The notes under the pieces are model-generated. The model was not told where the DNA came from. It searched no databases and was given only the letters and a program-made list of their open reading frames with translations. Both the position numbers and the translations under genes were made by a program. 64,000 nt of DNA from an uncultured Blastocatellia bacterium (GTDB lineage Bacteria > Acidobacteriota > Blastocatellia > Chloracidobacteriales > Chloracidobacteriaceae), in the NCBI GenBank assembly GCA_937934745.1, contig CALGZC010000022.1, positions 1 to 64,000 of the forward strand, written 5' to 3'. Every line of letters begins with the position of its first letter. The stretch's first letter is position 1. Shown one piece after another: positions 1 to 64,000 of the stretch.

Positions 1-328
1 GCTTCAATGGAGCCCGCTTTTTTCAAGCGGGAAAAGTCGATCCCGAATGGCGTTAGCGAGCGAAATGACGCTCGGCTTCAATGGAGCCCGCTTTTTTCAA
101 GCGGGAAAAGCCAATTCGTCCTTAATCGGTTCTAATTCAGCCTGGAGCTTCAATGGAGCCCGCTTTTTTCAAGCGGGAAAAGATCCGTGTATGGGCACGG
201 ATATCTCGACTGTATGGTCGGCGCTTCAATGGAGCCCGCTTTTTTCAAGCGGGAAAAGGTCCAAATAAGGGCAATTAGACGGGAAAAGTAGGGCTTCAAT
301 GGAGCCCGCTTTTTTCAAGCGGGAAAAG
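1..328 (-). CRISPR. CRISPR array, type I-G, five repeats visible, continues left of the window
   Basis: Five identical 36-bp repeats lie at 1-36, 75-110, 147-182, 223-258 and 293-328, separated by spacers of 38, 36, 40 and 34 bp. Each repeat carries an inverted repeat (CCCGCTT, loop TTTTC, AAGCGGG) expected to form the crRNA stem. Read on the minus strand the repeat ends in ATTGAAGC, the usual 3' end of type I repeats that becomes the 5' handle of the crRNA. This orientation, plus the cas genes lying on the right, puts the leader at the right side, so the 293-328 repeat is leader-proximal. The first repeat begins exactly at base 1, so the array very probably extends beyond the window. Confidence 0.97.
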
Positions 329-522
329 TCCGCGCGCCTAACCCCTGTCCTGTCAAAGACCTCCAGCCTACTATGCGAGCGGTTGCCAAAATTACTCGCC
401 CACCCTCGCCAAGTTGTCAAGGCGCTTTTTGTAAAGTATTCACCCATAACTATTTAGACCCTGCGAGCGATCCCCGGCACAGCCCGCGCCACCGAACCGC
501 TCGCAAAACGCTATCCCCACTC
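329..522 (-). promoter_or_regulatory. CRISPR leader between cas2 and the array
   Basis: This 194-bp stretch has no convincing gene and sits between the cas2 stop and the first repeat, where leaders lie. It is locally A/T-richer than its surroundings around 385-460. On the minus strand there are two TTGACA hexamers (at 420-415 and 356-351) that could be -35 boxes, but neither has a good -10 at normal spacing: the best is TAATTT about 21 bp downstream of the first. The role as leader is inferred from position and repeat orientation; the exact promoter is uncertain. Confidence 0.6.
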
Positions 523-819
523 CTAAACAATGACCGCAAGACGCTCGCTCGGGCTAGATTCCACCGGCTTGCCAAGCGCCTCAATGCAGGTCCTACCACG
601 TCCATCCACAGGACCTACGTCCACCAGCAGCACCCGATCCTCGCGTTGGTTCAGGGCTTCCGTCAACGCCATCAGCAACAAAACGCGTTCCGTCGGCGAC
701 AAATCACAGCGGAACACTGAATACTGTACCGCGTCGCCAAAGCCGCGCATGATTCGGTAAACCCGTCGCCAGCGTTTTTGGTCGGCAATATCATAGCAAA
801 CAACATACCGGTTGCGCAT
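523..819 (-). CDS. cas2: CRISPR-associated endoribonuclease/integration subunit Cas2
   Basis: 98 residues, the normal Cas2 length, with the N-terminal beta strand YVVCYDI carrying the conserved Asp, followed by a helix rich in Arg and the strand with QYSVFRC typical of the ferredoxin-like Cas2 fold. Cas2 forms the Cas1-Cas2 integrase that inserts new spacers at the leader-repeat junction. It is the last gene of the minus-strand cas operon, 40 bp after cas4-cas1, and lies directly beside the leader. A purine-rich AGGAAAG lies about 10 bp before the ATG. Confidence 0.95.
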   Translation of the reverse strand: MRNRYVVCYDIADQKRWRRVYRIMRGFGDAVQYSVFRCDLSPTERVLLLMALTEALNQREDRVLLVDVGPVDGRGRTCIEALGKPVESSPSERLAVIV

Positions 820-859
820 AAGACGTTTCTTTCCTTTCGGCCTTTCAAATCAGCGCGCT

Positions 860-2608
860 TCAACGCGTTACAAAAGGTATGTAGCGCGGGATTTCCCCCA
901 TCAGCGTTCGCGCCAAAAGTCGGGCTTGGATTTCAAAAACCCGACGGTAGCTAACTTGATAGCCAAAGACCGGGTGCGTGACCAACTGATCCAGCCTCCG
1001 TTCAAAAGCTTCGATGAAGGCTTTGCGCCCGCTTGGCTTCAATGCAAAAGCGCCGCCGCGTTCAATGAAATCAGCTGGGCCAATCTCGCCATTGTTGATC
1101 ACCGTAATGACAACTGAATCGGCCACCAATGGGCGAAATTCCTCCATCAAATCCAGCGCCAGCGCCGGACGTCCATAGCGCGGCTGATGGTAAAACCCAA
1201 GGTATGGGTCAAAGCCCACGCTCAGCGCGGCAACGAGCATTTCCTTGACCAACAAGCTGTAGCCAAAGGAAAGCAATGCATTGACCGGGTCTTTGGGCGG
1301 GCGGCGATTGCGTCCCGTGAAATCAAACGGGGGAGCGTCCTCGGGCGCCAACTTGAACATGGTTGGGAAGCGCTCAAAGTAGATTCGCGCCGCGTTCCCT
1401 TCAATGCCCAGTAGCGACGCAAGCGCCGGCGCGCGCTCGGCAGCGGCGCGCAGCGCGGCCAACTGGGGCAATGCTTCCGGGGGGAGTTGGCGCCCGTTGC
1501 GCCGGAGCAACAAACGGCTGTTGCGAATCTTGCCGCCGACAAAGTCCTTCGCCAGCCGGAGGCAAGCTACCGGATCCGATGCCGTCTCAAACTGTCGCCG
1601 GCGCAGCTCGATGTTTTTGTGGGGCGGCGGCGCAGTAACCGCCTGCAACCAGCCGCCGTAGCTCAAGTGCAAAATGGGCACTTCACGGCTCGCCAGCTCG
1701 CGCAACGCTTGCGCCGAAATCTGAACGTTCCCAAACAAGTTCACCTGGCTGACGTCAAGCAGCCGAACCGCGTCCACCGTTTGCCCCTTGTCGCGGATTT
1801 CCAGCACTTCGCCGTTGAGACCTAGGGTGTACCCCTGGCCTTGAACGTAAACCCCTTTGCCATCATCCCGCGCCGGCATCAAGCGCCGGACCTCGCGGCG
1901 CGCAGGAACAGGCAAGGCTTCTGCCGGCGGCGCAAGTTCCGACGGCGCATCGCCGGCAGGCGCTTGCTCGCCCGCCTCTGCTTTGCGCAGGTGGTTGATC
2001 TCGTCCGGCAGGCAAATGCCAACCAGCGAGCAGCGCGGGCACTTGTTGGACCGTACCAAGGGCGGCGGCGCAATGCCCGATGCAGCCAACGCGCGCGCAT
2101 CCGCCAGAAGCTGCCGCGTGCGCGCCTCTAGCGCCGGCGTGAACGGAATCTGGACGCGCGCTTTATCCGCCGCGTAGTAAATGACACCGTAGCTGGAAGC
2201 GTAGCCGTTGGCGCGCAATAAAAGACCCTGTAGGCAGAGCTGGATGCGCTCTGGCTCCCAGGCGCCTTCGGGCAAGTCGGGAGCTGCGCCGCGCTTGTAA
2301 TCCACCGGCACAAGCTCTCCCCGGTCGCTTTCCAGCACGTCAATGACCGCCAGCGCGCCCAGCTCTTCCGAGCCGACCTCCACCGAGCGGGCGTGAATGA
2401 CCGTTTCCGGCGTGACAGACTCGGCGGCGGGCACGCGCCCGGCCGCGTCGTCGGCGCGCCGATGAACGTAACGCCCTTCTAAAACATCCAGGTTCTCCGC
2501 CCATTCGCGCTGCGCGTATTCAAGGTAAAAAAGGCGCGGGCAATACACGTATTCATTGAGCATGCGCGCCGGCAACCACTCCGGCGGGGGCAACACCGCG
2601 TCAGACAT
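860..2608 (-). CDS. cas4-cas1: Cas4-Cas1 fusion protein
   Basis: A 582-residue fusion typical of type I-G systems. The N-terminal Cas4 domain (about 1-215) has a RecB-type nuclease core with D90 and the VDYKRG motif near 102-107, and four iron-sulfur cysteines, C23 and C190, C193, C199. The Cas1 domain (about 245-582) carries the metal-site residues E403 in GIEG, H474 in GFYHQ and the LDLMEE acidic cluster around 486-490. Cas4 processes prespacers and Cas1 integrates them, so the fusion ties PAM-based trimming to insertion. I chose the ATG at 2608 because GGGGAGA lies 6-7 bp upstream; an in-frame ATG at 2644 would add 12 residues and has no good ribosome site. It lies between cas8u2 (117 bp gap) and cas2. 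Confidence 0.95.
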   Translation of the reverse strand: MSDAVLPPPEWLPARMLNEYVYCPRLFYLEYAQREWAENLDVLEGRYVHRRADDAAGRVPAAESVTPETVIHARSVEVGSEELGALAVIDVLESDRGELVPVDYKRGAAPDLPEGAWEPERIQLCLQGLLLRANGYASSYGVIYYAADKARVQIPFTPALEARTRQLLADARALAASGIAPPPLVRSNKCPRCSLVGICLPDEINHLRKAEAGEQAPAGDAPSELAPPAEALPVPARREVRRLMPARDDGKGVYVQGQGYTLGLNGEVLEIRDKGQTVDAVRLLDVSQVNLFGNVQISAQALRELASREVPILHLSYGGWLQAVTAPPPHKNIELRRRQFETASDPVACLRLAKDFVGGKIRNSRLLLRRNGRQLPPEALPQLAALRAAAERAPALASLLGIEGNAARIYFERFPTMFKLAPEDAPPFDFTGRNRRPPKDPVNALLSFGYSLLVKEMLVAALSVGFDPYLGFYHQPRYGRPALALDLMEEFRPLVADSVVITVINNGEIGPADFIERGGAFALKPSGRKAFIEAFERRLDQLVTHPVFGYQVSYRRVFEIQARLLARTLMGEIPRYIPFVTR

Positions 2609-2725
2609 AAACAATCTCCCCTGGTCATACAGAGCTTTCGCCAAATAGCTTTCAACTGCGACAAGCGGGGCGGAAACAGGCCCCCCGCGCGGGCAGCCTG
2701 GCGTGACAACGCGCCATTTCGGGGC

Positions 2726-3646
2726 CTAGGCGACCCTGCAGGGCGGCGTGAAGTTGGGCGTCTTGCCAACCACAATCCGCCGGACGCGATACGCCGCCAC
2801 AATCCCCATCTGCCGCAACTGCCGCCGGTCGCCTTCCGCGATGGGGTCGTCCTGCAACGGCGCTAGCGCCAGCAGCGATGGAATCAACTCGACCGGCGTC
2901 CACGGCGCCCACAGCGGCCACGTCCAGCGCGTGTCGTTCGCGCCAGAGCCGGTGAAGCCCAGCGTTTTCAGCTTTCCGCCAACTGGCCAAGCCGTGAAGT
3001 ACGCGAATGCCTCCAGCGCCAGCCGATTCGCGCCCAGCATCCCGCCGCGCTGCGCGCGCTCCGGATCGCCGGATGGCTGTCGCCACTGATAGGCATGGCG
3101 ACGATCCTCCGACGGGTCGAGGCGCAAGGATTGGTTATCCAGCGGGTCGGCGTAATCCCAGGGCTGGAAGAGCGTCCGGCGCAAGTGCTCGCGCTGTGTG
3201 CGCTGCAAGATGGATGCGATGTTGCCTAAGTGATAGTCGCGGCGCGTGGTCTGAAGCTGACTTGTCGCATCAGACGGCGCTAGATTGCTGGCAATGGCGG
3301 CCAGGAAATCGGCTTCCGCGCGGTCTGTCGCCCGCGCCTCGCGGCGCAGCGCCGTAAAATCCAGCCCGTTCGCGTCTCTCAACCGTTCGTACAGCCGCGC
3401 CGGATGCCGGGCGAGGTCGTTCGCGAGCGCCTGCTCCAGCGCGTCCAAAATACGGGTCTGACTCAGCGGCTGCGCGCTGCGCAACTTCGCCACCCAGCCG
3501 CCGTCGTCTGCGGTCCAGGCAAGCGCCAGTTCCGGCGTTTCCGGGCGCGCGCGCAAAACGCGCGCCAAGCCCAAGGCGGCGAGAAAGCCAAGCGGCGTCG
3601 CGCCGTCCAGGCCCCGTAAAACTAACTCACAAGCGTTCTGTGGCAT
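2726..3646 (-). CDS. cas8u2: Type I-G Cascade large-subunit candidate, Cas8u2/GSU0052-like
   Basis: 306 residues. The N-terminus (ELVLRGLDGATPLGFLAALGLARVL) matches what I recall of the small Cas8u2/Cas8g subunit of Geobacter-type I-U/I-G systems, and the position between cas3 and cas4-cas1 fits. No catalytic motif is visible, as expected for a large-subunit protein that recognises the PAM in the interference complex. It is shorter than the Csx17 proteins (about 700 residues) found in other I-G variants and does not start like Csb3. GGAGG lies 5 bp before the ATG. The name rests on context and N-terminal pattern, so assignment to a precise Cas8 subfamily is less certain than the cas association itself. 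Confidence 0.8.
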   Translation of the reverse strand: MPQNACELVLRGLDGATPLGFLAALGLARVLRARPETPELALAWTADDGGWVAKLRSAQPLSQTRILDALEQALANDLARHPARLYERLRDANGLDFTALRREARATDRAEADFLAAIASNLAPSDATSQLQTTRRDYHLGNIASILQRTQREHLRRTLFQPWDYADPLDNQSLRLDPSEDRRHAYQWRQPSGDPERAQRGGMLGANRLALEAFAYFTAWPVGGKLKTLGFTGSGANDTRWTWPLWAPWTPVELIPSLLALAPLQDDPIAEGDRRQLRQMGIVAAYRVRRIVVGKTPNFTPPCRVA

Positions 3647-3711
3647 TGTCGCCTCCTCCGGTCACAAGCAAGGCGCAAGGCGGCGCCGAGCAGGCGCTGC
3701 CCTGCGCTCGC

Positions 3712-6700
3712 TCAAGTCAGCCGACCTTCTTCTTCGTCCAGGCTCGCCTGATGGTCGCTGAGCCGGAGCGCGGCCTCAAGATACGCCGCGCCCCACCAGC
3801 CATAGCGCCGCTGCATGCGCCAAAATCGGGCCCCGATCCCGGCATCCAGCCGATGCGGCGGTAAATCGGCGCGCTGCCGCGCGTCGAGCGTCGCCGTGTA
3901 GCGCCGGCCCGCCAGCTCGGCAGTCAGCGTCACATTCGGCGGCGCAACATCCGCCGCCACTGGCGCGAAGGGACGCCCGCGCCCGTGATGCGTCCCAACC
4001 AGATATAGGATGAGGTCGCGTTCCTCGGCCGTAAACCCGCTTGCTTCCAGGTCGGCGCCCCGGTCATCGCGCGCCGCCGCCAGCATTTGCACCGACAGCA
4101 TCTCATGCCGCCAGCCGCCGGGCAGTCCGGCGCGCTCGCGCGCCTGGCGCCGCTCGAGCTTGGTCAGCGGCAGCGCGTCCGATTTGGCAAGCAATGCGGT
4201 CGGCGTCACGCTCAACAACCAGGTCTCCATGCGGTCGGCGCGGCGCAACAAAGCTTGAAACCGCTCGTCGGCCTTGCCCCAATCGTGGCCTTCCGCCGCC
4301 GCCAACAAGACTGCCTCCCGGATGTTCAGCGGCAACGCCCGCGCGACGCGCTGAATTTCATCGCGGACATGCCGACTGTGCGCTTCGAGCGTCACCGGCT
4401 GCCCGCTGGCGAGGAAAGACGCTTCATCCTCGCCCTCGTCGGCTAAGGCCGTCGCCCAGTCCGTCGCCGCGCCCAGCCGCCGGCGCGTCACCAGAACGCA
4501 GCCCCGGCCGTCTGGATAAAACGCGCGGATCAAACCGAGCTGAGGATCGGCCAGTCGCCGCAGACAATCCGCCGTCAGCGAGGAAGGCTGGGGCAGCGCG
4601 GGCGGCTCGGCCGGGGAGGATGGCGCGGCCGGCGGCGGCTGCAAGCCGGCGTCGAGCGCGTCGGCGATGTCCAGGAGCGCGGCGCGCCATTCGGAAAGGT
4701 TGAGCGTCGTTTCCGGATCGGCCAGGCGAGCAAAAAGGTCGGTCAGCGCCGGCAATGCGGGCCAGTGGCCGGTCAAGCTTGGATGCAACCGCGCAACGGC
4801 CCGGTCGCGCGCCTGAACGGCCGCCGCTTCCGCGACATCGCGCGGCGCAGAGGGCGGCAAATAGCCCAGCGCGTCCCATCCGCCGGCGCTGACCGGCAAC
4901 ACCAATGTATCGCCGGGGCGCAGATCGTCCACGGTCGTGAGCAACTGCTGGTCTTCCAGCCCGCGCCACAGCAAGGGGCGTCTTTCCACCAGAACGGAAG
5001 CCTTATCTTGCGCGGGCTTCGTGCCAGGACTATCTGCGCCGCCGCCCAGCAGGTCACTGCTCGCGTCCTTGGACTGCGCCTCGCCGGTCAGCCACTGCCG
5101 CAGCCGCGACAGCGGAACGGTCAGGCATTCGGCCGCCGTCGGCGGCAGCAGTCCGACCACTTCGCTCCAGTCTTCGGGCGGGAAGGCGTCGAGGTCGGCG
5201 CGCCAGCAGACCTGCGCATCGGGTTCGCCGGGCTGCGCGCCGTGGAGCAACAGCGCCACGTCCGGGTCGAGGCTTGGGCGCGGGCTGGTCTGACACAACA
5301 GGTCGAGATGCGCCGGCAGCAGCGCCGCTGCGTCGCGCTGCGCCGCCGGGGCGAGACAGTCCGCCGGCAAACTGCCGCCCTGCGAGGCCAGAAGGGCGTC
5401 AAAGGCGTCAATGCCGAAGTCCACCGTCCCGTTTGACGCGGCAACCCGTTGAAGCCAGGCCCAGGCGTTTGGCAGCGCGGCGCCGTAGATCGGATCGGGC
5501 TTGGACGGACTGACCGCCTTCTCGTCCATCACGATGACCGCCTGCGCCGGGATGGAACGCCCGCGCCGATTCAGACGCCCGAACCGCTGCCGGAGCGCGT
5601 CAAGCGAAGCGCACTCGGTGACGAGCGCGTCAAAATCATAATCCGCCCCGACTTCCAGGCACTGGGTTGCAACGACAAAGCTGCGCGTTTGGCTGACTTC
5701 GGGGCGGTCAGGGCCGACGAGCGTCGCCAGCCGCGCCTGTTGCGCGTCGCGGTCGAACGGACGCATGGCACCGATGACGAGTTCAACGGTCGCCTCGGGA
5801 AAAGCCTTGCACAGCGCCGCATGGACGGCGCGCGCCGTCGCCACGCGGTTGACCATCACCCCCACGGCGCGCGGCCCTTCCTGCGCCAGCCGCTTCGCTT
5901 CCGCGACCAGCGCCTTCGGGAGGTCGTCAGCCAACTGAAGCCGGGCAGGCTTGGACGCGCTGAGAACAGCCTGTAAGCGCGGCGTGGCGCGATCCTCGGC
6001 ATCCAGCGCCAAGTCTGCCGACAGCGCCGTCAACGGCGTAGCCGTCAGCGCCACGACCTGCATCGGCCGCGCGCCGATAGCCTGCTCCGCCCAGCGCGTC
6101 GGGTCGAGGTAGTCGCGGACGGCCTCCAGCGTTTGCAGAAACGGCCGGCTGATATGCGCTTCATCGAGGAACGCCAGACTGTCGTAGGCAGCCAGTCCGG
6201 CCTGGATAGGGGCCGCCGATGCCGAGACGCCATAGCCGCGAAAGAGCAGCCGCGAGCCGAACTGGTCAATCGTCGCGCACGCCACCAGCGGGTGCGTCGC
6301 GGAACGCGCCCACCGGTTGTCGCGGTAGAGACCGCCGCGAAGCTCTAAGACATCCAGCGGCGGGGCGCTCTCCGGGCGAAGCGTCGAGATCGCGCGCAGC
6401 GCGGCCGCGACGCGCGCCAGCGTCGGATAACGTCGCGGGTCGCGCTCGGCGGCGAGCAGCCGCCGGGCAAGCCGCAGGGCGCGTTGGTACGCCGCCTGCA
6501 CGATCACGCGCCGATTGACGCACCAGAAAATGCGGCGCGCCGCCGAGCGCTCCTGAGGCGGCAGCGTCGCCTGACAGGCCAGCGCGAACACAGCGATGTC
6601 AATCATCGCCGTCTTCCCGCTACCGGTTGGCAGACTAAGGGTTTCCGGCCAGTCGCCCGCTACGGCGCGTTCCGCCAGGCGGCGCTGCCACGGATAGGGC

Positions 6701-6762
6701 GGCGCGTCGTGCGCTTCGCGGAAAAAATTCTCGAAATCATCCGGCGTGACGGGTGGCAGCAT
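3712..6762 (-). CDS. cas3: CRISPR-associated helicase-nuclease Cas3, helicase first, HD domain C-terminal
   Basis: 1016 residues. The superfamily 2 helicase comes first: Walker A PTGSGKT at 45-51, DEAH box at 200-203 and a C-terminal helicase part with LNRRGR near residue 400. The HD nuclease is at the C-terminus, with the HD pair in EGHDWGKAD near 826-827 and GTHHGRG near residue 924. This order, the reverse of most Cas3 proteins, is the GSU0051 arrangement of type I-G. Cas3 is recruited by the crRNA complex to unwind and degrade target DNA. The start at 6762 has GGAGG 6 bp upstream and overlaps the end of csb2 by 26 bp, indicating translational coupling. Confidence 0.95.
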   Translation of the reverse strand: MLPPVTPDDFENFFREAHDAPPYPWQRRLAERAVAGDWPETLSLPTGSGKTAMIDIAVFALACQATLPPQERSAARRIFWCVNRRVIVQAAYQRALRLARRLLAAERDPRRYPTLARVAAALRAISTLRPESAPPLDVLELRGGLYRDNRWARSATHPLVACATIDQFGSRLLFRGYGVSASAAPIQAGLAAYDSLAFLDEAHISRPFLQTLEAVRDYLDPTRWAEQAIGARPMQVVALTATPLTALSADLALDAEDRATPRLQAVLSASKPARLQLADDLPKALVAEAKRLAQEGPRAVGVMVNRVATARAVHAALCKAFPEATVELVIGAMRPFDRDAQQARLATLVGPDRPEVSQTRSFVVATQCLEVGADYDFDALVTECASLDALRQRFGRLNRRGRSIPAQAVIVMDEKAVSPSKPDPIYGAALPNAWAWLQRVAASNGTVDFGIDAFDALLASQGGSLPADCLAPAAQRDAAALLPAHLDLLCQTSPRPSLDPDVALLLHGAQPGEPDAQVCWRADLDAFPPEDWSEVVGLLPPTAAECLTVPLSRLRQWLTGEAQSKDASSDLLGGGADSPGTKPAQDKASVLVERRPLLWRGLEDQQLLTTVDDLRPGDTLVLPVSAGGWDALGYLPPSAPRDVAEAAAVQARDRAVARLHPSLTGHWPALPALTDLFARLADPETTLNLSEWRAALLDIADALDAGLQPPPAAPSSPAEPPALPQPSSLTADCLRRLADPQLGLIRAFYPDGRGCVLVTRRRLGAATDWATALADEGEDEASFLASGQPVTLEAHSRHVRDEIQRVARALPLNIREAVLLAAAEGHDWGKADERFQALLRRADRMETWLLSVTPTALLAKSDALPLTKLERRQARERAGLPGGWRHEMLSVQMLAAARDDRGADLEASGFTAEERDLILYLVGTHHGRGRPFAPVAADVAPPNVTLTAELAGRRYTATLDARQRADLPPHRLDAGIGARFWRMQRRYGWWGAAYLEAALRLSDHQASLDEEEGRLT

Positions 6763-8344
6763 GGCTTACCTCCAGATTGAACGACTGCGGGTAAAACAGT
6801 GGCTTGCACAGGCCATAACCCAGGAAACGCCCGGCGCCGAGCAGGACGGGGCCGACAACCGGCTCGGCAAACCGCAAGAAGACATGCAGTTGCGGCTTCG
6901 GGGCGTTGCTGCCTTTGGCAAAGTAGAAGGGAAAGCCGTCGCCGCGCCGCGCCCGGATCGCCGGCGCGCCTGGAAGGGGCGGCGGCTGACGCTCGTTGAC
7001 ATAGGCGCGCGGCGTCCCGCGGTGCCAACTCGTGGCGTCAAAGTCGATTTCAACCGGCTCCGGCAGCCCGGCGCGGCAGCACGCCGCAAAGATGAGCGCG
7101 CCGACTTCCCGTTCCCAGGCGGCGCGTTCCGTGACCCGCTGCGCCTTGGGAAAGCGATCCAGCACGACCGGCGTGACGCTGGCCCAGACCTCCGCGCCAC
7201 GCGGCGCAGCCGTCCAGGTTTCCGGGCGCAGCGTCGCGCGCGGGTCGTCCCAGGGACGCTTGCGCAGCACCCATACGCCAAGCCGGCCGAGCGTAAGCCG
7301 GATGTCGGCCGGCTGCCCCGCGTCATCGAAGAGAAACCAGCCCAGCGCCGCCGCGCGCTCCGCGCGTGGCGCGTCGGGCGGCAATGCCAGCGCGACGCCG
7401 AGCAAATGCCCGTCGGCATGCTCATGACCGACGAAGGGCAGGGGGAAGATGGCCAAATGTCCGCGTCCATCGGCCAGGGGACGCCCGTTCGAATCGTGGC
7501 CGCTCAGCCACGCAGGCGGCGGCTGCTGCGGGCAAGCCCGGAACAGCGCGCCGCGCAGCGCCTGCGTAACGCGCAGCGTCGCCGTCACCGGCAAGACGGG
7601 GCCTTCAGTTTGGACAAGCGCTATGACCTCCTGATCGAAGGCGGAGGCCCGGTTTGGTTCTGACCGGCGCGTTGACTCAGTCCGGCGGGCGTAGCCGACC
7701 CACAGACTGATGGCTGGGCGGCGTCCGACCTGGAAAGCGTCACGCAGACGCTCCAGCGATGGTCCCTGGCGGATGCCGCGCAACTGACACTCGGCCAGGG
7801 CCGCCTGCGCTTCCGTTTCTGGAAGCCAGCACGTGAAATCGTCGTCCGGTGACGGCGGCCCGTCGGCCAGCCACATCTGCACCAGCGATGCCGAATGGCC
7901 AAGCCGCGTGACCTTGGCGCACAGCCGTGCCAGCGCTGCCCTGTGAGCCGCGTCGTCAGGCGCTTCCGGCCAGTGGAGGAAGCACGGCGCGTCGCCCACC
8001 CAAACCGTTGGAAACGTCCGCGGCTGCTTGCTGCGCGTCAGCGGGGCCGTTTGCAGTAGCGCCGATCCTTCCGCGCTGTCGTTGACCGGCACGTAAACGG
8101 TGGTCACGCGGCGCCGCGCGCCGGCGCTGCGGGGAAGCCAGAGCTGGGGATGCGGCAGCGTTTGCAGCCAGGTCAGCGCCGCGCCCTCGGCCGCATCCGC
8201 GCCGGTCTCGAAGTGCGTCGCCGCGAGCGCCAGCCACACGCGCCCCGGATGCGGCGGCCATTCGGCTACTTCGCGGTCGGATGGGTCGGTCGCCCGCGCG
8301 TGGCCGGTCAGATAGGCCCAGCCAATGGTGAGCGGCTGAGTCAT
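6737..8344 (-). CDS. csb2: Csb2 (GSU0054 family), Cas5-Cas6 fusion of type I-G
   Basis: 535 residues from the chosen start. The beginning, MTQPLTIGWAYLTGHARATD followed by EWPPHPGRVWLALAA, is characteristic of the GSU0054 family, regarded as a fused Cas5 and Cas6: the Cas5 part caps the crRNA 5' end and the Cas6 part cuts pre-crRNA. Two in-frame ATGs are possible: 8350, which overlaps the csb1 stop as ATGA but lies only 3 bp from AGGAGG, and 8344, which has about 9 bp spacing and is preferred. Tight packing with csb1 and cas3 shows one transcription unit. Confidence 0.92.
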   Translation of the reverse strand: MTQPLTIGWAYLTGHARATDPSDREVAEWPPHPGRVWLALAATHFETGADAAEGAALTWLQTLPHPQLWLPRSAGARRRVTTVYVPVNDSAEGSALLQTAPLTRSKQPRTFPTVWVGDAPCFLHWPEAPDDAAHRAALARLCAKVTRLGHSASLVQMWLADGPPSPDDDFTCWLPETEAQAALAECQLRGIRQGPSLERLRDAFQVGRRPAISLWVGYARRTESTRRSEPNRASAFDQEVIALVQTEGPVLPVTATLRVTQALRGALFRACPQQPPPAWLSGHDSNGRPLADGRGHLAIFPLPFVGHEHADGHLLGVALALPPDAPRAERAAALGWFLFDDAGQPADIRLTLGRLGVWVLRKRPWDDPRATLRPETWTAAPRGAEVWASVTPVVLDRFPKAQRVTERAAWEREVGALIFAACCRAGLPEPVEIDFDATSWHRGTPRAYVNERQPPPLPGAPAIRARRGDGFPFYFAKGSNAPKPQLHVFLRFAEPVVGPVLLGAGRFLGYGLCKPLFYPQSFNLEVSHAATRHAG

Positions 8345-8346
8345 AG

Positions 8347-9651
8347 TCATTTCCCTCCTTCCCCGCTTTGGCTTGTCGCCACTTGCTGGCTTTTGACCAC
8401 GAGCTTGACCAGCTCCGCTGAAGGCTGGAGCTGCAGCGGCCGCTCCAGCCAAGGCAGCCCGGCCTCCTTGGCGGCGGCGACGGCTTCGTTGACAAGGTTG
8501 ATGGCGGCTTCGGCATCGAGCGTCAGGTCGCCCTGGACTTCGCCGGGCCTGCCGAGCAGCTCCCACCGCAGCGGCGCGACGGGCCAGAGCAGACAGCGCG
8601 AGCGCAAATCCAGACCGGCGTCGTTCATCAGAATGGCGGCGCAGAGGCCCAGCGCGGCCAAGACCGTCCGCGCGGCGACATCCGCCTGCTCGCTCTGTTG
8701 GCCGTTGACCGGAAAACGCAAGCGCCGCAGGGCGGGCAACGACAGGACGATGGTCTGCTCGGCGTAGTCAAGCGTGACGCCGCCGCCAAGGTATTCGCCG
8801 TCGCGGTCGCGCTTGGAAAGGGTCGGCGGGATGTTGCCGTGGTTGGCTTCCGCCGGCCGGCCGTCTTTGCCAAGCATGACCGACTTGCCATTTTCCTTGA
8901 CAGCGAGCTCTGGGTCGAGCGTCCAGCCGAAATCGTTGTCAGGCGGCGTCCGGTACAGCGTCCCGGCCTTGAGCTGAATGCCGAGCGGGTCAATCCGGCT
9001 GCTTGTTTTGACGCCCGGCACGGCGTTGATGCCGACGATTTCGCCGACCAGCGCGCGCTCGAACTTTGCGCCCAGCCCGCCTTTGACCCCGGTTGAGTCC
9101 CACATCCCGAACAGCAGCGCCGTCGGGCAGAGTTCAAACAGCGGCGTTGCATTGCGGGGCGAAACCTCGCGCAAGCGCCTGCCGTAGGTGGATTCCCTTT
9201 TGGCGTTGGCGCTGCGAAACGGCTTGTTTTCTTCAGTCACGAGACTGTCGCGGAGGATGGCGTCGGCGATGCGGTGTGGCGCCTGGAGCGCGGTGATCCT
9301 GCCGATGGGCTCAAGCAGGCGCTGGTCCTCCGGCAGGCCCTCGCCGGGGAAGTAGGGCGTGAAGTCCACCGCGACGGTCGGCAGGTTCAGCCGGCCGGCA
9401 TCACAGGCTTCCTGGAGGGTTTCCTCCATCCGGTTCGCCTGTGACTGAACGGAATCGAGGAGAACGCACGGCACAGGGGTCGGCGAGCCGGGGAGAAGGC
9501 GTTTTTCAAACGCATACGCGCCGCCTTCGTAGGTCGGCGGAAAAACCTTCGCGCCGGGGCCGCCGGCCGGTTCCAGGCGGACGCGGCAGCGGAAGGCGGC
9601 GGCGTGCTTGACGACGTCCTGAAGTATGCTCAGTGAAATAACGTTTGCCAT
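8347..9651 (-). CDS. csb1: Csb1 (GSU0053 family), Cas7 backbone subunit of type I-G
   Basis: 434 residues starting MANVISLSILQDVVKHAAAFR, then FPPTYEGGAYAFEKR and the segment TVAVDFTPYFPGEG, recognisable as the GSU0053/Csb1 family. It acts as the Cas7-type subunit that polymerises along the crRNA in the interference complex. First gene of the cas operon. The open frame extends upstream to 9858, but the ATG at 9651 has AGGAG 8-9 bp before it and starts exactly where the family starts. The stop overlaps an upstream candidate ATG of csb2 by 4 bp. Confidence 0.93.
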   Translation of the reverse strand: MANVISLSILQDVVKHAAAFRCRVRLEPAGGPGAKVFPPTYEGGAYAFEKRLLPGSPTPVPCVLLDSVQSQANRMEETLQEACDAGRLNLPTVAVDFTPYFPGEGLPEDQRLLEPIGRITALQAPHRIADAILRDSLVTEENKPFRSANAKRESTYGRRLREVSPRNATPLFELCPTALLFGMWDSTGVKGGLGAKFERALVGEIVGINAVPGVKTSSRIDPLGIQLKAGTLYRTPPDNDFGWTLDPELAVKENGKSVMLGKDGRPAEANHGNIPPTLSKRDRDGEYLGGGVTLDYAEQTIVLSLPALRRLRFPVNGQQSEQADVAARTVLAALGLCAAILMNDAGLDLRSRCLLWPVAPLRWELLGRPGEVQGDLTLDAEAAINLVNEAVAAAKEAGLPWLERPLQLQPSAELVKLVVKSQQVATSQSGEGGK

Positions 9652-10044
9652 CTTCAATCTCCTGAGATATTTGACCTTTTGCCCATTCAAGGCAGAAACA
9701 TACACTAGCCGCGCCGAAATCGTGAGTGTGGCAAGCTTGCAGCCTCCCTTGCGTAACTGCTGCAAAGCGGGGCAGCACACGAAACCGCCGGCGTTCTTGC
9801 ACGGAGCGGGGCCCTTGTGATGGCTGTGCAAAGCCCGTCCCTCTGGAAGCTGGCGCAAGAACGTTGTCCGCCGTCCTACCTGCCGGATGTGCTACGGCAA
9901 CGGTGATGTGTCGTTGGTGATGTATCGTTCTGTGGGCAAACGCAGGAGAAAGGCCGCCGTCTGTGAGGAAGGTCAGGGTGGCCTCTGCGGCGCAGGGCCG
10001 GCCGGGGCAGCCGATGCCAGGGAAGCCCGTTACCGGGCAAACCG
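9652..10044 (-). other. Intergenic region upstream of the cas operon
   Basis: 393 bp between cobO and csb1, both on the minus strand. The csb1 frame stays open to 9858 but its extra 69 residues look non-protein-like. The cas promoter should lie here; the segment 9650-9720 is the most A/T-rich, yet I find no pair of hexamers at good spacing. I looked for a cobalamin riboswitch because of the neighbouring cobO and did not find the conserved box. No tRNA or repeat seen. Confidence 0.5.
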
Positions 10045-10638
10045 TTAGAACTCGATGCCAATCTGGGCGACGACACGCCGCGTTGTGAAGGGATGTTTGA
10101 CTTCGCGCATATCCGTCACCAGATCGGCGAATTCGATGATTTCCGGCGGTGCGTCCCGTCCCGTCAAAATGACGTGCATGTGCGCCGGCCGGTTCCGAAG
10201 GGCCTCTATTACTTCTGCCGTCGTCAGCCACCCAAAGTTGAACGCATAGGTAATTTCATCGAGCGCCACGATGTCGTAGTCTGGTGACTGAAGTTTGGTC
10301 AGGCAGACCTCCCAGGCGCGGCGGGCCGTTTGCCGATCCTGCTCCGGGTTGTTGGTGTCCCAGGTGAAGCCATCGCCAAGGGGTAGGATTTCAAAGCCGA
10401 GTTTTTCGGCGCTCTGAATTTCACCGTAGATGCCGAAGCGCGGGTCTTTGGTCGTCTTGATAAATTGCAGCATCACGACCTTGAAGCCGTGGGCGACAGC
10501 GCGCATAAGCGTGCCCAACGCTGCAGTGGTCTTGCCCTTGCCGTGACCGGTGTTCACGATGACAAGTGGTGTCCGTTTACGACGAATGGTGCGCAGGTTG
10601 GCCTCGTGGGCTTCGAGCGAAGATGGTGCAGTGGTCAT
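10045..10638 (-). CDS. cobO: Cob(I)alamin adenosyltransferase (corrinoid adenosyltransferase)
   Basis: 197 residues of the BtuR/CobO/CobP family: P-loop GHGKGKT at 31-37, then VVMLQFIK, the GDGFTWDT motif and [10 protein letters not shown], all family hallmarks. It transfers the adenosyl group of ATP to reduced cobalt of cobalamin or cobinamide, giving the coenzyme form used by mutases and by radical SAM enzymes with B12 domains. The ATG overlaps the stop of the upstream thioesterase gene (ATGA), so the two are translated together, although no shared pathway is obvious. Confidence 0.95.
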
Positions 10639-11063
10639 ACGTGGGGCGTACCTGAAACAGCTGGGTCTGGGAAAATCGGTGTCGGCCGGCCGTCATCAGT
10701 CATGGCGACATAGACCACGTCAGCTTCTGTTACCCGCACAACGGTGTTCGGTGCCTGCATCCGTTCGGCTTCCACGGTGACGTGAACGGTGAGCGACGTG
10801 CGTCCGATTTTTTCCACCTGGGCGTAGAAACTGACCGTGTCGCCGACGTACACTGGCGCGACAAAGACAACCTCGCGCATGGCAACCGTCACATAGCGAT
10901 GAACCGCGACACGCCGGGCTTCAATGGCACCTGCCAGGTCAATGTAGCTGAGAATAACGCCGCCGAAAATCGTACCTAGCGCATTGGTGTCGCGCGGGAG
11001 CATTGTCGTCCGAATAGCGGGCGTTGCTGTGGGCGGCGTTGCCGTGGGCTGTGATGCGGCCAT
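10635..11063 (-). CDS. Acyl-CoA thioesterase, hot-dog fold (YciA/BFIT type)
   Basis: 142 residues. The core [31 protein letters not shown] is the signature of hot-dog acyl-CoA hydrolases, with the catalytic region T-N-x-x-G-T-I-F-G-G and Asp in the long helix; later [27 protein letters not shown] is the matching central sheet. Such enzymes hydrolyse acyl-CoA to free acid and CoA. The first 20 residues are Pro/Thr/Ala-rich and could be untranslated if the ATG at residue 21 is used; no clear ribosome site settles this. Co-transcribed with cobO. Confidence 0.88.
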
Positions 11064-11163
11064 CGGACATGACCAAGGGGAGGTGAAGGGAGGTTGTTAC
11101 GGGGAACGTCACCATAGAGCATGAGTTGCAACGCGGTCAAACCGTTGGCTAGCATCGCGCGGT

Positions 11164-12477
11164 ATGTCAAGGTTGATGCGCTCCCTGCAACTGCTGCTCG
11201 TCGTCTGGGTAACGGGGTGGATGTCGGTCCTGTGGGTGTCGGGTCAGGAGCGCTATCTGGCCGACCTGACCAGCCCTGACCGCCGAACGCGCCGCCGCGC
11301 TGCCGCCGCGCTGGGCGACCGCCGCTTACAGGCAGCCATGCCGGCATTGGTGGCAACGCTCCGGGACGATCCTGATGCCGGCGTACGTGCCGAAGCGGCC
11401 GTGGCGCTCGGTAAGATCAAGGCCCCGGAAACGATTCCGCTCTTGATCACCGTCCTGCGCGAGCCGGATGCCGGGGTGCGCCGCGCCGCCCTGTGCGCCC
11501 TCCTGATGTTCTACATTGAGGAGGACATTGGATTTGTTTTTGCCCGCCGCCGTGGCCTCAACCGGTTCAACCCATTGCTTGAAACCACCGAGCCGACCGT
11601 CACGCTGAGGGAGACGATGGTGGACCCAGACGTGTTACAGGCTTTTGCCGACACCATGCGCGATGACGCCGATCTTGACAACCGCTGCGCCGCCGTTCGC
11701 GCTTTGGGTGTCTTGCGCGGGGATGCGATAGTCTCGGCCATGGTCGAGGCGCTGGGCGACCCAGCATTGCGGGTCGAGATTTTTCAGGTGTTCATCAAGC
11801 TGGGGCGTTCCGAGTACGGCGTTCACGTTTTACCTTATCTGGACGACCGAGACGCCGAGGTGCGACGCTGGGCGGTTGATACCGTCGGTCGTTTACGAAC
11901 GCGCGAAGCCGTCACGCCCCTTATGGCGCGTTACCGCGCTGCGCGCACTAACGACGATCACCAAACGCGAATTTTGGCTGCTCTGGCACAGATCGGCGAT
12001 CCGGTCAGTGAGGCCATCTTCGCCGAAAATCTCAGTCATCCTGGCGCTATACGTCGCCGCTTTGCCGCCGAAGGCCTCGGTCGGTGTGGGGCCGTAGCGT
12101 ATGTTGATCGCCTACTCAACAACCGCCTCACGGAAAACAATGAATCGGTTCGACTCGCGCAAGCCTTTGCGCTCTACCGACTGGGGCAGACGGACTTTTT
12201 ACAGGAAGTCATCCGGCAGTTAGACGCGCTGCGCTATGGCGCACAAGCGGAGTCCTATTTGTATTCCCTGACCCACAACGCCGATCTGCATCCTTACCTG
12301 CGCCGCGCCGGCACCCGCGGAACCGAGCGGATGTTGCGCGTCCTGGAGCAGATCGGGACACGCGATGATGTGCCGGCCCTACAGCCCCTGTTGCGGGACG
12401 GCGACCGGCGAATCGTGACTGCCGCCCACCGCGCCATCCGGCAGATCGAGATGCGTGCCGGGGCTGCGCGTGATTGA
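11164..12477 (+). CDS. Secreted or membrane-anchored HEAT-repeat protein
   Basis: 437 residues. The N-terminus (SRLMRSLQLLLVVWVTGWMSVLWVSGQE) has a basic start and a hydrophobic core followed by SGQ, a probable signal peptide. The rest is built of HEAT/PBS-type helical repeats, clear at about 38-110 (repeated patterns like DPDAGVRAEAAVALGKI and EPDAGVRRAALCAL), 165-260 and again near the C-terminus. Such solenoids bind proteins or act as scaffolds; no enzymatic motif is visible. It stands alone, divergent from the thioesterase gene with a 100-bp gap and followed by rpmB. Function unknown. Confidence 0.85.
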   Translation: MSRLMRSLQLLLVVWVTGWMSVLWVSGQERYLADLTSPDRRTRRRAAAALGDRRLQAAMPALVATLRDDPDAGVRAEAAVALGKIKAPETIPLLITVLREPDAGVRRAALCALLMFYIEEDIGFVFARRRGLNRFNPLLETTEPTVTLRETMVDPDVLQAFADTMRDDADLDNRCAAVRALGVLRGDAIVSAMVEALGDPALRVEIFQVFIKLGRSEYGVHVLPYLDDRDAEVRRWAVDTVGRLRTREAVTPLMARYRAARTNDDHQTRILAALAQIGDPVSEAIFAENLSHPGAIRRRFAAEGLGRCGAVAYVDRLLNNRLTENNESVRLAQAFALYRLGQTDFLQEVIRQLDALRYGAQAESYLYSLTHNADLHPYLRRAGTRGTERMLRVLEQIGTRDDVPALQPLLRDGDRRIVTAAHRAIRQIEMRAGAARD

Positions 12478-12579
12478 CGCAGTCTCAGAAACAGGCGGCC
12501 GGTGTCAGGTTGCAGGCATAGTCAGGTTGAGCTATAAGGGGCAGCCTTTGAAGCTGTGCGGAAAAGGAAGTGATTTGCT

Positions 12580-12816
12580 ATGGCGAAGGTTTGTCAAGTC
12601 ACCGGCAAGCGCCCGATGTCCGGCAACCATGTCTCCCATGCCAACAACCGCAGGAAGCGTCGGTTTCTGCCGAATCTACAGCGGCAGCGGTTTTGGGTGC
12701 CGAGTGAAAACCGCTGGGTACGGCTGCGGTTGTCGGCGCGCGCCATCAAAACCATCAATCGGTACGGCATTGAATACGTTCTGAAGCAGATGCGCGCTGC
12801 CGGGAAAAAGGTCTAG
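12580..12816 (+). CDS. rpmB: 50S ribosomal protein L28
   Basis: 78 residues beginning [23 protein letters not shown], the conserved L28 start, followed by [16 protein letters not shown] and [13 protein letters not shown]. It belongs to the large ribosomal subunit and is needed for subunit assembly. It has the N-terminal Cys seen in zinc-type L28 but not the full set of four cysteines. GGAAG lies 9 bp before the ATG. It is monocistronic and followed by a strong terminator. Confidence 0.98.
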
Positions 12817-12875
12817 GCCTGCACCTGTGAACTTCTCCCCGCGTTACGCCCACGGTACGGTGGGCAGAGGGTGAA

Positions 12876-12902
12876 GGGCGGCCTTCGGGTGCCGCCCTTT
12901 TC
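12876..12902 (+). terminator. Rho-independent terminator of rpmB
   Basis: Perfect 7-bp G+C stem GGGCGGC (12876-12882) / GCCGCCC (12891-12897), an 8-base loop and the run TTTTC right after it, 60 bp downstream of the rpmB stop. Confidence 0.85.
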
Positions 12903-13044
12903 GTTTGGGCTTGTCTGTGTGGTCTTGCGGACAGCCGGGCGCGTCCGGTCAGGGGCAAGTCCGTGCCGTCAGTTGTGTTCGCCCCTGGAGTTAGGTTATG
13001 TAAGCCCTGGCACCATTCTCTACAAGGCAAGGGGGACCCGCCGG

Positions 13045-13836
13045 ATGGCCTACGAAACTATCATCGTAGAACGCCAGGGGGCGATTGCGAAGGTAACGCT
13101 CAACCGCCCAGATACACTGAATGCAATGAACCAAACGATGATCGGGGAGCTGACCGCAGCGTTCACCGACCTCGCCACCCAGCAGGACGTGCGCGCTGTC
13201 GTTGTTACGGGTGCTGGTCGGGCATTCTCATCCGGCGGCGATGTTCGCGGTATGCTTGCCGCTGCACCGGAAACAACGGGGGATACGGTGCGGGCGATGA
13301 TCGAGCGCGTCAATCGGATGGTCCTGGCGCTGTATGAGCTACCCCAGCCGGTCATTGCGGCCATCAATGGCCCGGCGCATGGGCTGGGCATGAGCTTGAC
13401 CTTGGCCGCCGACTACCGCATTGCAGCCATGAGCGCCAGCTTTTCACAGGCGTTCATCAAGATCGGTCTCGTGCCCGATGGCGGCGCCACCTTCCTGCTC
13501 CCCCGGATTGTCGGCTGGTCCTGCGCGACAGACCTGATGCTCACGGGACGCACCGTCCCTGCCGGCGAAGCCAAGACCATCGGGCTGGTTCATCAGACGG
13601 TGGCAGATGCAGAGTTTGCCAACACGGTCCAGCTTTGCGCCCAACAGTTTGCCGCTGCCCCGACGCAGGCCATTGCCCGCACAAAGGCTCTGCTGCGCAG
13701 CAGCCAGACCACCGACTTGACTGCCCAACTTGAGCTCGAGCGTGAGCACCAGCCTGCCTGTGCCGTGACGGCCGACTTCCGGGAAGGTGTTACGGCGTTT
13801 CTGGAAAAACGCCCGCCGGTTTTCACCGGCCGCTAG
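13045..13836 (+). CDS. Enoyl-CoA hydratase/isomerase family protein, PaaG-like
   Basis: 263 residues of the crotonase family. The oxyanion-hole motif is AFSSGGDVRGM, the second oxyanion segment NGPAHGLGMSLTLAADYRIA. The position usually held by the second catalytic Glu reads IGLVPDGGATFLLPR, as in PaaG-type isomerases that use Asp. The ending ADFREGVTAFLEKRPPVFTGR is typical. It could act on enoyl-CoA in fatty acid or phenylacetyl-CoA breakdown, but no paa genes lie nearby. The frame is open upstream to 12871; the ATG at 13045 is chosen because the conserved protein starts there (MAYETIIVERQGAIAKVTLNRP) and AGGGGGA precedes it. Confidence 0.9.
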   Translation: MAYETIIVERQGAIAKVTLNRPDTLNAMNQTMIGELTAAFTDLATQQDVRAVVVTGAGRAFSSGGDVRGMLAAAPETTGDTVRAMIERVNRMVLALYELPQPVIAAINGPAHGLGMSLTLAADYRIAAMSASFSQAFIKIGLVPDGGATFLLPRIVGWSCATDLMLTGRTVPAGEAKTIGLVHQTVADAEFANTVQLCAQQFAAAPTQAIARTKALLRSSQTTDLTAQLELEREHQPACAVTADFREGVTAFLEKRPPVFTGR

Positions 13837-13934
13837 TGTGAGCCGCCGGTGGTTGCGGGCGTGCAGTTGATATCCAATCGGCAAGGTTTCGGCCCCGGGC
13901 GACGAAACATGCGCCCCGGCCCGGCACATCAACG

Positions 13935-14540
13935 ATGACCATCGTCCCACTCAATAGCCGTTCAACAGTGTTCCTTCACGAGCAGGCCGAAGCGAATCTG
14001 CGCTTCATCCGCGAAACCATGGAGCGGGCCACCCTGTTTACGGCCGTGCCGGGCTGGGGGATGGCGGTGATCGGGCTGACCGCCTGTGTCGCCGCCGTGC
14101 TTGCTGCCGCCCAGCCGACGCTTTGGCGGTGGTTGTTGGTTTGGGTGAGCGAGTCTGCGCTGGCGCTGGCCATTGGCTTGACGGCGATGTGGCGCAAAGC
14201 GCGGCGGCAGGATCATTCTCTGGCTTCGGCGGCAGCGCGGCGGTTTTTCTTCGCCTTTGTGCCGCCACTGGTGGTCGGTGGCCTGCTCTCCGTTGTGTTG
14301 GTTGACCACCGAGCCTATGACGTGTTGCCCGGTTTGTGGCTGTTGCTCTACGGTACGGGTGTGATGGCCGGCGGTACCTTCTCGGTGCGTGTTGTGCCGG
14401 CGCTGGGGGGAGCGTTTCTCCTGCTCGGCAGCATCACATTGTTTCTTCCGTTTCCTGCGGCGAACTGGGCGATGGGGTTGGGGTTCGGTGTGCTTCACCT
14501 TGGTTTTGGAGTGTTGATTGCCCGAAGGTATGGCGGCTAA
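13935..14540 (+). CDS. Integral membrane protein of unknown function
   Basis: 201 residues. A soluble N-terminus of about 30 residues is followed by six apparent hydrophobic segments (about 38-58, 64-84, 108-125, 131-147, 151-168 and 173-194). I do not recognise a named family. The stop lies inside the next gene, a winged-helix regulator, so the two are coupled. Pairs of a small multi-span protein and such a regulator recur in Acidobacteria as I recall, which suggests the membrane protein and regulator work together. Confidence 0.75.
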   Translation: MTIVPLNSRSTVFLHEQAEANLRFIRETMERATLFTAVPGWGMAVIGLTACVAAVLAAAQPTLWRWLLVWVSESALALAIGLTAMWRKARRQDHSLASAAARRFFFAFVPPLVVGGLLSVVLVDHRAYDVLPGLWLLLYGTGVMAGGTFSVRVVPALGGAFLLLGSITLFLPFPAANWAMGLGFGVLHLGFGVLIARRYGG

Positions 14541-14916
14541 GCGCAAACCAAATAAGTCGGAAGTGTTTGCTGCGGCGCCCAGAGCGGTCGTCTCGGCAAC
14601 GAAAGTCGCTTCGGAGGGCGTAGATAAGCTCATCCATGAGCCGGTACGACTCGGTGTGTTGTGCGCCCTGGCCGGAGTCGAGCGATTGTCATTCGTTGAA
14701 CTCAAGCGCCTGCTGTCCACAACCGACGGCAATTTGAGCGTGCATTTGCGGCGCTTAGAGGAGGCTGCTTACCTGATCTGTCAGAAGAGCTTTCGCGGCC
14801 GGACACCGTACACGACCTACCAACTGACCGCCGCCGGACGGGCTGCCCTCGAAGCCTACGTCAACCACATGGAGGCGCTCGTTCGGCACGCCAACCGCGT
14901 TTTCAAAACCCGATAA
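14518..14916 (+). CDS. Winged-helix transcriptional regulator (ArsR/MarR-like, HTH_34 type)
   Basis: 132 residues. After a basic tail comes a winged helix: IHEPVRLGVLCALAGVERLSFVELKRLLSTTDGNLSVHLRRLEEAAYL, then the wing RGRTPYTTYQLTAAGRAALEAYVNHM. This form (PF13601-like) regulates neighbouring genes and often binds small effectors. Start choice is open: TTG at 14518 has GGAG 6 bp upstream, whereas the ATG at 14530 has only a GAAGG touching it. Either way it overlaps the membrane protein gene, so expression is coupled. No metal-binding cysteine pair is present. Confidence 0.88.
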   Translation: MPEGMAAKRKPNKSEVFAAAPRAVVSATKVASEGVDKLIHEPVRLGVLCALAGVERLSFVELKRLLSTTDGNLSVHLRRLEEAAYLICQKSFRGRTPYTTYQLTAAGRAALEAYVNHMEALVRHANRVFKTR

Positions 14917-14922
14917 ACGGCT

Positions 14923-15903
14923 TCAGCCCTCTGCAATACAGCAGGCCCGCAGGCGCGGCGCAGTCTCTTCGGGAATGGTGTCGTTGATAAACGCCCCGGC
15001 CCCGCTTTCGCTCCCTGCCAGATACTTGAGCTTATGCGCCGTCCGGTGCGGGGGCAGAAACTCCACGTGAAAGCGAGCATAGGGATAGTCGCGGCCGTCG
15101 GTCGGCCGCTGGTGCAGCGCCATAATGTACGGCAGCGAAAACCCGAACAGCCGGTCATAGCCGACCAGCAGCGTTTTCAGGATTTCTGCCAGTCGCCAGC
15201 GCTCGCCGGCGTCAAAGTCGGTGATGGCGGTGGCCGGTCGCCGGGGCACGATCAGGGTTTCGTAGGGGAAGCGTGCGAAAAACGGAATGAACGCCACGAA
15301 GGCCTCGTTTTCGCAGACAATGCGCCGTCCATCGCGTTGTTCCTCGTCCAGTACGTCGCCGAGTAGGTCGCGCCCGGTGCTTTGCCAGTGGTGTTCTGCC
15401 TGCGCCAGTTTGCGGGCAATACGCGGTGGGATAAACGGGTAGGCATAGATTTGCCCGTGCGGGTGATGCAGCGTGACGCCGATGGCCTCGCCCTTGTTCT
15501 CGAAGATATAGACGTACGCCACGTCGTCGCGCGCGCCGAGTTCGGTAAAGCGGTCGCACCACACCAGAATGAGTCGCCGGATGCGCTCGGTGCTTTCCTC
15601 GGCCAGCGTTGTTGTGTGCCGGTCGGTATAGACGACGACTTCGCAGACCCCCTGCGCCGGACGCACCGGGTAGAGGTCACAGCCTTCTACGGCCGGTCGG
15701 GGCGGTGACGCCTGCAAGCTCGGAAAGCGGTTCTCAAACACAACGATGTCAAAGGTGGGCACGGGGATTTCGGTTTCAAACGCGCCGGGTCGCGTCGGGC
15801 ACAGTGGGCAGTAATCGGCCGGCGGCAGAAAGGTGCGCTCCTGCCGGTGCGTAGCCGTGATCGTCCATTCACCCAGGAGCGGGTTCCAGCGAAGCTCCGA
15901 CAT
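14923..15903 (-). CDS. galT: Galactose-1-phosphate uridylyltransferase
   Basis: 326 residues. MSELRWNPLLGEWTI is the usual GalT start. Zinc ligands C32/C35 (CPLC) and the active site HPHGQ at 147-151, with H149 as nucleophile, are intact; the second histidine motif is HVEFLPPHR. It swaps UMP between UDP-glucose and galactose-1-phosphate in the Leloir pathway, or serves as a relaxed nucleotidyltransferase. No galK or galE is adjacent. The frame is open to a TTG at 15960, and another ATG is at 15918; the ATG at 15903 is preferred by family length. It overlaps the preceding 59-codon gene by 35 bp, so translation is probably coupled. Confidence 0.93.
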   Translation of the reverse strand: MSELRWNPLLGEWTITATHRQERTFLPPADYCPLCPTRPGAFETEIPVPTFDIVVFENRFPSLQASPPRPAVEGCDLYPVRPAQGVCEVVVYTDRHTTTLAEESTERIRRLILVWCDRFTELGARDDVAYVYIFENKGEAIGVTLHHPHGQIYAYPFIPPRIARKLAQAEHHWQSTGRDLLGDVLDEEQRDGRRIVCENEAFVAFIPFFARFPYETLIVPRRPATAITDFDAGERWRLAEILKTLLVGYDRLFGFSLPYIMALHQRPTDGRDYPYARFHVEFLPPHRTAHKLKYLAGSESGAGAFINDTIPEETAPRLRACCIAEG

Positions 15904-16048
15904 GGCGGGCAGAGTCATCAGCCGGCGGTGCAGGCGGTTGGTCTGCGTCCGCCGACTCAAAGGTGTACACCATCACCCGCCGGCCGTCAGGTTTGATGAC
16001 GACCTGCCGCGTCAGGATCGGCTCGGGCGGCATAGGCGATAGCGTCAT
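15869..16048 (-). CDS. Small hypothetical protein between symporter-linked gene and galT
   Basis: 59 residues, MTLSPMPPEPILTRQVVIKPDGRRVMVYTFES and a proline-rich acidic tail. The stretch VVIKPDGRRVMVYTF looks like a real two-strand element rather than chance translation. The ATG overlaps the stop of the upstream small membrane protein gene (ATGA), and its tail overlaps galT in another frame. I do not recognise a family. Confidence rests on the overlap geometry and residue pattern. Confidence 0.6.
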   Translation of the reverse strand: MTLSPMPPEPILTRQVVIKPDGRRVMVYTFESADADQPPAPPADDSARHVGASLEPAPG

Positions 16049-16260
16049 GGTTTCTTGATCGGCAGCGCCGGTGCCAACAGTGCGGTGCCAAACAGGAGCA
16101 TTGCTAACCCCCACCAGAGGTTGATGTTGATGCCCAGCGACTTGTCATAGAAGCCGGGGACGCCGTTTGTCAGCCATCCATAGCCAACCAGCGTCAGCCC
16201 CATCAGCACAAACATCACCCCAATCGGTACCCGTACGTCAAGTCCGATGCCGCTGGCCAT
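16045..16260 (-). CDS. Small two-span membrane protein downstream of the symporter
   Basis: 71 residues from ATG 16260 (AAAGG 8-9 bp upstream). Two hydrophobic helices, VPIGVMFVLMGLTLVGYGWL and INLWWGLAMLLFGTALLAPAL, flank the loop TNGVPGFYDKSLGIN. It follows the sodium:solute symporter by 35 bp on the same strand and resembles the small membrane companions of such transporters. It may stabilise the transporter; this is inference from position. Confidence 0.75.
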   Translation of the reverse strand: MASGIGLDVRVPIGVMFVLMGLTLVGYGWLTNGVPGFYDKSLGININLWWGLAMLLFGTALLAPALPIKKP

Positions 16261-16295
16261 AGCCTGCACCTTTCAAGTCAAGGTCGAAAACAGAT

Positions 16296-18068
16296 TTAGA
16301 AAAAGATAATGTTGAGCAAGACCGTCGCCGTCAGGACGAGGACGGCCAGGGTGGTCGGCCGTTGCCAGAAACCAACATCTTCCACCGGCTTTGGTGTCAG
16401 AGCATAGACAAGTCCGGAAAGCTCGGCGTCTGGGCGCGGCCGCGTCGCCAAGCTCACCGCGATGGTGACAACAAAACAGACCGTCCAGGCGACGATGGCC
16501 GTCCAGAACGTCTGCGCCAACTCACTGCGGTAAAGCGGTAACAGAACGCCTAGAAAGCCGCCCTTGACACCCACAACAGCGCCTTCGGGCAGGGAGATGC
16601 CGTGATGCAGGGCCGCAGCGAGCGTTCCCGCAACCAGCCCCCAGAATGCCCCGTGACCGGTGGCGCGCTTCCAGAACATACCGAGCAGAAACGTGGCAAA
16701 CAGGGGCGCGTTGACGAAGGCAAAAACAAGCTGGAGCACATCCATGATGTTGTTGAAGGCCGCCGCGACATAGGCTGTCGCCACGGAAAGCGCAATGCCG
16801 CCGACCGTAGCCGCACGCCCCATCCACAGGTAATGTGTGTCGCTTGCATTGCGCTTGAAGTAACTCTGGTAGATGTCATACGTCCAGACCGTGTTAAATG
16901 CCGTGACGTTCCCGGCCATCCCGGACATAAACGACGCCAGCAGGGCGGTCAGGCCAAGGCCGAGCAGCCCTGACGGCAAATAGTGCGCCAACATGGCCGG
17001 CGTCGCCAGATCGTAGTCCATGACGGGACGACCGTTTGCATCACGGGTAATGTCACCGGCATCGTTCGTCTTGGGCGGAACGATCCCGATGCTCGCCGCT
17101 GCCGCTGCCGACGGCGCGGCAGTGCGGCGCGGCTCAACCGTCAACGCCAGCATACCGGGCAGAATCACCAGAAAGGGAAACAGCATTTTGGGAATAGCGG
17201 CGATGAGCGGCGTCCGGCGGGCAGCCGTCATGGAGTCGGCTGCCATCGCCCGCTGGACGACGAGGAAATCCGTGCACCAGTAGCCAAACGACAGCACAAA
17301 GCCCAGCCCCATCGCCAGCCCGAACCACTCAACCCCGACCGGATTGCGCGTCGCATCGCCCATAAACGCCCACGACTGCGTGTATGCCGTCGGCGCATAC
17401 CCCTGCATGACGGCGTGCGTCGTCAGGCGCGCCTGAAGCCCTGTCCAGCCACCCACGTCTTTTAAGCCAAGCAGAACAAGTGGTAGAAAGCCGAACACGA
17501 TGAGGAAAAACTGGAGCACCTCGTTGTAGATAGCACTTGTCAGCCCGCCGAGGAAAATGTAGGCCATCACGATCCCGGCTGCGACCAGCATGCTCGCGTC
17601 TTCATCCCAGCCCAACAGCAGCCTGAACAGTTTGCCCATGGCGTACAGCGACACGCCGGATGAAAACACCGTCATGACGGCAAAGGAAATGGCATTGAGC
17701 GCGCGCGTTTTTTCGTCAAAGCGCAGCTTGAGATATTCCGGCACAGAGCGCGCCCGCGAGCCGTAGTAAAACGGCATCATAAAGATGCCGACAAAAACCA
17801 TCGCTGGAATTGCGCCGATCCAGTAGAAGTGGCTGGTGGCGATGCCGTACTTCGCGCCCGAAGCGCCCATCCCGATGACTTCCTGCGCCCCGAGGTTGGC
17901 CGAGATAAACGCCAGTCCGGCCACCCACGCCGGGATGGCGCGCCCCGACAGAAAATAATCGGTGCTGGAACGCATAAAGCGTTTGAGTCCCACGCCAATG
18001 CCGATGACGAAGGCGAAGTAAATCCCCATCAGGACATAATCAATCCACGCCAGTTGAACGTCGGTCAT
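16296..18068 (-). CDS. Sodium:solute symporter (SSS/SGLT family)
   Basis: 590 residues with about 14 membrane helices. Family marks include the early FLSGRAIPAWVAGLAFISANLGAQEVIGMGASGAKYGIATSHFYWIGAIP, GGLTSAIYNEVLQFFLI, and ALLASFMSGMAGNVTAFNTVWTYDIYQSY, the sodium-site region. The SGLT subgroup imports sugars or inositol with Na+; the substrate is not readable from sequence, but galT on the same strand hints at a sugar. ATG at 18068 chosen over an upstream start at 18107 because it begins where the family begins; no strong ribosome site is visible for either. Confidence 0.92.
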   Translation of the reverse strand: MTDVQLAWIDYVLMGIYFAFVIGIGVGLKRFMRSSTDYFLSGRAIPAWVAGLAFISANLGAQEVIGMGASGAKYGIATSHFYWIGAIPAMVFVGIFMMPFYYGSRARSVPEYLKLRFDEKTRALNAISFAVMTVFSSGVSLYAMGKLFRLLLGWDEDASMLVAAGIVMAYIFLGGLTSAIYNEVLQFFLIVFGFLPLVLLGLKDVGGWTGLQARLTTHAVMQGYAPTAYTQSWAFMGDATRNPVGVEWFGLAMGLGFVLSFGYWCTDFLVVQRAMAADSMTAARRTPLIAAIPKMLFPFLVILPGMLALTVEPRRTAAPSAAAAASIGIVPPKTNDAGDITRDANGRPVMDYDLATPAMLAHYLPSGLLGLGLTALLASFMSGMAGNVTAFNTVWTYDIYQSYFKRNASDTHYLWMGRAATVGGIALSVATAYVAAAFNNIMDVLQLVFAFVNAPLFATFLLGMFWKRATGHGAFWGLVAGTLAAALHHGISLPEGAVVGVKGGFLGVLLPLYRSELAQTFWTAIVAWTVCFVVTIAVSLATRPRPDAELSGLVYALTPKPVEDVGFWQRPTTLAVLVLTATVLLNIIFF

Positions 18069-18259
18069 CTGTTGTGCATGTTGTCTATGACGCGCAGTGC
18101 GACGCACAGTGCGCGCCTTGGTGTTCGGGGTGAGCTATTCCTGAAGGCATCACGTTACCGGATTCAACCGAAGCGGCCAACGTCATTTTCGTTGGTGATT
18201 TTCGTTGTTGAAAGCCCGACCGACACGGTAAGCTGAACTAATACCAAAACCTCTTCCCG

Positions 18260-19042
18260 GTGACAGGCACCGTTTACGACGTGGTACTGGATTTGTTTCG
18301 TCTCGATGGTAAAGTCGCGCTGGTGACGGGCGCGATTTCTGAGATTGGCACCGCCATTGCCCTGGCGCTGGCCCAGGCCGGTGCCGATGTCGCGTGTCAC
18401 AGCTCATCCCGCGCACCGGACGCCTTGTGCGAGCAAATCCGCGCCCTCGGTCGGCGCGCGTTGGCCGTGACCGGCGACCTCTATGACCGTGCCTTCCACG
18501 GTCACATCATCGCCACCACCCTGGCGCACTTCGGACGGATTGATATTTTGGTCAACAACGCCAGCACGATTCGGCGCGGGGCTGCCGTCGATCTGAGTGA
18601 TGAGGACTGGGATTTCATTCTGAGCATCAACCTGACGGCTGTCTTCCGGTTGTCGCAGATGGTGGCCAGGGACATGCTGGCGCGCCGGTCGGGCAAGATC
18701 ATCAACATTGCTTCACTCCTGGCGTTCCAGGGCGGCTGGCAAGCGCCGGCGTTTGCTGCATCCAAGGGGGGCGTTGTACAGCTGACAAAGTCGTTGTCCA
18801 ACGAATGGGCGGCGTACGGGGTGAACGTCAATGCCATTTCGCCGGGCTACCTAGAAGTGGACAGCACCCGCCCGTTACGGGAGGACCTGGTACGGTATCG
18901 CCAGATCACCGAGCGCATTCCGGCGGATCGGTGGGGGCGTCCGTCCGATCTGGCAGGCGCGGCCGTATTTTTAGCCTCGGCGGCGAGTGATTACGTCCAC
19001 GGTCACGTCCTCGTCGTGGACGGCGGTTGGATGGGGCGCTAA
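18260..19042 (+). CDS. Short-chain dehydrogenase/reductase, KduD-like, lacking the catalytic tyrosine
   Basis: 260 residues, closest by eye to 2-deoxy-D-gluconate 3-dehydrogenases (FRLDGKVALVTG start, NNAST, INIASLLAFQGG, AISPGYLEVDSTRPLR, VDGGWMGR end). Two key changes are seen: the active-site Tyr of YxxxK is Phe (F165, codon TTT at 18752) while S152 and K169 remain, and the glycine-rich TGxxxGxG loop reads TGAISEIG, with Glu28 replacing a glycine. Both changes argue against normal NAD(P)-dependent catalysis. GTG start at 18260 is uncertain; a GTG at 18281 is also possible. It is not disrupted otherwise, so it may be a binding or regulatory protein. Confidence 0.85.
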   Translation: MTGTVYDVVLDLFRLDGKVALVTGAISEIGTAIALALAQAGADVACHSSSRAPDALCEQIRALGRRALAVTGDLYDRAFHGHIIATTLAHFGRIDILVNNASTIRRGAAVDLSDEDWDFILSINLTAVFRLSQMVARDMLARRSGKIINIASLLAFQGGWQAPAFAASKGGVVQLTKSLSNEWAAYGVNVNAISPGYLEVDSTRPLREDLVRYRQITERIPADRWGRPSDLAGAAVFLASAASDYVHGHVLVVDGGWMGR

Positions 19043-19069
19043 GCCTGCCGGCACCCGCTGCCGGGCGTT

Positions 19070-20659
19070 TTACTCGACCGGCGGCGCCTGTTGCGCAGGA
19101 GCTGCGGATGGTGCGTCGGGCAGTTCCTGGGTCTCGGTTGAAAACTTTTTGTAGTCGCTGTAGCGATTTTCCACGCTGATGTTGAGCCCGGCGACCAGCA
19201 GGACCTTGATGTCCGCATTGAAATCCTCGCGCAGCGGCAACCAGACGCCTTCTCCGGTGCGTGTTTGCTCGAAGACAAATGCGGCTCCGCGTTTGAGCGA
19301 GGCAAGTAAACCGCCGCCAACCTTGACATCGGTGGCAAAGCGACCCTCCAGCCGCGCTACCTCTTCGTCTTCGGCGTCAAGCCAGACCGTTCCCACCAAC
19401 TTCTGTAGGATTTTTTCCGTGCTGTTGGTCGGTTTATAGTCGTGGCGCGGCCGGAAATCACAGACAATAACCGGGCGCCCCCGCAGTGTTTCGCGCCGCG
19501 GGTGGTGAAACTCACAGGCCCGTAGAAACTGTGCAATCGTCAGCCGTCGCTTCTGTGCCTCGTCATTGGCATCGGCCCTCCCGGCTTTGCCCTTTTGCTG
19601 ACGTGCCTCATGCTCCTCAATAAACTTCGCCACCCGGCGTTGTTCCTTTTCGGCTTCCGCCGCGGACAGGGACTTCCCGTTGACGGCAACCAGTTTGCGC
19701 ACGCGCACGCCGCCGGTCAGGGGATAGACCTCATACGTCTTGACTTCGGTCTCCTTGATGCGCCTGTCACCGTCTAAACGGCGGATGGTTTCCGTCAGGG
19801 TGTAGGTGTACTGCGTCACCCGTTCATCAACGGCCCGCTGGTTGAGCGCAATGCGCGCGAGCAGCGCCGGAAGGTCAAGTGCCAGATCGCCGGTTGGAAT
19901 CTCGAAGTGATCGGCCGCAAAGGCACGCACCTGCTGCACCTCGGTGACCTTGAGTGTTAGCGCCGGTGCGTCCGGCATGGCCACCGTCACGTGAAAAGGC
20001 TCACGAACGCCGCCAATGGGGCGGTAGTCGTCAAACTCGAAGACATAGCGGTGCGGACCGTCGCCGCTTTCCAGCCGCGCCAGCAAGCCGGTCTCCGCGG
20101 CAAAGTAGCCGGTTGCCGTGGCGCGCTCGCGTGATGTGAAAACCAGCCGGTAGTAGGCCTTGCCGGCGAGTTCCACCACGGGCAACGAGCGGATTCCCAC
20201 CCCCTGCTCCGTGGCGTTGAGTAGGCGGGCAGCCAGAATCCAGCCCTCCAGGAGGCGTTGCCGCCCGGCTTCGTCCACCAGTGTCCCAACACCGTGCCGA
20301 GTCGTTTGCATCCAAGCCGAAGCGCCGGTCACGCCAAGGCAACGGCGGTCGGCATCGAAGACCAGTTCGAGTCGCATTCGGTTCGGAAAAGCACGGTCGA
20401 ATGTAAACGTGCCGTCGTCGCCGGTGGCGGTGTGAACGGTCCCGCGGAGCGTCACGGTGCTGCCGGCACGAACGGCCCGCTCCCCGCCCAGCGTCGCTAC
20501 GTAGCGGGCAATGACCTTCGGTGCGGAAAGCGGCTTAACCGACGGGCGCGGCCCCTGGGCGGCGACAGTCGCCACGAAAAGCCAACCGAACCAGGCTCCG
20601 AGGCTGACCCATACGTGGGCCGTCCGGCAGCCGCAAGCAGGGAAAGGCAGAAACCACAT
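19070..20659 (-). CDS. Secreted hypothetical protein, outer-membrane lipoprotein-sorting-like N-terminal half
   Basis: 529 residues. A signal peptide is likely (hydrophobic WVSLGAWFGWLFVATVAAQG). Residues about 45-260 have the pattern of LolA/LppX-type half-barrel proteins (VIARYVATLGGERAVRAGSTVTLRGTV, FPNRMRLELVFD, GYFAAETGLLARLESGDGPHRYVFEFDDYRPIGGVREPFHV). The C-terminal half (about 285-510) has charged strands ending in WLPLREDFNADIKVLLVAGLNISVENRYSDYKKF, common to secreted acidobacterial proteins. It may carry lipids or pigments across the periplasm; divergence from bchG across 150 bp makes a link to chlorophyll-bearing membranes possible but unproven. Confidence 0.8.
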   Translation of the reverse strand: MWFLPFPACGCRTAHVWVSLGAWFGWLFVATVAAQGPRPSVKPLSAPKVIARYVATLGGERAVRAGSTVTLRGTVHTATGDDGTFTFDRAFPNRMRLELVFDADRRCLGVTGASAWMQTTRHGVGTLVDEAGRQRLLEGWILAARLLNATEQGVGIRSLPVVELAGKAYYRLVFTSRERATATGYFAAETGLLARLESGDGPHRYVFEFDDYRPIGGVREPFHVTVAMPDAPALTLKVTEVQQVRAFAADHFEIPTGDLALDLPALLARIALNQRAVDERVTQYTYTLTETIRRLDGDRRIKETEVKTYEVYPLTGGVRVRKLVAVNGKSLSAAEAEKEQRRVAKFIEEHEARQQKGKAGRADANDEAQKRRLTIAQFLRACEFHHPRRETLRGRPVIVCDFRPRHDYKPTNSTEKILQKLVGTVWLDAEDEEVARLEGRFATDVKVGGGLLASLKRGAAFVFEQTRTGEGVWLPLREDFNADIKVLLVAGLNISVENRYSDYKKFSTETQELPDAPSAAPAQQAPPVE

Positions 20660-20809
20660 ACCTCAACCTTGTACCCCCCAACGGGTGGAGGTCAGAACAC
20701 AACCGGGGCGGTAGGGGGCCGCCAGCCGGTAAAAATGGATTTTGCATCAGACGGGGGATTCCATAAGTTGGAAACAGCCCACTTGGGTGGAAGAGGAGGC
20801 GTTTGCCCT

Positions 20810-21745
20810 GTGAAGGAAGGCGTTGCACCGTCATCGTCGTTTCGGCTTTCAAAGACAGCGGCTCGCCTTTCCCCGGCGATGCGTCACAAGATCGCTGCCT
20901 GGGTAGAGTTACTCAAGCCTGTAACCTGGATCCCGGTCATGTGTGCCTATGTGGCGGGGGCGCTGTGCAGCCTGCAGTTCACCCCGGCCAGTCTGGCCGA
21001 CTGGCGTCTGTGGCTGGGGCTGCTGATGAGCGGACCGCTCATTTCAGGGACTTGCCAGGCGATGAACGACTACTTTGACCGCGATGTGGATGCCATCAAC
21101 GAACCCTACCGCCCGATTCCTTCCGGTCGTATCGGTTTGCGCGAAGCCACCATCGGCATCAGTGTCCTATGCGGCATAACGCTGATTGCCGCCTACTTGC
21201 TCCACCCCTGGATTGTTGCGTTAGCGGTCGTTGGGATTGTCAACGCGCATTTATACAGTGCCAAGCCGATCAAACTCAAGCGGATCGTCTGGGTTGGCAA
21301 CGCCACCGTCGCTGGCTCATACATTCTGCTGCCGTGGATGTCGGGTGAACTCGCCTTTAGGGGCCGTCTGAGCTGGACGGCAACGGCCGTTGCCGTGTGC
21401 TACGTGATTGCCAGTGTCGGCAGCATGACTACCAATGACTTCAAATCGCTGGCAGGCGACGCGCGGATGGACATCCACACTCTGCCGCAGGTCTTCGGCG
21501 TGCAGCGTGGAGCGTGGTTGGGGATTTTTGTCCTGGACGCCGGGCAATTCGCCGCTGCCGGTCTGTTGGCTGCACTGGGTGAATGGTTTTGGGCCCTGTT
21601 TGTCGTGGCAACTGTGTTCCCGCAAATGTGGTTTCAGCGTACTTTCCTGGCCGACCCCGTCGGCAAAGCCGTCTGGTACAACGCGCACGCCCAGGGCTTT
21701 CTCGTGCTGGGAATGTTTTTGGCAGCCTGGGCGGTGCGCAGCTGA
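20810..21745 (+). CDS. bchG: (Bacterio)chlorophyll synthase, UbiA prenyltransferase family
   Basis: 311 residues with 7-9 membrane helices. The diagnostic motif is NDYFDRDVDAINEPYRPIPSGRI, the substrate-binding Asp-rich loop specific to ChlG/BchG; MTTNDFKSLAGDARMDIHTLP is the second Asp motif, as in ChlG. The enzyme attaches a C20 (geranylgeranyl/phytyl) or farnesyl tail to (bacterio)chlorophyllide, the last step of chlorophyll synthesis. This marks the host as a chlorophototroph. GTG at 20810 has AGGAGG 10 bp upstream; ATG at 20879 would shorten it by 23 residues. No other bch genes are in view, so it is unlinked from a photosynthesis cluster here. Paralogues for Chl a versus BChl a or c exist in such organisms, so the exact substrate is open. 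Confidence 0.93.
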   Translation: MKEGVAPSSSFRLSKTAARLSPAMRHKIAAWVELLKPVTWIPVMCAYVAGALCSLQFTPASLADWRLWLGLLMSGPLISGTCQAMNDYFDRDVDAINEPYRPIPSGRIGLREATIGISVLCGITLIAAYLLHPWIVALAVVGIVNAHLYSAKPIKLKRIVWVGNATVAGSYILLPWMSGELAFRGRLSWTATAVAVCYVIASVGSMTTNDFKSLAGDARMDIHTLPQVFGVQRGAWLGIFVLDAGQFAAAGLLAALGEWFWALFVVATVFPQMWFQRTFLADPVGKAVWYNAHAQGFLVLGMFLAAWAVRS

Positions 21746-21823
21746 CCCCGACGCCGACCGTAACGGCAATGGAGCCTGCCCGGCGAGCTGAAGCGGCCGC
21801 GCATACAGGCCGTACCTGTTGGG

Positions 21824-23710
21824 TCAAACCGATGGAGACGCAGCCCGCACGCCCGGCGCGACCGGTGGCGCCTCCCGGTACTGGAGCTCGTACAACCGCC
21901 GGTAGATGCCGCCGGGACGGGCCATCAGTTCCTGGTGCGTCCCCATTTCGCGGATTTCGCCGCGATGCATCACGATGATGCAATCGGCGCGGCGAACCGT
22001 GGACAGTCGGTGGGCGATGACAACGCAGGTCCGTCCGAGCAGCACTCGCTCAATGGCCGCCTGGATCAGGGCTTCGGTCTCACTGTCAATACTGGCGGTG
22101 GCTTCATCCAGGATGAGAATCTGTGGATTGAACACCAGCGCCCGGGCCAGGGCAATGAGCTGTTTCTGTCCCACCGACAGCGTTGCACCCCCTTCTTTGA
22201 CCTCCGCTTGATAGCCGCCGGGCAAACGCCGAATGAAGTCATCGGCTCGGACTTCACGGGCAGCGGCAATGAGCTGTTCATCGGGAATGGTGGTCGCCCC
22301 CAGGCGCAGGTTGTCGGCGATGGTGCCGGCAAAAAGCACGGGGTCTTGTAACACAACGCCGAAGTAGCGCCGGAGTTCGGTCAGGTCGAAATCCCGCACG
22401 TCCACGCCGTCAATCAGGATTTGCCCCCGCTGAACGTCGTAAAACCGCATCAGCAGGCTGGTGATGGAAGTCTTGCCGGCACCGGTGGCGCCGACCAAAG
22501 CAACGGTCTGCCCCGGCGCAACGTGGAACGACACATCACGCAAGACCCAGTTTTCTCCCTTGTAGGCAAACCACACGTGTCGGAACTCGATTTCGCCGCG
22601 CCGGATGACCGGCCGGCGTGGCACCGGCGGCGACATAATCACCAGCGGCTCATCCAGCACCTTGAACACTCGCTCGGCTGCCGCCATGGCCGCTTGCAAG
22701 ATGTTGTACTTTTCACTGATGTCCTGGATCGGTTCGTAGAACCTCTGCATCGCTTGGATGAAAAAGATCAGTGCGCCCAGCGAGAGCGTGCCGGTCAGGG
22801 CTTGCCCACCGCCGTACCAGATCACCAGTGCGACGCCCAGGTTGCTGATCAGACCGATTGCCGGGTAGAACACCGCGTAGTAGAAAATGGTCTCAATGTT
22901 GATCCGGCGGTGCGCATCGTTGAGGGCATCGAACGCGCGCAGCTCGCGTTCCTCGCGGTTGAAGAGCTGCACCGTCGCCATGCCTGACAGGTGCTCGTGC
23001 AAAAAGGCATTGATCCCGGCCAGTCGCCGGCGGACCTCACGGTACGTGCGGGTTGCATTGACCCGAAACCAAGCCGTTACAGCCGTCAGCAGCGGTACGA
23101 CGATCAGGCTGACTAATGCCAGTTGCCAGTTGACAAGAAACAGAAACCCCAGCAGGCCGACGAGCACCACAACGTCACTGAACAACGTCACAAAACCCGA
23201 TGTGAACAGCTCGTTCAAGGCGTCCACATCGGCTGTCAGGCGGGTTGTCATCCGGCCGATCGGTGTCCGGTCGTAGTAACTCAGCGGCAACCGCTGGAAT
23301 TTGGCAAACAACTCGCGGCGCAGGTCGTACATCACGAACTGCCCCACGCTGTTGAGCAGGATTGTTTGCCAGTAGGTCAACCCGAACACGACCAGCATCA
23401 GGCCGAGGTACAGAGCACCGATCAGGCTGACGCCGTCAAACGGCGCCGGTCGGCCGCCGAATAACATGTCGAAGCCGGCTGCCACGATGTGTGAAAACAG
23501 CCCCAGTTGGTGATCGGCCGGTGGCATTAGAAACAAGTCCACGGCCACCATCGTCAGGTTGAGCGCGCACAGCTCAAAGCCGGCAGGCAGCGCAATGAGC
23601 AGCACGGCAAATGCCACCCGACTGCGGTAAGGTTGCAGATACGCCAGAAGCCGCTTGGCGAGCCGGTGGTCATAGGCCTTACCAAGCACCTCGTCGTCAG
23701 GCTGACTCAT
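21824..23710 (-). CDS. ABC transporter, fused permease-ATPase exporter (MsbA/MDR type)
   Basis: 628 residues: membrane domain about 20-330 with six helices and the coupling-loop motif SYYDRTPIGRMTTRLTADVDALNELF, then the ATPase with Walker A GATGAGKTS, signature LSVGQKQ, Walker B ILILDEATASID and switch His in IAHRLSTV. It is a half transporter that must dimerise. Exporters of this kind move lipids, drugs or peptides; the substrate is not evident. Convergent with bchG, 78 bp apart. A second half transporter is not adjacent, so a homodimer is likely. Confidence 0.93.
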   Translation of the reverse strand: MSQPDDEVLGKAYDHRLAKRLLAYLQPYRSRVAFAVLLIALPAGFELCALNLTMVAVDLFLMPPADHQLGLFSHIVAAGFDMLFGGRPAPFDGVSLIGALYLGLMLVVFGLTYWQTILLNSVGQFVMYDLRRELFAKFQRLPLSYYDRTPIGRMTTRLTADVDALNELFTSGFVTLFSDVVVLVGLLGFLFLVNWQLALVSLIVVPLLTAVTAWFRVNATRTYREVRRRLAGINAFLHEHLSGMATVQLFNREERELRAFDALNDAHRRINIETIFYYAVFYPAIGLISNLGVALVIWYGGGQALTGTLSLGALIFFIQAMQRFYEPIQDISEKYNILQAAMAAAERVFKVLDEPLVIMSPPVPRRPVIRRGEIEFRHVWFAYKGENWVLRDVSFHVAPGQTVALVGATGAGKTSITSLLMRFYDVQRGQILIDGVDVRDFDLTELRRYFGVVLQDPVLFAGTIADNLRLGATTIPDEQLIAAAREVRADDFIRRLPGGYQAEVKEGGATLSVGQKQLIALARALVFNPQILILDEATASIDSETEALIQAAIERVLLGRTCVVIAHRLSTVRRADCIIVMHRGEIREMGTHQELMARPGGIYRRLYELQYREAPPVAPGVRAASPSV

Positions 23711-24021
23711 GCAAAATGTGCCTCACGTGCAGGTCACCTTCCTGCCGGTATTGTGCACTGAAAACCAACGCCGGCTCCGCTGCTACCATACTGAATTGCC
23801 GTTGGCTATGGGTAGTCCACCGCGCCAGCGCCGGCAGGTGTGCCTGGGGCAGGCACTCCGGTAGATGTGGCAGGGAGATAGGGCAGGCTTGCCTAGACAC
23901 AACGGCAGGATGGCCTGTTTTTCCTGCTCTTTGTGCATTTTCTAAGCTTTGTTCAGTTTTCAGACACGGCCCGTTTGGTTTAGCCTCACACCGAATCATG
24001 GTCTAAGGAAGGTAACTCACC
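23711..24021. other. Intergenic region between ABC exporter and prfB
   Basis: 311 bp between divergent genes. The part from 23925 to 23970 is T-rich on the plus strand and may hold the prfB promoter, but I could not find well-spaced hexamers. AAGGAAGG just before the prfB ATG is the ribosome site. No gene, tRNA or repeat seen. Confidence 0.5.
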
Positions 24022-25153
24022 ATGCCGGATGTGCTCGAACTTCGCCAGACGTATGACGCACTCCTGGGACGCCTTGCATCCTTGCGGAGGTTTCTTTGAC
24101 CCGGAAGGTAAGCGCGCCCGGCTTGAGCAGCTCGAAGCCCGTGTGGCCGATCCGAATTTCTGGCAGGACCAGGAACAGGCGCAGAAAGTCCTCAAAGAGC
24201 GGCGGCGTCTCGCCGATGCTCTTTCCACAGCAGACTTTTACGCCCGCGAGGTGTCCGACCTGGACGTCCTGTTTGAGTTTGCCGAGACCGACCTGGCTTC
24301 CCAGACCGAACTCGAACAACGGCTTCAAGCGCTTCAAGCGAAGGTCGAGGCCGATGAAGTGCAGATGCTGCTGGCAGGTCCGCACGATGCCAACAATGCC
24401 ATCGTGCGCATTCAGTCGGGAGCCGGCGGAACCGATGCTCAGGACTGGGCGGAAATGTTGTTGCGAATGTACCTGCGCTGGTGTGAGCGGCGGGGCTTTA
24501 AAACCAGCCTCATCGATATACAGCCCGGTAAGGAAGCCGGCATTATGTCCGCCGAATTCACGGTTGAAGGCAATTACGCCTACGGCTTACTGGCCTGTGA
24601 AAGCGGTGTCCACCGGCTGGTGCGGATTTCACCGTTTTCTTCGGCCGGGACGCGCGAAACGAGCTTTGCCTCTGTGTTTGTGACGCCTGAAATCGAGGAT
24701 CACATCGAGATTGAAATCAACGAAAAAGACCTGCGGATTGACACCTACCGGTCTTCGGGGGCCGGCGGCCAGCATGTCAACGTCACCGACTCTGCTATCC
24801 GCATCACACACCTCCCGACCGGCATTGTCGTTTCGTGCCAGAACCAGCGGTCACAACACCAAAACCGTGAGGTAGCGATGAAGGTACTCAAATCGCGACT
24901 ATATGAACTCGAACTCGAACGCCGGCGCGCCGAAAACGCCAAACTCGAGGTCACCAAGCGTGACATCTCGTTCGGTTCCCAAATCCGCAATTACGTGCTA
25001 CATCCATACCGCCTTGTCAAAGACACCCGCACCAAACTCGAACGCAGTGACGTGGAGAGTGTCCTCGATGGCGATCTGGATGACTTCATCAAGGAGTATC
25101 TCATTGCCAAAAACCGCCAACCGGACGGCGTACTGGTTCCCGAGCCGGAGTAA
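24022..25153 (+). CDS. prfB: Peptide chain release factor 2 with programmed +1 frameshift
   Basis: Recognises UAA and UGA stop codons. The zero frame starts at ATG 24022 and runs 25 codons to an in-frame TGA at 24097-24099. The surrounding CGGAGG-TTT-CTT-TGA-C copies the classic RF2 recoding site: a Shine-Dalgarno-like stretch three bases before the CTT slip codon and a UGA followed by C. Slippage by +1 continues as GAC CCG GAA to the stop at 25151-25153, about 376 residues in all. Codon-recognition motif SPF (in RISPFSSAGTRETSF) and the peptidyl hydrolysis motif GGQ (SSGAGGQHVN) are intact. AAGGAAGG precedes the ATG. An annotation without the shift would start wrongly inside the gene. Confidence 0.96.
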
Positions 25154-25209
25154 CGTACTGCCGGTTGAGGTTGTTGGCTGCTGAGGACTGGCTCATAACG
25201 AACGCACCG

Positions 25210-27960
25210 ATGATGAACCGTTCCACGTCAACCGCTGCGCCTGTCACACAAACTGTCTTCGTGTCTTCGCGTTTTGGCGAAGCTGTGGGGATGGTACTCG
25301 GGCTTTGTGCGCTGACGCTGACCATTGCCCTCGTCTCCTTTCACCCGGAAGACCCTGCGTGGAGTGTGAGCGCGCCGACCACCCACACACACAATGCGAT
25401 TGGCATCGTTGGAGCGGCGGTAGCGGATGTGCTCTTGCAAAGCCTGGGGATGATGGCCTACGCCGTCCCCCTCCTACTCGGCTTTTATGCCGTTCAGGTC
25501 TGGCGTGGTCGGGGGGTGCTACTGTCCCCTGAGCAGGTGGCCGGCATCACCGGATTGCTTTGTTCGCTGGCCGGCTTGTTGTCCTTGTTTCGCGAGCTGC
25601 CACTGTTTTGGGGGCGCGTTCATCTGGGCGGTTTCATTGGCTTCGTTCTGGAGCACTGGCTTGAGGAGGCACTCAATCCGTTGGGAACGGGACTGTTTCT
25701 GGTCGGCGCAGCATTGCTGTCGCTAATGCTCGCCACGCCGTTTTCGCTGCGCCGCTGGTTGGCGAGATGGTGGCGGATGCTACCCTTCGTTCAGGCAGAG
25801 CCGGCCTCCGAGGTCGCCGACCAAACCGATGCAGCCGCGTCACGCCAGCGCAGCCGTTCTGAGTCCGACGCCCCGGTGCCGGCAGTTGAAGCGCTGGAAG
25901 ATAAAAGCCGCCACGAGCAACGGATTGCCGAAGCGCTCTACGGTGATGATGTCCCCGGCATCGTGTCTGGGGCGCGCCGGACACCACCTGGCATCTCGGC
26001 GGTTGACCTCGGGGCTGAAGCTGCATCTCCGCCGCCGCTGGCTGCACCACCCCCGGCGCCGGTCAGTGACGCCGCTCTGGTTCCGAGCTCAGATCCCCCG
26101 GCTTCGCCCGTGGCACCGCCTGCGCCGGCGGGGAAAATGCCACCGCTCGGTCCGCCGACGGATGTCCGGCGCCTGGCGCGGGAAGCGATTGAGCGCCGCA
26201 ATAGTGGCAACAACGCTCTCGCACGCGGACAACAGAAGCGTCCGGCAGAACCGGACGCGCCACCCACCGGCCGCCGGGTAAACCCGGCTATGCCACGCCC
26301 TGCCGAGGACGCTCAGGAAGTGGTTACCAAAATGGTGCAGGATGCACAGATTGTACGGCGGCAGGCGACACCGCCCGCCCCGGCACCCCGCGTTGTTGTG
26401 CAGTCGGCCGCCGGCAACGCGCCCAATTCAGGGTTGAGCGCAGCGGCAGCGGCCCTTGCGCCGGCACCGCACCCGGTTGAAGACGTCACACCGTACACGT
26501 TGCCGACCGTGGACATGCTCAACCCGCCACCGCCGCAGACGAGCCAGTCCGACGAGGAGTTGCGTGCGCGTGCGCGTCTGCTGGCCGAGAAATGCCGCGA
26601 GTTCAACGTCATCGGCGAAATTTACGAAATCGAGCCGGGGCCGGTCGTCACGACGTTTGGCTTCAAGCCCGATCCGGGTGTCAAGTACAGTCGCGTGGTC
26701 AGCCTTGTGGATGACCTCTGCCTCGGTTTACAGGTCGAGTCCATTCGCATTGACCGAATGGCGGGCAAGGCGACCATCGGAATCGAAGTGCCGAACGCCC
26801 ACCGCGACACCATCTACCTGCGCGAGATCATCGAATCCGAGGCCTTCCGCGACAATCCCGGACGGTTGCCGATTGCGTTGGGAAAAACCATTAACGGTGA
26901 GCCGTATGCAGCCGACTTGGCGAAGATGCCCCACCTCCTAATTGCCGGCTCAACCGGGTCGGGGAAGTCGGTGATGATCAACTCGCTGATTTGCTCGCTT
27001 TTGTTCAAGTCCACGGCCGCCGACGTGCGCATGATCTTGGTGGACCCGAAGCGTGTTGAGTTGGAGCTATACGCCGGCATTCCGCATTTACTGACGCCGA
27101 TTATCACCGATCCGAAGCGCGCCGCCAATGCCCTCAACTGGGCGGTGGGAGAAATGGAAAATCGCTACAAGTTGCTGGCAAACGCCGGCGTCCGCAACAT
27201 TGAGGGCTTCAATCGCGCCGTGTGTGAGTCGCCGTTTGACCCGGTGAAATTTCCGGCCGGCCCACCGCCGCGTCTGCCCTACATTGTGATTGTCATTGAC
27301 GAACTGGCCGACCTCATGATGGTGGCTTCCGGTGAAGTGGAGACGGCCATTGCCCGGCTGGCGCAAATGGCGCGCGCCGTCGGGATTCATCTGGTCATTG
27401 CGACACAGCGCCCCTCGGTGGATGTCATTACTGGGTTGATCAAGGCGAACTTCCCGGCGCGGATTTCTTTCCGGGTGTCGTCCAAGGTGGATTCGCGCAC
27501 CATTCTGGATGCCAACGGCGCAGAGCAGTTGCTCGGGCAGGGCGACATGCTGTTTTCACCTGGTTCCTCACGGCTCATCCGCATTCACGGCGCATACGTC
27601 AGCGAACCTGAGATCAACCGCATCACAGACTTCCTCAAGCAGCAGGGCGCGCCGCAGTACGATGAAAGCGTCCAGATGTCGGAGGAGGAGGTCGAAGCCG
27701 CCGAAGCCGGTGTTGGAGAGCGCGACGCGCTCTATGATGAGGCAGTACGGGTTGTCGTGCAGATGGGGAAAGCCTCAACGTCGGTGTTGCAAAGGCGCTT
27801 GCGGATCGGGTACGGGCGCGCAGCAGCCATTCTCGACATGATGGAACGCGAAGGTTTTATTGGCCCGATGGACGGCAGCAAACCGCGTGTCGTCAAGCAG
27901 GCCGCTTACGATTACGTCGAGATGCTCGACGGCCATGCCCTGATGCCGGAAGACGAATGA
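25210..27960 (+). CDS. ftsK: DNA translocase FtsK/SpoIIIE
   Basis: About 916 residues. Four membrane helices occupy about 25-195, then a long Pro/Ala-rich linker to about 435, then the motor: [32 protein letters not shown] (alpha domain), Walker [10 protein letters not shown], Walker [16 protein letters not shown], and [39 protein letters not shown]. The C-terminal winged-helix gamma domain that reads KOPS sites is [44 protein letters not shown]. It pumps chromosomal DNA through the septum and aids dimer resolution. Start among ATG 25210, 25213 or an upstream TTG at 25165 is not fixed by a ribosome site. It follows prfB by 56 bp. Confidence 0.95.
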
Positions 27961-28304
27961 GTACGGCCAAGACGCCCCTTGGCTCCGCCTTGCCCGGAAG
28001 CTCATCCGCGCAGTGGCCTCCGTGGCAGCGGCGCAATGTGCAGCGCAGAGCGGACAAGCTGAGGAGGCGAGGTGTGACGCGGTTCCCGCTGCCTAGGAGT
28101 CCTGCTTGTGCGGTGCTGCCCGGCTTGCGTGTTGTGCGCCCGTTGCTGTCTGACTCAACAAACGGAAAGGCGACTTGCTGCTTAAGCGCGAGGCTTTCTA
28201 CGATAAGCCGATGCATTTCCGGCTTTCTGCCCCACGAAGCCGGAGCTAGCCTGCGCCAGCGCGGAAGCTGCGCAGGACAACAAATAGAAAGTGGAGACTG
28301 CAAC
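27961..28304 (+). other. Region between ftsK and ribA with an open reading frame in the ribA frame
   Basis: 344 bp. An ATG at 27957 overlaps the ftsK stop (ATGA) and its frame stays open right into ribA, giving 116 extra codons. Its translation is Arg/Ser/Pro-rich and resembles no domain, and ribA has its own good start, so I do not call it coding. No FMN riboswitch consensus is visible. Confidence 0.45.
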
Positions 28305-28943
28305 ATGGATGGCATAACCGGGGAAAAAACCAACGACGGCGCACCGGCCCTGACGGTGGAGCGCGTCGCAGAGGCAAATCTCCCCACGGAATTTGGTCTA
28401 TTTCGCATCCTTGGGTACCGGAGTCTGACGAGCGAGGAAGAGTTTGTGGTTTTGCTCAAAGGCGTTCTAACGCCTCAGATGCCAACCCTCGTTCGCATTC
28501 ATTCCCAGTGTTTGACAGGCGATGTTTTTCATTCGATCAAGTGTGATTGTGGTCCGCAGTTGCAGCGCGCGATGGAAAAGATTGCCGCTGCCGGCCTGGG
28601 TGTGATCATTTATCAACAGCAGGAAGGACGCGGCATTGGGATTTTGAATAAAATTCGCGCCTATGCCCTGCAGGATCAGGGCGCCGATACGATTGAAGCG
28701 AACCTGCGTCTGGGGTTCGATGTGGATGCCCGGGACTATAAGCAGTGTGCTGAAATCCTGCGTGAGCTTGGGCTGCGAAAGATTCGCTTGATGTCGAACA
28801 ACCCACACAAACTGGCAGCACTGTGCGAGGCCGGACTAGAAGTCGTCGAACGTATACCGATTGAGTTGTCGCCGCGTGCGCCCTCGATCGGCTACCTACG
28901 TACGAAGAAGGAAAAAATGGGACATCTCCTCAGCGTTGTGTGA
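28305..28943 (+). CDS. ribA: GTP cyclohydrolase II
   Basis: 212 residues. It opens the imidazole ring of GTP, the first committed step of riboflavin synthesis. Zinc ligands are in [18 protein letters not shown], the GTP-site segment is [21 protein letters not shown], and [19 protein letters not shown] is the usual C-terminal motif. It is the stand-alone form, not fused to RibB. The ATG at 28305 has GGAG 8 bp upstream. No other rib gene is nearby. Confidence 0.95.
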
Positions 28944-29009
28944 AACACTGGGGGATGTGGGCGGGAAGGGCCGACCCCCGGCGGCCCTGTACCGTTTCCC
29001 ACCTGGCAC

Positions 29010-29978
29010 TTAACAGCTGCTCTCCGGTTGGGCCCACTGCGGTCGAAAATCTTTGTCAACTAGCCGTGCGCGGACACCTTCGACGTAATCGGGATGCCGA
29101 ATTGCTTGCTGCGCAGCCGCCAGTTCCCGGTGAAATGCGGCCTCAAGGGAGGCCGGACGCGTGGCGCAGACCACCTGCCATGTCACCTGTAGGCTGTAGG
29201 GCGAAGCGCGACGCAGGCTTTCCCAGGCGTGACGTGACCAAGCATCTTCAGCTGCTTCCAGCGACGCGCAAATGGCGGCCAGCGATGGCCGGCTAAAATG
29301 CCGGTCAACCCACGTCGCGCGGTCGGTTGGAAAGTCCGCCGGTATATCCCATTGTTCCAGAAATGCCGGACTACCTTGTTCTACAAGCTGTTGGCGAAGG
29401 GCAGTCGCTTGCTCCGTCGTTAGGTAGTGCGTCGCCAGACCGAGCGCCCGCGCCGTCAGCCCGTCAATGCTTTCACCTGTCAGCGCCAGGTAACGTCCCC
29501 ACGCGCCGGGTAGCCGGTTTAGGAACCAGCTTGCCCCTACATCGGGAAAAAAGCCGATGTGGACCTCTGGCATGGCCAGGCGTGTTGTCGGAGTGGCAAT
29601 CCGGTAGCGCGCCCCGATAGCCAACCCTAACCCCCCGCCCATTGTCACGCCGTCCATCAGCGCCACAATCGGTTTGGGGAAATGGTGTAGCCGCAGGTCG
29701 AGGGCGTATTCGGTGGCAAAAAACTCATCCCCGCGTTCCGCGCACCCATCGAGTACGCACTGCCGAAGCCACTTGACATCGGCACCGGCGCACAGCCCCC
29801 GGCTTCCCGCCCCGCGCAACAGGACGGTGTGGACGTCGATGGCGTCGGCAATCTCATCCAGAAATCGGTCTAGTGCGCGGAGCATATCGGTCGTGAGAAC
29901 ATTGATTACATGGGGGCGGTTCAAGGTCAGCACGGCAACGCCCCCCTCCTTCTCAAACTGTACCTGTGCTTCCTGCAT
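29010..29978 (-). CDS. 3-Hydroxyisobutyryl-CoA hydrolase-like crotonase
   Basis: 322 residues of the ECH_2 branch of crotonases. Marks are LRGAGSRGLCAGADVKWL, the insertion-bearing FFATEYALDLRLHHFPKPIVALMDGVTMGGGLGLAIGARYRIA, and MPEVHIGFFPDVGASWFLNRLPG with catalytic Glu and Asp. These enzymes hydrolyse 3-hydroxyisobutyryl-CoA in valine breakdown; some act as hydratases. No valine-pathway gene is adjacent. ATG at 29978 (MQEAQVQFEKEG) fits the family start; the frame is open to 30029. It converges on ribA. Confidence 0.88.
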   Translation of the reverse strand: MQEAQVQFEKEGGVAVLTLNRPHVINVLTTDMLRALDRFLDEIADAIDVHTVLLRGAGSRGLCAGADVKWLRQCVLDGCAERGDEFFATEYALDLRLHHFPKPIVALMDGVTMGGGLGLAIGARYRIATPTTRLAMPEVHIGFFPDVGASWFLNRLPGAWGRYLALTGESIDGLTARALGLATHYLTTEQATALRQQLVEQGSPAFLEQWDIPADFPTDRATWVDRHFSRPSLAAICASLEAAEDAWSRHAWESLRRASPYSLQVTWQVVCATRPASLEAAFHRELAAAQQAIRHPDYVEGVRARLVDKDFRPQWAQPESSC

Positions 29979-30160
29979 AGCCACCCGAGTCGCGATACAA
30001 CGTAGCAATACAACACGTCGAACACTCAATGAAGTTGCCCAGCGGGTAGCCGCATCATAGGAACGGGCGACAATCCCTGCCAGTGCTGTTGGTGCCTTTC
30101 AGGGCAGACGGGGGAAAGCCGCATCACCGGCTGCGTATGGCGCAAACAAAGCGCGTGAAA

Positions 30161-30211
30161 CCGCCGGGCAATTGCGTTAGGCTCAGCCGACGTGGGCAAT
30201 TTGCCCGGCGG
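30161..30211. repeat. Long inverted repeat upstream of mdh
   Basis: CCGCCGGGCAATTG at 30161-30174 and CAATTTGCCCGGCGG at 30197-30211 are complementary except for one extra base, with a 22-base loop. On the plus strand it is followed five bases later by a run of six T (30217-30222) and then the mdh ribosome site. It could be a leader terminator/attenuator of mdh or a stabilising 5' stem. It lies in the divergent gap between the hydrolase gene and mdh. Confidence 0.6.
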
Positions 30212-30256
30212 AGTTGTTTTTTCCATTTGTTTTTCTAAAGGACAGGAAGGGTCATC

Positions 30257-31180
30257 ATGGGACGCAAAAAAGTGACGGTTATCGGGGCCGGAAATGTTGG
30301 TGCCACCGTTGCCGAGTTACTGGTGCTCAAGGAACTAGCCGATGTCGTGCTGGTAGACATTGTTGCGGGATTGCCCCAGGGCAAAGGGTTGGATTTGAAT
30401 GAAATGGCCCCGATTGAGGGCTACGATGCTCTGGTCACCGGCGTCAACAACTACGACGCCACCCAGGACTCCGACGTTGTCGTGATCACGTCCGGCGCGC
30501 CCCGCAAGCCGGGCATGAGTCGGGACGACTTGGTGGAGGTCAATCAGAAGATCGTCGCCAGCGTGACGGAGCAGGTTGCGCCGCGTTCGCCCAGGGCCAT
30601 CCTGGTCGTGGTGGCGAATCCGCTGGATGCGATGTGTACGGTGGCGCATCGCATTTCTGGTTTCCCGCGCGAACGGGTGGTCGGCATGGCCGGCGTCCTG
30701 GATTCGGCCCGCATGCGCTACTTCCTCGCCGAGGCGCTCAACGTGTCGGTTGAAAACATTACGGCGTTTGTGCTCGGCGGTCACGGCGACACGATGGTGC
30801 CGCTCCCGCGCTACTCGACGTGCGCCGGGATTCCGATTCCAGAACTGCTGCCGGCGGAAACGATTGCGGCCATTGTCGAGCGCACGCGCAACGGCGGCGC
30901 AGAAATCGTCCAGCTCCTGGGCACCTCGGCTTGGTATGCCCCGGCTGCTGCGACGGTTGAAATGGTCGAAGCGATTATCAAGGACAAGAAAAAAATCCTG
31001 CCCTGCGCGGCGCTGCTGCAAGGTGAGTACGGTATAGAGGGGTTGTTTATCGGCGTCCCGGTCAAGCTTGGCAGGGGCGGCGTTGAGCAAATTCTCGAAA
31101 TCAAGCTCACCGAGGAAGAGGCCGCCGCGTTGCGCAAGTCGGCAGACGCCGTGCGGGAACTTGTCGCTCTCTTGAAATAG
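30257..31180 (+). CDS. mdh: Malate dehydrogenase (LDH-like type)
   Basis: 307 residues. N-terminal [17 protein letters not shown] binds NAD, and the Asp in VVLVDIV selects NAD over NADP. Substrate-site residues are in [19 protein letters not shown] and VANPLDAM; the catalytic His is in [13 protein letters not shown]. It interconverts malate and oxaloacetate in the TCA cycle. AGGAAGG lies 6-7 bp before the ATG. A long stem-loop with a T run precedes the gene. Confidence 0.96.
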
Positions 31181-31216
31181 CGTCGAACAGGCCGTGTTGA
31201 ACAGTTGGTGTTGACC

Positions 31217-31246
31217 GTGACACCGACCGAAGGATCGCCCTATATT
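31217..31246 (+). promoter_or_regulatory. Probable sigma-70-type promoter for the dioxygenase-RidA gene
   Basis: GTGACA at 31217-31222, 18 bp spacer, TATATT at 31241-31246; both hexamers match the consensus in five of six positions. It lies 42 bp before the ATG of the next gene. Confidence 0.5.
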
Positions 31247-31287
31247 GTTGCCCACACCGATCTCTCTGCGCTGTCAGACACCTCTTG

Positions 31288-32472
31288 ATGACCGGCTCAC
31301 CGCTCACGTACTGGGATTACGTCAAACTCGACGTCATCCACAACCTGCAATCTGAACGGCAGACCGAGTGCTATGACGAGGTGATGTTCATCGCCGTGCA
31401 CCAGCACTTCGAGTTCTGGTTCGCGCAGGTCATTCGCGACCTGCGCGAGAGCATTCGCCGGCTCAATCTGACGCCACCCGATCTGGCGACGGCGACGGCG
31501 CTCCTCCATCGGTGCAACGTTGAATTGGCGCTAGCCACGCAGGGCTTTGAAGTGATGAAAACCCTCACCCGTGAAAGCTTCCTCGCTTTTCGCGGTGCGC
31601 TTCAGCACACGTCGGGATTACAGAGCGTACAGCTCACCGTGATTGAACTGTTGGTCGGACGTACGCCTGACACGCTCTACCACCACCTGATTGACGGCCC
31701 CGGCATGCGCGATTTTCTGGCAAAGTACGGCGGGCCGGACGGTTTACTGGCACAGGTGATCCGAGAAACCGAACGCACTGGCAATCTGCGGCGTGCCTAT
31801 GATCGCGTCGTCGGCCAGCCGCCGGTCAATCCGGCGCATCTGGCAGCGCTCCAGAGGGAACTCGTGGCCTTGGATCGCCAACTGGCCGGCTGGCGACGAC
31901 GCCATGCTGAAACCGCAGCGAAGGTCCTCGGACGCGACTTCGGTGAGTCGGCCGGCACGGTCGGCAACACACGTTCGTGCCGTGAGAATCTTGAGATTGG
32001 CAAGCGCCACACCCGGCGGTACTTTGCCGACCTAGAGGCGGTAGTCGGTAACATTCCCACAGGAGACCCACCCATGACAACCACGCGCATTGCCACCGAT
32101 CAGGCCCCGGCGGCGATTGGCCCCTATGCCCAGGCCGTGCGGGTTGGCGAGTTCCTCTTCACATCTGGTCAAATTCCACTTGATCCGGTCACGATGACCG
32201 TTGTCGGCGACGACGTTGCGACCCAAACCCGACAGGTTCTTCACAATCTGGCGGCTGTCGTGCGGGCTGCCGGTGGAGACTTGTCCGACGTCATCAAAAC
32301 TACGGTGTTTCTCAAAGATATGAATGACTTTCAGGCAATGAATGAGGTCTATGCCACCTTCTTTCCAGGCGAACCACCGGCGCGCTCGACGGTCGAAGTC
32401 GCCCGCCTGCCCAAAGACGTCCGCGTGGAGATTGAGTGTGTGGCCGTCATATCGCGCCGGACAATCGGGTAA
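31288..32472 (+). CDS. Tryptophan 2,3-dioxygenase joined in frame to RidA
   Basis: One uninterrupted frame of 394 codons. Residues 1 to about 255 are tryptophan 2,3-dioxygenase: TYWDYVKLD, the FIAVHQHFEFWF distal-site helix with H38, FRGALQHTSGLQSVQ, and WRRRHAETAAKVLG with H206 as probable heme ligand. It opens the indole ring of tryptophan to N-formylkynurenine. From M263 the sequence is a complete RidA (YjgF) protein (IATDQAPAAIGPYAQAV, FTSGQIPLDP, PARSTVEVARLPKDVRVEIE with the Arg and Glu of the active site), which hydrolyses reactive enamine/imine intermediates. No stop separates them, but a ribosome site precedes M263, so both a fusion and a separate RidA may be made. The dioxygenase C-terminus is less conserved than usual around 218-245. 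Confidence 0.85.
   Translation: MTGSPLTYWDYVKLDVIHNLQSERQTECYDEVMFIAVHQHFEFWFAQVIRDLRESIRRLNLTPPDLATATALLHRCNVELALATQGFEVMKTLTRESFLAFRGALQHTSGLQSVQLTVIELLVGRTPDTLYHHLIDGPGMRDFLAKYGGPDGLLAQVIRETERTGNLRRAYDRVVGQPPVNPAHLAALQRELVALDRQLAGWRRRHAETAAKVLGRDFGESAGTVGNTRSCRENLEIGKRHTRRYFADLEAVVGNIPTGDPPMTTTRIATDQAPAAIGPYAQAVRVGEFLFTSGQIPLDPVTMTVVGDDVATQTRQVLHNLAAVVRAAGGDLSDVIKTTVFLKDMNDFQAMNEVYATFFPGEPPARSTVEVARLPKDVRVEIECVAVISRRTIG
32060..32076 (+). promoter_or_regulatory. ridA: Internal ribosome-binding site and start for RidA
   Basis: AGGAG (32061-32065 region) lies 8-9 bp before ATG 32074, where the canonical RidA sequence begins (MTTTRIATDQAP). Translation from here would give a free 132-residue RidA from within the longer frame. 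Confidence 0.55.
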
Positions 32473-32489
32473 CGCGCTGCGTCAGGGAC

Positions 32490-32519
32490 TTGTTTCCAGC
32501 CAAACGGCATCAGTATAGT
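32490..32519 (+). promoter_or_regulatory. Possible promoter for the glycosyltransferase gene
   Basis: TTGTTT at 32490-32495 and TATAGT at 32514-32519 with 18 bp between. The -10 is good, the -35 is weak. It lies just after the RidA stop and 45 bp before the GTG start. Confidence 0.35.
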
Positions 32520-32564
32520 GCAGTCCCGCTTAAGCGTCACATCCCCCCACATGGCGAGGAAAGC

Positions 32565-33713
32565 GTGGAGAAAAAGATACTCATCCTAACCGCCGACACC
32601 GGCGGAGGACACACGAGCGCCGCCCGTGCGTTGGAGGCGGGCCTAACCAAAGTTGCAGAAGGCGTGAACTTTCTGGTTCACGTAGCGCACGCCCTCGAAG
32701 AGTGCAGTGCCGTGACGCGGGCGGCGGGTAACATTTACAACTTCCTCCTGCGGTCACACCAGAAGTACGTCAAGCATTACCACCGGTTCATCAACCGCTA
32801 CCACCCCGAACGCTGGGTGATCATCGAGCGGTACGCCAAGCCTTATCTTGAACGCTTGTTTGACAAACACTGCCCGAACCTGATTGTGTCGGTGCACCCA
32901 ATGCTGCAATACCCGATTGCCCGCATCCTGCATGACCTCAACCTCAGAGGAAAAATCCCCTTTGTGACGGTAGTCACCGATCCCTGCGGGAATTCGTGGC
33001 GGGCCTGGGGGGATGCCTTCGTTGATCTCTACATTGTCGCCCACGAACGCGCCAAAGCGGAGTTGCTTGAATACGGTGTGGCCGAAGACCGAATTCGCGT
33101 TATCGGGATGCCGATCCATCCCAAGTTCCAGGAAGCCAATCACCTTGACCCACAGCTGCTCCGCACGGAACTTGGGCTTGACCCACATAAGTTCACGGTC
33201 TTTGTCAATGCCGGTTGGATCGGAGGCGGTAACATTCCCCGGATTTATCGCTCGCTGATCGCGGCGGACTTAGACCTCCAGGTGATTTTCTTGACCGGCA
33301 AAAATGAACGACTGGCAGACGAGGCCCGCGTTCTGTCCCGGCAGGCGCGCTTCCCGGTCAAGGTGCTGGGGTTTTCTAACCACATGGAACGCCTGATGCG
33401 CGCGTCGGATGTGATGGTCTCCAAGTTGGGTGGTTTGACGACCTTCGAGGCCCTGGCGACACGGCTGCCGATTATTGCCGATGCCATAACACCACCCATG
33501 CCCCAGGAAGCCGGAACAGGTGTGCTCCTTGAAGAGCACAATGCCGGGTTGCTGCTCCGGCGGGCGGAAGATATTGTGCCGACTCTGCGGTATTTGCTCA
33601 ACACACCGGCACGCCTGCGCAGCATGCGCGAAGCAGCTGCAGCACTGGGCGTCCCGGATGCAACGCATCGCATCGTCAACGAAATTTCCGCCCTCGTTCC
33701 TGCGCAAGCCTGA
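32565..33713 (+). CDS. MGDG-synthase/UgtP-type glycolipid glycosyltransferase (GT28-like)
   Basis: 382 residues. The N-terminus ILILTADTGGGHTSAARAL is the glycine-rich loop of MGDG synthases and UgtP; the C-terminal half has VFVNAGWIGGGN, VKVLGFSNHMERLMRASDVMVSKLGGLTTFEAL and PMPQEAGTG, the nucleotide-sugar site. These enzymes add galactose or glucose from the UDP sugar to diacylglycerol at the inner membrane face. In a chlorophototroph such glycolipids may support photosynthetic membranes, which is inference. GTG 32565 follows GAGG by 5 bp. The frame is open further upstream but without family similarity. Confidence 0.9.
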   Translation: MEKKILILTADTGGGHTSAARALEAGLTKVAEGVNFLVHVAHALEECSAVTRAAGNIYNFLLRSHQKYVKHYHRFINRYHPERWVIIERYAKPYLERLFDKHCPNLIVSVHPMLQYPIARILHDLNLRGKIPFVTVVTDPCGNSWRAWGDAFVDLYIVAHERAKAELLEYGVAEDRIRVIGMPIHPKFQEANHLDPQLLRTELGLDPHKFTVFVNAGWIGGGNIPRIYRSLIAADLDLQVIFLTGKNERLADEARVLSRQARFPVKVLGFSNHMERLMRASDVMVSKLGGLTTFEALATRLPIIADAITPPMPQEAGTGVLLEEHNAGLLLRRAEDIVPTLRYLLNTPARLRSMREAAAALGVPDATHRIVNEISALVPAQA

Positions 33714-33746
33714 GCGCACGCCGACCATTCGCCATGTCAAATCGCC

Positions 33747-34496
33747 ATGTCAAAACTTTTGGAAGGTAAGGTGGCGCTTGTCACAGGCGGCTCGCGTGGC
33801 ATCGGACGCGGTATCTGCGAGGTTTTTGCGCGCGAAGGCTGTGACATTGCCCTCAACTATCGCGCCAACGATGCGGCGGCCGAAGAAACGGCAGCCGCGA
33901 TTCGCGCCTATGGGCGCCGGGTCGTGACATACTGCGTGTCGGTCGCCGACCGTCCCGCCGTTCGGCAGATGGTGAAAGATGCGCTCAACGACTTTGAGCA
34001 GATTGATATTCTGGTCAACAATGCCGCCATCAATCGCCCGGACATGTTTCTGACCATGAGTGACAAGGCCTGGGACGAGGTCATGGATGTCAATCTCAAC
34101 GGCCTGTTCAACGTCACCAAACCTGTCTTCAAGCACATGGCACGGCGGCGCTATGGACGGATTCTGAACATTAGCTCCATCGGCGGCATCCGCACCGTGC
34201 CGACAAGCGTTCACTACGCAACCTCCAAAGCGGCCGTGGTCGGCTTTACAAAAATGCTGGCCCGCGAAGGGGCGGCGTTCGGCATACTGGTCAATGCCAT
34301 TGCCGCCGGCATCTTCGATACCGATCTTGGGCAAACCCTGCCCGACCGGTTTCGGGAGACGTATGAAATGTGGTGCTCGGTCGGACGGCTCGGCAAGCCA
34401 CAGGAAATTGGCGAACTGGCAGCTTTTCTGGTCTCCGACCGGAACGCCTACATGAACGGCGAGGTCATCATCCTCGACGGCGGCACGGTGACGTGA
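33747..34496 (+). CDS. Short-chain dehydrogenase/reductase, FabG-like
   Basis: 249 residues with an intact SDR set: TGGSRGIGRG cofactor loop, NNAAINR, ISSIGGIRTVPTSVHYATSK with Ser, Tyr and Lys, and the terminal NGEVIILDGG. It resembles 3-oxoacyl-ACP reductases and related ketoreductases; the usual AxxPGxIxT reads AIAAGIFDTD, so Pro-Gly is replaced and fatty acid synthesis is not assured. Its stop overlaps the mutY GTG start, so the two are coupled. It contrasts with the degenerate SDR at 18260. Confidence 0.88.
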   Translation: MSKLLEGKVALVTGGSRGIGRGICEVFAREGCDIALNYRANDAAAEETAAAIRAYGRRVVTYCVSVADRPAVRQMVKDALNDFEQIDILVNNAAINRPDMFLTMSDKAWDEVMDVNLNGLFNVTKPVFKHMARRRYGRILNISSIGGIRTVPTSVHYATSKAAVVGFTKMLAREGAAFGILVNAIAAGIFDTDLGQTLPDRFRETYEMWCSVGRLGKPQEIGELAAFLVSDRNAYMNGEVIILDGGTVT

Positions 34497-35638
34497 ACCG
34501 CATAGCTACATTGTTGCAGCAACGGTTACTTGGTTGGTACGACCGCCAGCGGCGCGATTTGCCCTGGCGTACGACCACGGATCCCTATCGCCTGTGGGTA
34601 GCCGAGACATTGTGCCAGCAGACACAGGCCGCACGTGCCGCCGCCTACTACACACGCTTTCTCGAACGCTTCCCAACAGTGGCCGTGCTGGCGGTTGCCG
34701 ACCTGACCGAGGTCCTCAAGCTGTGGGAAGGGCTGGGATACTACCAGCGCGCGCGCCGGTTGCATGAAGCGGCACGGCTGGTCTGCAGGCAACACGGCGG
34801 GATACTCCCGCGCACGGCGGCGGCCTGGCGGCTGTTGCCCGGTGTTGGTCACTATACGGCGGCCGCCGTTGCCTCCATGGCCTTCGGCGAGCCGGTGGCC
34901 GCCGTTGATGGCAATGTGCGGCGTGTGCTGGCGCGCCTGGCGGCGGCCGACATCGGCGACAGTCTGCCACGGCAGATGACCGTCGTCCGTGCCATGGCCC
35001 AGGCATTGGTGGCGGGAACACGTCCGGGCGATGTCAATCAGGCACTGATGGAGCTTGGCGCTACGGTGTGTCGTCCACGGCGTCCGCGCTGCGCTGACTG
35101 CCCGCTTGCCGCCGCCTGTACGGCGCGGCAGGATGCAGTCATTGACCGGTATCCACTCCGTTCACCGCGCAAGTTGCGTCCGGTACGTCCGTTTGTCTGT
35201 TTGCTGGTGCAGTGTGGCGACCGGCGGTTGGTCGTCCGGCGCACAACGACAACGTTGCTGTCCGATCTGTGGGAGTTCCCCACCGACGCCCGTCGTGACG
35301 GCGAAGATGATCGGGCAGCTGCCGAACGACATCTGGGGGAACTGGGGCTGACGGCGCAACATGTACAACCGGGGCCGGCGCTGACACACGACTTCACCCA
35401 CTTCCGACAGCAACTACAGAGCTTTTGGGTTGAAGTCGCCACCCCGAACGACCTGATTGACGTGGACGCTCTGTGGACGACGCCGGACCGGTTGGAAGCC
35501 CTGCCGCTGACCAAGGTCACACGGCGGTTTTGGCACCTCTGGTCAGAGCGCGAAGCGGCACTGGGACGCCTCACCGCCGAGCGCTCGCGCTCATTTGCGC
35601 CAGAGTTTCGTCCTGCATCGTCAGGAGGCGGTCAATGA
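34493..35638 (+). CDS. mutY: A/G-specific adenine DNA glycosylase
   Basis: 381 residues. It removes adenine paired with 8-oxoguanine. Catalytic E38 (VAETLCQQTQ), helix-hairpin-helix LPGVGHYTAAAV, and D139 (AVDGNVRRVL) are present. The [4Fe-4S] cysteines are C193, C200, C203 and C209 in the exact C-x6-C-x2-C-x5-C spacing. The C-terminal Nudix-like domain (from about 225) senses 8-oxoG. GTG 34493 overlaps the SDR stop (GTGA). The 3' end overlaps the convergent gene at 35571 by 68 bp. Confidence 0.95.
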   Translation: MNRIATLLQQRLLGWYDRQRRDLPWRTTTDPYRLWVAETLCQQTQAARAAAYYTRFLERFPTVAVLAVADLTEVLKLWEGLGYYQRARRLHEAARLVCRQHGGILPRTAAAWRLLPGVGHYTAAAVASMAFGEPVAAVDGNVRRVLARLAAADIGDSLPRQMTVVRAMAQALVAGTRPGDVNQALMELGATVCRPRRPRCADCPLAAACTARQDAVIDRYPLRSPRKLRPVRPFVCLLVQCGDRRLVVRRTTTTLLSDLWEFPTDARRDGEDDRAAAERHLGELGLTAQHVQPGPALTHDFTHFRQQLQSFWVEVATPNDLIDVDALWTTPDRLEALPLTKVTRRFWHLWSEREAALGRLTAERSRSFAPEFRPASSGGGQ

Positions 35639-36218
35639 GTTCCAGCAGCCGCAGCGACTGGTGCAACTCCTGCGCCGCCCGTCGGCGTTGTGGTTCAGGG
35701 AGTGCCAGGGCTTCTGCATCGGGTGCCGCTTCCGGGAGGGCCCGGCGCTGACGGCGTTCAGGCGTGTCTTCCTCTTCTCGCGGCAGCACGGCGAGCAAGC
35801 GCCGTGCATTGCGTTGCTGCCGATCAAGCAGCCGCCGGAGCAATTCGCGCCGCATGGTAGGCGTAAGGTGGCGCAGGGCGACATCGTTTCCCAGGGGCGG
35901 GAGAATTGTGCCGGGCATCGTCGGCTGCTGGTTCAGCCCGAGGAGTTCCTCTGTTGCAGACGCCCCGCCGGTAGAACGCAACTGTTCTGCGGCCAGTACC
36001 TGGGATGGGTCGCGGCCCAGGAGGACATCCGGGAGGATGCTTTTTTGTCCAGGAACGTCCGGTGCCGGTAGGCCACGCGGCTGCCCGACCTCGCCGGGTT
36101 GTCCGATAGTCCCGGAAACAGGGTTGAACTGCACGCCACCAACCGGTTTGTTGCCACCTCCGGCCGCGTTGGTAGATGGTGCCGATTGTCGGTTGGTAAC
36201 ACCTCGCACGTCCGGCAT
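35571..36218 (-). CDS. Hypothetical protein, last gene of the SctU cluster
   Basis: 215 residues. The first 90 are Gly/Pro/Gln-rich and probably disordered; from about 115 there are long charged helices (LTPTMRRELLRRLLDRQQRNARRLLAVLPREEED and RRRAAQELHQSLRLLELIDRLLTMQDETLAQM), likely coiled coil. This layout, a flexible N-terminus and a helical C-terminus, is what type III export substrates or their regulators often show, but I recognise no family. AGGAGA lies 9-10 bp before the ATG. It follows sctU by 43 bp on the same strand. Confidence 0.7.
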   Translation of the reverse strand: MPDVRGVTNRQSAPSTNAAGGGNKPVGGVQFNPVSGTIGQPGEVGQPRGLPAPDVPGQKSILPDVLLGRDPSQVLAAEQLRSTGGASATEELLGLNQQPTMPGTILPPLGNDVALRHLTPTMRRELLRRLLDRQQRNARRLLAVLPREEEDTPERRQRRALPEAAPDAEALALPEPQRRRAAQELHQSLRLLELIDRLLTMQDETLAQMSASARR

Positions 36219-36261
36219 CTTGGATTCTCTCCTTCACGTCAACATCAGGACGCTGCCGATG

Positions 36262-37353
36262 TCATGACGGCGCCGATGCCCGCCGGTGGCTTTCTGCCAG
36301 GGTATATGCCCAGCGCAGGACAACGGCAATTGCTTCGTAAAGGTGTTCGGGAATTTCGCTGTTGACTTCGAGTTCATAAAGCGCGCGCGCCAGCGCCACG
36401 TCGCGTTTGATCGGCACGCCGGCCTCACGGGCAATGTTGCGGATTTGCGCGGCGATGAGGTCGGCGCCTTTGGCGACAATCTGCGGCGCATTCATGGTTT
36501 TGCGATCATAGCGCAGCGCGACGGCGACATGCGTCGGGTTGACGAGAACGACATCGGCTTCCTTGACGGCATGGGCGCTGGCCTCATTGAGCAGCTCCAT
36601 GTGAATGGCCCGCCGCTCCGCCTTGATGTGCGGGTCGCCTTCTTGTTCCTTCCACTCTTCCTTGACCTCCTGCTTGGTCATTTTCAGGTCCTGAAGGTGC
36701 AGAAACTTCTGTAAGAAGAAGTCCAACGCGCCCAGCACGACGAAGCAAATTGCCACCGCCAGGCTGAGTTGTAGGACCTGTCCCAGGATGAAGTCACTGG
36801 TGTCGGCCGGAGAGACACGGGCCAGCGCCGGCAGCAGGTGCCGCGAACCCAACACGATGTAGCCGGCGATACCGGCCGCAATGACCAACTTGACCAAGGT
36901 CTTGGCGAACTCGATGTAGGTGCGCGCTTTGAAAAACTTCTGCTGAAAGGCTGAAAATGGATTAAGCCGGTTGATGTCTGGTTTGAGCGCCTCGACAGAA
37001 AACAGCGATCCGACTTGCAGGTAACCGACTAGCGCCGCCAAGACAAAGACCACGCTGAAGAGCGGTGCCAGCGCCAGGGCAAGTGTCGTCAAACCCTCCA
37101 GTAAAGCATCGCCGGCCGTCGCTGCGTCCAACTCGCCTTTGAATGTCGCCGCTTGTGAGAGAGCTTTTTGTGTCAGGCCGACAACCTGCCGGCCGATGAG
37201 CCCGCCGGTCAGCAGGAAAACAATCCCGACAGAGCCGACGAGCAGCGCCGCCGAAACCAAGTCTTGGCTTTTGGCGACTTGCCCTTTCTTGCGTGCATCG
37301 TCCAGCTTTTTAGGTGTTGGTTGTTCGGTTTTCTCTCCGCTACTTTGCGACAT
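36262..37353 (-). CDS. Type III secretion export switch protein, SctU/FlhB family
   Basis: 363 residues. KTEQPTPKKLDDARKKGQVAKSQDL is the canonical cytoplasmic start; four membrane segments follow (about 33-55, 87-112, 150-172 and 187-212). The cytoplasmic part has the linker VKEEWKEQEGDPHIKAERR and the self-cleavage motif NPTH at 272-275, followed by VAVALRYDRK. Self-cleavage after Asn switches the export apparatus from early to late substrates. FlhB and SctU cannot be told apart by these marks; no flagellar gene is nearby, so a non-flagellar role is favoured. Its start overlaps the upstream gene by 14 bp. No SctR, S, T, V or N is in the window. Confidence 0.9.
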   Translation of the reverse strand: MSQSSGEKTEQPTPKKLDDARKKGQVAKSQDLVSAALLVGSVGIVFLLTGGLIGRQVVGLTQKALSQAATFKGELDAATAGDALLEGLTTLALALAPLFSVVFVLAALVGYLQVGSLFSVEALKPDINRLNPFSAFQQKFFKARTYIEFAKTLVKLVIAAGIAGYIVLGSRHLLPALARVSPADTSDFILGQVLQLSLAVAICFVVLGALDFFLQKFLHLQDLKMTKQEVKEEWKEQEGDPHIKAERRAIHMELLNEASAHAVKEADVVLVNPTHVAVALRYDRKTMNAPQIVAKGADLIAAQIRNIAREAGVPIKRDVALARALYELEVNSEIPEHLYEAIAVVLRWAYTLAESHRRASAPS

Positions 37354-37750
37354 AAGGGGGCGTTTCCGTCTTCAAACGCGATAGAATGGAAAGTATCTTC
37401 CGGCGAAAACGCGGGTCGCCGGCTGCCAAGTTGGCAATGTCATCGGCCATTTTCTCACCGAACGGTGACGATTGGATTGCCTCGGAGAAGCTCAACGTCA
37501 ACAACGAATGGGCTGACCGGCGAACGGCGGCAGTGGCTTCTTCCGGGTTGGACAGATTGGATTGTGCCGCAATCACCTCCAGCGCGGAACGCGCCGGGCT
37601 GCTCGGACCGGCAACAGAGGTATCTTCCGCGACCGCTTCCTGCAGGTCGCCAACCAAGCTGCTAAAGACGCCACCGGTGCGCTTCTTGCCTTTTACAGGG
37701 TCTGAAGATGTCGAACCTGAACCAAAGGGTGACCCCGGGCGGATTTTCAT
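37340..37750 (-). CDS. Hypothetical protein immediately upstream of the SctU gene
   Basis: 136 residues from ATG 37750, which has GGAG 7 bp upstream. About 50 low-complexity N-terminal residues (MKIRPGSPFGSGSTSSDPVKGKKRTGG) precede a helical part with LVGDLQEAVAEDT, RSALEVIAAQSNLSNPEEATAAVRRSAHSLLTLSFSEAIQ and DPRFRRKILSILSRL. No family recognised. The tight overlap with the SctU gene ties it to export; the disordered Ser/Gly start would suit a secreted or late-substrate protein, by inference only. Confidence 0.75.
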   Translation of the reverse strand: MKIRPGSPFGSGSTSSDPVKGKKRTGGVFSSLVGDLQEAVAEDTSVAGPSSPARSALEVIAAQSNLSNPEEATAAVRRSAHSLLTLSFSEAIQSSPFGEKMADDIANLAAGDPRFRRKILSILSRLKTETPPYVAK

Positions 37751-37833
37751 GGTGCAGCTCCTTTCACTGAAAGCACCGCACGCGGCCAAACGGCAGCGCA
37801 GTGCAGTCATGACCGGGGACAAATCAGCGAAAC

Positions 37834-38229
37834 CTATTCGGTCAGGGCAGCCATAGTATCGAGCAGTGCCTGAGCCGTGACGGCGTGTGGCGAATCACCG
37901 CCGTCGGCGACAACGCTGCGGAGGACTTCTTCGCCTTCGTCCCTGAATCCACGGTACAGCAAAATCTCCCCACGTTGCACCCGGGCGTACAAGCTGTCAG
38001 GCTGACGGGCGAGAACCGTCTCGCACAACTCCTGCGCCCGGACCAGTTCACCCTGCCGAATCAAGACGCTCGCCAGGGCCAGCGGCGGAAGCTCCAGGTC
38101 CGGGCGTAAAGCGGCGACGCCTTGGAAAACAAGACTGGCGTCATCATAGCGCATCAGGTCGCGCAACAAGAAGCCGGCCTCAAGGACGACACGTAACTCG
38201 TGGTCAGATGGCGTCGGCAGAAGCGGCAT
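37834..38229 (-). CDS. TPR-repeat protein, possible type III secretion chaperone
   Basis: 131 residues from ATG 38229 (a TTG at 38262 is also in frame). Three tetratricopeptide-like units: VVLEAGFLLRDLMRYDDASLVFQGVAALRPD, LALASVLIRQGELVRAQELCETVLARQPD and ARVQRGEILLYRGFRDEGEEVLRSVVADG. Size and repeat number resemble YscG/SycD-type chaperones that hold needle or translocator subunits. With the SctU gene next door this role is plausible, but generic TPR proteins look the same. Confidence 0.8.
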   Translation of the reverse strand: MPLLPTPSDHELRVVLEAGFLLRDLMRYDDASLVFQGVAALRPDLELPPLALASVLIRQGELVRAQELCETVLARQPDSLYARVQRGEILLYRGFRDEGEEVLRSVVADGGDSPHAVTAQALLDTMAALTE

Positions 38230-38288
38230 AGGGGCATCACTGAGAAGTAGCGGGATACACAAGTACCATGCATCCCGCCCGACAACGC

Positions 38289-38648
38289 TTACTTGAGGTT
38301 CTGAATCGCTGCCATTTCGCTGTCGTGCTTGGCCTTCATGAGGTTGCTCAGCATTTGAAACTGCTGTGACAGGCTGTTGGCACGGGTCTGAATCGAGAAC
38401 AGTTGCATCTGCTGGTGGTATTGCTGCGCCAGCAGGGTTTCCGCATCGGCGAGTCCCGGCAGGTTTCCACCGCGCAGCAGCCCGCCGACAATTGAGCCAA
38501 CGCCCGGCGCAACCACGTTGAGCGCGCCACCTAGGATGCCTCCGAAAATGCGACCGAAACGCCCCGGTTCACGAACCGGTGTGGTCGGCTGAGTGTACGG
38601 AGAGGGTGTCATCCCGGGCTGAAGTCCGCTAATCATTGCATCCGGCAT
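38289..38648 (-). CDS. Small protein with a glycine-rich hydrophobic segment, SctU cluster
   Basis: 119 residues; GGAG 9-10 bp before the ATG. A polar start is followed by a glycine-rich hydrophobic stretch (about 30-62, FGRIFGGILGGALNVVAPGVGSIVGGLLRGG) and an amphipathic helix rich in Gln and Leu to the end (LLAQQYHQQMQLFSIQTRANSLSQQFQMLSNLMKAKHDSEM). That is the shape of a small membrane-inserting or polymerising helical protein, such as a translocator or rod/needle-like subunit. No family is recognised. Confidence 0.75.
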   Translation of the reverse strand: MPDAMISGLQPGMTPSPYTQPTTPVREPGRFGRIFGGILGGALNVVAPGVGSIVGGLLRGGNLPGLADAETLLAQQYHQQMQLFSIQTRANSLSQQFQMLSNLMKAKHDSEMAAIQNLK

Positions 38649-38809
38649 AGGTGAAGTCTCCTCAGCGTATTTTCCACAAAATGTCAGGCGTCAGGCCTTG
38701 CCTTCACGCCTGGTTATCGTTGCAGGTTAGCGGTTGTTGCGTGCGAGGTGGTGTTTTTTCGGCTTTTTGCCGGTTCCCAACAGAACCGTTCGGTCGGCCA
38801 GGGAGGTGG

Positions 38810-39058
38810 CTACTCGGCGGCTGCTTGGTAGAGGCTTTCCATCTCATCCAGGAGGCGCCCCACGGCCTGCCAAGCTTGTGCCGCTTGCGAGGCGCGGGCG
38901 GCTTCGGTGGGTGTGCCCTGGCGAATGGCGCGGTCAAGGGCATGGCGTGTGGTGTCCAGTTGGCGACGGAGTGCTGCCAGCTCGTTCGGTGATTGCAGCA
39001 GGGCGTCAAGCGTTGGGTAACGTAACAAGTCGGTAACAGGCAGGTCACTTGCCGTCAT
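38810..39058 (-). CDS. Small helical protein, first gene of the SctU cluster
   Basis: 82 residues from ATG 39058. Two helices are likely: NELAALRRQLDTTRHALDRAIRQG and EAARASQAAQAWQAVGRLLDEMESLYQAAAE, an alpha-hairpin like that of needle subunits or their chaperones. The usual P-(S/D)-(D/N)-P needle turn is not present; the loop reads RQGTPTEA. The frame continues upstream to 39292 but that part is low quality. Function unknown; assignment as a gene rests on the cluster and the helical pattern. Confidence 0.6.
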   Translation of the reverse strand: MTASDLPVTDLLRYPTLDALLQSPNELAALRRQLDTTRHALDRAIRQGTPTEAARASQAAQAWQAVGRLLDEMESLYQAAAE

Positions 39059-39266
39059 GAAGGCTGGCTCTCGGTCGGAGAAGGGTTTTGGTTCATGGTG
39101 ACAGTTATGGTAGCACAAATTTGATCTCGTTGAAGATGCCGGCGGCGTATCTCGTTGGACGGCTGACCGGAAGGCTTCGCCCCTTGGTTGTCGCGCCGGA
39201 TACGCCTGAGTATGCTCATGCACGTTTTGGTGGGCGATGCCGGTTGCCCACGGTGAACAATACGCC

Positions 39267-42200
39267 ATGAACCGTTCTACGCCGTCCGCCACTGCCCCGT
39301 CTCAGTCTGGAAGTCTTGGCACCTGCCCGGTTTCAGCCCGTATTGCGCAGGAATTTGCGCCGGCCGTCCGCACACAGGGCGAGGCACTGCTTCAGGACGG
39401 ACGGGTGATCCGCTTTTCGTCCGGCAAGCAGGGGAGCATCTCAGCCGTCGTGCGCGGTAGCATGGACTACCAGGTTGACCTGCTGCACGACGACGACGCA
39501 CTGGTTGTCTCCTGCACCTGTCTGAGCTTTGAGGAGGGCAACTTTTGTAAGCACATCTGGGCGGTTGTGCGGTTTGCGGAAGCCAAGGGCGTTCTGCCGG
39601 CTGTTGCAGGCAGTCGCCCTTTTCGTCTGATGGCCGACGTGGATTCGCTATTAGAGACGCCGCCTGCGGCCGGCGGTGCTGCCGACCGGCAGGGGAATCC
39701 TGCCCAACCGGTCGTGATCTCTCCGTCCGACTGGCGACGCTGGTTTGCCCAACTGGGGCAGCAGGCGCGCGCTGCCGTATGCGGCGAAGACACGGCGCAG
39801 GAAATCCTCTACTTTGTCAACGTTGAGCACACGCGGGCGCGCGGTTTGTTGGTGGTTGACATCCTGTCGCGCACCCGCAAGCTGGATGGTGACTGGGGGC
39901 GTCCCCGTCCCATTGCCTTGAGCGTCGGACAGATCGGAGCGCTGCCCGAGGCCGATGACCGCCAGGTGCTGGCCCTGTTAAGTGGCGTGCGGGAGTGTGT
40001 GGATTGGGGGCCGCCCACCGAGTGGTCGCCGGTTCCTCCCACCGTCCAAATCCCGATGACGGCTCTGAAAATCCTGATGCCGCTGCTATGCGCTACAGGT
40101 CGCTGTTGGCTGCGACTGAGCGATGAAGCTGCGGCGCTCCAGGACATCCTGCAACAGCCTCCGTTGCGCTGGGAGGCCGAAGCGTGGCGACTGCACTTGG
40201 AAGTGCAGGCCCTGACGGACCCGCCGCACTATCTGCTGACCGGCAGGTTGCAGCGCGGCACGGCATACCAGCCGGTGACAGCGCCGCGGTTGATCACGGC
40301 CGGAGGTTTGGTGTTTTCAGATACGGCCGTGGCACCGTTGCAGGACGACGGGGCTTTTTACTGGATCGCCTCTCTGCGGCAGAGCGGCCCGTTGCGGATT
40401 CCGCTTGCCGACGGTCCTGACCTCGTTGACAAGATTCTCCGCTTGCCACACACGCCGCCGCTGATCCTGCCAGAGCCGCTGCGCTTTGAAACCCTGGAAG
40501 GCACCCCAACGCCGGTGCTACGCCTGCAGCCCTATGACGGCCAGGCAGGTGAGGGGTGGCTGCTGGCGACGCTGAGCTTCGATTACGAAGGACGGTGGAT
40601 TGATGCGGCAGAAGCTCAACCTGGCATCTTTGACGCCGAAAGGCGGCGGTTTATCCGCCGCAACCAGGCTGCTGAGCGCACGGCTGCCAACCTCCTGCGT
40701 GATTTAGGTCTGCGTGCCGTCCCGGCGCCGCCGCCCGGGGCCGAGTACCGCCTCCAAACCAAGCGACTTCCGACCGTGGTGCGTGAGCTAATGACCCAGG
40801 GCTGGCGCGTCGAATCGAAAGGGCGACTATGCCGTCCGATGGGCAATTTTTCCCTTGAAGTCCGGTCGGGTGTGGACTGGTTCGAGTTGCACGGGGCATG
40901 TGATTTCGGAACGGCGAGCGCCGAACTGCCGGAACTGTTGGCGGCGCTGCGGCGAGGGGAGCAGTTTGTCACGCTCTCGGACGGTTCGCTTGGTTTGTTG
41001 TCCGAGGAGTGGTGTCACCGGTACGGCATGTTGGCAACGGTGGGACAAGTTGAAAACGGTCACCTGCGCTTTGCCAACGCACAGGTCAGCCTGCTGGATG
41101 CGCTGCTGGCCGCACAACCGGACGTGCAGATGGATGAGCGCTTCCAGGCATTGCGTGCTGAGGTTCGGCGCTTCAGCGGCATCGAGCCCGTCGCACAGCC
41201 GCCAGGTTTTGTCGGCGCGCTGCGTCCATATCAGCGGGAGGGTTTGGGCTGGCTGTTGTTTCTTCAGCGGTTCGGCTTCGGGGGCTGCCTGGCCGATGCG
41301 ATGGGGCTGGGCAAAACGGCGCAGACGCTGGCGCTGCTGGAGATGCGCCGCATGCGCCGCGCTGCCGAGGGGCTACCTCCGTCATTGGTCGTGACACCGC
41401 GCTCGCTGATTTTCAACTGGCGGCAGGAGGCGGAAAAGTTCACGCCGCAGATGCGCGTAGTAGAGCATACCGGTGTAACGCGCGCCAGGTCGCCGGAGGC
41501 GTTTGCCGACTGCGATCTGATCCTCACCACCTACGGCACGCTGCGCCGCGATGCTCCCTTCCTCAGGCAGATCCCCTTCGACTACGTCATCCTCGATGAA
41601 GCCCAGGCGATCAAAAACGCCCGCAGCGAATCGGCGAAAGCCGCCCGTTTGCTGAACTGTCGCCATCGGCTGGCGCTGAGCGGAACGCCGGTCGAGAACC
41701 ACCTTGGCGAGCTGTGGAGCTTGTTTGAGTTTCTCAATCCGGGCCTGCTCGGCGCCGCGTCGATCTTTCAGGCGACGGCCGCGACCGGGCGCGCCCTCGA
41801 CCCAGGCTTGCAGGGGCTGCTGACCCGCGCCCTCCGTCCCTTCATCCTACGGCGCACGAAGGAACAGGTTGCCCGCGACCTGCCCCCGAAAACCGAGCAG
41901 ACGATCTACTGCGAGATGGAAAGCGCGCAGCGCCGCGCCTACGAGGAGCTGCGCGACCACTACCGCCGAGTCCTGCTGGGGCTGGTGGCGGCAAAGGGCA
42001 TCCAGCGGGCCAAAATCCAGATTCTGGAGGCTCTGCTGCGGTTGCGCCAGGCAGCATGCCACCCGGCGCTGCTCGATCCGTCGAAAGCGGATGACCCCAG
42101 CGCTAAGCTCGATACGTTCTTTATGTACTTGGCCGAGGTGCTCGAAAGCGGCTCGAAAGTGCTTGTTTTCTCACAGTTTACAAGCCTCTTGGCGCTCATT

Positions 42201-42605
42201 CGCCGGCGGTTGGATGCGGACGGAGTAACCTATGAGTACCTTGACGGCCGCACGCGCAACCGCCGGGAACGTGTCGCGCGCTTTCAGTCCGATCCGGAGT
42301 GCAAGCTTTTTCTCATCAGCTTGCGCGCAGGTGGGCAGGGGCTGAACCTGACAGCCGCGGAGTATGTCTTTCTGCTCGATCCGTGGTGGAACCCGGCCGT
42401 TGAGGCACAGGCGATTGACCGCGCCCACCGCATCGGTCAGACCCGCCCGGTGTTTGCCTACCGGTTGATTGTCAAGGGTACGGTTGAGGAGAAAGTTCTC
42501 GAACTCCAGGCGACCAAGCGCGAGCTGGCCGACGCCATTATGACCGCCGACAACAGCTTGATTCACAAACTCGAACGCGCCGATCTTGAACTGCTGCTGT
42601 CGTGA
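39267..42605 (+). CDS. SNF2-family helicase with N-terminal SWIM zinc finger
   Basis: 1112 residues. A SWIM finger is at 83-96 (CTC, 8 residues, CKH), a long middle region follows to about 640, and then the SNF2 ATPase: GLGKT at 680-684, DEAQ box at 777-780, LSGTPVENHLGELWSLFEFLNPG, and the second lobe with VFSQFTSLL, SLRAGGQGLNLTAAEYVFLLDPWWNPAVEAQAIDRAHRIGQ. SWIM domains bind DNA or protein; bacterial SNF2 proteins of this RapA/HepA-like group remodel protein-DNA complexes, sometimes in defence. It stands 200 bp from the divergent SctU cluster. No nuclease or methylase lies next to it, so defence is not supported here. Confidence 0.92.
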   Translation: MNRSTPSATAPSQSGSLGTCPVSARIAQEFAPAVRTQGEALLQDGRVIRFSSGKQGSISAVVRGSMDYQVDLLHDDDALVVSCTCLSFEEGNFCKHIWAVVRFAEAKGVLPAVAGSRPFRLMADVDSLLETPPAAGGAADRQGNPAQPVVISPSDWRRWFAQLGQQARAAVCGEDTAQEILYFVNVEHTRARGLLVVDILSRTRKLDGDWGRPRPIALSVGQIGALPEADDRQVLALLSGVRECVDWGPPTEWSPVPPTVQIPMTALKILMPLLCATGRCWLRLSDEAAALQDILQQPPLRWEAEAWRLHLEVQALTDPPHYLLTGRLQRGTAYQPVTAPRLITAGGLVFSDTAVAPLQDDGAFYWIASLRQSGPLRIPLADGPDLVDKILRLPHTPPLILPEPLRFETLEGTPTPVLRLQPYDGQAGEGWLLATLSFDYEGRWIDAAEAQPGIFDAERRRFIRRNQAAERTAANLLRDLGLRAVPAPPPGAEYRLQTKRLPTVVRELMTQGWRVESKGRLCRPMGNFSLEVRSGVDWFELHGACDFGTASAELPELLAALRRGEQFVTLSDGSLGLLSEEWCHRYGMLATVGQVENGHLRFANAQVSLLDALLAAQPDVQMDERFQALRAEVRRFSGIEPVAQPPGFVGALRPYQREGLGWLLFLQRFGFGGCLADAMGLGKTAQTLALLEMRRMRRAAEGLPPSLVVTPRSLIFNWRQEAEKFTPQMRVVEHTGVTRARSPEAFADCDLILTTYGTLRRDAPFLRQIPFDYVILDEAQAIKNARSESAKAARLLNCRHRLALSGTPVENHLGELWSLFEFLNPGLLGAASIFQATAATGRALDPGLQGLLTRALRPFILRRTKEQVARDLPPKTEQTIYCEMESAQRRAYEELRDHYRRVLLGLVAAKGIQRAKIQILEALLRLRQAACHPALLDPSKADDPSAKLDTFFMYLAEVLESGSKVLVFSQFTSLLALIRRRLDADGVTYEYLDGRTRNRRERVARFQSDPECKLFLISLRAGGQGLNLTAAEYVFLLDPWWNPAVEAQAIDRAHRIGQTRPVFAYRLIVKGTVEEKVLELQATKRELADAIMTADNSLIHKLERADLELLLS

Positions 42606-42624
42606 AGCCGGACTGCCCCGCCCT

Positions 42625-43947
42625 ATGCCTCTCGATTTCACCCATGACGCCACACGCCAAAGCTGGGTTGTGACGGCCAACGCGCCTGACACCGACTTCC
42701 CACTCCAGAACCTTCCTTTCGGTCGCTTTGCAGAGCCATCTCATCCTGCACTGCGCATTGGCGTTGCCATTGGCGATCACGTCCTGGATGTCACCCGCTT
42801 GGCGGCGACCCTGACGGCAGAGGACGCCGGCGAAGCCTACGCCGGTTTCCAAGCCTGCGCGACGGGCGATTTGGCGGCCCTGTGCGCCTTGCCGCCGGCG
42901 CAGGTCGTGGTAGTGCGGCGCTGGCTTTCCAACGCGCTGTGGGACGCCGCCCCGGATGCTGCTGCTAACCGCGCGCGGCTGGCGCCGTTTCTGCATCCGC
43001 AGGCTGCCGTGACGCTCCACCGGCCGCTGGACTTCAAAAACTACACCGATTTCTATGCGTCCGTCTTTCACGCGACGAACGTCGGCGCGATGTTTCGCCC
43101 GGACAACCCGCTGCTGCCCAACTATAAGTACGTTCCCATCGGCTACCACGGGCGCGCGTCGTCGGTGGTCGTGAGCGGGACGCCCGTTCGGCGACCGTTC
43201 GGGCAGACGCGCCCGAATTCTGAGGCACCGCCTGTGTTTGGGCCATCGCGCCTGTTAGATTACGAACTCGAGGTCGGCATCGTTGTCGGCCAGGGCAATG
43301 CGCTGGGCGAGCCAATTCCGATGGGCGTCGCCGACGAACATATTTTCGGCCTGTGCTTGCTCAACGACTGGTCGGCGCGGGACATCCAGGCGTGGGAGTA
43401 TCAGCCCCTGGGACCGTTCCTGTCCAAAAGCTTTGCTACGAGCGTCTCGCCGTGGATTGTGACGCGCGCGGCGCTGGCGCCGTTCCGCTGCCCAGCCTAT
43501 GCGCGGCCCGCCGGCGACCCATCACCGCTTGACTATCTGCTGGATGAAACCGACCAGAGGCAAGGCGGCTTCGACGTGACGCTGGAAGTGGAACTCACCA
43601 CGGCGCGCATGCGCGCGGAAGGCCTGCCACCCGTGCGGTTGAGTCAGAGCCAATTGGCCGACCTCTACTGGACGCCCGCGCAACTGCTGGCGCATCACGC
43701 CAGCAACGGCTGCAATTTGCAACCGGGCGATCTGCTGGGCAGCGGTACGGTATCGGGTCCGACGAAGGACGCGCGCGGTTGCCTCCTGGAGCTGACCTGG
43801 CGCGGCGCAGAGCCACTGACGCTGCCTTCGGGCGAAACGCGCCGGTTTCTGGAAGACGGCGACGAAGTCATCTTGCGCGGCTTTTGCGTCCGGGAGGGCT
43901 TTCGGCGGATCGGGCTGGGCGAATGCCGCGGGCAAATTACCGCCTAA
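42625..43947 (+). CDS. fahA: Fumarylacetoacetase
   Basis: 440 residues. It hydrolyses 4-fumarylacetoacetate to fumarate and acetoacetate, the last step of tyrosine breakdown. The N-terminal domain starts with FPLQNLPFGRF; the catalytic domain has RPLDFKNYTDFYASVFHATNVGAMFRP, PIGYHGRASSVVVSGTPVRRP, LDYELEVGIVVGQGN and LLNDWSARDIQAWEYQPLGPFLSKSFATSVSPW, with metal-binding Asp/Glu residues. It starts 20 bp after the helicase gene. Homogentisate dioxygenase and maleylacetoacetate isomerase are not in the window. The frame is open upstream, but MPLDFTHD is the natural start. Confidence 0.95.
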   Translation: MPLDFTHDATRQSWVVTANAPDTDFPLQNLPFGRFAEPSHPALRIGVAIGDHVLDVTRLAATLTAEDAGEAYAGFQACATGDLAALCALPPAQVVVVRRWLSNALWDAAPDAAANRARLAPFLHPQAAVTLHRPLDFKNYTDFYASVFHATNVGAMFRPDNPLLPNYKYVPIGYHGRASSVVVSGTPVRRPFGQTRPNSEAPPVFGPSRLLDYELEVGIVVGQGNALGEPIPMGVADEHIFGLCLLNDWSARDIQAWEYQPLGPFLSKSFATSVSPWIVTRAALAPFRCPAYARPAGDPSPLDYLLDETDQRQGGFDVTLEVELTTARMRAEGLPPVRLSQSQLADLYWTPAQLLAHHASNGCNLQPGDLLGSGTVSGPTKDARGCLLELTWRGAEPLTLPSGETRRFLEDGDEVILRGFCVREGFRRIGLGECRGQITA

Positions 43948-44186
43948 GGAGGGTGGGGCGAGCGCGCGTCCGGCGCGATTGCGCTTGATGCCTCCGCTTG
44001 GACCTTGCCATGCTATGCAAACTTTGTCATTGCTTTTCAGCTCTAAATAACTTGTGCACTCTTGATCACTGTCTGGTTATCAATCTGGTAGTGCGGCGTA
44101 CGCCGCCCATATCTAAACCTGTGATGCGCCGGTTGCCGTGCGCATTCCGGACTGTTCTGGATTCGACTTCTTTGGGAGCTACGTAG

Positions 44187-47100
44187 ATGTCTTCCCTCGC
44201 TGTCGCCCATTTCCGCGTCGCCCGCCGCCTTGCATTCGCGGCTTTGCCCTGTCTGCTGTTGGCCCTGATGATGATTGGCTTTCCGGCGCGTCAGCGCGCC
44301 GCTGCATTGCGGAGTCTATCTATGTCCGAGCCATCCGCGCCAACCGATTTCACCATTTCGCTGCGCGGCTTTTGTTTCGACCCCAAGACCGGTGATCCGG
44401 CGCGTGAACACGCCAAGCGCGGTGGCTACCTGACGGAAATGTCAGGCGACGGTTACCGGCTTGTTCAGCTCGGCGGGCGCACGCAGGACGCTTGGTTGCG
44501 ACAATTGCAACAGATGGGCGTGGAGCCGGTGCAGTACATCCCGCACCAGACGTACCTGGCCTACGTGCCGGCGACGGCGCGTGAGGCGGCCGAGGCGCTG
44601 TCATTCGTGCGGTGGATGGGGCCGTATCACCCGATCTACAAGCTGAGTCCCGAGTTGCAGTGGGTGTTCACAGGCAAGGCCGGAAAGCCGGCGGACGATG
44701 GGACGTACCTGGTGGCGACCTTCAAGCGGGCCGGGTTGGAAACAGCAGTTCGGCGGGTGGCGACGGTCGGCAAGGTGCTGACGGCGGAGGTTATGCCGTC
44801 CGGTACGCCGTTTGACGTGTTGCGCGTTCGGTTGACACCACAGGGCGTGGCGGCGGCGGCCGAGTTGCAAGAGGTGATGGCGATTGAGCCATATGTGCCG
44901 CCGACGCTCGAAGACGAGCGCAACGCGCACATCACGGCCGGGAACTACACAGGCACGGGGATCGACGCCCTGGCAGCACCGGGCTACAACCCGCAGGCTC
45001 AGTTCGGGAGCAACGGAAGCGGTGTCTCGGTCGGCGTGGTGGACGACGGCGTGGAGATTCCCAGCCCGCAGGGCTTCTACATCACGGCGGCCAACGCCGT
45101 CGCGGGGCCGCCGCGCGGGGCGGATGGCGCGACCTCGTTTCGGGGCGGTCACGGGCATCTGTGCGCGAGCATCATTGCCGGGGCAACCCCGTTCCCGGAT
45201 ATTCGCGACCCGCGCAACTACAACTATGGGCTGGGCGTCGCGCCAGGGGCGCACCTGGTGAGCGTGCCGTTCATCACCGGCGGCTCGTTCCAGGGCGGGG
45301 ACGCGACGGCCGTGAACGACACAGTGACAACGCTGCCGCCAAACGGCGCGCGGGCGACGATTTCCAACAATAGCTGGGGCGCGGGCGTGGCGACCGACTA
45401 TGGGACGCGGGAAGCGCAGTACGACGCCTTTACGCAGGACGCCTCGCAGGGGGAAGGCATTGACCCGCTGCTGTTCGTCTTTTCGGCGGGCAACAGCGGC
45501 CCCAACGACGGGACGCTGACGCGTCCGAAGGCCGCCAAAAACATCGTCACGGTTGGCTCGTCCGTGGGACTGCGCCCGGAGCTGCCGCCGTTTTCGGGCA
45601 TCCCGAACACGAGTATTGATTTTCTGTCGAACTTTTCAAGTCGCGGGCCGGCGGCGGATGGCCGCGTCAAGCCGGATGTCTGCGCCCCGGGGCAGCGCAT
45701 TACCGGGCCACGCTCGACTTCAGGACAAGTCGGGTCGCAACTGGGCGACGGCATTCATATCCATAGCAGCGGGACATCCTTTGCCGCGCCGCACGTTTCC
45801 GGGGCGGCGGCGCTCTTTACCGGCTGGTGGCGGGCAAACAACGGTGGACAAATCCCAGCGCCGGCGCTGGTCAAGGCGGCGCTCATCAACGGCGCGGTGG
45901 ATATGAACGCCGAGCATCCGGGCGAGCCAAGCAGCAGCACGACGGCCCCCATCCCCAACAGCGCCGAAGGCTGGGGGCGCGTGAATGTGCGGCGCTCGAT
46001 ACCGAGCGGGCTGCCGACGGCCTACGTCAACGAAAGCGTCGCCCTGCTGGATGTTGGGCAGACCTATGTGTTTACCGGACAGGTGGCCAACGGCGGGCAG
46101 CCGGTGCGCGTCACGCTGGCATACAGCGACGCGCCGGGCGCGCCGGGCGCGAATCCGGCGCTGGTCAACGACCTGGATTTGCTGGTCACGGTGGGCGGGC
46201 AAACCTACCGGGGCAATGTTTTCGCCAACGGCTTGTCCGTGCCGGGCGGGAGCGCCGACGGCCGCAACAACGTCGAGAACGTGTTCTTGCCGCCGCAACC
46301 GGCCGGGACGCCCATTATCGCGCGCGTCATCGCGTCGGCGCTCAACGGGAACGGCATTTTAGGCAACAGCGATCCGACAGACCAGCACTTTGGACTGGTG
46401 ATCTCCAACGCCGTCGCGACCGCACCGACCACGCCATTGCTAGCAGCGACCAACGTGACGGCGACGGAGCAGGGCGGCAACGGCAACGGCGCCATCGAGC
46501 CGTGTGAGGTTGGCGCGCTGACGGTGCAGTTGCGCAACGACGGCACGCCGGCGACCGGACTCTCCGCCACGCTGACGGCGCTGACGCCGGGCGTCGTCGT
46601 TACAAGCGGCTCCGGGGCATTCCCCAATCTGGGAACAGGGCAGACGGCGACCGGGCCGACGCCGGCATTTCAGTTTACGCTCGGCGCCGATGTGCCGTGC
46701 GGTCAGGTGGTCCAGTTTCAGCTGACGGTCAACTTCGCCGGCGGCGGGTCGTTTGTGACGACGCTGCAAGTGCCGACCGGCTTTTCCGGCGGAAATTACG
46801 CCTTCGCGTCGTCAACCGGAGCGACGATTCCCGCCGGCGGACAGCTTGTCGCCGGCAGCCAGCTCGACGACGCCCTGGTGCCGTTGACGGCGCCGTTTGG
46901 ATTTTCGGTCTATACCGTCAACGTCGCCGCCGGCGCCACGCTGACGGCGGACACCAACGGGATTTTGCGTTTGGTCGGGGGTGGCGGGAGCCTGTTTGGC
47001 AACCAATCGCTGCCGACCGGCGGGACAGGGAGCGCGCCGGCGCTGTTCGTGTTCTGGGACGACATCGATCTAACGGCGCAGCAGGGCGGAAGCCCGCGCG

Positions 47101-48512
47101 GCATTTTTACACAGGTGACCGGCAGCGCGCCCAACCGGGAGTGGATTGTAGAGTGGCGCGGCGCGCGGTTCGGCACGAGCGAGGAAATTCACGTCGCGGT
47201 CGTCTTGCGGGAGGGAACAAACCGCTTTGAGTACCGCTATGCCCAAACCGGCTCCGGTAACGGGGACAGCGCTACGGTGGGCGTCCAGGCAGGGCCGTCC
47301 GGTCCCTTCACGCAGTTTTCCTTCAATCAAGGGATCATCACGCCGGGTCTGCGGCTGGACGCGCAACTGCCAACCTGCGCTCCGTGCGTGGCCTGCGATT
47401 ATGTGGTGACGCCGACAACACTGAGCTTGCCCGGCGACATCGTGCCGAGCGCGACGCTGACGGTGACGACGAGTCCGAGCTGCGCGTGGGAGGCGCGGGT
47501 GCGCAACGTGGACGCGCCGTGGATTAAGCTCATCAGCGCGCAACTGGCTGGGGGACAGGTCGTAACGCCACGGATGGTCGGACAGCTTGGCGATGTCAAC
47601 CGGCGGCTGGCGATTTCCGCCACCGGCAGCGCGACGCTGACCTTCGCGGTGGGGCGCAATCCGAGCGCCGCGCCGCGGACGGGGACGTTCTTCGTGGCCG
47701 GACAGGTGGTGACGGTGACGCAAGCCGGTTCGGCGGGGCCGAGTGCGCCGGTCGGCTCAACCATGGCGATGTTTCGCCCGTCGAACGGGTACATGTACCT
47801 AAAAAACCGCTTGATCTCGGATTTTGCCGACAATGACTTTTTCTATGGCCTGGCCGGCGATACGCCGTTGGCCGGAGACTGGGATGGGGATGGGATCGAC
47901 ACGCCTGGGATTTACCGGAACGTCAACGGCGTGATGACATTTTTCCTCATCAACAACAACACCGGCGGCTTTGCGGATATATCGTTTGGGTATGGGCAGC
48001 CGGGTGACATTCCGCTGGCCGGAGATTGGGACGGGAATGGGACGGTGACGTGCGGGGTGTATCGGCCCGGGTCGCAGACGTTTTTCCTGCGAAACGCATT
48101 GTCGGCGGGGAATCCCGACCTGACGGTCACAATCACCGGGTCACAAGCCAATGACGTGCCCCTTGCCGGGCGGTGGACGGCAGGAAACCCAGCGACAGGC
48201 GTTGGGTTGTACCGGCCGAGCACAGGGCAATGTCTGCTGAAGCAGGTGAATCTGAGCGGCGCGCCGGACACGACCTTCACGCTGGCGACAACGGGAACGT
48301 TTGTGGCGGCGGTGGCCGGAGACTGGACGCGGCAGGGCTTTGCAACGGTGGGCGTAGTGACCAACATCGGCGGCACGATCCAGTTCCAGTTGCGGAACTC
48401 ACACACGAGCGGCGGGCCCGATATTCGGGTCAACTACGGCGTGCCCGGCGATGTCCCGCTGATCGGGAACTGGGATGGGCAGTTGAAACCGCCGCCGGTG
48501 TCCGTGCCGTAG
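44187..48512 (+). CDS. Large secreted subtilisin-like serine protease with C-terminal repeats
   Basis: 1441 residues. A signal peptide lies in the first 40 residues (RRLAFAALPCLLLALMMIGF). An Inhibitor_I9-like or inhibitory propeptide follows to about 270. The S8 peptidase domain has D286 (GVVDDGVE), H322 (GGHGHLCASI), the oxyanion Asn in FSAGNSGPN and S531 (GTSFAAPHVSG). Beta-rich domains follow (about 615-1230), then from about 1240 four to five repeats of roughly 55 residues built on GDxPLAGDWDGxGxxTxGVYR, resembling FG-GAP/VCBS-type calcium-binding repeats. GGGAG lies 8-9 bp before the ATG. It probably degrades protein outside the cell; the repeats may bind the surface or polymer. Downstream hairpin at 48534. 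Confidence 0.93.
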   Translation: MSSLAVAHFRVARRLAFAALPCLLLALMMIGFPARQRAAALRSLSMSEPSAPTDFTISLRGFCFDPKTGDPAREHAKRGGYLTEMSGDGYRLVQLGGRTQDAWLRQLQQMGVEPVQYIPHQTYLAYVPATAREAAEALSFVRWMGPYHPIYKLSPELQWVFTGKAGKPADDGTYLVATFKRAGLETAVRRVATVGKVLTAEVMPSGTPFDVLRVRLTPQGVAAAAELQEVMAIEPYVPPTLEDERNAHITAGNYTGTGIDALAAPGYNPQAQFGSNGSGVSVGVVDDGVEIPSPQGFYITAANAVAGPPRGADGATSFRGGHGHLCASIIAGATPFPDIRDPRNYNYGLGVAPGAHLVSVPFITGGSFQGGDATAVNDTVTTLPPNGARATISNNSWGAGVATDYGTREAQYDAFTQDASQGEGIDPLLFVFSAGNSGPNDGTLTRPKAAKNIVTVGSSVGLRPELPPFSGIPNTSIDFLSNFSSRGPAADGRVKPDVCAPGQRITGPRSTSGQVGSQLGDGIHIHSSGTSFAAPHVSGAAALFTGWWRANNGGQIPAPALVKAALINGAVDMNAEHPGEPSSSTTAPIPNSAEGWGRVNVRRSIPSGLPTAYVNESVALLDVGQTYVFTGQVANGGQPVRVTLAYSDAPGAPGANPALVNDLDLLVTVGGQTYRGNVFANGLSVPGGSADGRNNVENVFLPPQPAGTPIIARVIASALNGNGILGNSDPTDQHFGLVISNAVATAPTTPLLAATNVTATEQGGNGNGAIEPCEVGALTVQLRNDGTPATGLSATLTALTPGVVVTSGSGAFPNLGTGQTATGPTPAFQFTLGADVPCGQVVQFQLTVNFAGGGSFVTTLQVPTGFSGGNYAFASSTGATIPAGGQLVAGSQLDDALVPLTAPFGFSVYTVNVAAGATLTADTNGILRLVGGGGSLFGNQSLPTGGTGSAPALFVFWDDIDLTAQQGGSPRGIFTQVTGSAPNREWIVEWRGARFGTSEEIHVAVVLREGTNRFEYRYAQTGSGNGDSATVGVQAGPSGPFTQFSFNQGIITPGLRLDAQLPTCAPCVACDYVVTPTTLSLPGDIVPSATLTVTTSPSCAWEARVRNVDAPWIKLISAQLAGGQVVTPRMVGQLGDVNRRLAISATGSATLTFAVGRNPSAAPRTGTFFVAGQVVTVTQAGSAGPSAPVGSTMAMFRPSNGYMYLKNRLISDFADNDFFYGLAGDTPLAGDWDGDGIDTPGIYRNVNGVMTFFLINNNTGGFADISFGYGQPGDIPLAGDWDGNGTVTCGVYRPGSQTFFLRNALSAGNPDLTVTITGSQANDVPLAGRWTAGNPATGVGLYRPSTGQCLLKQVNLSGAPDTTFTLATTGTFVAAVAGDWTRQGFATVGVVTNIGGTIQFQLRNSHTSGGPDIRVNYGVPGDVPLIGNWDGQLKPPPVSVP

Positions 48513-48533
48513 CGGAACCGTAGCAGGGTTGGA

Positions 48534-48557
48534 CGGGACGGCTTTGCAGCCGTCCCG
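48534..48557 (+). terminator. Strong hairpin after the protease gene
   Basis: Perfect 10-bp stem CGGGACGGCT / AGCCGTCCCG with a TTGC loop, 21 bp after the protease stop. There is no T run behind it, so it may be a U-tract-less terminator or only an mRNA 3' end stabiliser. Confidence 0.55.
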
Positions 48558-48686
48558 GCGTCGGCGTCGGGCCTGCCCTGGGCAGCGGGGGCGAAGTACT
48601 GACCTTCCCCGTTGTCTTGCATGGCAGGATCAAGGCCGATTAGGTTTGTAAAAACGTAGTCCACCACGAAAACCGCACGCAAAACG

Positions 48687-49703
48687 ATGACTCAACTGGC
48701 GAGCGTCACGCGCTTGCTCTCCCGGCTCGGAAAAAAGCCGAATATCGCGCCAACACCGTCACGCCTTGTCTATCAGGAAAACAAGCTGCGTGTGTTGGGC
48801 TACACGGCTGCGATCCCTAGGGGGCGGCGACGTTCTGTGCCGGTCCTGATCGTCAACTCGCTGATCAATAAGTACTACATCCTGGATTTGACACCGGGGA
48901 AAAGCTTTGTCGCCTATCTGGCCGGACAGGGTATTCCGACCTACATGATTGACTGGGGTGTTCCCGACGCCGGCGACGCACGACTGACGCTCTCCGATCA
49001 TGTCAATCGGTATTTGCATCACGCTCTGGAAGCCGTCTGCGCCGATGCCCGGGTTGAGCAGGCAGCGCTCATCGGCTACTGCATGGGCGGAACTCTGGCG
49101 CTGATGTACACCGCGTTGCATCCGGCCCTCGTCCGTGGGCTGGCGTTGCTGGCAACGCCCGTGGATTTCAATAACAATGCCATCCTCAACCTATGGACGC
49201 GCCGCGAGTACTTCGACGTGGACAAACTTGTGGATGCTTTCGGCAATCCGCCGGAGCAGCTTTTGCAGTCGGCGTTTATGATGATGAAGCCGACAAAGAA
49301 CATCACCAAGTACGTGGATTTGCTCCAGAACGCCGACAATGAGGACTTTGTTGAAACCTTCTTGGCGTTTGATTACTGGGTTAACGATGTGGTGTCGCTG
49401 CCCGGTGAGACCTTTCGGCAGTTCATCAAGTGGTGTTGTCAGGAAAACCAGCTGGTCCAGGGGAAGCTCAAGCTTGGGCGGCGGACGGTCAAGCTCGCGC
49501 AGATTACAGTCCCGTTGTTGAATGTGGTCGCCAACCACGATGATGTTGTCCCGCGTGCGTCATCTGAGGCCTTGATGTCATTGGTGGGAAGCCGGGAGAA
49601 AGAACTCCTGGCGGTCAACGGCGGACATCACGGCCTGTCTATTGGGCAAAGCGCCGTGGAGGTCGTGTGGCCGCAAATGACGCAGTGGATCAAGCAGTTG
49701 TAG
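48687..49703 (+). CDS. phaC: Poly(3-hydroxyalkanoate) synthase catalytic subunit, class III-like
   Basis: 338 residues, the short form. The lipase-like box GYCMGG has C132 as nucleophile; Asp in NHDDVVP and His in NGGHHGLSIG complete the triad. PVLIVNSLINKYYILDL and YMIDWGVPD are typical. It polymerises hydroxyacyl-CoA to polyester storage granules. Class III needs PhaE and class IV needs PhaR; neither is next to it, and no phaA or phaB is in the window. No clear ribosome site precedes ATG 48687. Confidence 0.9.
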   Translation: MTQLASVTRLLSRLGKKPNIAPTPSRLVYQENKLRVLGYTAAIPRGRRRSVPVLIVNSLINKYYILDLTPGKSFVAYLAGQGIPTYMIDWGVPDAGDARLTLSDHVNRYLHHALEAVCADARVEQAALIGYCMGGTLALMYTALHPALVRGLALLATPVDFNNNAILNLWTRREYFDVDKLVDAFGNPPEQLLQSAFMMMKPTKNITKYVDLLQNADNEDFVETFLAFDYWVNDVVSLPGETFRQFIKWCCQENQLVQGKLKLGRRTVKLAQITVPLLNVVANHDDVVPRASSEALMSLVGSREKELLAVNGGHHGLSIGQSAVEVVWPQMTQWIKQL

Positions 49704-49830
49704 TGTGCCGCGCAGGTGGGGTCTGACATCCGGGCGACCATCTGCGCAAACCCAGGTGTCAATCCGCAACCCTCAAGCCGCACGGCACCAACCTGAGGCG
49801 TTTTGCCCAGGGCGGTGGCTTCTAAGCTCC

Positions 49831-49897
49831 CACCGGCCGGTTTCGAGTGGTGTCTGCGCCGGCGAATGCACCGGCCGGAGTGCGACCTTGGCCGGTG
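49831..49897. repeat. Direct and inverted copies of CACCGGCCGG between phaC and the aldehyde dehydrogenase
   Basis: CACCGGCCGG occurs at 49831-49840 and 49869-49878. The second copy pairs with GGCCGGTG at 49890-49897, giving an 8-bp stem with a 13-base loop. No T run follows. It could be a protein site or a weak terminator; the rest of the 250-bp gap holds nothing else I can identify. Confidence 0.4.
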
Positions 49898-49953
49898 GAC
49901 CTGCCGGCCCTAACGTTTCTTAGCCCTCCATCTCGATCAAGGAAATCCTCGCT

Positions 49954-51465
49954 ATGTCTGCTCCGAATCCAGCCCCGTCAACAACGGCCACCGACACCGT
50001 TCCGGTCTACCGCATGCTGATCGATGGTCAGCTTGTTGCCGCCGAACATCACCGTACGTTCCACACCCTGTCGCCCGCCGACGGCCGCCCTCTGGCCGCC
50101 GTCCCCCATGCGTCCATCAACGACGCCGAGCGTGCCGTGCAGGCAGCACGCGCCGCATTTGAACTCGGTACGTGGCGCAATGCCGACGGTTCTCTGCGCG
50201 CCAAAGTCCTCAACCGCATTGCCGATTTGCTGGAAGCTCACCTGGAAGAATTTGCCCACCTTGAGGCAAGCGACCAGGGGAAACCGGCCGGCTACGCACG
50301 GGCGCTCGAAATCCCGGTCGTGGTGGAGACGTTTCGGCACTTCGCCGGTTGGGCCGACAAGCTCTACGGCGAAACCATCCCCGTCCCGGCCGCCGCGCTG
50401 GACTTCACGCTCCGCGAACCGGTCGGTGTTTGTGTTGGCTTTGCGCCGAACAACTATCCACTGGCACTGGCCGCCTTCAAGATTGCGCCGGCACTGGCGG
50501 CCGGTAACAGTATGGTGCTCAAACCCTCGCCGGCGACGCCGCTGACGGCCCTGAAGCTCGGAGAATTGTGTGTGGAGGCCGGTTTACCGGACGGCGTCCT
50601 CAACATCATCACAGAACCTGGGCACGAAGTCGCGGCCTACTTGCTCGAACATCCCGAAGTGGATTTGATTTCGCTCACTGGCGGCACGGAAACCGGGAAG
50701 CTCGTCAGTCGGGCTGCCGCTGGGACACTCAAGCGGGTCCTGCTCGAACTCGGTGGGAAATCCCCGTTCATCATCTGCCCGGATGCCGATCTCGACTTGG
50801 CCGTGACGGGCGCACTGATGGGGACGTTTTACAACTCCGGCCAAACCTGCACGGCAAGCACCCGGCTGTTCGTCCACCGCGCCGTGTATGCTGAGTTTCT
50901 CGACCGCTTTGTGGCGGAAGCCGACCGACTTGTGGTCGGGCATCCGTTAGATGAAGCAACCAACAACGGGCCGCTGGTCACACGGGCACAGTATGAAAAG
51001 GTGCTGAACTACATCGCCCTCGGGCGTGCCGAAGGTGCACGCCTGGTCACCGGCGGCAGCCGTCCGGCGGGGCTGCCGGAAGCCGGCCATTACCTCCGCC
51101 CGACAATTTTTGCCGATGCCCGCAACGATATGCGCATTGCCCGTGAGGAAATCTTCGGCCCGGTTGCTTCCGTCATTCCCTACGAGGACGAAGACGACGC
51201 CGTTGCCCAGGCGAACGATTCGATCTACGGGTTGGCCGCTTCAATCTGGACGCGGGACATCAAGCGCGGGCTGAACTTGATGAAATCCCTCCGCGTCGGG
51301 CAGGTTTGGATCAACAACCATAACATCTTTTTCCCACATGCACCGTTTGGCGGGTACAAGCAAAGCGGCAACGCGCGTGAGGGCGGCGCGGAGGCGCTGC
51401 GCCACTACACACAGGTCAAGAACGTCTATGTCGAGTTAGGCGATGTTCTACTGAGTCCGTTCTAG
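49954..51465 (+). CDS. NAD(P)-dependent aldehyde dehydrogenase, betaine/aminobutyraldehyde dehydrogenase-like
   Basis: 503 residues. Catalytic C299 (GQTCTAS) and E265 (LLELGGKSP) are present, as are FAPNNYPLALAAFKIAPALAAGN, TGGTETGK and the terminal PFGGYKQSGNAREGG. Family members oxidise aliphatic or amino aldehydes to acids; GYKQSG and TLKRVLLELGGKSP are seen in betaine-aldehyde and related enzymes, but the substrate cannot be fixed. A ribosome-like AAGGAA precedes the ATG by about 10 bp. Monocistronic by spacing. Confidence 0.92.
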   Translation: MSAPNPAPSTTATDTVPVYRMLIDGQLVAAEHHRTFHTLSPADGRPLAAVPHASINDAERAVQAARAAFELGTWRNADGSLRAKVLNRIADLLEAHLEEFAHLEASDQGKPAGYARALEIPVVVETFRHFAGWADKLYGETIPVPAAALDFTLREPVGVCVGFAPNNYPLALAAFKIAPALAAGNSMVLKPSPATPLTALKLGELCVEAGLPDGVLNIITEPGHEVAAYLLEHPEVDLISLTGGTETGKLVSRAAAGTLKRVLLELGGKSPFIICPDADLDLAVTGALMGTFYNSGQTCTASTRLFVHRAVYAEFLDRFVAEADRLVVGHPLDEATNNGPLVTRAQYEKVLNYIALGRAEGARLVTGGSRPAGLPEAGHYLRPTIFADARNDMRIAREEIFGPVASVIPYEDEDDAVAQANDSIYGLAASIWTRDIKRGLNLMKSLRVGQVWINNHNIFFPHAPFGGYKQSGNAREGGAEALRHYTQVKNVYVELGDVLLSPF

Positions 51466-51492
51466 GCCGTTGACCGTGTTCGCCTAGGTGGG

Positions 51493-51521
51493 TTGGCGTT
51501 TGGTATGCGGCCGCGTATAGT
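51493..51521 (+). promoter_or_regulatory. Probable promoter for hemH
   Basis: TTGGCG at 51493-51498 and TATAGT at 51516-51521 separated by 17 bp; the -10 matches the sigma-70 consensus in five of six positions. It lies 58 bp before the chosen hemH ATG. Confidence 0.45.
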
Positions 51522-51578
51522 TCCCGCTACGCACCCCGGCCCACCTTGTTGACGCCACGGTTTTACAGCACAGCACCG

Positions 51579-52637
51579 ATGAACATTCGAGTTTTCAAAC
51601 GTCCCCAGCCGCCACGTCTGGGCGTCCTACTTCTGAACCTGGGCGGCCCGGAAAAATTAGCCGACGTAGAGCCGTTTCTACGCAATCTCTTTTCTGACCC
51701 ATCTATTATCCGCCTGCCGTTTCCGGTCCTTCAGCGTCCGGTTGGGTGGTTGATTGCCAAGCTGCGCCGGCGGAAGTCGGTGCGCCTGTACGAGCAGATT
51801 GGTGGCGGGTCGCCACAGCGGCGTATCACAACTGAGCAGGCCGAAGCGCTGCGGGAAGAGCTGGCACGGCAGGGCATTGCTGCGCGGGTGTACGTCGGTA
51901 TGGTGTGCTGGCACCCACTCATTGAAAGCACGTTTCAGCAGATTCTTCAGGATCGGATCACGCACTTGGTCGTCTTGCCACTCTTTCCTCATTTTTCGGT
52001 GACAACCACCGGAGCGGCGACCAAGAAACTGATTGGCTGTTTTGACCGGCACGGTGGGGTACGTCAGATGCGGCGGAGTTATGTGACACACTACGAAACC
52101 GAGCCGGGCTACATCACGGCGCTCACCGAACTGATTGCAGACGAAATACGGCGGTTTCCCGATCCGCGCCCCGAAGCCGTGCAGCTATTATTCAGTGCGC
52201 ACAGCATTCCGACCAAGTATGTTGAGCAGGGCGACCCTTACCTGCGCCATCATGAGCGCACCATCGCGGCCGTCATCACCGCGCTCGTCCGCCGCTTTGG
52301 CGTTTCACCGCCACACTTCCTCTCCTTCCAAAGCAAGGTTGGTCCGGTACGGTGGCTAGAGCCGTCCACGGAAGATACCCTCCGGCGTTTTGCACGGGAA
52401 GGCCGGGAGCAAATCTTGATGGTGCCGATTAGCTTTGTTTCCGAGCACATTGAGACACTCTACGAACTGGACATTCAATATCAGGCAATGGCCCACGAAG
52501 TTAACATCCCACATCTGCGCCGCGTTCCGGCCCTTAACTGCCACCGCGCCTTCATTCGCGGCCTGGCAAACCTTGTGCGCACACGTCTGGCAGCCGAGTC
52601 TGCCGACCACGTCGCCGAACAGGTGGCTGGGAGGTAA
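51579..52637 (+). CDS. hemH: Ferrochelatase
   Basis: 352 residues. It inserts Fe2+ into protoporphyrin IX, the last step of heme b synthesis. The start LGVLLLNLGGPEKLADVEPFLRNLFSD is canonical; ELARQGIAARVYVGMVCWHP, LPLFPHFSVTTTG, FSAHSIPTKYVEQGDPY (catalytic His) and FQSKVGPVRWLEPST follow. In a chlorophyll-making cell it competes with Mg-chelatase for the same porphyrin. ATG 51579 is used; an in-frame TTG lies at 51546. Its stop is 18 bp before the response regulator start, so transcription may continue into that pair. Confidence 0.95.
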   Translation: MNIRVFKRPQPPRLGVLLLNLGGPEKLADVEPFLRNLFSDPSIIRLPFPVLQRPVGWLIAKLRRRKSVRLYEQIGGGSPQRRITTEQAEALREELARQGIAARVYVGMVCWHPLIESTFQQILQDRITHLVVLPLFPHFSVTTTGAATKKLIGCFDRHGGVRQMRRSYVTHYETEPGYITALTELIADEIRRFPDPRPEAVQLLFSAHSIPTKYVEQGDPYLRHHERTIAAVITALVRRFGVSPPHFLSFQSKVGPVRWLEPSTEDTLRRFAREGREQILMVPISFVSEHIETLYELDIQYQAMAHEVNIPHLRRVPALNCHRAFIRGLANLVRTRLAAESADHVAEQVAGR

Positions 52638-52655
52638 GTGAACCGCACGCCTGCT

Positions 52656-53360
52656 ATGGAGCGGATTCTGGTGATCGACGACGACACCGAGCTGTGCGAA
52701 CTCCTTACGGAGTACCTGGCTGCCGAAGGCTTTGCCGTTGAGGCCGTTCACGATGGAGAATTGGGCGTCAAGCGAGCGACGAACGAACCCTTTGCGTTGC
52801 TGATTCTTGACGTGATGCTTCCAAAGTTGGACGGCTTTGCCGTCCTGAAGCGAATCCGGTCCGTGTCACACGTTCCAACACTGATGTTGACGGCGCGGGG
52901 CGATGATACGGATCGCATTGTCGGTCTTGAAAGCGGAGCCGATGACTATCTTGCCAAGCCGTTCAACCCGCGTGAACTGCTGGCGCGGGTGCGTGCCATT
53001 CTGCGGCGGACAAAGCCGGAACTCTTGGCAGAGACGCTGACAGTCGGTGATGTGGAGCTGGATTTCGGTGCGCGGAGCGCCCGCAAGGCCGGGCAGCCGG
53101 TGGCGGTAACGTCGGTCGAGTTTGACCTCCTGACGCAGTTGTTGCAACACGCCGGCCAGATTGTGTCGCGGGATGACCTGTCATTACACGCGCTGGGACG
53201 TCCGTTTCATCCACTTGACCGCAGCGTGGACATGCATGTGAGTAACCTCCGCAAAAAACTCGGCCCTCATGCCGACGGCAGTGAACGCATTAAGTCGGTG
53301 CGCGGCATTGGCTATCTCTATACCTTGTGTCAGTCGGCCGCCACACCACGACCCGGCTAG
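52656..53360 (+). CDS. OmpR-family response regulator, CpxR-like
   Basis: 234 residues. Receiver domain: acidic pair D8/D9 in LVIDDD, phosphorylation site D52 (LILDVMLP), Thr in LTARG and Lys in YLAKPFN. A winged-helix DNA-binding domain (about 130-225) ends VDMHVSNLRKKLG and RIKSVRGIGYLYTL. Sequence order is close to CpxR. GTG at 52638 lies right after GGGAGG but only 3 bp away; ATG 52656 (MERILVIDDD) is the natural family start. The partner kinase starts 7 bp after the stop. Confidence 0.92.
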   Translation: MERILVIDDDTELCELLTEYLAAEGFAVEAVHDGELGVKRATNEPFALLILDVMLPKLDGFAVLKRIRSVSHVPTLMLTARGDDTDRIVGLESGADDYLAKPFNPRELLARVRAILRRTKPELLAETLTVGDVELDFGARSARKAGQPVAVTSVEFDLLTQLLQHAGQIVSRDDLSLHALGRPFHPLDRSVDMHVSNLRKKLGPHADGSERIKSVRGIGYLYTLCQSAATPRPG

Positions 53361-53367
53361 CGCCAGT

Positions 53368-54741
53368 ATGCGGACGCTGTTTATCAAGATTTTTCTCTGG
53401 TTCTGGCTGGCCATGGTGGCGCTGACCGTCTTGGTGACGGTGGTCAGCTCCCTGACGACGTCCGATGTGATGTGGCCCGGACGCCGCACCCTACTGGCCG
53501 CGACGACACTCTGCGCAGAAACGGCCGTGCTGCTGTATGAGCAGCAGGGTGCGGCAGCAGTTGAGGCGTACCTGCAACGTGCCCTGGAAACGGCCAAGCT
53601 GCAAGCCGTCCTCCTGGACGAACATGAGCAGCTGCTAGTGGGAACGGCGATCCCCGATTGGCCCTCCGAGCGCGACCGGGCGCGGCGTGAGGATTTCCTC
53701 GTCGTGGAGAGCAAGACTTTCCTGTGGCGTCCGGTGGTCGGAGCCAGTGGGCGGCGCTATCTGCTCGCGGCCGTCTTTGACCGCAATTTGCTGCCGTCAC
53801 CGCCGATGTGGACGCGGGCGCGGGTCATTCGGTTGGCTGTGTTTGTTTTGGGCAGTGGCGGCGTGTGCTACGGTCTGGCTTGGTATCTGACACGTCCCAT
53901 TGGGCGCTTGCGCCGGACGGCGCAGCGGCTGGCGACGGGCGACCTGACGGCGCGAACCGGCGCCAAACTGGGGCGACTAACGGATGAGATCGGTGGGCTG
54001 GCGCGCGATTTCGATGCCATGGCAGAGCGCATCGAATCGCTTGTCATGGCACAACGCCGCCTCTTTGGTGATATTTCCCACGAACTGCGCTCGCCGTTGG
54101 CGCGTCTGCGCGTAGCATTGGAACTCGCCCAGCGCAGGGCCGGCGGCGAGTCCCGGCCGTACCTGGAGCGGATTGAACGCGACGTCGAACGCCTGGACGA
54201 ACTGGTGGGGCAGTTACTGGCATTGTCGCAACTGGAGAGTGAGGCAACCCTGGCGGAATCAAAGAGGCTCGATGTGGCGGCCTTGACCCAGCAGGTCGCA
54301 GTGGATGCTGACTTTGAAGCTCGCGCCGCCGGAAGAAGCGTCAACTGCCACATTGTGGCCGACAGCGCCCACCGGTTCATCCTCGGTGATGAGGAACTGC
54401 TGCGGCGTGCGCTTGAAAATGTCATGCGCAACGCCATCCGCCACACCCCGGAGGGATCGACCGTTGAAGTGATCGTGGACGCCAAGGAGCAAAACCTGCT
54501 CGTCACCGTGCAGGATCGCGGGCAAGGCGTTCCGCCCGATGCTCTGGAAGCCATTTTCAAGCCCTTTTACCGGGTTGAACGGGCGCGCGACCGGGCAAGC
54601 GGCGGCGTCGGCCTGGGGCTGGCTATTGCCGCACGCGCCGTCCACCTGCATGGCGGGAGCATTACGGCCGAAAACCTACCCGAGGGGTTTCGGGTGACGC
54701 TGAGCTTGCCGGCCTGTAGCCACCTAGCGGCAGCGTGCTGA
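53368..54741 (+). CDS. Sensor histidine kinase, CpxA-like
   Basis: 457 residues. Two membrane helices (about 7-29 and 154-174) enclose a periplasmic sensor of about 125 residues; a HAMP domain follows (TRPIGRLRRTAQRLATGDLTAR), then the phosphoacceptor H238 in GDISHELRSPLARLR and the ATPase with NVMRNAIRHTPEG, DRGQGVPP, FKPFYRVE and GGVGLGLAIAARAVHLHGG. It senses an envelope signal and phosphorylates the adjoining regulator. No target operon is marked in the window. Confidence 0.93.
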   Translation: MRTLFIKIFLWFWLAMVALTVLVTVVSSLTTSDVMWPGRRTLLAATTLCAETAVLLYEQQGAAAVEAYLQRALETAKLQAVLLDEHEQLLVGTAIPDWPSERDRARREDFLVVESKTFLWRPVVGASGRRYLLAAVFDRNLLPSPPMWTRARVIRLAVFVLGSGGVCYGLAWYLTRPIGRLRRTAQRLATGDLTARTGAKLGRLTDEIGGLARDFDAMAERIESLVMAQRRLFGDISHELRSPLARLRVALELAQRRAGGESRPYLERIERDVERLDELVGQLLALSQLESEATLAESKRLDVAALTQQVAVDADFEARAAGRSVNCHIVADSAHRFILGDEELLRRALENVMRNAIRHTPEGSTVEVIVDAKEQNLLVTVQDRGQGVPPDALEAIFKPFYRVERARDRASGGVGLGLAIAARAVHLHGGSITAENLPEGFRVTLSLPACSHLAAAC

Positions 54742-54746
54742 GCAGA

Positions 54747-55091
54747 TCAGCCACCTTCGCGGTGGCGCAAAATCTCGGCATCGAACCGAATCACCAGGCC
54801 GTCCCGAACCATTTCATCCACAAGCGGAAGCAGTTCGGCAATGCGCTCTGGCAGATCTACAATGGTGACTACCACCGGCAGATCGGTTGCGCTGCCCAGC
54901 CGGTCGGCCGTCCGAATCTGGCCGCCGAGACCAAAACCGGCCAGTCCGCGGGTCACCGTCACGCCGGCAGCGCCGGCCAAGCGGAGCCGATGGACCAGCG
55001 CCCGATAGAGTGGTTCGGTTTCCCATCGGTCATCATCGCCGATGAAAATCTGCAATACCTGTGCCTTACCCTCTAGAATGCGTGTCGCCAT
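54747..55091 (-). CDS. DUF190 family protein
   Basis: 114 residues from ATG 55091. KAQVLQIFIGDDDRWETEPLYRALVHRLRLAGAAGVTVTRGLAGFGLGGQIRTADRL and LPVVVTIVDLPERIAELLPLVDEMV are typical of DUF190 (PF02641), a PII-like fold of unknown role that often accompanies CrcB fluoride channels. No crcB lies here. It converges on the kinase gene with 5 bp between stops. Confidence 0.88.
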   Translation of the reverse strand: MATRILEGKAQVLQIFIGDDDRWETEPLYRALVHRLRLAGAAGVTVTRGLAGFGLGGQIRTADRLGSATDLPVVVTIVDLPERIAELLPLVDEMVRDGLVIRFDAEILRHREGG

Positions 55092-55238
55092 CACCTGCTC
55101 CAAGCCAAAGGAGTCGGTTGCCGGCGCCATCATGACACATGCCGTCCGTGCGGTAGAGTCAAGCGTACTGTTTGCTCACTGTAGGCAGTGGTCTCTTGCC
55201 TGAGGTCATGGGGTGGTTCGGCCTCTGGAGGAAACAAC

Positions 55239-55255
55239 TTGAAAATAGTTTTCAA
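55239..55255. promoter_or_regulatory. 17-bp palindrome upstream of feoA, candidate iron-regulator operator
   Basis: TTGAAAATAGTTTTCAA is a perfect 7-3-7 inverted repeat, 70 bp before the feoA start. Its left half, TTGAAA at 55239-55244, is also a -35-like hexamer with TAGGCT at 55262-55267 (17 bp spacing) as a weak -10. A repressor bound here would cover the promoter. It does not match the Escherichia coli Fur box closely; a Fur, MntR or DtxR-family site is possible by context. Confidence 0.6.
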
Positions 55256-55324
55256 ATCGCCTAGGCTTGGAAAGTGAATGCCCGGCATGTAGGCAGGGCC
55301 GGGTCACGATGAGGTGTGCGCTCT

Positions 55325-55612
55325 ATGAAACGCTGGCTGACGCCTTTCCGTCCTTCCGTAGCTACGGCAGATGTTTCCCCGGCTGCCGACCAACCGGTGA
55401 CGTTGGCGGATGTCGCCGCCGGCGACTGTGTGCGGGTGACGCGGCTTCTAGCGTTTCCCGGCGCCGAAAGACTACGGGAGCGAGGCCTGTGTGAAACGGC
55501 TGAAGTGCGCGTTGTGGCTTCTGGCGATCCACTGGTTTGTTCCGTTCTGGGTGTGCGGATGATCCTCAACCGTCAAACGGCGCAGGGGATTTTTGTGGAG
55601 CGCCTACCATGA
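55325..55612 (+). CDS. feoA: FeoA family protein, first copy
   Basis: 95 residues. After a 28-residue leader comes an SH3-like FeoA domain: VTLADVAAGDCVRVTRLLAFPGAERLRERGLCETAEVRVVASGDPLVCSVLGVRMILNRQTAQGIFVE. FeoA is a small cytoplasmic partner of the ferrous iron transporter FeoB. GAGG lies 10 bp before ATG 55325; a GTG at 55316 is less likely. The stop overlaps the ATG of the second feoA (ATGA). Confidence 0.9.
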   Translation: MKRWLTPFRPSVATADVSPAADQPVTLADVAAGDCVRVTRLLAFPGAERLRERGLCETAEVRVVASGDPLVCSVLGVRMILNRQTAQGIFVERLP

Positions 55613-55845
55613 CGCCTGTCATGACGCTGGATGCGCTTGCCATCGGCACTGCCGGGCGGGTTGAACGCGTGCGCGGCAACCGCGCCGTTGCGCAGCGCCT
55701 TCAGGAAATGGGCCTCACCACAGGCGTTGTGGTCAAGATTGTTCGCGTTGCCCCGCTGGGCGATCCCTTGGAAGTTGAAGTACGCGGTTATCGGCTCTCG
55801 TTGCGCAAGGAGGAAGCCGCTGTTGTCGAAGTCTCCGCGCCATGA
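55609..55845 (+). CDS. feoA: FeoA family protein, second copy
   Basis: 78 residues, a minimal FeoA domain: MTLDALAIGTAGRVERVRGNRAVAQRLQEMGLTTGVVVKIVRVAPLGDPLEVEVRGYRLSLRKEEAAVVEV. It retains the typical LxxMGLxxG and GDPLEVxVRGYxLSLRKxEA pattern better than the first copy. Both ends overlap neighbours by ATGA, so the three feo genes are tightly coupled. Confidence 0.93.
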   Translation: MTPVMTLDALAIGTAGRVERVRGNRAVAQRLQEMGLTTGVVVKIVRVAPLGDPLEVEVRGYRLSLRKEEAAVVEVSAP

Positions 55846-58055
55846 GTCGGACGGTGAGTGAAATACCATCCCTGCGCCGTTTGGCGCTTGTCGGCAACCC
55901 TAACTGTGGCAAAACGACGCTGTTCAATGCGCTGACCGGCCTGCGCCAGAAGGTCGGCAACTATCCCGGTGTCACGGTAGAAAAAAAAGAAGGCCGGTTT
56001 ACGGTCGGGGACGTCGAGGTGGTCGTCATTGACCTACCCGGTGTGTACAGCCTTTCTGCTCGGTCACTGGATGAACGAATTACGCGCGATGTCGTGCTCG
56101 GGCGGCAGGCAGGAACCGATCCGCCGGAGGCCATTCTGGCAATTGCCGACGCCAGCAACTTGGAGCGCAACCTATATCTCGTCACCCAAGTGATGGAGTT
56201 GGGGCGGCCTGTCTGGCTGGCGCTCAACATGATGGATCTTGCCGCCGCTAAGGGCTTGACCTTTGACCTGGAGCGGCTTTCGCAGGCGCTGGGCATCCCG
56301 GTCATCCCCATCGTCGCCAGCAAAGGCGTCGGACTTGAGGCGCTGCGCCGCAAGCTGGCCGAGCCACTACCGCCTGTGCCAACCCGTCGCTGGCGCTTGC
56401 CGCAGGTGATCGAAAGCGAGGTTGCTGCACTAGCAGAACGCTTGCGCGCCGGCTCCTGGAGCGACAGTGCAGCGGCTGAAGGCGAAGCCATCCGGCTGTT
56501 GCTCGGGGATGTAGCGGAAGATGATGCACTGCCACCTGCCGAGCTTCAGTCCGCGGTCAATGCCGCCCGCGGGCGCTTGGAGGCGCTGGGCATTGAGTGG
56601 TGGACCGCCGAAGCCGAAGGACGTTACAGCTGGATACACGCTGTGTGTCGGTCGGCGGTCGTCCAGCCGGAGCTGTTTCAGCAGACGGCCAGTGATCGCA
56701 TTGACGCCGTTGTAACGCATCGGCTGTGGGGGCCGCTCCTGTTTGCCGGGCTAATGCTCTTGGTCTTCCAGAGTATTTTCACCTGGGCGCAAGCTCCAAT
56801 GGACGCCATTAGCTGGCTGATGGGCCGGTTAGCCTTGGCGACGCGCGGGGTGCTGTCGCCCGGTGAATTCACAGACCTGATTGTGGACGGTGTTCTTGCC
56901 GGGGTCGGTGCCGTCGTTACTTTTTTACCCCAGATTCTCATCCTGACCTTTTTCATCGCCCTGTTGGAAGACACGGGCTACATGGCGCGGGCGGCATTTA
57001 TTATGGATCGCCTGATGCGCCGGGTGGGATTGAGTGGCAAATCTTTCATCCCACTCCTGAGTTCATTTGCCTGCGCCATTCCGGGGATTACGGCAACACG
57101 CACGATTGAGAATGCCAAGGATCGGCTGGTGACAATTCTCATCGCACCGCTGATGAGCTGTAGTGCGCGCCTGCCGGTTTACGCCCTGATGATCGGCGCC
57201 TTCTTTCCTGCCGACCGACGCCTATGGGGTGTCTTTTCGCTGGCCGGCGTCATGCTGTTTGCTATGTACGGGCTGGGCATTGCCGCTGCCGTCGCCGTAG
57301 CGTGGCTGTTCAAGAAAACATTGATTCGCGGCGCCTCTCCGCCCCTTATCCTGGAACTGCCGCCGTACCGCCTGCCGTCACCACGTACCCTGTTGCTGAC
57401 GATGCTGTCGGCGGCCTGGCAGTTTCTCTACCGCGCCGGGACGGTGATTTTGGCGATTGCCGTTGTACTGTGGTTTCTAGCGACGTATCCGCGCGATGTG
57501 GCGCTGAGCCGCGATTATGCGGCAGAACGCGCAGCCGTCGCAGAAGCCGTGCAACGGGGACAGACACCGGAGGCGGAAGCGTCTGCCTACCTTCAGGCGC
57601 TGGAAAACCTGGAGAAAGCCGAGCGCCGTGAGAAAAGTTACATCGGACGGGCCGGCAAGCTCATTGAACCGCTGATTGCCCCGCTGGGCTTCAACTGGAA
57701 AATCGGCGTCGGTATCATCTCAGCCTTTGCGGCGCGCGAGGTCTTTGTAGGAACGCTGGCCATCATCTACGGTGTCGGCGAGGACGAGGATGCCGCCGGC
57801 AGCCGCGCCCTGTCGGCCGCGTTGCAAGCGGATCGTTACCCCGACGGACGGTCGGTTTTTTCGCCGCTGGTTGCCGTGTCGATCATGGTGTTCTTCGTGC
57901 TGGCGATGCAGTGTATGTCCACGCTGGCTGTCACCCGCCGCGAGACGAATAGCTGGGGCTGGCCGGCGGTGATGTTCGTCTACATGACGCTGTTAGCCTA
58001 CACCGGCAGCTTGATTGTCTATCAGACGGGACGTTGGTTGGGCTTGGGTGGTTAG
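55842..58055 (+). CDS. feoB: Ferrous iron transport protein B
   Basis: 737 residues. The N-terminal G domain has GNPNCGKT at 18-25 (G1), the NYPGVTVEKKEG switch, VVIDLPGVYSL (G3) and LALNMMDLA (G4); a helical insert follows, then the membrane part with Gate motifs FIPLLSSFACAIPGITATRTIENAKDRLVTILIAPLMSCSARLPVY and a second gate with FAAREVFVGTLAIIYG. It imports Fe2+ under low-oxygen conditions. Cysteines in the first gate are conserved. Last gene of the feo operon; convergent with the MscS gene. Confidence 0.96.
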   Translation: MSRTVSEIPSLRRLALVGNPNCGKTTLFNALTGLRQKVGNYPGVTVEKKEGRFTVGDVEVVVIDLPGVYSLSARSLDERITRDVVLGRQAGTDPPEAILAIADASNLERNLYLVTQVMELGRPVWLALNMMDLAAAKGLTFDLERLSQALGIPVIPIVASKGVGLEALRRKLAEPLPPVPTRRWRLPQVIESEVAALAERLRAGSWSDSAAAEGEAIRLLLGDVAEDDALPPAELQSAVNAARGRLEALGIEWWTAEAEGRYSWIHAVCRSAVVQPELFQQTASDRIDAVVTHRLWGPLLFAGLMLLVFQSIFTWAQAPMDAISWLMGRLALATRGVLSPGEFTDLIVDGVLAGVGAVVTFLPQILILTFFIALLEDTGYMARAAFIMDRLMRRVGLSGKSFIPLLSSFACAIPGITATRTIENAKDRLVTILIAPLMSCSARLPVYALMIGAFFPADRRLWGVFSLAGVMLFAMYGLGIAAAVAVAWLFKKTLIRGASPPLILELPPYRLPSPRTLLLTMLSAAWQFLYRAGTVILAIAVVLWFLATYPRDVALSRDYAAERAAVAEAVQRGQTPEAEASAYLQALENLEKAERREKSYIGRAGKLIEPLIAPLGFNWKIGVGIISAFAAREVFVGTLAIIYGVGEDEDAAGSRALSAALQADRYPDGRSVFSPLVAVSIMVFFVLAMQCMSTLAVTRRETNSWGWPAVMFVYMTLLAYTGSLIVYQTGRWLGLGG

Positions 58056-58088
58056 CCGATGGCAGGGCAGCGGCCGTCGTTTCCGGCC

Positions 58089-59192
58089 TCACGGGGTGCG
58101 CAGCGCATCGGACAGCCGCACCTTTGGCAGGTAGCGGCCGTCCTCGGTGGCCACCAGCCAGCGCACCAATCCCTCACGAACGGTCACGCGAAGGTCAAAG
58201 AGCTTGGCCGGCTCATCGGCCGACATGGTGGCGCGGACAACGAGGGCGCGCTCGTTGACTTCGTGCACAATCAGCCGGCAGACTTGTCCATTCCAGTTCG
58301 GATCGGACGTGCAGAGCCGTTGCAGTTCGGCGCGCATCGCGTCCAGTGGGACACCGAAATCCGCCTGCACAAAGACTTGACCGATCAGCTCTGGCGTGTA
58401 GCGCGTCCAGTTCTGAAACGGGCGTTCTAGAAAGTACGACACCGGCAGGATGAGTTGCCGTTTGTCCCACGTTCGCAGGACAACAAAGGTAAAGGTCAGT
58501 TCCTCAATCTGACCGTATTCGTTTTCGACAATAACCGTGTCACCGACGCGAATCGGCTGTGTGATGGCAATCTGGATGCCGGCCACGAAGTTGCCGATGG
58601 TTTTTTGCGCGGCGATACCCACAACAATACCGACAAGACCGGCCGAGGCCAGCAGTGAGACGCCGATGGTGCGCACGACCTGAAACTGCATCAGAAACAG
58701 GGCGGCGCCGACGATAATAATGACTGTTTGCACCAAACGCTGAAGAATGGTGATGCGCGTGGCCAGGGAGCGGCGGCGCTGTTCATCCATGCCGTTGGCG
58801 TCGAGGCGTCGCAGGAAGGCATCGGCTGCCACTGCCACCAGCTCGAAGCCCAGCCACAGGGCGGCCAGCGTCAGCGTGATGCCCAAGCTGGTCTCAATGC
58901 GCGCCTGCAGGTTGCGCGGCAGCTCAATCAGGTCGTACCCGACCGGCAACAGAAGCAGCCACAGAAAAACCCGCAGGGGATGACGCAGCGCGGTGTAGGG
59001 CGGCTCAAGCTCGGCCGATACCCGACGAATAAGGCCCCTGGTGCCGCGTGTCAGGAGCAAGACGAGGAGCCAGGCGACAAGCGCCCAGGCCAGCGCAATA
59101 AGAAGCTCGGCGTAGTGTTGCCAGAACAATTGTGTGAACCGCGTCCAGGGAGAATGTGTGCCGACTACCGCCCAGGCAAGACGACTCTTCAT
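58089..59192 (-). CDS. Mechanosensitive ion channel, MscS family
   Basis: 367 residues. Helices lie at about 28-48, 70-90, 100-125 and 145-170, then the pore helix region VSLLASAGLVGIVVGIAAQKTIGNFVAGIQIAITQPIRVGDTVIVENEYGQIEELTFTFVVLRTWDKRQLILPVSYFLERPFQNWTR, the MscS beta domain. It opens on membrane tension to release solutes during osmotic down-shock. It is downstream of mqnC by 12 bp on the same strand, so co-transcribed, though functionally unrelated as far as I can see. Confidence 0.93.
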   Translation of the reverse strand: MKSRLAWAVVGTHSPWTRFTQLFWQHYAELLIALAWALVAWLLVLLLTRGTRGLIRRVSAELEPPYTALRHPLRVFLWLLLLPVGYDLIELPRNLQARIETSLGITLTLAALWLGFELVAVAADAFLRRLDANGMDEQRRRSLATRITILQRLVQTVIIIVGAALFLMQFQVVRTIGVSLLASAGLVGIVVGIAAQKTIGNFVAGIQIAITQPIRVGDTVIVENEYGQIEELTFTFVVLRTWDKRQLILPVSYFLERPFQNWTRYTPELIGQVFVQADFGVPLDAMRAELQRLCTSDPNWNGQVCRLIVHEVNERALVVRATMSADEPAKLFDLRVTVREGLVRWLVATEDGRYLPKVRLSDALRTP

Positions 59193-59204
59193 GAGGCAAA
59201 CACG

Positions 59205-60305
59205 TTATTGAACACGTCCCACTCCGGCTGCTGCCGGCGCTTCGAGTCGGCGATACGCCGCATTGCGCTTGCACGGCACAAAGCCGGCTTCCCGAATGAG
59301 GTTGACCAAACGGACTTCATCGGCGCGATACCGGGCCCCGGCGGCCGAGACGACATTTTCCTCAATCATAATGCTGCCCACATCGTTGGCACCGCCGCGC
59401 AGTGCCCGCCGGGCGACTGCAAACCCCTGCGTCAGCCAGGACACCTGTAGGTTGGGGATATTGCGCAGGTAAAGCCGTGCTGCTGCAAACCACCGCAAGT
59501 AAATCTCCGGCGCGATCCGCTCCGGAAACACTTTGCCAATCGGGACGGAATCCGGCTGGAGCGTCCAGGGGATAAAGGCGATGAAGCCGTGTGTCCGCTC
59601 TTGCAGCTCGTATAGCTTGCGCAAGTGTTCCAGCCGGTGCAGGTCGGTTTCGCCCATGCCGTACATCATGGTGGCCGTCGTCGGAATGCCCAGCTCATGA
59701 GCCGTTTCCATAATGGAGAGCCATTCCGCACTGTTACATTCCGTTCGACGGCGCATGCGGATTTCATCGACGAGGATTTCGCCGCCACCACCCGGAATGG
59801 AATCCAGCCCGGCGGCGCGTAGGCGTTCAAGAACCGCGCGGATGGACAGACGGTTGACGCGCGCGAAGTTCAGGATTTCCGGCGGTGAGAAGCAGTGCAG
59901 GTGAATCTGGTACCGCGCTTTGAACTGCCGCAGCAGCTCTTCATACCACTCCAGCTTGAGGTCCGGGTGCAGGCCACCCTGCATGAGAATACCGCTGCCG
60001 CCGAGCGCCAGCGTCTCCTCGACCTTGCGGAAGAGCGTTTCGTAGTCGTGGACGTAGCCTTCCGGATCGCCAGGCTTGCGGTAGAAAGCGCAAAACGTAC
60101 ACACGGACGTGCAGACGTTGGAGTAGTTCACGTTGCGGTCAATGACATAGGTCACAACGTTATCGGGATGCCAGTCCGCCCGCAGCCGATCGGCCCAGAA
60201 CAGCAGTTCCTCCAGTGGCGCGTGATGGATGAGATCGAGCCATTCGGCAGCAGGTGGGCGTTCGCCGTGATAAAGGCGTTCAAGTCGGGTGGAAAAATCA
60301 ACCAT
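59205..60305 (-). CDS. mqnC: Cyclic dehypoxanthinyl futalosine synthase
   Basis: 366 residues, radical SAM enzyme. The cluster cysteines are C65, C69 and C72 (CTSVCTFC) within [72 protein letters not shown] and [12 protein letters not shown] are typical of MqnC rather than MqnE or CofH. It cyclises dehypoxanthine futalosine in the futalosine route to menaquinone. ATG 60305 is favoured over upstream in-frame starts. Other mqn genes are elsewhere. Confidence 0.93.
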
Positions 60306-60529
60306 AACGTCACACATCCAGAGGTTCAACCGCGTATGCTTGACGGGCAAGAAGGAAGCTACATGGCACACAGAGTCGGCGCAATACGACTTAGGCGGCC
60401 GGTGCGGTGACTGCACGCCACAGGATGCCCTTGTCAGGGTGTGTACGTTGGATTACGTTTTGGGCCAATCCCCACGCTCCCTTGCGCAAACCGGACGCCG
60501 CCCACGGTGTGCAGACTGACGAGGGCAGA

Positions 60530-61936
60530 ATGGCAGAACGCTTCGATATGGTGATTATCGGGGCCGGCTCCGGCGGGCTGACGGCTGCTGGGTTCGCTGC
60601 CCAACTCGGCGCGAAGGTCGCACTGGTGGAAAAGCATCGCATCGGCGGAGACTGTACCTGGACAGGCTGCGTGCCGAGCAAGGCCCTGCTCAAAGTTGCC
60701 AAAATTGCGCAGCAGGTGCGGCAGGCGCACCACTACGGCATTCTTGCCGAACCACCACGCACCGACATGGCGCGTGTCCGCGCCTATGTCCGGGGTGTGA
60801 TCAACGAGATTTACGCTCACGAGGCACCGGATGAACTCCGCCGCAACGGGATTGAGGTTATTCTTGCGCCGGGGCGGTTTCTCGACGCCCAGACCATCGC
60901 CGCCGGCGACCGGACGCTGACGGCTAAGTATTTTCTGGTCTGCACGGGCGCGCATCCCGTGCATCCGGCCATCGCCGGACTGGACCAGACGCCGTTTGTC
61001 ACCTACGAAACTGTTTTTGACCTTGACGAGCTGCCGAAGCGCTTGGCGGTGGTCGGCGGTGGGCCTGTCGGCTGCGAAATGGCGCAGGCGTTTCAGCGCC
61101 TTGGCGCGCAGGTGACACTGTTTGCCGAGCGACTGCTTCCAAAGGAAGAGCCAGAAGTTGACCTGACGCTGCGCACCGTCTTCGGTCGTGAAGGGATGCA
61201 ATGCATCCCGGGACGCGCCCGGTCGGTCGAACGGCAAAACGGTGTGATCCGCGTGGAAAGCCACGCCGGTACGGCTGAAGCTGAGGTGCTTTTTGTTGCT
61301 ACCGGACGCCGTCCAAACATCGCCGGACTCGACCTGGAAAAGGCAGGTGTGCAGGCGGACGCGCGTGGTATTCCCGTGGACGCTAATCTGCGGACGAATG
61401 TCAAACATATCTTCGCCGCCGGCGACGTGGTGGGTGGGCATCAGTTCACCCACTTTGCAGGCTGGCAGGCTTTTCTGGCCGTGCGCAACGCCCTGCTGCT
61501 CGGCAGTACGCCAGGGGTGACCGACATTGTGCCATGGGTAACATTCACCGACCCTGAAGTTGCCCACGTTGGCCTGACCGAAGCGGCTGCCCGCGCCAAA
61601 TACGGTGCGGCAGTCAAAGTCCACCACCGGAGTATGCAACACACCGATCGCGCCGTGTGCGACAACGACACGGACGGTTTTCTAAAAGTCATTTCGCACG
61701 GCGACGGCACGTTGCTGGGCGCGACCATGGTTGCGCCGCGCGCCGGCGAAGCGGTGACGGAGTTCACACTGGCACTCAACCACCGCTTGAAGGTGACCGA
61801 CGTGGCGAATGCCATCCACGCTTACCCGACGTATGCAACGGCCGTGCAGCAGCTTGCGGCGAGCGTTGCAGTCGAAAACTTTCTCGGCGGCGCTGCCGGA
61901 AAGCTCATCCAAGGACTGTCAAAGATGATTCGCTAA
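60530..61936 (+). CDS. FAD-dependent pyridine nucleotide-disulfide oxidoreductase, mercuric-reductase-like
   Basis: 468 residues. FAD loop VIIGAGSGGLTAA, redox-active pair C42/C47 (GGDCTWTGCVPSK), NAD(P) loop VVGGGPVGCEMAQ, second FAD motif IFAAGDV and the C-terminal dimer motif HAYPTYATAVQQLA. The active site CTWTGCVPSK is seen in MerA-like and SidA-type reductases; the C-terminal Cys pair that delivers Hg2+ and an N-terminal HMA domain are missing, so true mercuric reductase is not supported. GAGG lies 5 bp before the ATG. It precedes the radical SAM gene by 131 bp on the same strand. Confidence 0.9.
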   Translation: MAERFDMVIIGAGSGGLTAAGFAAQLGAKVALVEKHRIGGDCTWTGCVPSKALLKVAKIAQQVRQAHHYGILAEPPRTDMARVRAYVRGVINEIYAHEAPDELRRNGIEVILAPGRFLDAQTIAAGDRTLTAKYFLVCTGAHPVHPAIAGLDQTPFVTYETVFDLDELPKRLAVVGGGPVGCEMAQAFQRLGAQVTLFAERLLPKEEPEVDLTLRTVFGREGMQCIPGRARSVERQNGVIRVESHAGTAEAEVLFVATGRRPNIAGLDLEKAGVQADARGIPVDANLRTNVKHIFAAGDVVGGHQFTHFAGWQAFLAVRNALLLGSTPGVTDIVPWVTFTDPEVAHVGLTEAAARAKYGAAVKVHHRSMQHTDRAVCDNDTDGFLKVISHGDGTLLGATMVAPRAGEAVTEFTLALNHRLKVTDVANAIHAYPTYATAVQQLAASVAVENFLGGAAGKLIQGLSKMIR

Positions 61937-62067
61937 GATGGCGGCAACCTGCCCGTAGCCTCACCCTCACCCTACCGATACGGCATCCGGCGCAGGCTGA
62001 CCGCCGACGATTTTGGGACTAACCTCCCCGAACTACACTGGAAACACTTCACCGGAGAACATCGGCT

Positions 62068-63627
62068 ATGAGCGATTCGGCGACTACCCCTAACGCTGCA
62101 ACGTTTGCAACGAGACCACAACCGCCATTGACCACCGAACCGCCGCGCAAGAAAGACGCAGACTATGTGTTTCTTGAACTCACGCGCAGCATCTGCCCGG
62201 AATGTACTAAGGTCGTGGATGCGCACATCATCGTCCGTGATAACAAGGTGCTGATGCGCAAACGCTGCGACTGTGACCAAGCCAGGGGAAAGCTCTATGA
62301 ATCGCTCATTTACGGTGACGCGCAGGCGTACATTACCAATGTGCGCTACAACAAGCCCGGCACAATACCGCTTCACTACAGTAGCGACATCCTTGCCGGC
62401 TGCCCGCATGATTGCGGGTTGTGTCCCGATCACCAGCAGCATACCTGTCTCGGTATCATTGAGGTCAACAGCGTCTGCAACATGGACTGTCCGCTGTGCT
62501 TTGCCGAGGCGGGGCCTGGCTTCAGCCTTACGCTTGAAGAAGTGCAGTCTATTCTCGACGACTTTGTCCGCGCGGAAGGGCGAGCCGAAGTCGTGCAGTT
62601 TTCCGGCGGCGAGCCGACCATTCATCCGCAGATTCTTGATTTCCTGCGCGAAGCCAAACAGCGTCCGATCAACCTCGTCATGCTCAACACCAACGGCAAG
62701 CGCCTTGCGCGTGACGATGCGTTTCTCGATGAGCTGGCCGAGCTTCAGCCGGCGCTGTACTTCCAATTTGACGGTTTTGATCGCGAGACGTACCGCATCA
62801 TTCGGGGCGAACCGGATATCCTGGAGGAAAAACTCCGCGCCCTCGACCGCCTGGCAGCCAAGGGATTAACGGCGGTGCTGGTGCCGGCCATCGAGCGAGG
62901 CGTCAACGACCACGAGGTGGGCGCCATCGTCAAGTTCGCCATGGAGCATCCGGCCGTGCGCGGCGTGAACTTCCAGCCGGCTTTCCATGCCGGACGCCAC
63001 CTGGCACACGACCCGCTCCAGCGGATGACGATTCCCGACATCGTGACTCTGATCGAGACGCAGACCGACGGACTGTTCTGCAAAAGTGACTTCGTGCCCG
63101 TGCCGTGCTGCTTCCCGACCTGTAACGCCGTGACCTACGCCTTTGTCGAAAACGGTACGGTGACGCCACTGCCGCGCGTAGTCAACGTTTATGACTACCT
63201 AGACTACATCACGAACAAGGTCATGCCGGACTACAGCGCAGAAATCAAGATTGCACTCGAAGGGCTCTGGTCGTCAGCGGCAGCACCAGGCACGCCCAAG
63301 TCCGCCCGTGACCTTCAGATGTCATGTCAGGCGTGCGGCTTCGAGTCACTGAGCATCGGCGATATTGCCGATAGGATGAAGATGGTCATGTTGCAGGATT
63401 TCATGGACCCCTACACGTTCAATCAGAAGAATCTCATGAAATGTTGCAAGGAGTTTCTTCTACCGGGCGGCAAGCAGATTCCTTTTTGCGCCTACAACAC
63501 GATTGGCTACCGACAACAAGCACGCGAGCAGCTCGCGGCGCTGGAGTGGGAACGTAAGCTGGCCCGTAAGGAAGGCAAGCCGTTTCAGGTGCGGCCGATC
63601 ACATTTACTTTCGGAGGGACGCGCTGA
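62068..63627 (+). CDS. Cysteine-rich radical SAM protein, tetraether/membrane-spanning lipid synthase-like (Tes/Mss type)
   Basis: 519 residues. An N-terminal zinc-ribbon-like CPEC (43-46) pairs with CDC (67-69). GCPHDCGLC (112-119) and C127 precede the SAM cluster motif C137, C141, C144 (VCNMDCPLC) and GGEPTIHP. Later cysteines (CCFPTC, CQAC, KCC and FCAY) suggest further iron-sulfur clusters. This layout matches my recollection of archaeal Tes and its bacterial homologues, which join lipid chains carbon to carbon to give membrane-spanning lipids; acidobacteria make iso-diabolic acid lipids of that sort. The function is inferred from layout and unproven. Its stop touches the next ATG (TGATG). 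Confidence 0.8.
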   Translation: MSDSATTPNAATFATRPQPPLTTEPPRKKDADYVFLELTRSICPECTKVVDAHIIVRDNKVLMRKRCDCDQARGKLYESLIYGDAQAYITNVRYNKPGTIPLHYSSDILAGCPHDCGLCPDHQQHTCLGIIEVNSVCNMDCPLCFAEAGPGFSLTLEEVQSILDDFVRAEGRAEVVQFSGGEPTIHPQILDFLREAKQRPINLVMLNTNGKRLARDDAFLDELAELQPALYFQFDGFDRETYRIIRGEPDILEEKLRALDRLAAKGLTAVLVPAIERGVNDHEVGAIVKFAMEHPAVRGVNFQPAFHAGRHLAHDPLQRMTIPDIVTLIETQTDGLFCKSDFVPVPCCFPTCNAVTYAFVENGTVTPLPRVVNVYDYLDYITNKVMPDYSAEIKIALEGLWSSAAAPGTPKSARDLQMSCQACGFESLSIGDIADRMKMVMLQDFMDPYTFNQKNLMKCCKEFLLPGGKQIPFCAYNTIGYRQQAREQLAALEWERKLARKEGKPFQVRPITFTFGGTR

Positions 63628-64000
63628 TGAGCACCGTCATCGGAGAATTCACCACATCGGAAGCGGCCCATCCGCAGGCCGTCAAATCGTGCTGCGCGCA
63701 GTTTTATGAAAGCGATGTCGTCCGGTTTCTCTTTGGCGAGTCATTCCATCCGGGCGGCCTTGCGCTGACGACACGCATGGGCGAAATCCTCGGCTTACAG
63801 CCGGGCATGCGGGTGCTGGATGTCGCCGCCGGGCGTGGAACGAGCGCCCTGCATCTGGCAGAGACCTTCGGCTGCACAATTGTTGGGGTGGACTTCGGTG
63901 CGGAGAACGTCCGACTGGCAACTGCGGCGGCTGCGGAGCGGGGTCTCGGCGACCGCGCACAGTTCGTGACGGGCGATGCCGAGCACTTGCCCTTTGCCGA
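63627..64000 (+). CDS. SAM-dependent class I methyltransferase, truncated by the window edge
   Basis: 124 codons are visible and the gene runs off the window. GGAGGG lies about 8 bp before the ATG, which overlaps the stop of the radical SAM gene by one base. After SCCAQFYESDVVRFLFGESFHPGG, with a Cys-Cys pair, comes SAM motif I VLDVAAGRGTSALHLAE and GVDFGAENVRLA. It resembles ubiquinone/arsenite-type methyltransferases. The paired cysteines could bind a metalloid or thiol, but that is a guess. Coupling suggests it acts on the same substrate as the radical SAM enzyme. Confidence 0.85.
   Translation, partial: MSTVIGEFTTSEAAHPQAVKSCCAQFYESDVVRFLFGESFHPGGLALTTRMGEILGLQPGMRVLDVAAGRGTSALHLAETFGCTIVGVDFGAENVRLATAAAAERGLGDRAQFVTGDAEHLPFA

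Follow-up and report, generated by a model that had tools for sequence, protein, structure and literature searches.

A radical SAM-methyltransferase gene pair beside a MerA-like flavoprotein in a Chloracidobacterium-like bacterium: a possible module for handling soft metals or metalloids

The stretch of DNA analysed here (the window) comprises 64,000 nucleotides of a contig from an uncultured, Chloracidobacterium-like member of the Blastocatellia, and its end holds three genes on the forward strand. A MerA-like FAD/NAD(P) disulfide oxidoreductase with a CTWTGC redox pair is encoded at 60530-61936 (ATG at 60530), a radical SAM protein of the Tes/TrsS superfamily with a zinc-ribbon/rubredoxin-like N-terminus at 62068-63627 (519 aa, ATG start), and the 5' part of a class I SAM methyltransferase with ArsM-like cysteines at 63627-64000. 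The one-base overlap of the latter two reading frames, claimed in a first, sequence-only reading of this DNA, is real, TGATG being shared at 63627. That reading also called for the sequence past 64000, where the methyltransferase, truncated by the window end, is completed on the contig (63627-64454, 275 aa; locus L008) and is followed by a convergent gene.

The zinc-ribbon start proposed for the radical SAM protein corresponds to an N-terminal match to PF23545, which accompanies a radical SAM domain with the CX3CX2C motif (C137, C141 and C144). Its wealth of cysteines is equally evident: the protein carries sets corresponding to the auxiliary-cluster regions of Tes as well as the additional residues C127, C347, C348, C420 and C423, and 18 cysteine columns are invariant in all sequences spanning them (50 aligned, window included). 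The archaeal Tes fold is recovered with a Z score of 45.6 to 7tom over 425 residues, and Tes C9, C12, C33, C73, C77, C80, H83, C98, C102 and C105 align with identical window residues, as do C338, C455, C456 and C470, which are probably the ligands of the C-terminal cluster in Tes; the rubredoxin-site and N-terminal-site ligands of Tes are named in the available part of PMC9433317. The rubredoxin ligand His36 is not conserved in the window protein, and Tyr459, which that part of the same paper describes as strictly conserved among archaeal enzymes, is absent, its place being taken by Phe463 in the window protein and by Glu, Phe or Ile across the aligned clade; Gln occupies the position of Met439. 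Tes and TrsS, in this order, are the best two models for the protein, which reaches 304.2 bits against the NCBIfam Tes equivalog cut-off of 450 and 296.8 against the TrsS cut-off of 490. The description of the enzyme as Tes-like therefore stands for architecture, fold and cluster cysteines, but membership in Tes itself is not supported, with both cut-offs missed and Tyr459 absent.

The conserved cysteines of ArsM bind arsenic. The Cys-Cys noticed in the partner methyltransferase is present as C22-C23 and aligns, together with C135 and C184, with the ArsM cysteines, the N-terminal part of this alignment running through a poorly conserved region; further cysteines are C83, C133 and C138. C22, C23 and C135 are found in 46 of 46 methyltransferases and C184 in 45, and in most ArsM proteins four conserved cysteines are needed for catalysis, as stated in the part of PMC8552651 that is available. 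The window methyltransferase misses the ArsM model PRK11873 (101.6 bits, cut-off 263) and narrowly misses its best model, the DVU1556 family (146.3 bits, cut-off 155). Its nearest solved folds are the natural-product methyltransferases AtmM (Z 29.2) and MitM (Z 28.7), and no ArsM occurs among the 50 Foldseek rows, which rules nothing out. At the Methanococcoides locus L077 the radical SAM gene overlaps with the gene of a true ArsM (356.9 bits against 263), which, with the ArsM-aligned cysteines, lends support to the metalloid pathway that the sequence-only reading had offered as an alternative to a lipid one.

The proposed coupling of the two genes is genuine. In 42 of the 43 relatives that could be tested, which span several phyla, a methyltransferase lies downstream of the radical SAM gene (same strand, at most 1.5 kb away), so the pairing is beyond chance; at L048 none follows the radical SAM gene. 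Forty-six of 58 loci were counted as orthologues, leaving out L087, which matches at 79% over 135 residues and shares its genome with L034, L090, with 52% over 62 residues, and ten loci at 36-43%; the genome scans took 45 of these 46 (L055 shares a genome with L042), and one of them also took in four of the ten distant loci. Within the phylum, a close orthologue was found in only 5 of 199 genomes, four from the host's genus and one without the methyltransferase, in draws that scored up to 7 candidates per genome against 27 in the orthologue-genome scan, so that base rates may be low. In a quick tree of 20 of the 46 orthologue loci and the window, where M. jannaschii Tes, L098, L093 and L032 are among the branches flagged as long, the window clade, M. 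jannaschii Tes and the Methanococcoides and haloarchaeal pairs form one supported 29-row set that excludes the Lgt-linked paralogues. The bacterial pairs are a clade of their own inside this set, which holds the one characterised Tes in the tree, and the deeper joins beyond that clade are weak. The window clade lies nearer to archaeal Tes than the host's own Tes-like paralogue does, subject to the same long branches, and the placement leans towards Tes-like chemistry. Acidobacteriota, Chloroflexota, Thermomicrobiota, Pseudomonadota, Bacillota, Gemmatimonadota and Eremiobacterota, for the most part MAGs, are intermingled in one clade, and among cultured bacteria Dictyobacter aurantiacus carries both genes; the pair is best read as a horizontally spread or mobile module, a reading covered by the joint probability given below for the module as a whole.

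The upstream flavoprotein is a MerA homologue with a CX4C redox pair, scoring 346.5 bits (MerA cut-off 454.45) and lacking both an HMA domain and the C-terminal Cys-Cys. At least 24 of 45 genomes encode such a MerA-like flavoprotein no more than 12 kb from the radical SAM gene, a lower bound obtained from 40 of the below-cut-off MerA rows. The window's flavoprotein, which the sequence-only reading had suggested as a possible source of electrons, therefore probably belongs to the neighbourhood, as the third component of the module. The redox motifs of 23 below-cut-off MerA-like flavoproteins were inspected. Same-strand runs of MFS, flavoprotein, radical SAM and methyltransferase genes occur in L041 and L072; in the host, the stretch read around the pair holds no MFS gene. 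Haloarchaeal "dihydrolipoyl dehydrogenases" are not counted as the same gene, given an identity of just 30-31% to the flavoprotein of the window. A redoxin/DUF547/DUF3179 set occurs near the haloarchaeal pairs. A PrdB-like neighbour was traced in plasmids, where the matches listed (15 of 22) are D-proline reductase genes and no mer context was seen.

True MerA genes, scoring over the cut-off, lie within 12 kb in 7 of 12 MerA-bearing genomes, where 0.09 would be expected (P ~6e-13, assuming uniform placement and independent genomes), and sit on other contigs in the remaining 5; no MerA over cut-off was found in 33 of the 45 orthologue genomes. MerA is commoner in orthologue-bearing genomes (12/45) than in the phylum draw (10/199), a rough comparison in which the rate of the draw, scored with the same limit of 7 candidates per genome, may be low. 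At L052, MerT and MerP exceed their cut-offs and MerR falls just under (144.1 of 150.85), and matches to these three proteins occur in L066 and L074. In none of 24 genomes does Acr3 lie within 12 kb of the radical SAM gene, nor does a model-defined ArsM in any of 29, the exception in kind being L064, where a larger ArsM-like gene, not reported by model NF008823, stands 5.4 kb from the pair. Proximity to merA thus exceeds chance, against 0/24 for Acr3 and 0/29 for ArsM, which does not hold for the host, where no MerA was found at E<=1e-130. Arsenic itself, favoured as the substrate of the bacterial clade after the ArsM alignment, has little support there because of the Acr3 and ArsM counts.

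The explanation we prefer, at a rough probability of 0.4, is that the pair and the MerA-like flavoprotein constitute a horizontally spread module which handles a thiophilic metal or metalloid and is not primarily a membrane-lipid synthase. Starting from the observed gene pairing, cysteine conservation, Tes fold with its cysteines, and proximity of flavoprotein and MerA, we infer its substrate, chemistry, order of steps and export as follows. The methyltransferase would hold the element on its ArsM-like cysteine site (C22/C23, C135, C184) and methylate either the element or one of its adducts; the Tes-fold enzyme, drawing on a 5'-deoxyadenosyl radical and on its cysteine-rich auxiliary clusters, would then form or rearrange a bond between carbon and the metal(loid); the flavoprotein could maintain the substrate or a thiol adduct in a reduced state, and the MFS protein adjacent in many relatives may export the product. 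The layout can be likened to that of arsQML, with its radical SAM ArsL, ArsM and exporter. Several observations weigh against such a module, namely that the host has no MerA at E<=1e-130 and no MFS gene in the stretch read around its pair, that MerA lies on other contigs in 5 of 12 genomes and is missing over cut-off from 33 of 45, that the tree sets the pairs with M. jannaschii Tes and without the Lgt-linked paralogues, and that AtmM and MitM, the nearest methyltransferase folds, are natural-product enzymes. Moreover, the mercury link may be indirect because methylation of Hg(II) by SAM is chemically implausible. The known relative of this Tes-type enzyme generates radicals at lipid chain ends, and a further, decidedly improbable reading is that the pair joins a metal(loid) to an unactivated alkyl carbon, an alkyl radical from the Tes-type enzyme being captured by a metal(loid) that the ArsM-like partner holds and methylates; this would reconcile the Tes-side tree placement with the metal neighbourhood.

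The outcome of the Tes tests and the distribution of Lgt-like neighbours described below led us to give up membrane-spanning lipid synthesis as the leading reading, even though the tree points in the other direction. The sequence-only reading had proposed a Tes/Mss-like lipid-coupling enzyme with a methyltransferase modifying the same lipid, and the Tes fold (Z 45.6), the retained cluster cysteines, the grouping with M. jannaschii Tes and away from the Lgt-linked paralogues, flagged long branches included, and the lipids of the phylum all speak for it: Acidobacteria make iso-diabolic acid, a membrane-spanning lipid building block (PMC13274423, available part), and bacterial Tes homologues have been proposed as branched-tetraether enzymes (PMC8941075, likewise in part, where homologues from Koribacter, Solibacter and Edaphobacter are discussed). 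It nevertheless appears improbable to us, since the protein scores 304 bits against 450, Tyr459 and Met439 are replaced (by Glu, Phe or Ile and by Gln), and close orthologues in 5 of 199 phylum genomes are too few for a phylum-wide lipid. An Lgt-like gene adjoins the host's second Tes-like gene. Counting this paralogue, 18 of 25 unpaired loci show such a neighbour, against 0 of 56 paired-set loci; the 25, from which L010 and L088 were left out, include some sharing a genus or genome (L009, L028-L030; L016 with L031; L018 with L032), and the 56 include L048 and three loci truncated by contig ends. The paralogue is for this reason a better lipid candidate than the window pair. A lipid role of the pair is thus disfavoured by the mer genes near its relatives and by the Lgt-like gene beside the paralogue, while the tree, which sets the window clade nearer to archaeal Tes than that paralogue, still tells in its favour.

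A doubtful but more credible alternative is that the product is a small thiol, selenol or metal-binding molecule, on which the radical SAM enzyme would install sulfur or another group and the methyltransferase a cap, with the flavoprotein as disulfide reductase and metals linked only via buffering. The flavoprotein does belong to the disulfide-reductase superfamily, VKOR-like, peroxiredoxin-like and TlpA-like genes (named by eye) recur near the pair, DsbA/CcdA, glutaredoxin and deiodinase-like genes occur on a Mycolicibacterium plasmid, a redoxin or peroxiredoxin adjoins two haloarchaeal pairs, and at 5 loci the surroundings of the pair give bufferin-type MNIO matches, of which one is a fragment and the one in L052 was identified by family model. 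No amino-acid ligase or glycosyltransferase was seen to recur, however, among the clustered neighbours (ORFs of at least 90 aa, a set that leaves out shorter ones such as precursor peptides), and the ArsM-like cysteines and the true ArsM partner in Methanococcoides would go unexplained. TrsS and DVU1556 genes are paired, and the window pair might also be a branch of this system (NCBIfam), which probably has a link with selenium. The radical SAM protein has Tes and TrsS (297 bits) as its top two models, DVU1556 tops the methyltransferase (146.3 against 155), the host paralogue and seven scanned relatives score higher on TrsS than on Tes, and TrsS stands among selenoproteins in the available part of a 2026 review table (PMC13188914); yet the window protein, the host paralogue and the seven relatives all miss the cut-off of 490, and we regard this branch as improbable.

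If the pair makes organo-metal(loid) compounds, it would be a new enzymatic means of forming carbon-metal bonds and could be tested as a contributor to the mercury or arsenic cycle of oxic soils; under the alkyl-carbon reading, aerobic soil bacteria would make lipid-type organoarsenicals or organomercurials enzymatically, by a path distinct from HgcAB and from the ArsM, ArsS and ArsL routes already known. A survey of lipid producers has mapped Tes hits across bacterial genomes (PMC11868695, available part), and if a Tes-fold clade of soil Acidobacteriota and Chloroflexota handles metal(loid)s, homology screens of this kind need a filter, for which we propose the partner methyltransferase versus the Lgt-like neighbour. 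A literature search found no paper on the radical SAM-methyltransferase pair. For the mer operon together with radical SAM, it returned one proteomics paper, in which the radical SAM protein is NitD.

Among known systems, the bacterial membrane-spanning lipid synthase Mss shares the Tes catalytic architecture by description only, in the available part of PMC13274423. TrsS with DVU_1556 (NCBIfam NF045646, NF045667) provides the second-best enzyme model and the best methyltransferase model, but both cut-offs are missed (297 of 490 and 146.3 of 155). MerA is homologous to the flavoprotein and shares its CX4C redox pair at 346.5 bits, whereas the window protein stays under 454.45 and has neither the HMA domain nor the C-terminal Cys-Cys. 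The arsinothricin cluster arsQML resembles the pair in placing a radical SAM gene beside an ArsM-type methyltransferase, with a transporter in many relatives; it differs in that ArsL has a single three-cysteine cluster motif and ArsQ has its relatives among the GntP permeases rather than in MFS (all as given in the available part of PMC8552651), and the bacterial pairs have neither Acr3 nor model-defined ArsM genes close by. A structural counterpart is Tes/GDGT-MAS (MJ0619), the archaeal tetraether lipid synthase (PDB 7tol/7tom), with which the window protein shares the whole-chain fold, the radical SAM motif, His83, and the cysteines both at the rubredoxin site and in the N-terminal and C-terminal cluster regions. 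Unlike Tes, it misses the model cut-off, replaces Tyr459 and Met439 and does not keep His36, and the window system is set apart by extra cysteine pairs, a partner methyltransferase and different neighbours.

The radical SAM gene (62068-63627, + strand, 519 amino acids, stop codon TGA) lies near the end of contig C22, a contig of 65,692 bases in a 3.29-Mb draft genome, of which the window covers positions 1-64,000. The final base of its stop codon is also the first base of the methyltransferase ATG (TGATG), which confirms the one-base overlap reported by the sequence-only reading, and the gene for this class I SAM methyltransferase (275 amino acids) is interrupted by the window end and occupies contig positions 63627-64454 (+). 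Past 64454 there is a convergent gene, by eye for another class I methyltransferase, after which some 0.4 kb of contig remains. Upstream of the pair stands a flavoprotein homologous to MerA (60530-61936), adjoined by a gene for a CofH/MqnC-type radical SAM protein (59208-60329, - strand) that probably belongs to an unrelated pathway; the product of 55842-58055 (+) resembles, by eye, the ferrous iron transporter FeoB. The closest named relatives of the host are Chloracidobacterium MAGs, with radical SAM proteins 90-91% identical to that of the window.

The radical SAM protein carries a radical SAM domain together with the Pfam zinc ribbon PF23545, in agreement with the zinc-ribbon start predicted earlier. 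Its best NCBIfam models are Tes, the archaeal tetraether lipid synthase (304 bits; cut-off 450), and TrsS (297 bits; cut-off 490), and since both cut-offs are missed, the protein belongs to neither family by those models. Among relatives of known structure, the tetraether synthase of M. jannaschii alone is matched along most of the window protein. An AlphaFold2 model of the window protein (pLDDT 79.4) superposes on 7tom over 425 residues (Z 45.6, rmsd 3.1), the next-best fold family, MoaA (Z 19.9), ranking far below. In the Tes residue numbering of PMC9433317, the protein shares with Tes the cysteines at the rubredoxin site, in the N-terminal cluster and in the radical SAM motif, as well as His83, Cys338, Cys455, Cys456 and Cys470, the four cysteines being the presumed ligands of the C-terminal cluster. 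Unlike Tes, it has no equivalents of His36, Cys225 and Cys438, Met439 is replaced by Gln, and Tyr459, described in PMC9433317 as strictly conserved among archaeal homologues, is Phe in the window protein and E, F or I across the clade. The likeness to Tes proposed earlier thus holds for the 7tom fold and the cluster cysteines and fails at the family cut-off and at Tyr459. Four further cysteines, Cys347, Cys348, Cys420 and Cys423, are additions of the clade, invariant in 50/50 aligned sequences.

The methyltransferase scores best with the DVU_1556 family (146 against a cut-off of 155), followed by arsenite methyltransferase (102 against 263). A model of the L033 methyltransferase (88% identical to that of the window; pLDDT 91.4), used for the fold comparison, is closest to the natural-product methyltransferases AtmM (Z 29.2) and MitM (Z 28.7). 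Cys22 and Cys23, the residues behind the earlier description as a Cys-Cys methyltransferase, are present in all 46 sequences, as are Cys135 and Cys138, and Cys83, Cys133 and Cys184 occur in 45 of the 46. In an alignment with an ArsM-like protein encoded near the L064 pair and with three proteins annotated as ArsM in plasmid records, Cys22/23 correspond to the CC motif, Cys135 to the C of SNC and Cys184 to the C of a later GC/SC motif; of these three matches, that to CC is the least secure because the N-terminal stretch is poorly conserved.

Queried against 84,980 genomes, the window radical SAM protein gave 58 loci, comprising 46 orthologues (at least 63% identity), two fragments and ten loci at 36-43%. 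The orthologues occur in Acidobacteriota, Chloroflexota and several further phyla, mostly in MAGs, where isolated odd placements may be binning errors. When conservation of the gene pair was checked, as the sequence-only reading had proposed, a methyltransferase gene followed, no more than 1.5 kb away and on the same strand, in 42 of the 43 orthologues having at least 300 bases downstream, the exception being L048. The L048 orthologue (8034-9512) occupies the same place as L014 in genome G116, and the genome search reported a TAG within the matched stretch. Among 199 genomes drawn from the host's phylum, only five hold a close orthologue: the host, three others of its genus, and G116, whose orthologue has no methyltransferase partner. 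In the tree, phyla are intermixed within a supported clade of the bacterial pairs, a Mycolicibacterium plasmid copy falling just outside. Such a patchy, phylum-mixed distribution is more in keeping with a stress or resistance trait passed on horizontally than with a core membrane lipid gene.

Related pairs are found in archaea. Four Methanococcoides loci hold a radical SAM relative (37-38% identical) followed by a methyltransferase, the genes overlapping in three; at L077 (8061-10360), the Methanococcoides locus scanned, a Tes/TrsS-like gene overlaps that of a true arsenite methyltransferase (356.9 bits; cut-off 263). The radical SAM relatives on four haloarchaeal plasmids are likewise followed by a methyltransferase gene. 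The haloarchaeal methyltransferase scanned, from Halorarius, is DVU_1556-like (130 against 155); a low-molecular-weight phosphatase gene lies just upstream there, and the same type adjoins arsM in Halorientalis. In L109, the haloarchaeal enzyme aligned, the N-terminal cluster cysteines are absent. Neighbours of the plasmid pairs (L109 3057-9214, L108, L092, L094) form varying sets of DUF547, redoxin, DUF3179 or dihydrolipoyl-dehydrogenase-like proteins. A Tes/TrsS-fold radical enzyme with an ArsM-related methyltransferase is the theme that recurs.

At least 24 of 45 genomes encode, no more than 12 kb from the radical SAM gene, a flavoprotein that is homologous to MerA and scores under the MerA cut-off. 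In Chloracidobacterium and at L053, L063, L068 and L070 its gene immediately precedes the radical SAM gene on the same strand, and L041 and L072 show the one-strand order MFS, flavoprotein, radical SAM, methyltransferase. The window copy has a CX4C redox pair and lacks the HMA domain and C-terminal Cys-Cys. True MerA exceeds its cut-off in 12/45 orthologue-bearing genomes against 10/199 in the phylum draw, where fewer candidates were scored per genome. Seven of these twelve, from Acidobacteriota, Chloroflexota, Pseudomonadota and one Bacillota MAG, have MerA at a distance of 2.1-11.1 kb from the radical SAM gene, against 0.09 expected under uniform placement (P ~6e-13). In the control comparison, none of the 24 genomes with Acr3 over its cut-off, and none of the 29 with ArsM over its own, has that gene within 12 kb of the radical SAM gene; an ArsM-like gene not covered by the ArsM model lies 5.4 kb from the L064 pair. 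At L052, MerT and MerP over their cut-offs and MerR just under (144.1 of 150.85) adjoin the pair, and matches to all three also occur in L066 and L074. Seven of the 45 genomes carry MerB, and in G231, one of the seven, some 10 kb separate it from the pair. Bufferin-type MNIO maturase matches near the pair in L052 (5574-7387), L054, L072, L066 and L037 (a fragment), with a DUF2063-like partner by eye in the first three, suggest metal-stress islands. A PrdB/GrdB-like gene occurs near the pair at L061 (10331-10813, with PF07355), L041 (10332-10766), L072 (4712-5194) and L075 (8656-9225); in L061 and L041 it is the gene directly 3' of the methyltransferase. A Mycolicibacterium plasmid (L091 6397-7212, by family model) and a Chloroflexi MAG (L071 3488-3967, by eye) encode deiodinase-like proteins close to the pair.

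On the lipid alternative, contig C15 of the host encodes another Tes-like radical SAM protein, 38% identical to that of the window (TrsS score 320 bits), whose gene (L009 7987-9441, -) is accompanied by that of an Lgt-like membrane protein with a Pfam LGT domain (9437-10228, -), a candidate lipid module. Lgt-like matches occur in 18/25 Tes-like loci without the methyltransferase, most of them only 3-4.5 kb long, from Acidobacteriota, Planctomycetota, Omnitrophota, Patescibacteria and a mycobacterial plasmid, against 0/56 loci of the paired set, many of which are 17 kb long. Lgt transfers diacylglyceryl groups from phospholipid, and the Lgt-linked set is therefore probably lipid-related; by its neighbours the family divides into this set and a methyltransferase-linked one, to which the window gene belongs. 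Against a metal(loid) reading, one supported set of 29 rows unites the bacterial, Methanococcoides and haloarchaeal pairs with the M. jannaschii Tes and leaves out the Lgt-linked paralogues, in a midpoint-rooted tree with long branches flagged there. PMC8941075 proposes bacterial Tes homologues, Acidobacteria included, as possible branched-tetraether enzymes, among which the window clade should not be counted without a test.

The leading reading is a soft-metal(loid) module, in which the methyltransferase cysteines would bind a thiophilic element that is methylated there, the radical enzyme would make or rearrange a carbon-metal(loid) bond, the flavoprotein might provide reduction, and an MFS protein, where present, might export the product. 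The mercury signal may be indirect, because on chemical grounds a methyl cation is unlikely to pass from SAM to Hg(II), and MerA is absent from the host genome (E<=1e-130). The strongest rival is a thiol or metallophore pathway. As to the sequence-only reading as a whole, its observation is confirmed and its interpretation, a lipid or metalloid enzyme with a coupled methyltransferase and the flavoprotein as electron source, partly supported. No description of the pair was found in our literature search. The closest working model for the proposed mechanism is arsQML, in which, according to PMC8552651, a radical SAM enzyme works with ArsM to produce an organoarsenical, and a permease carries this product out of the cell.
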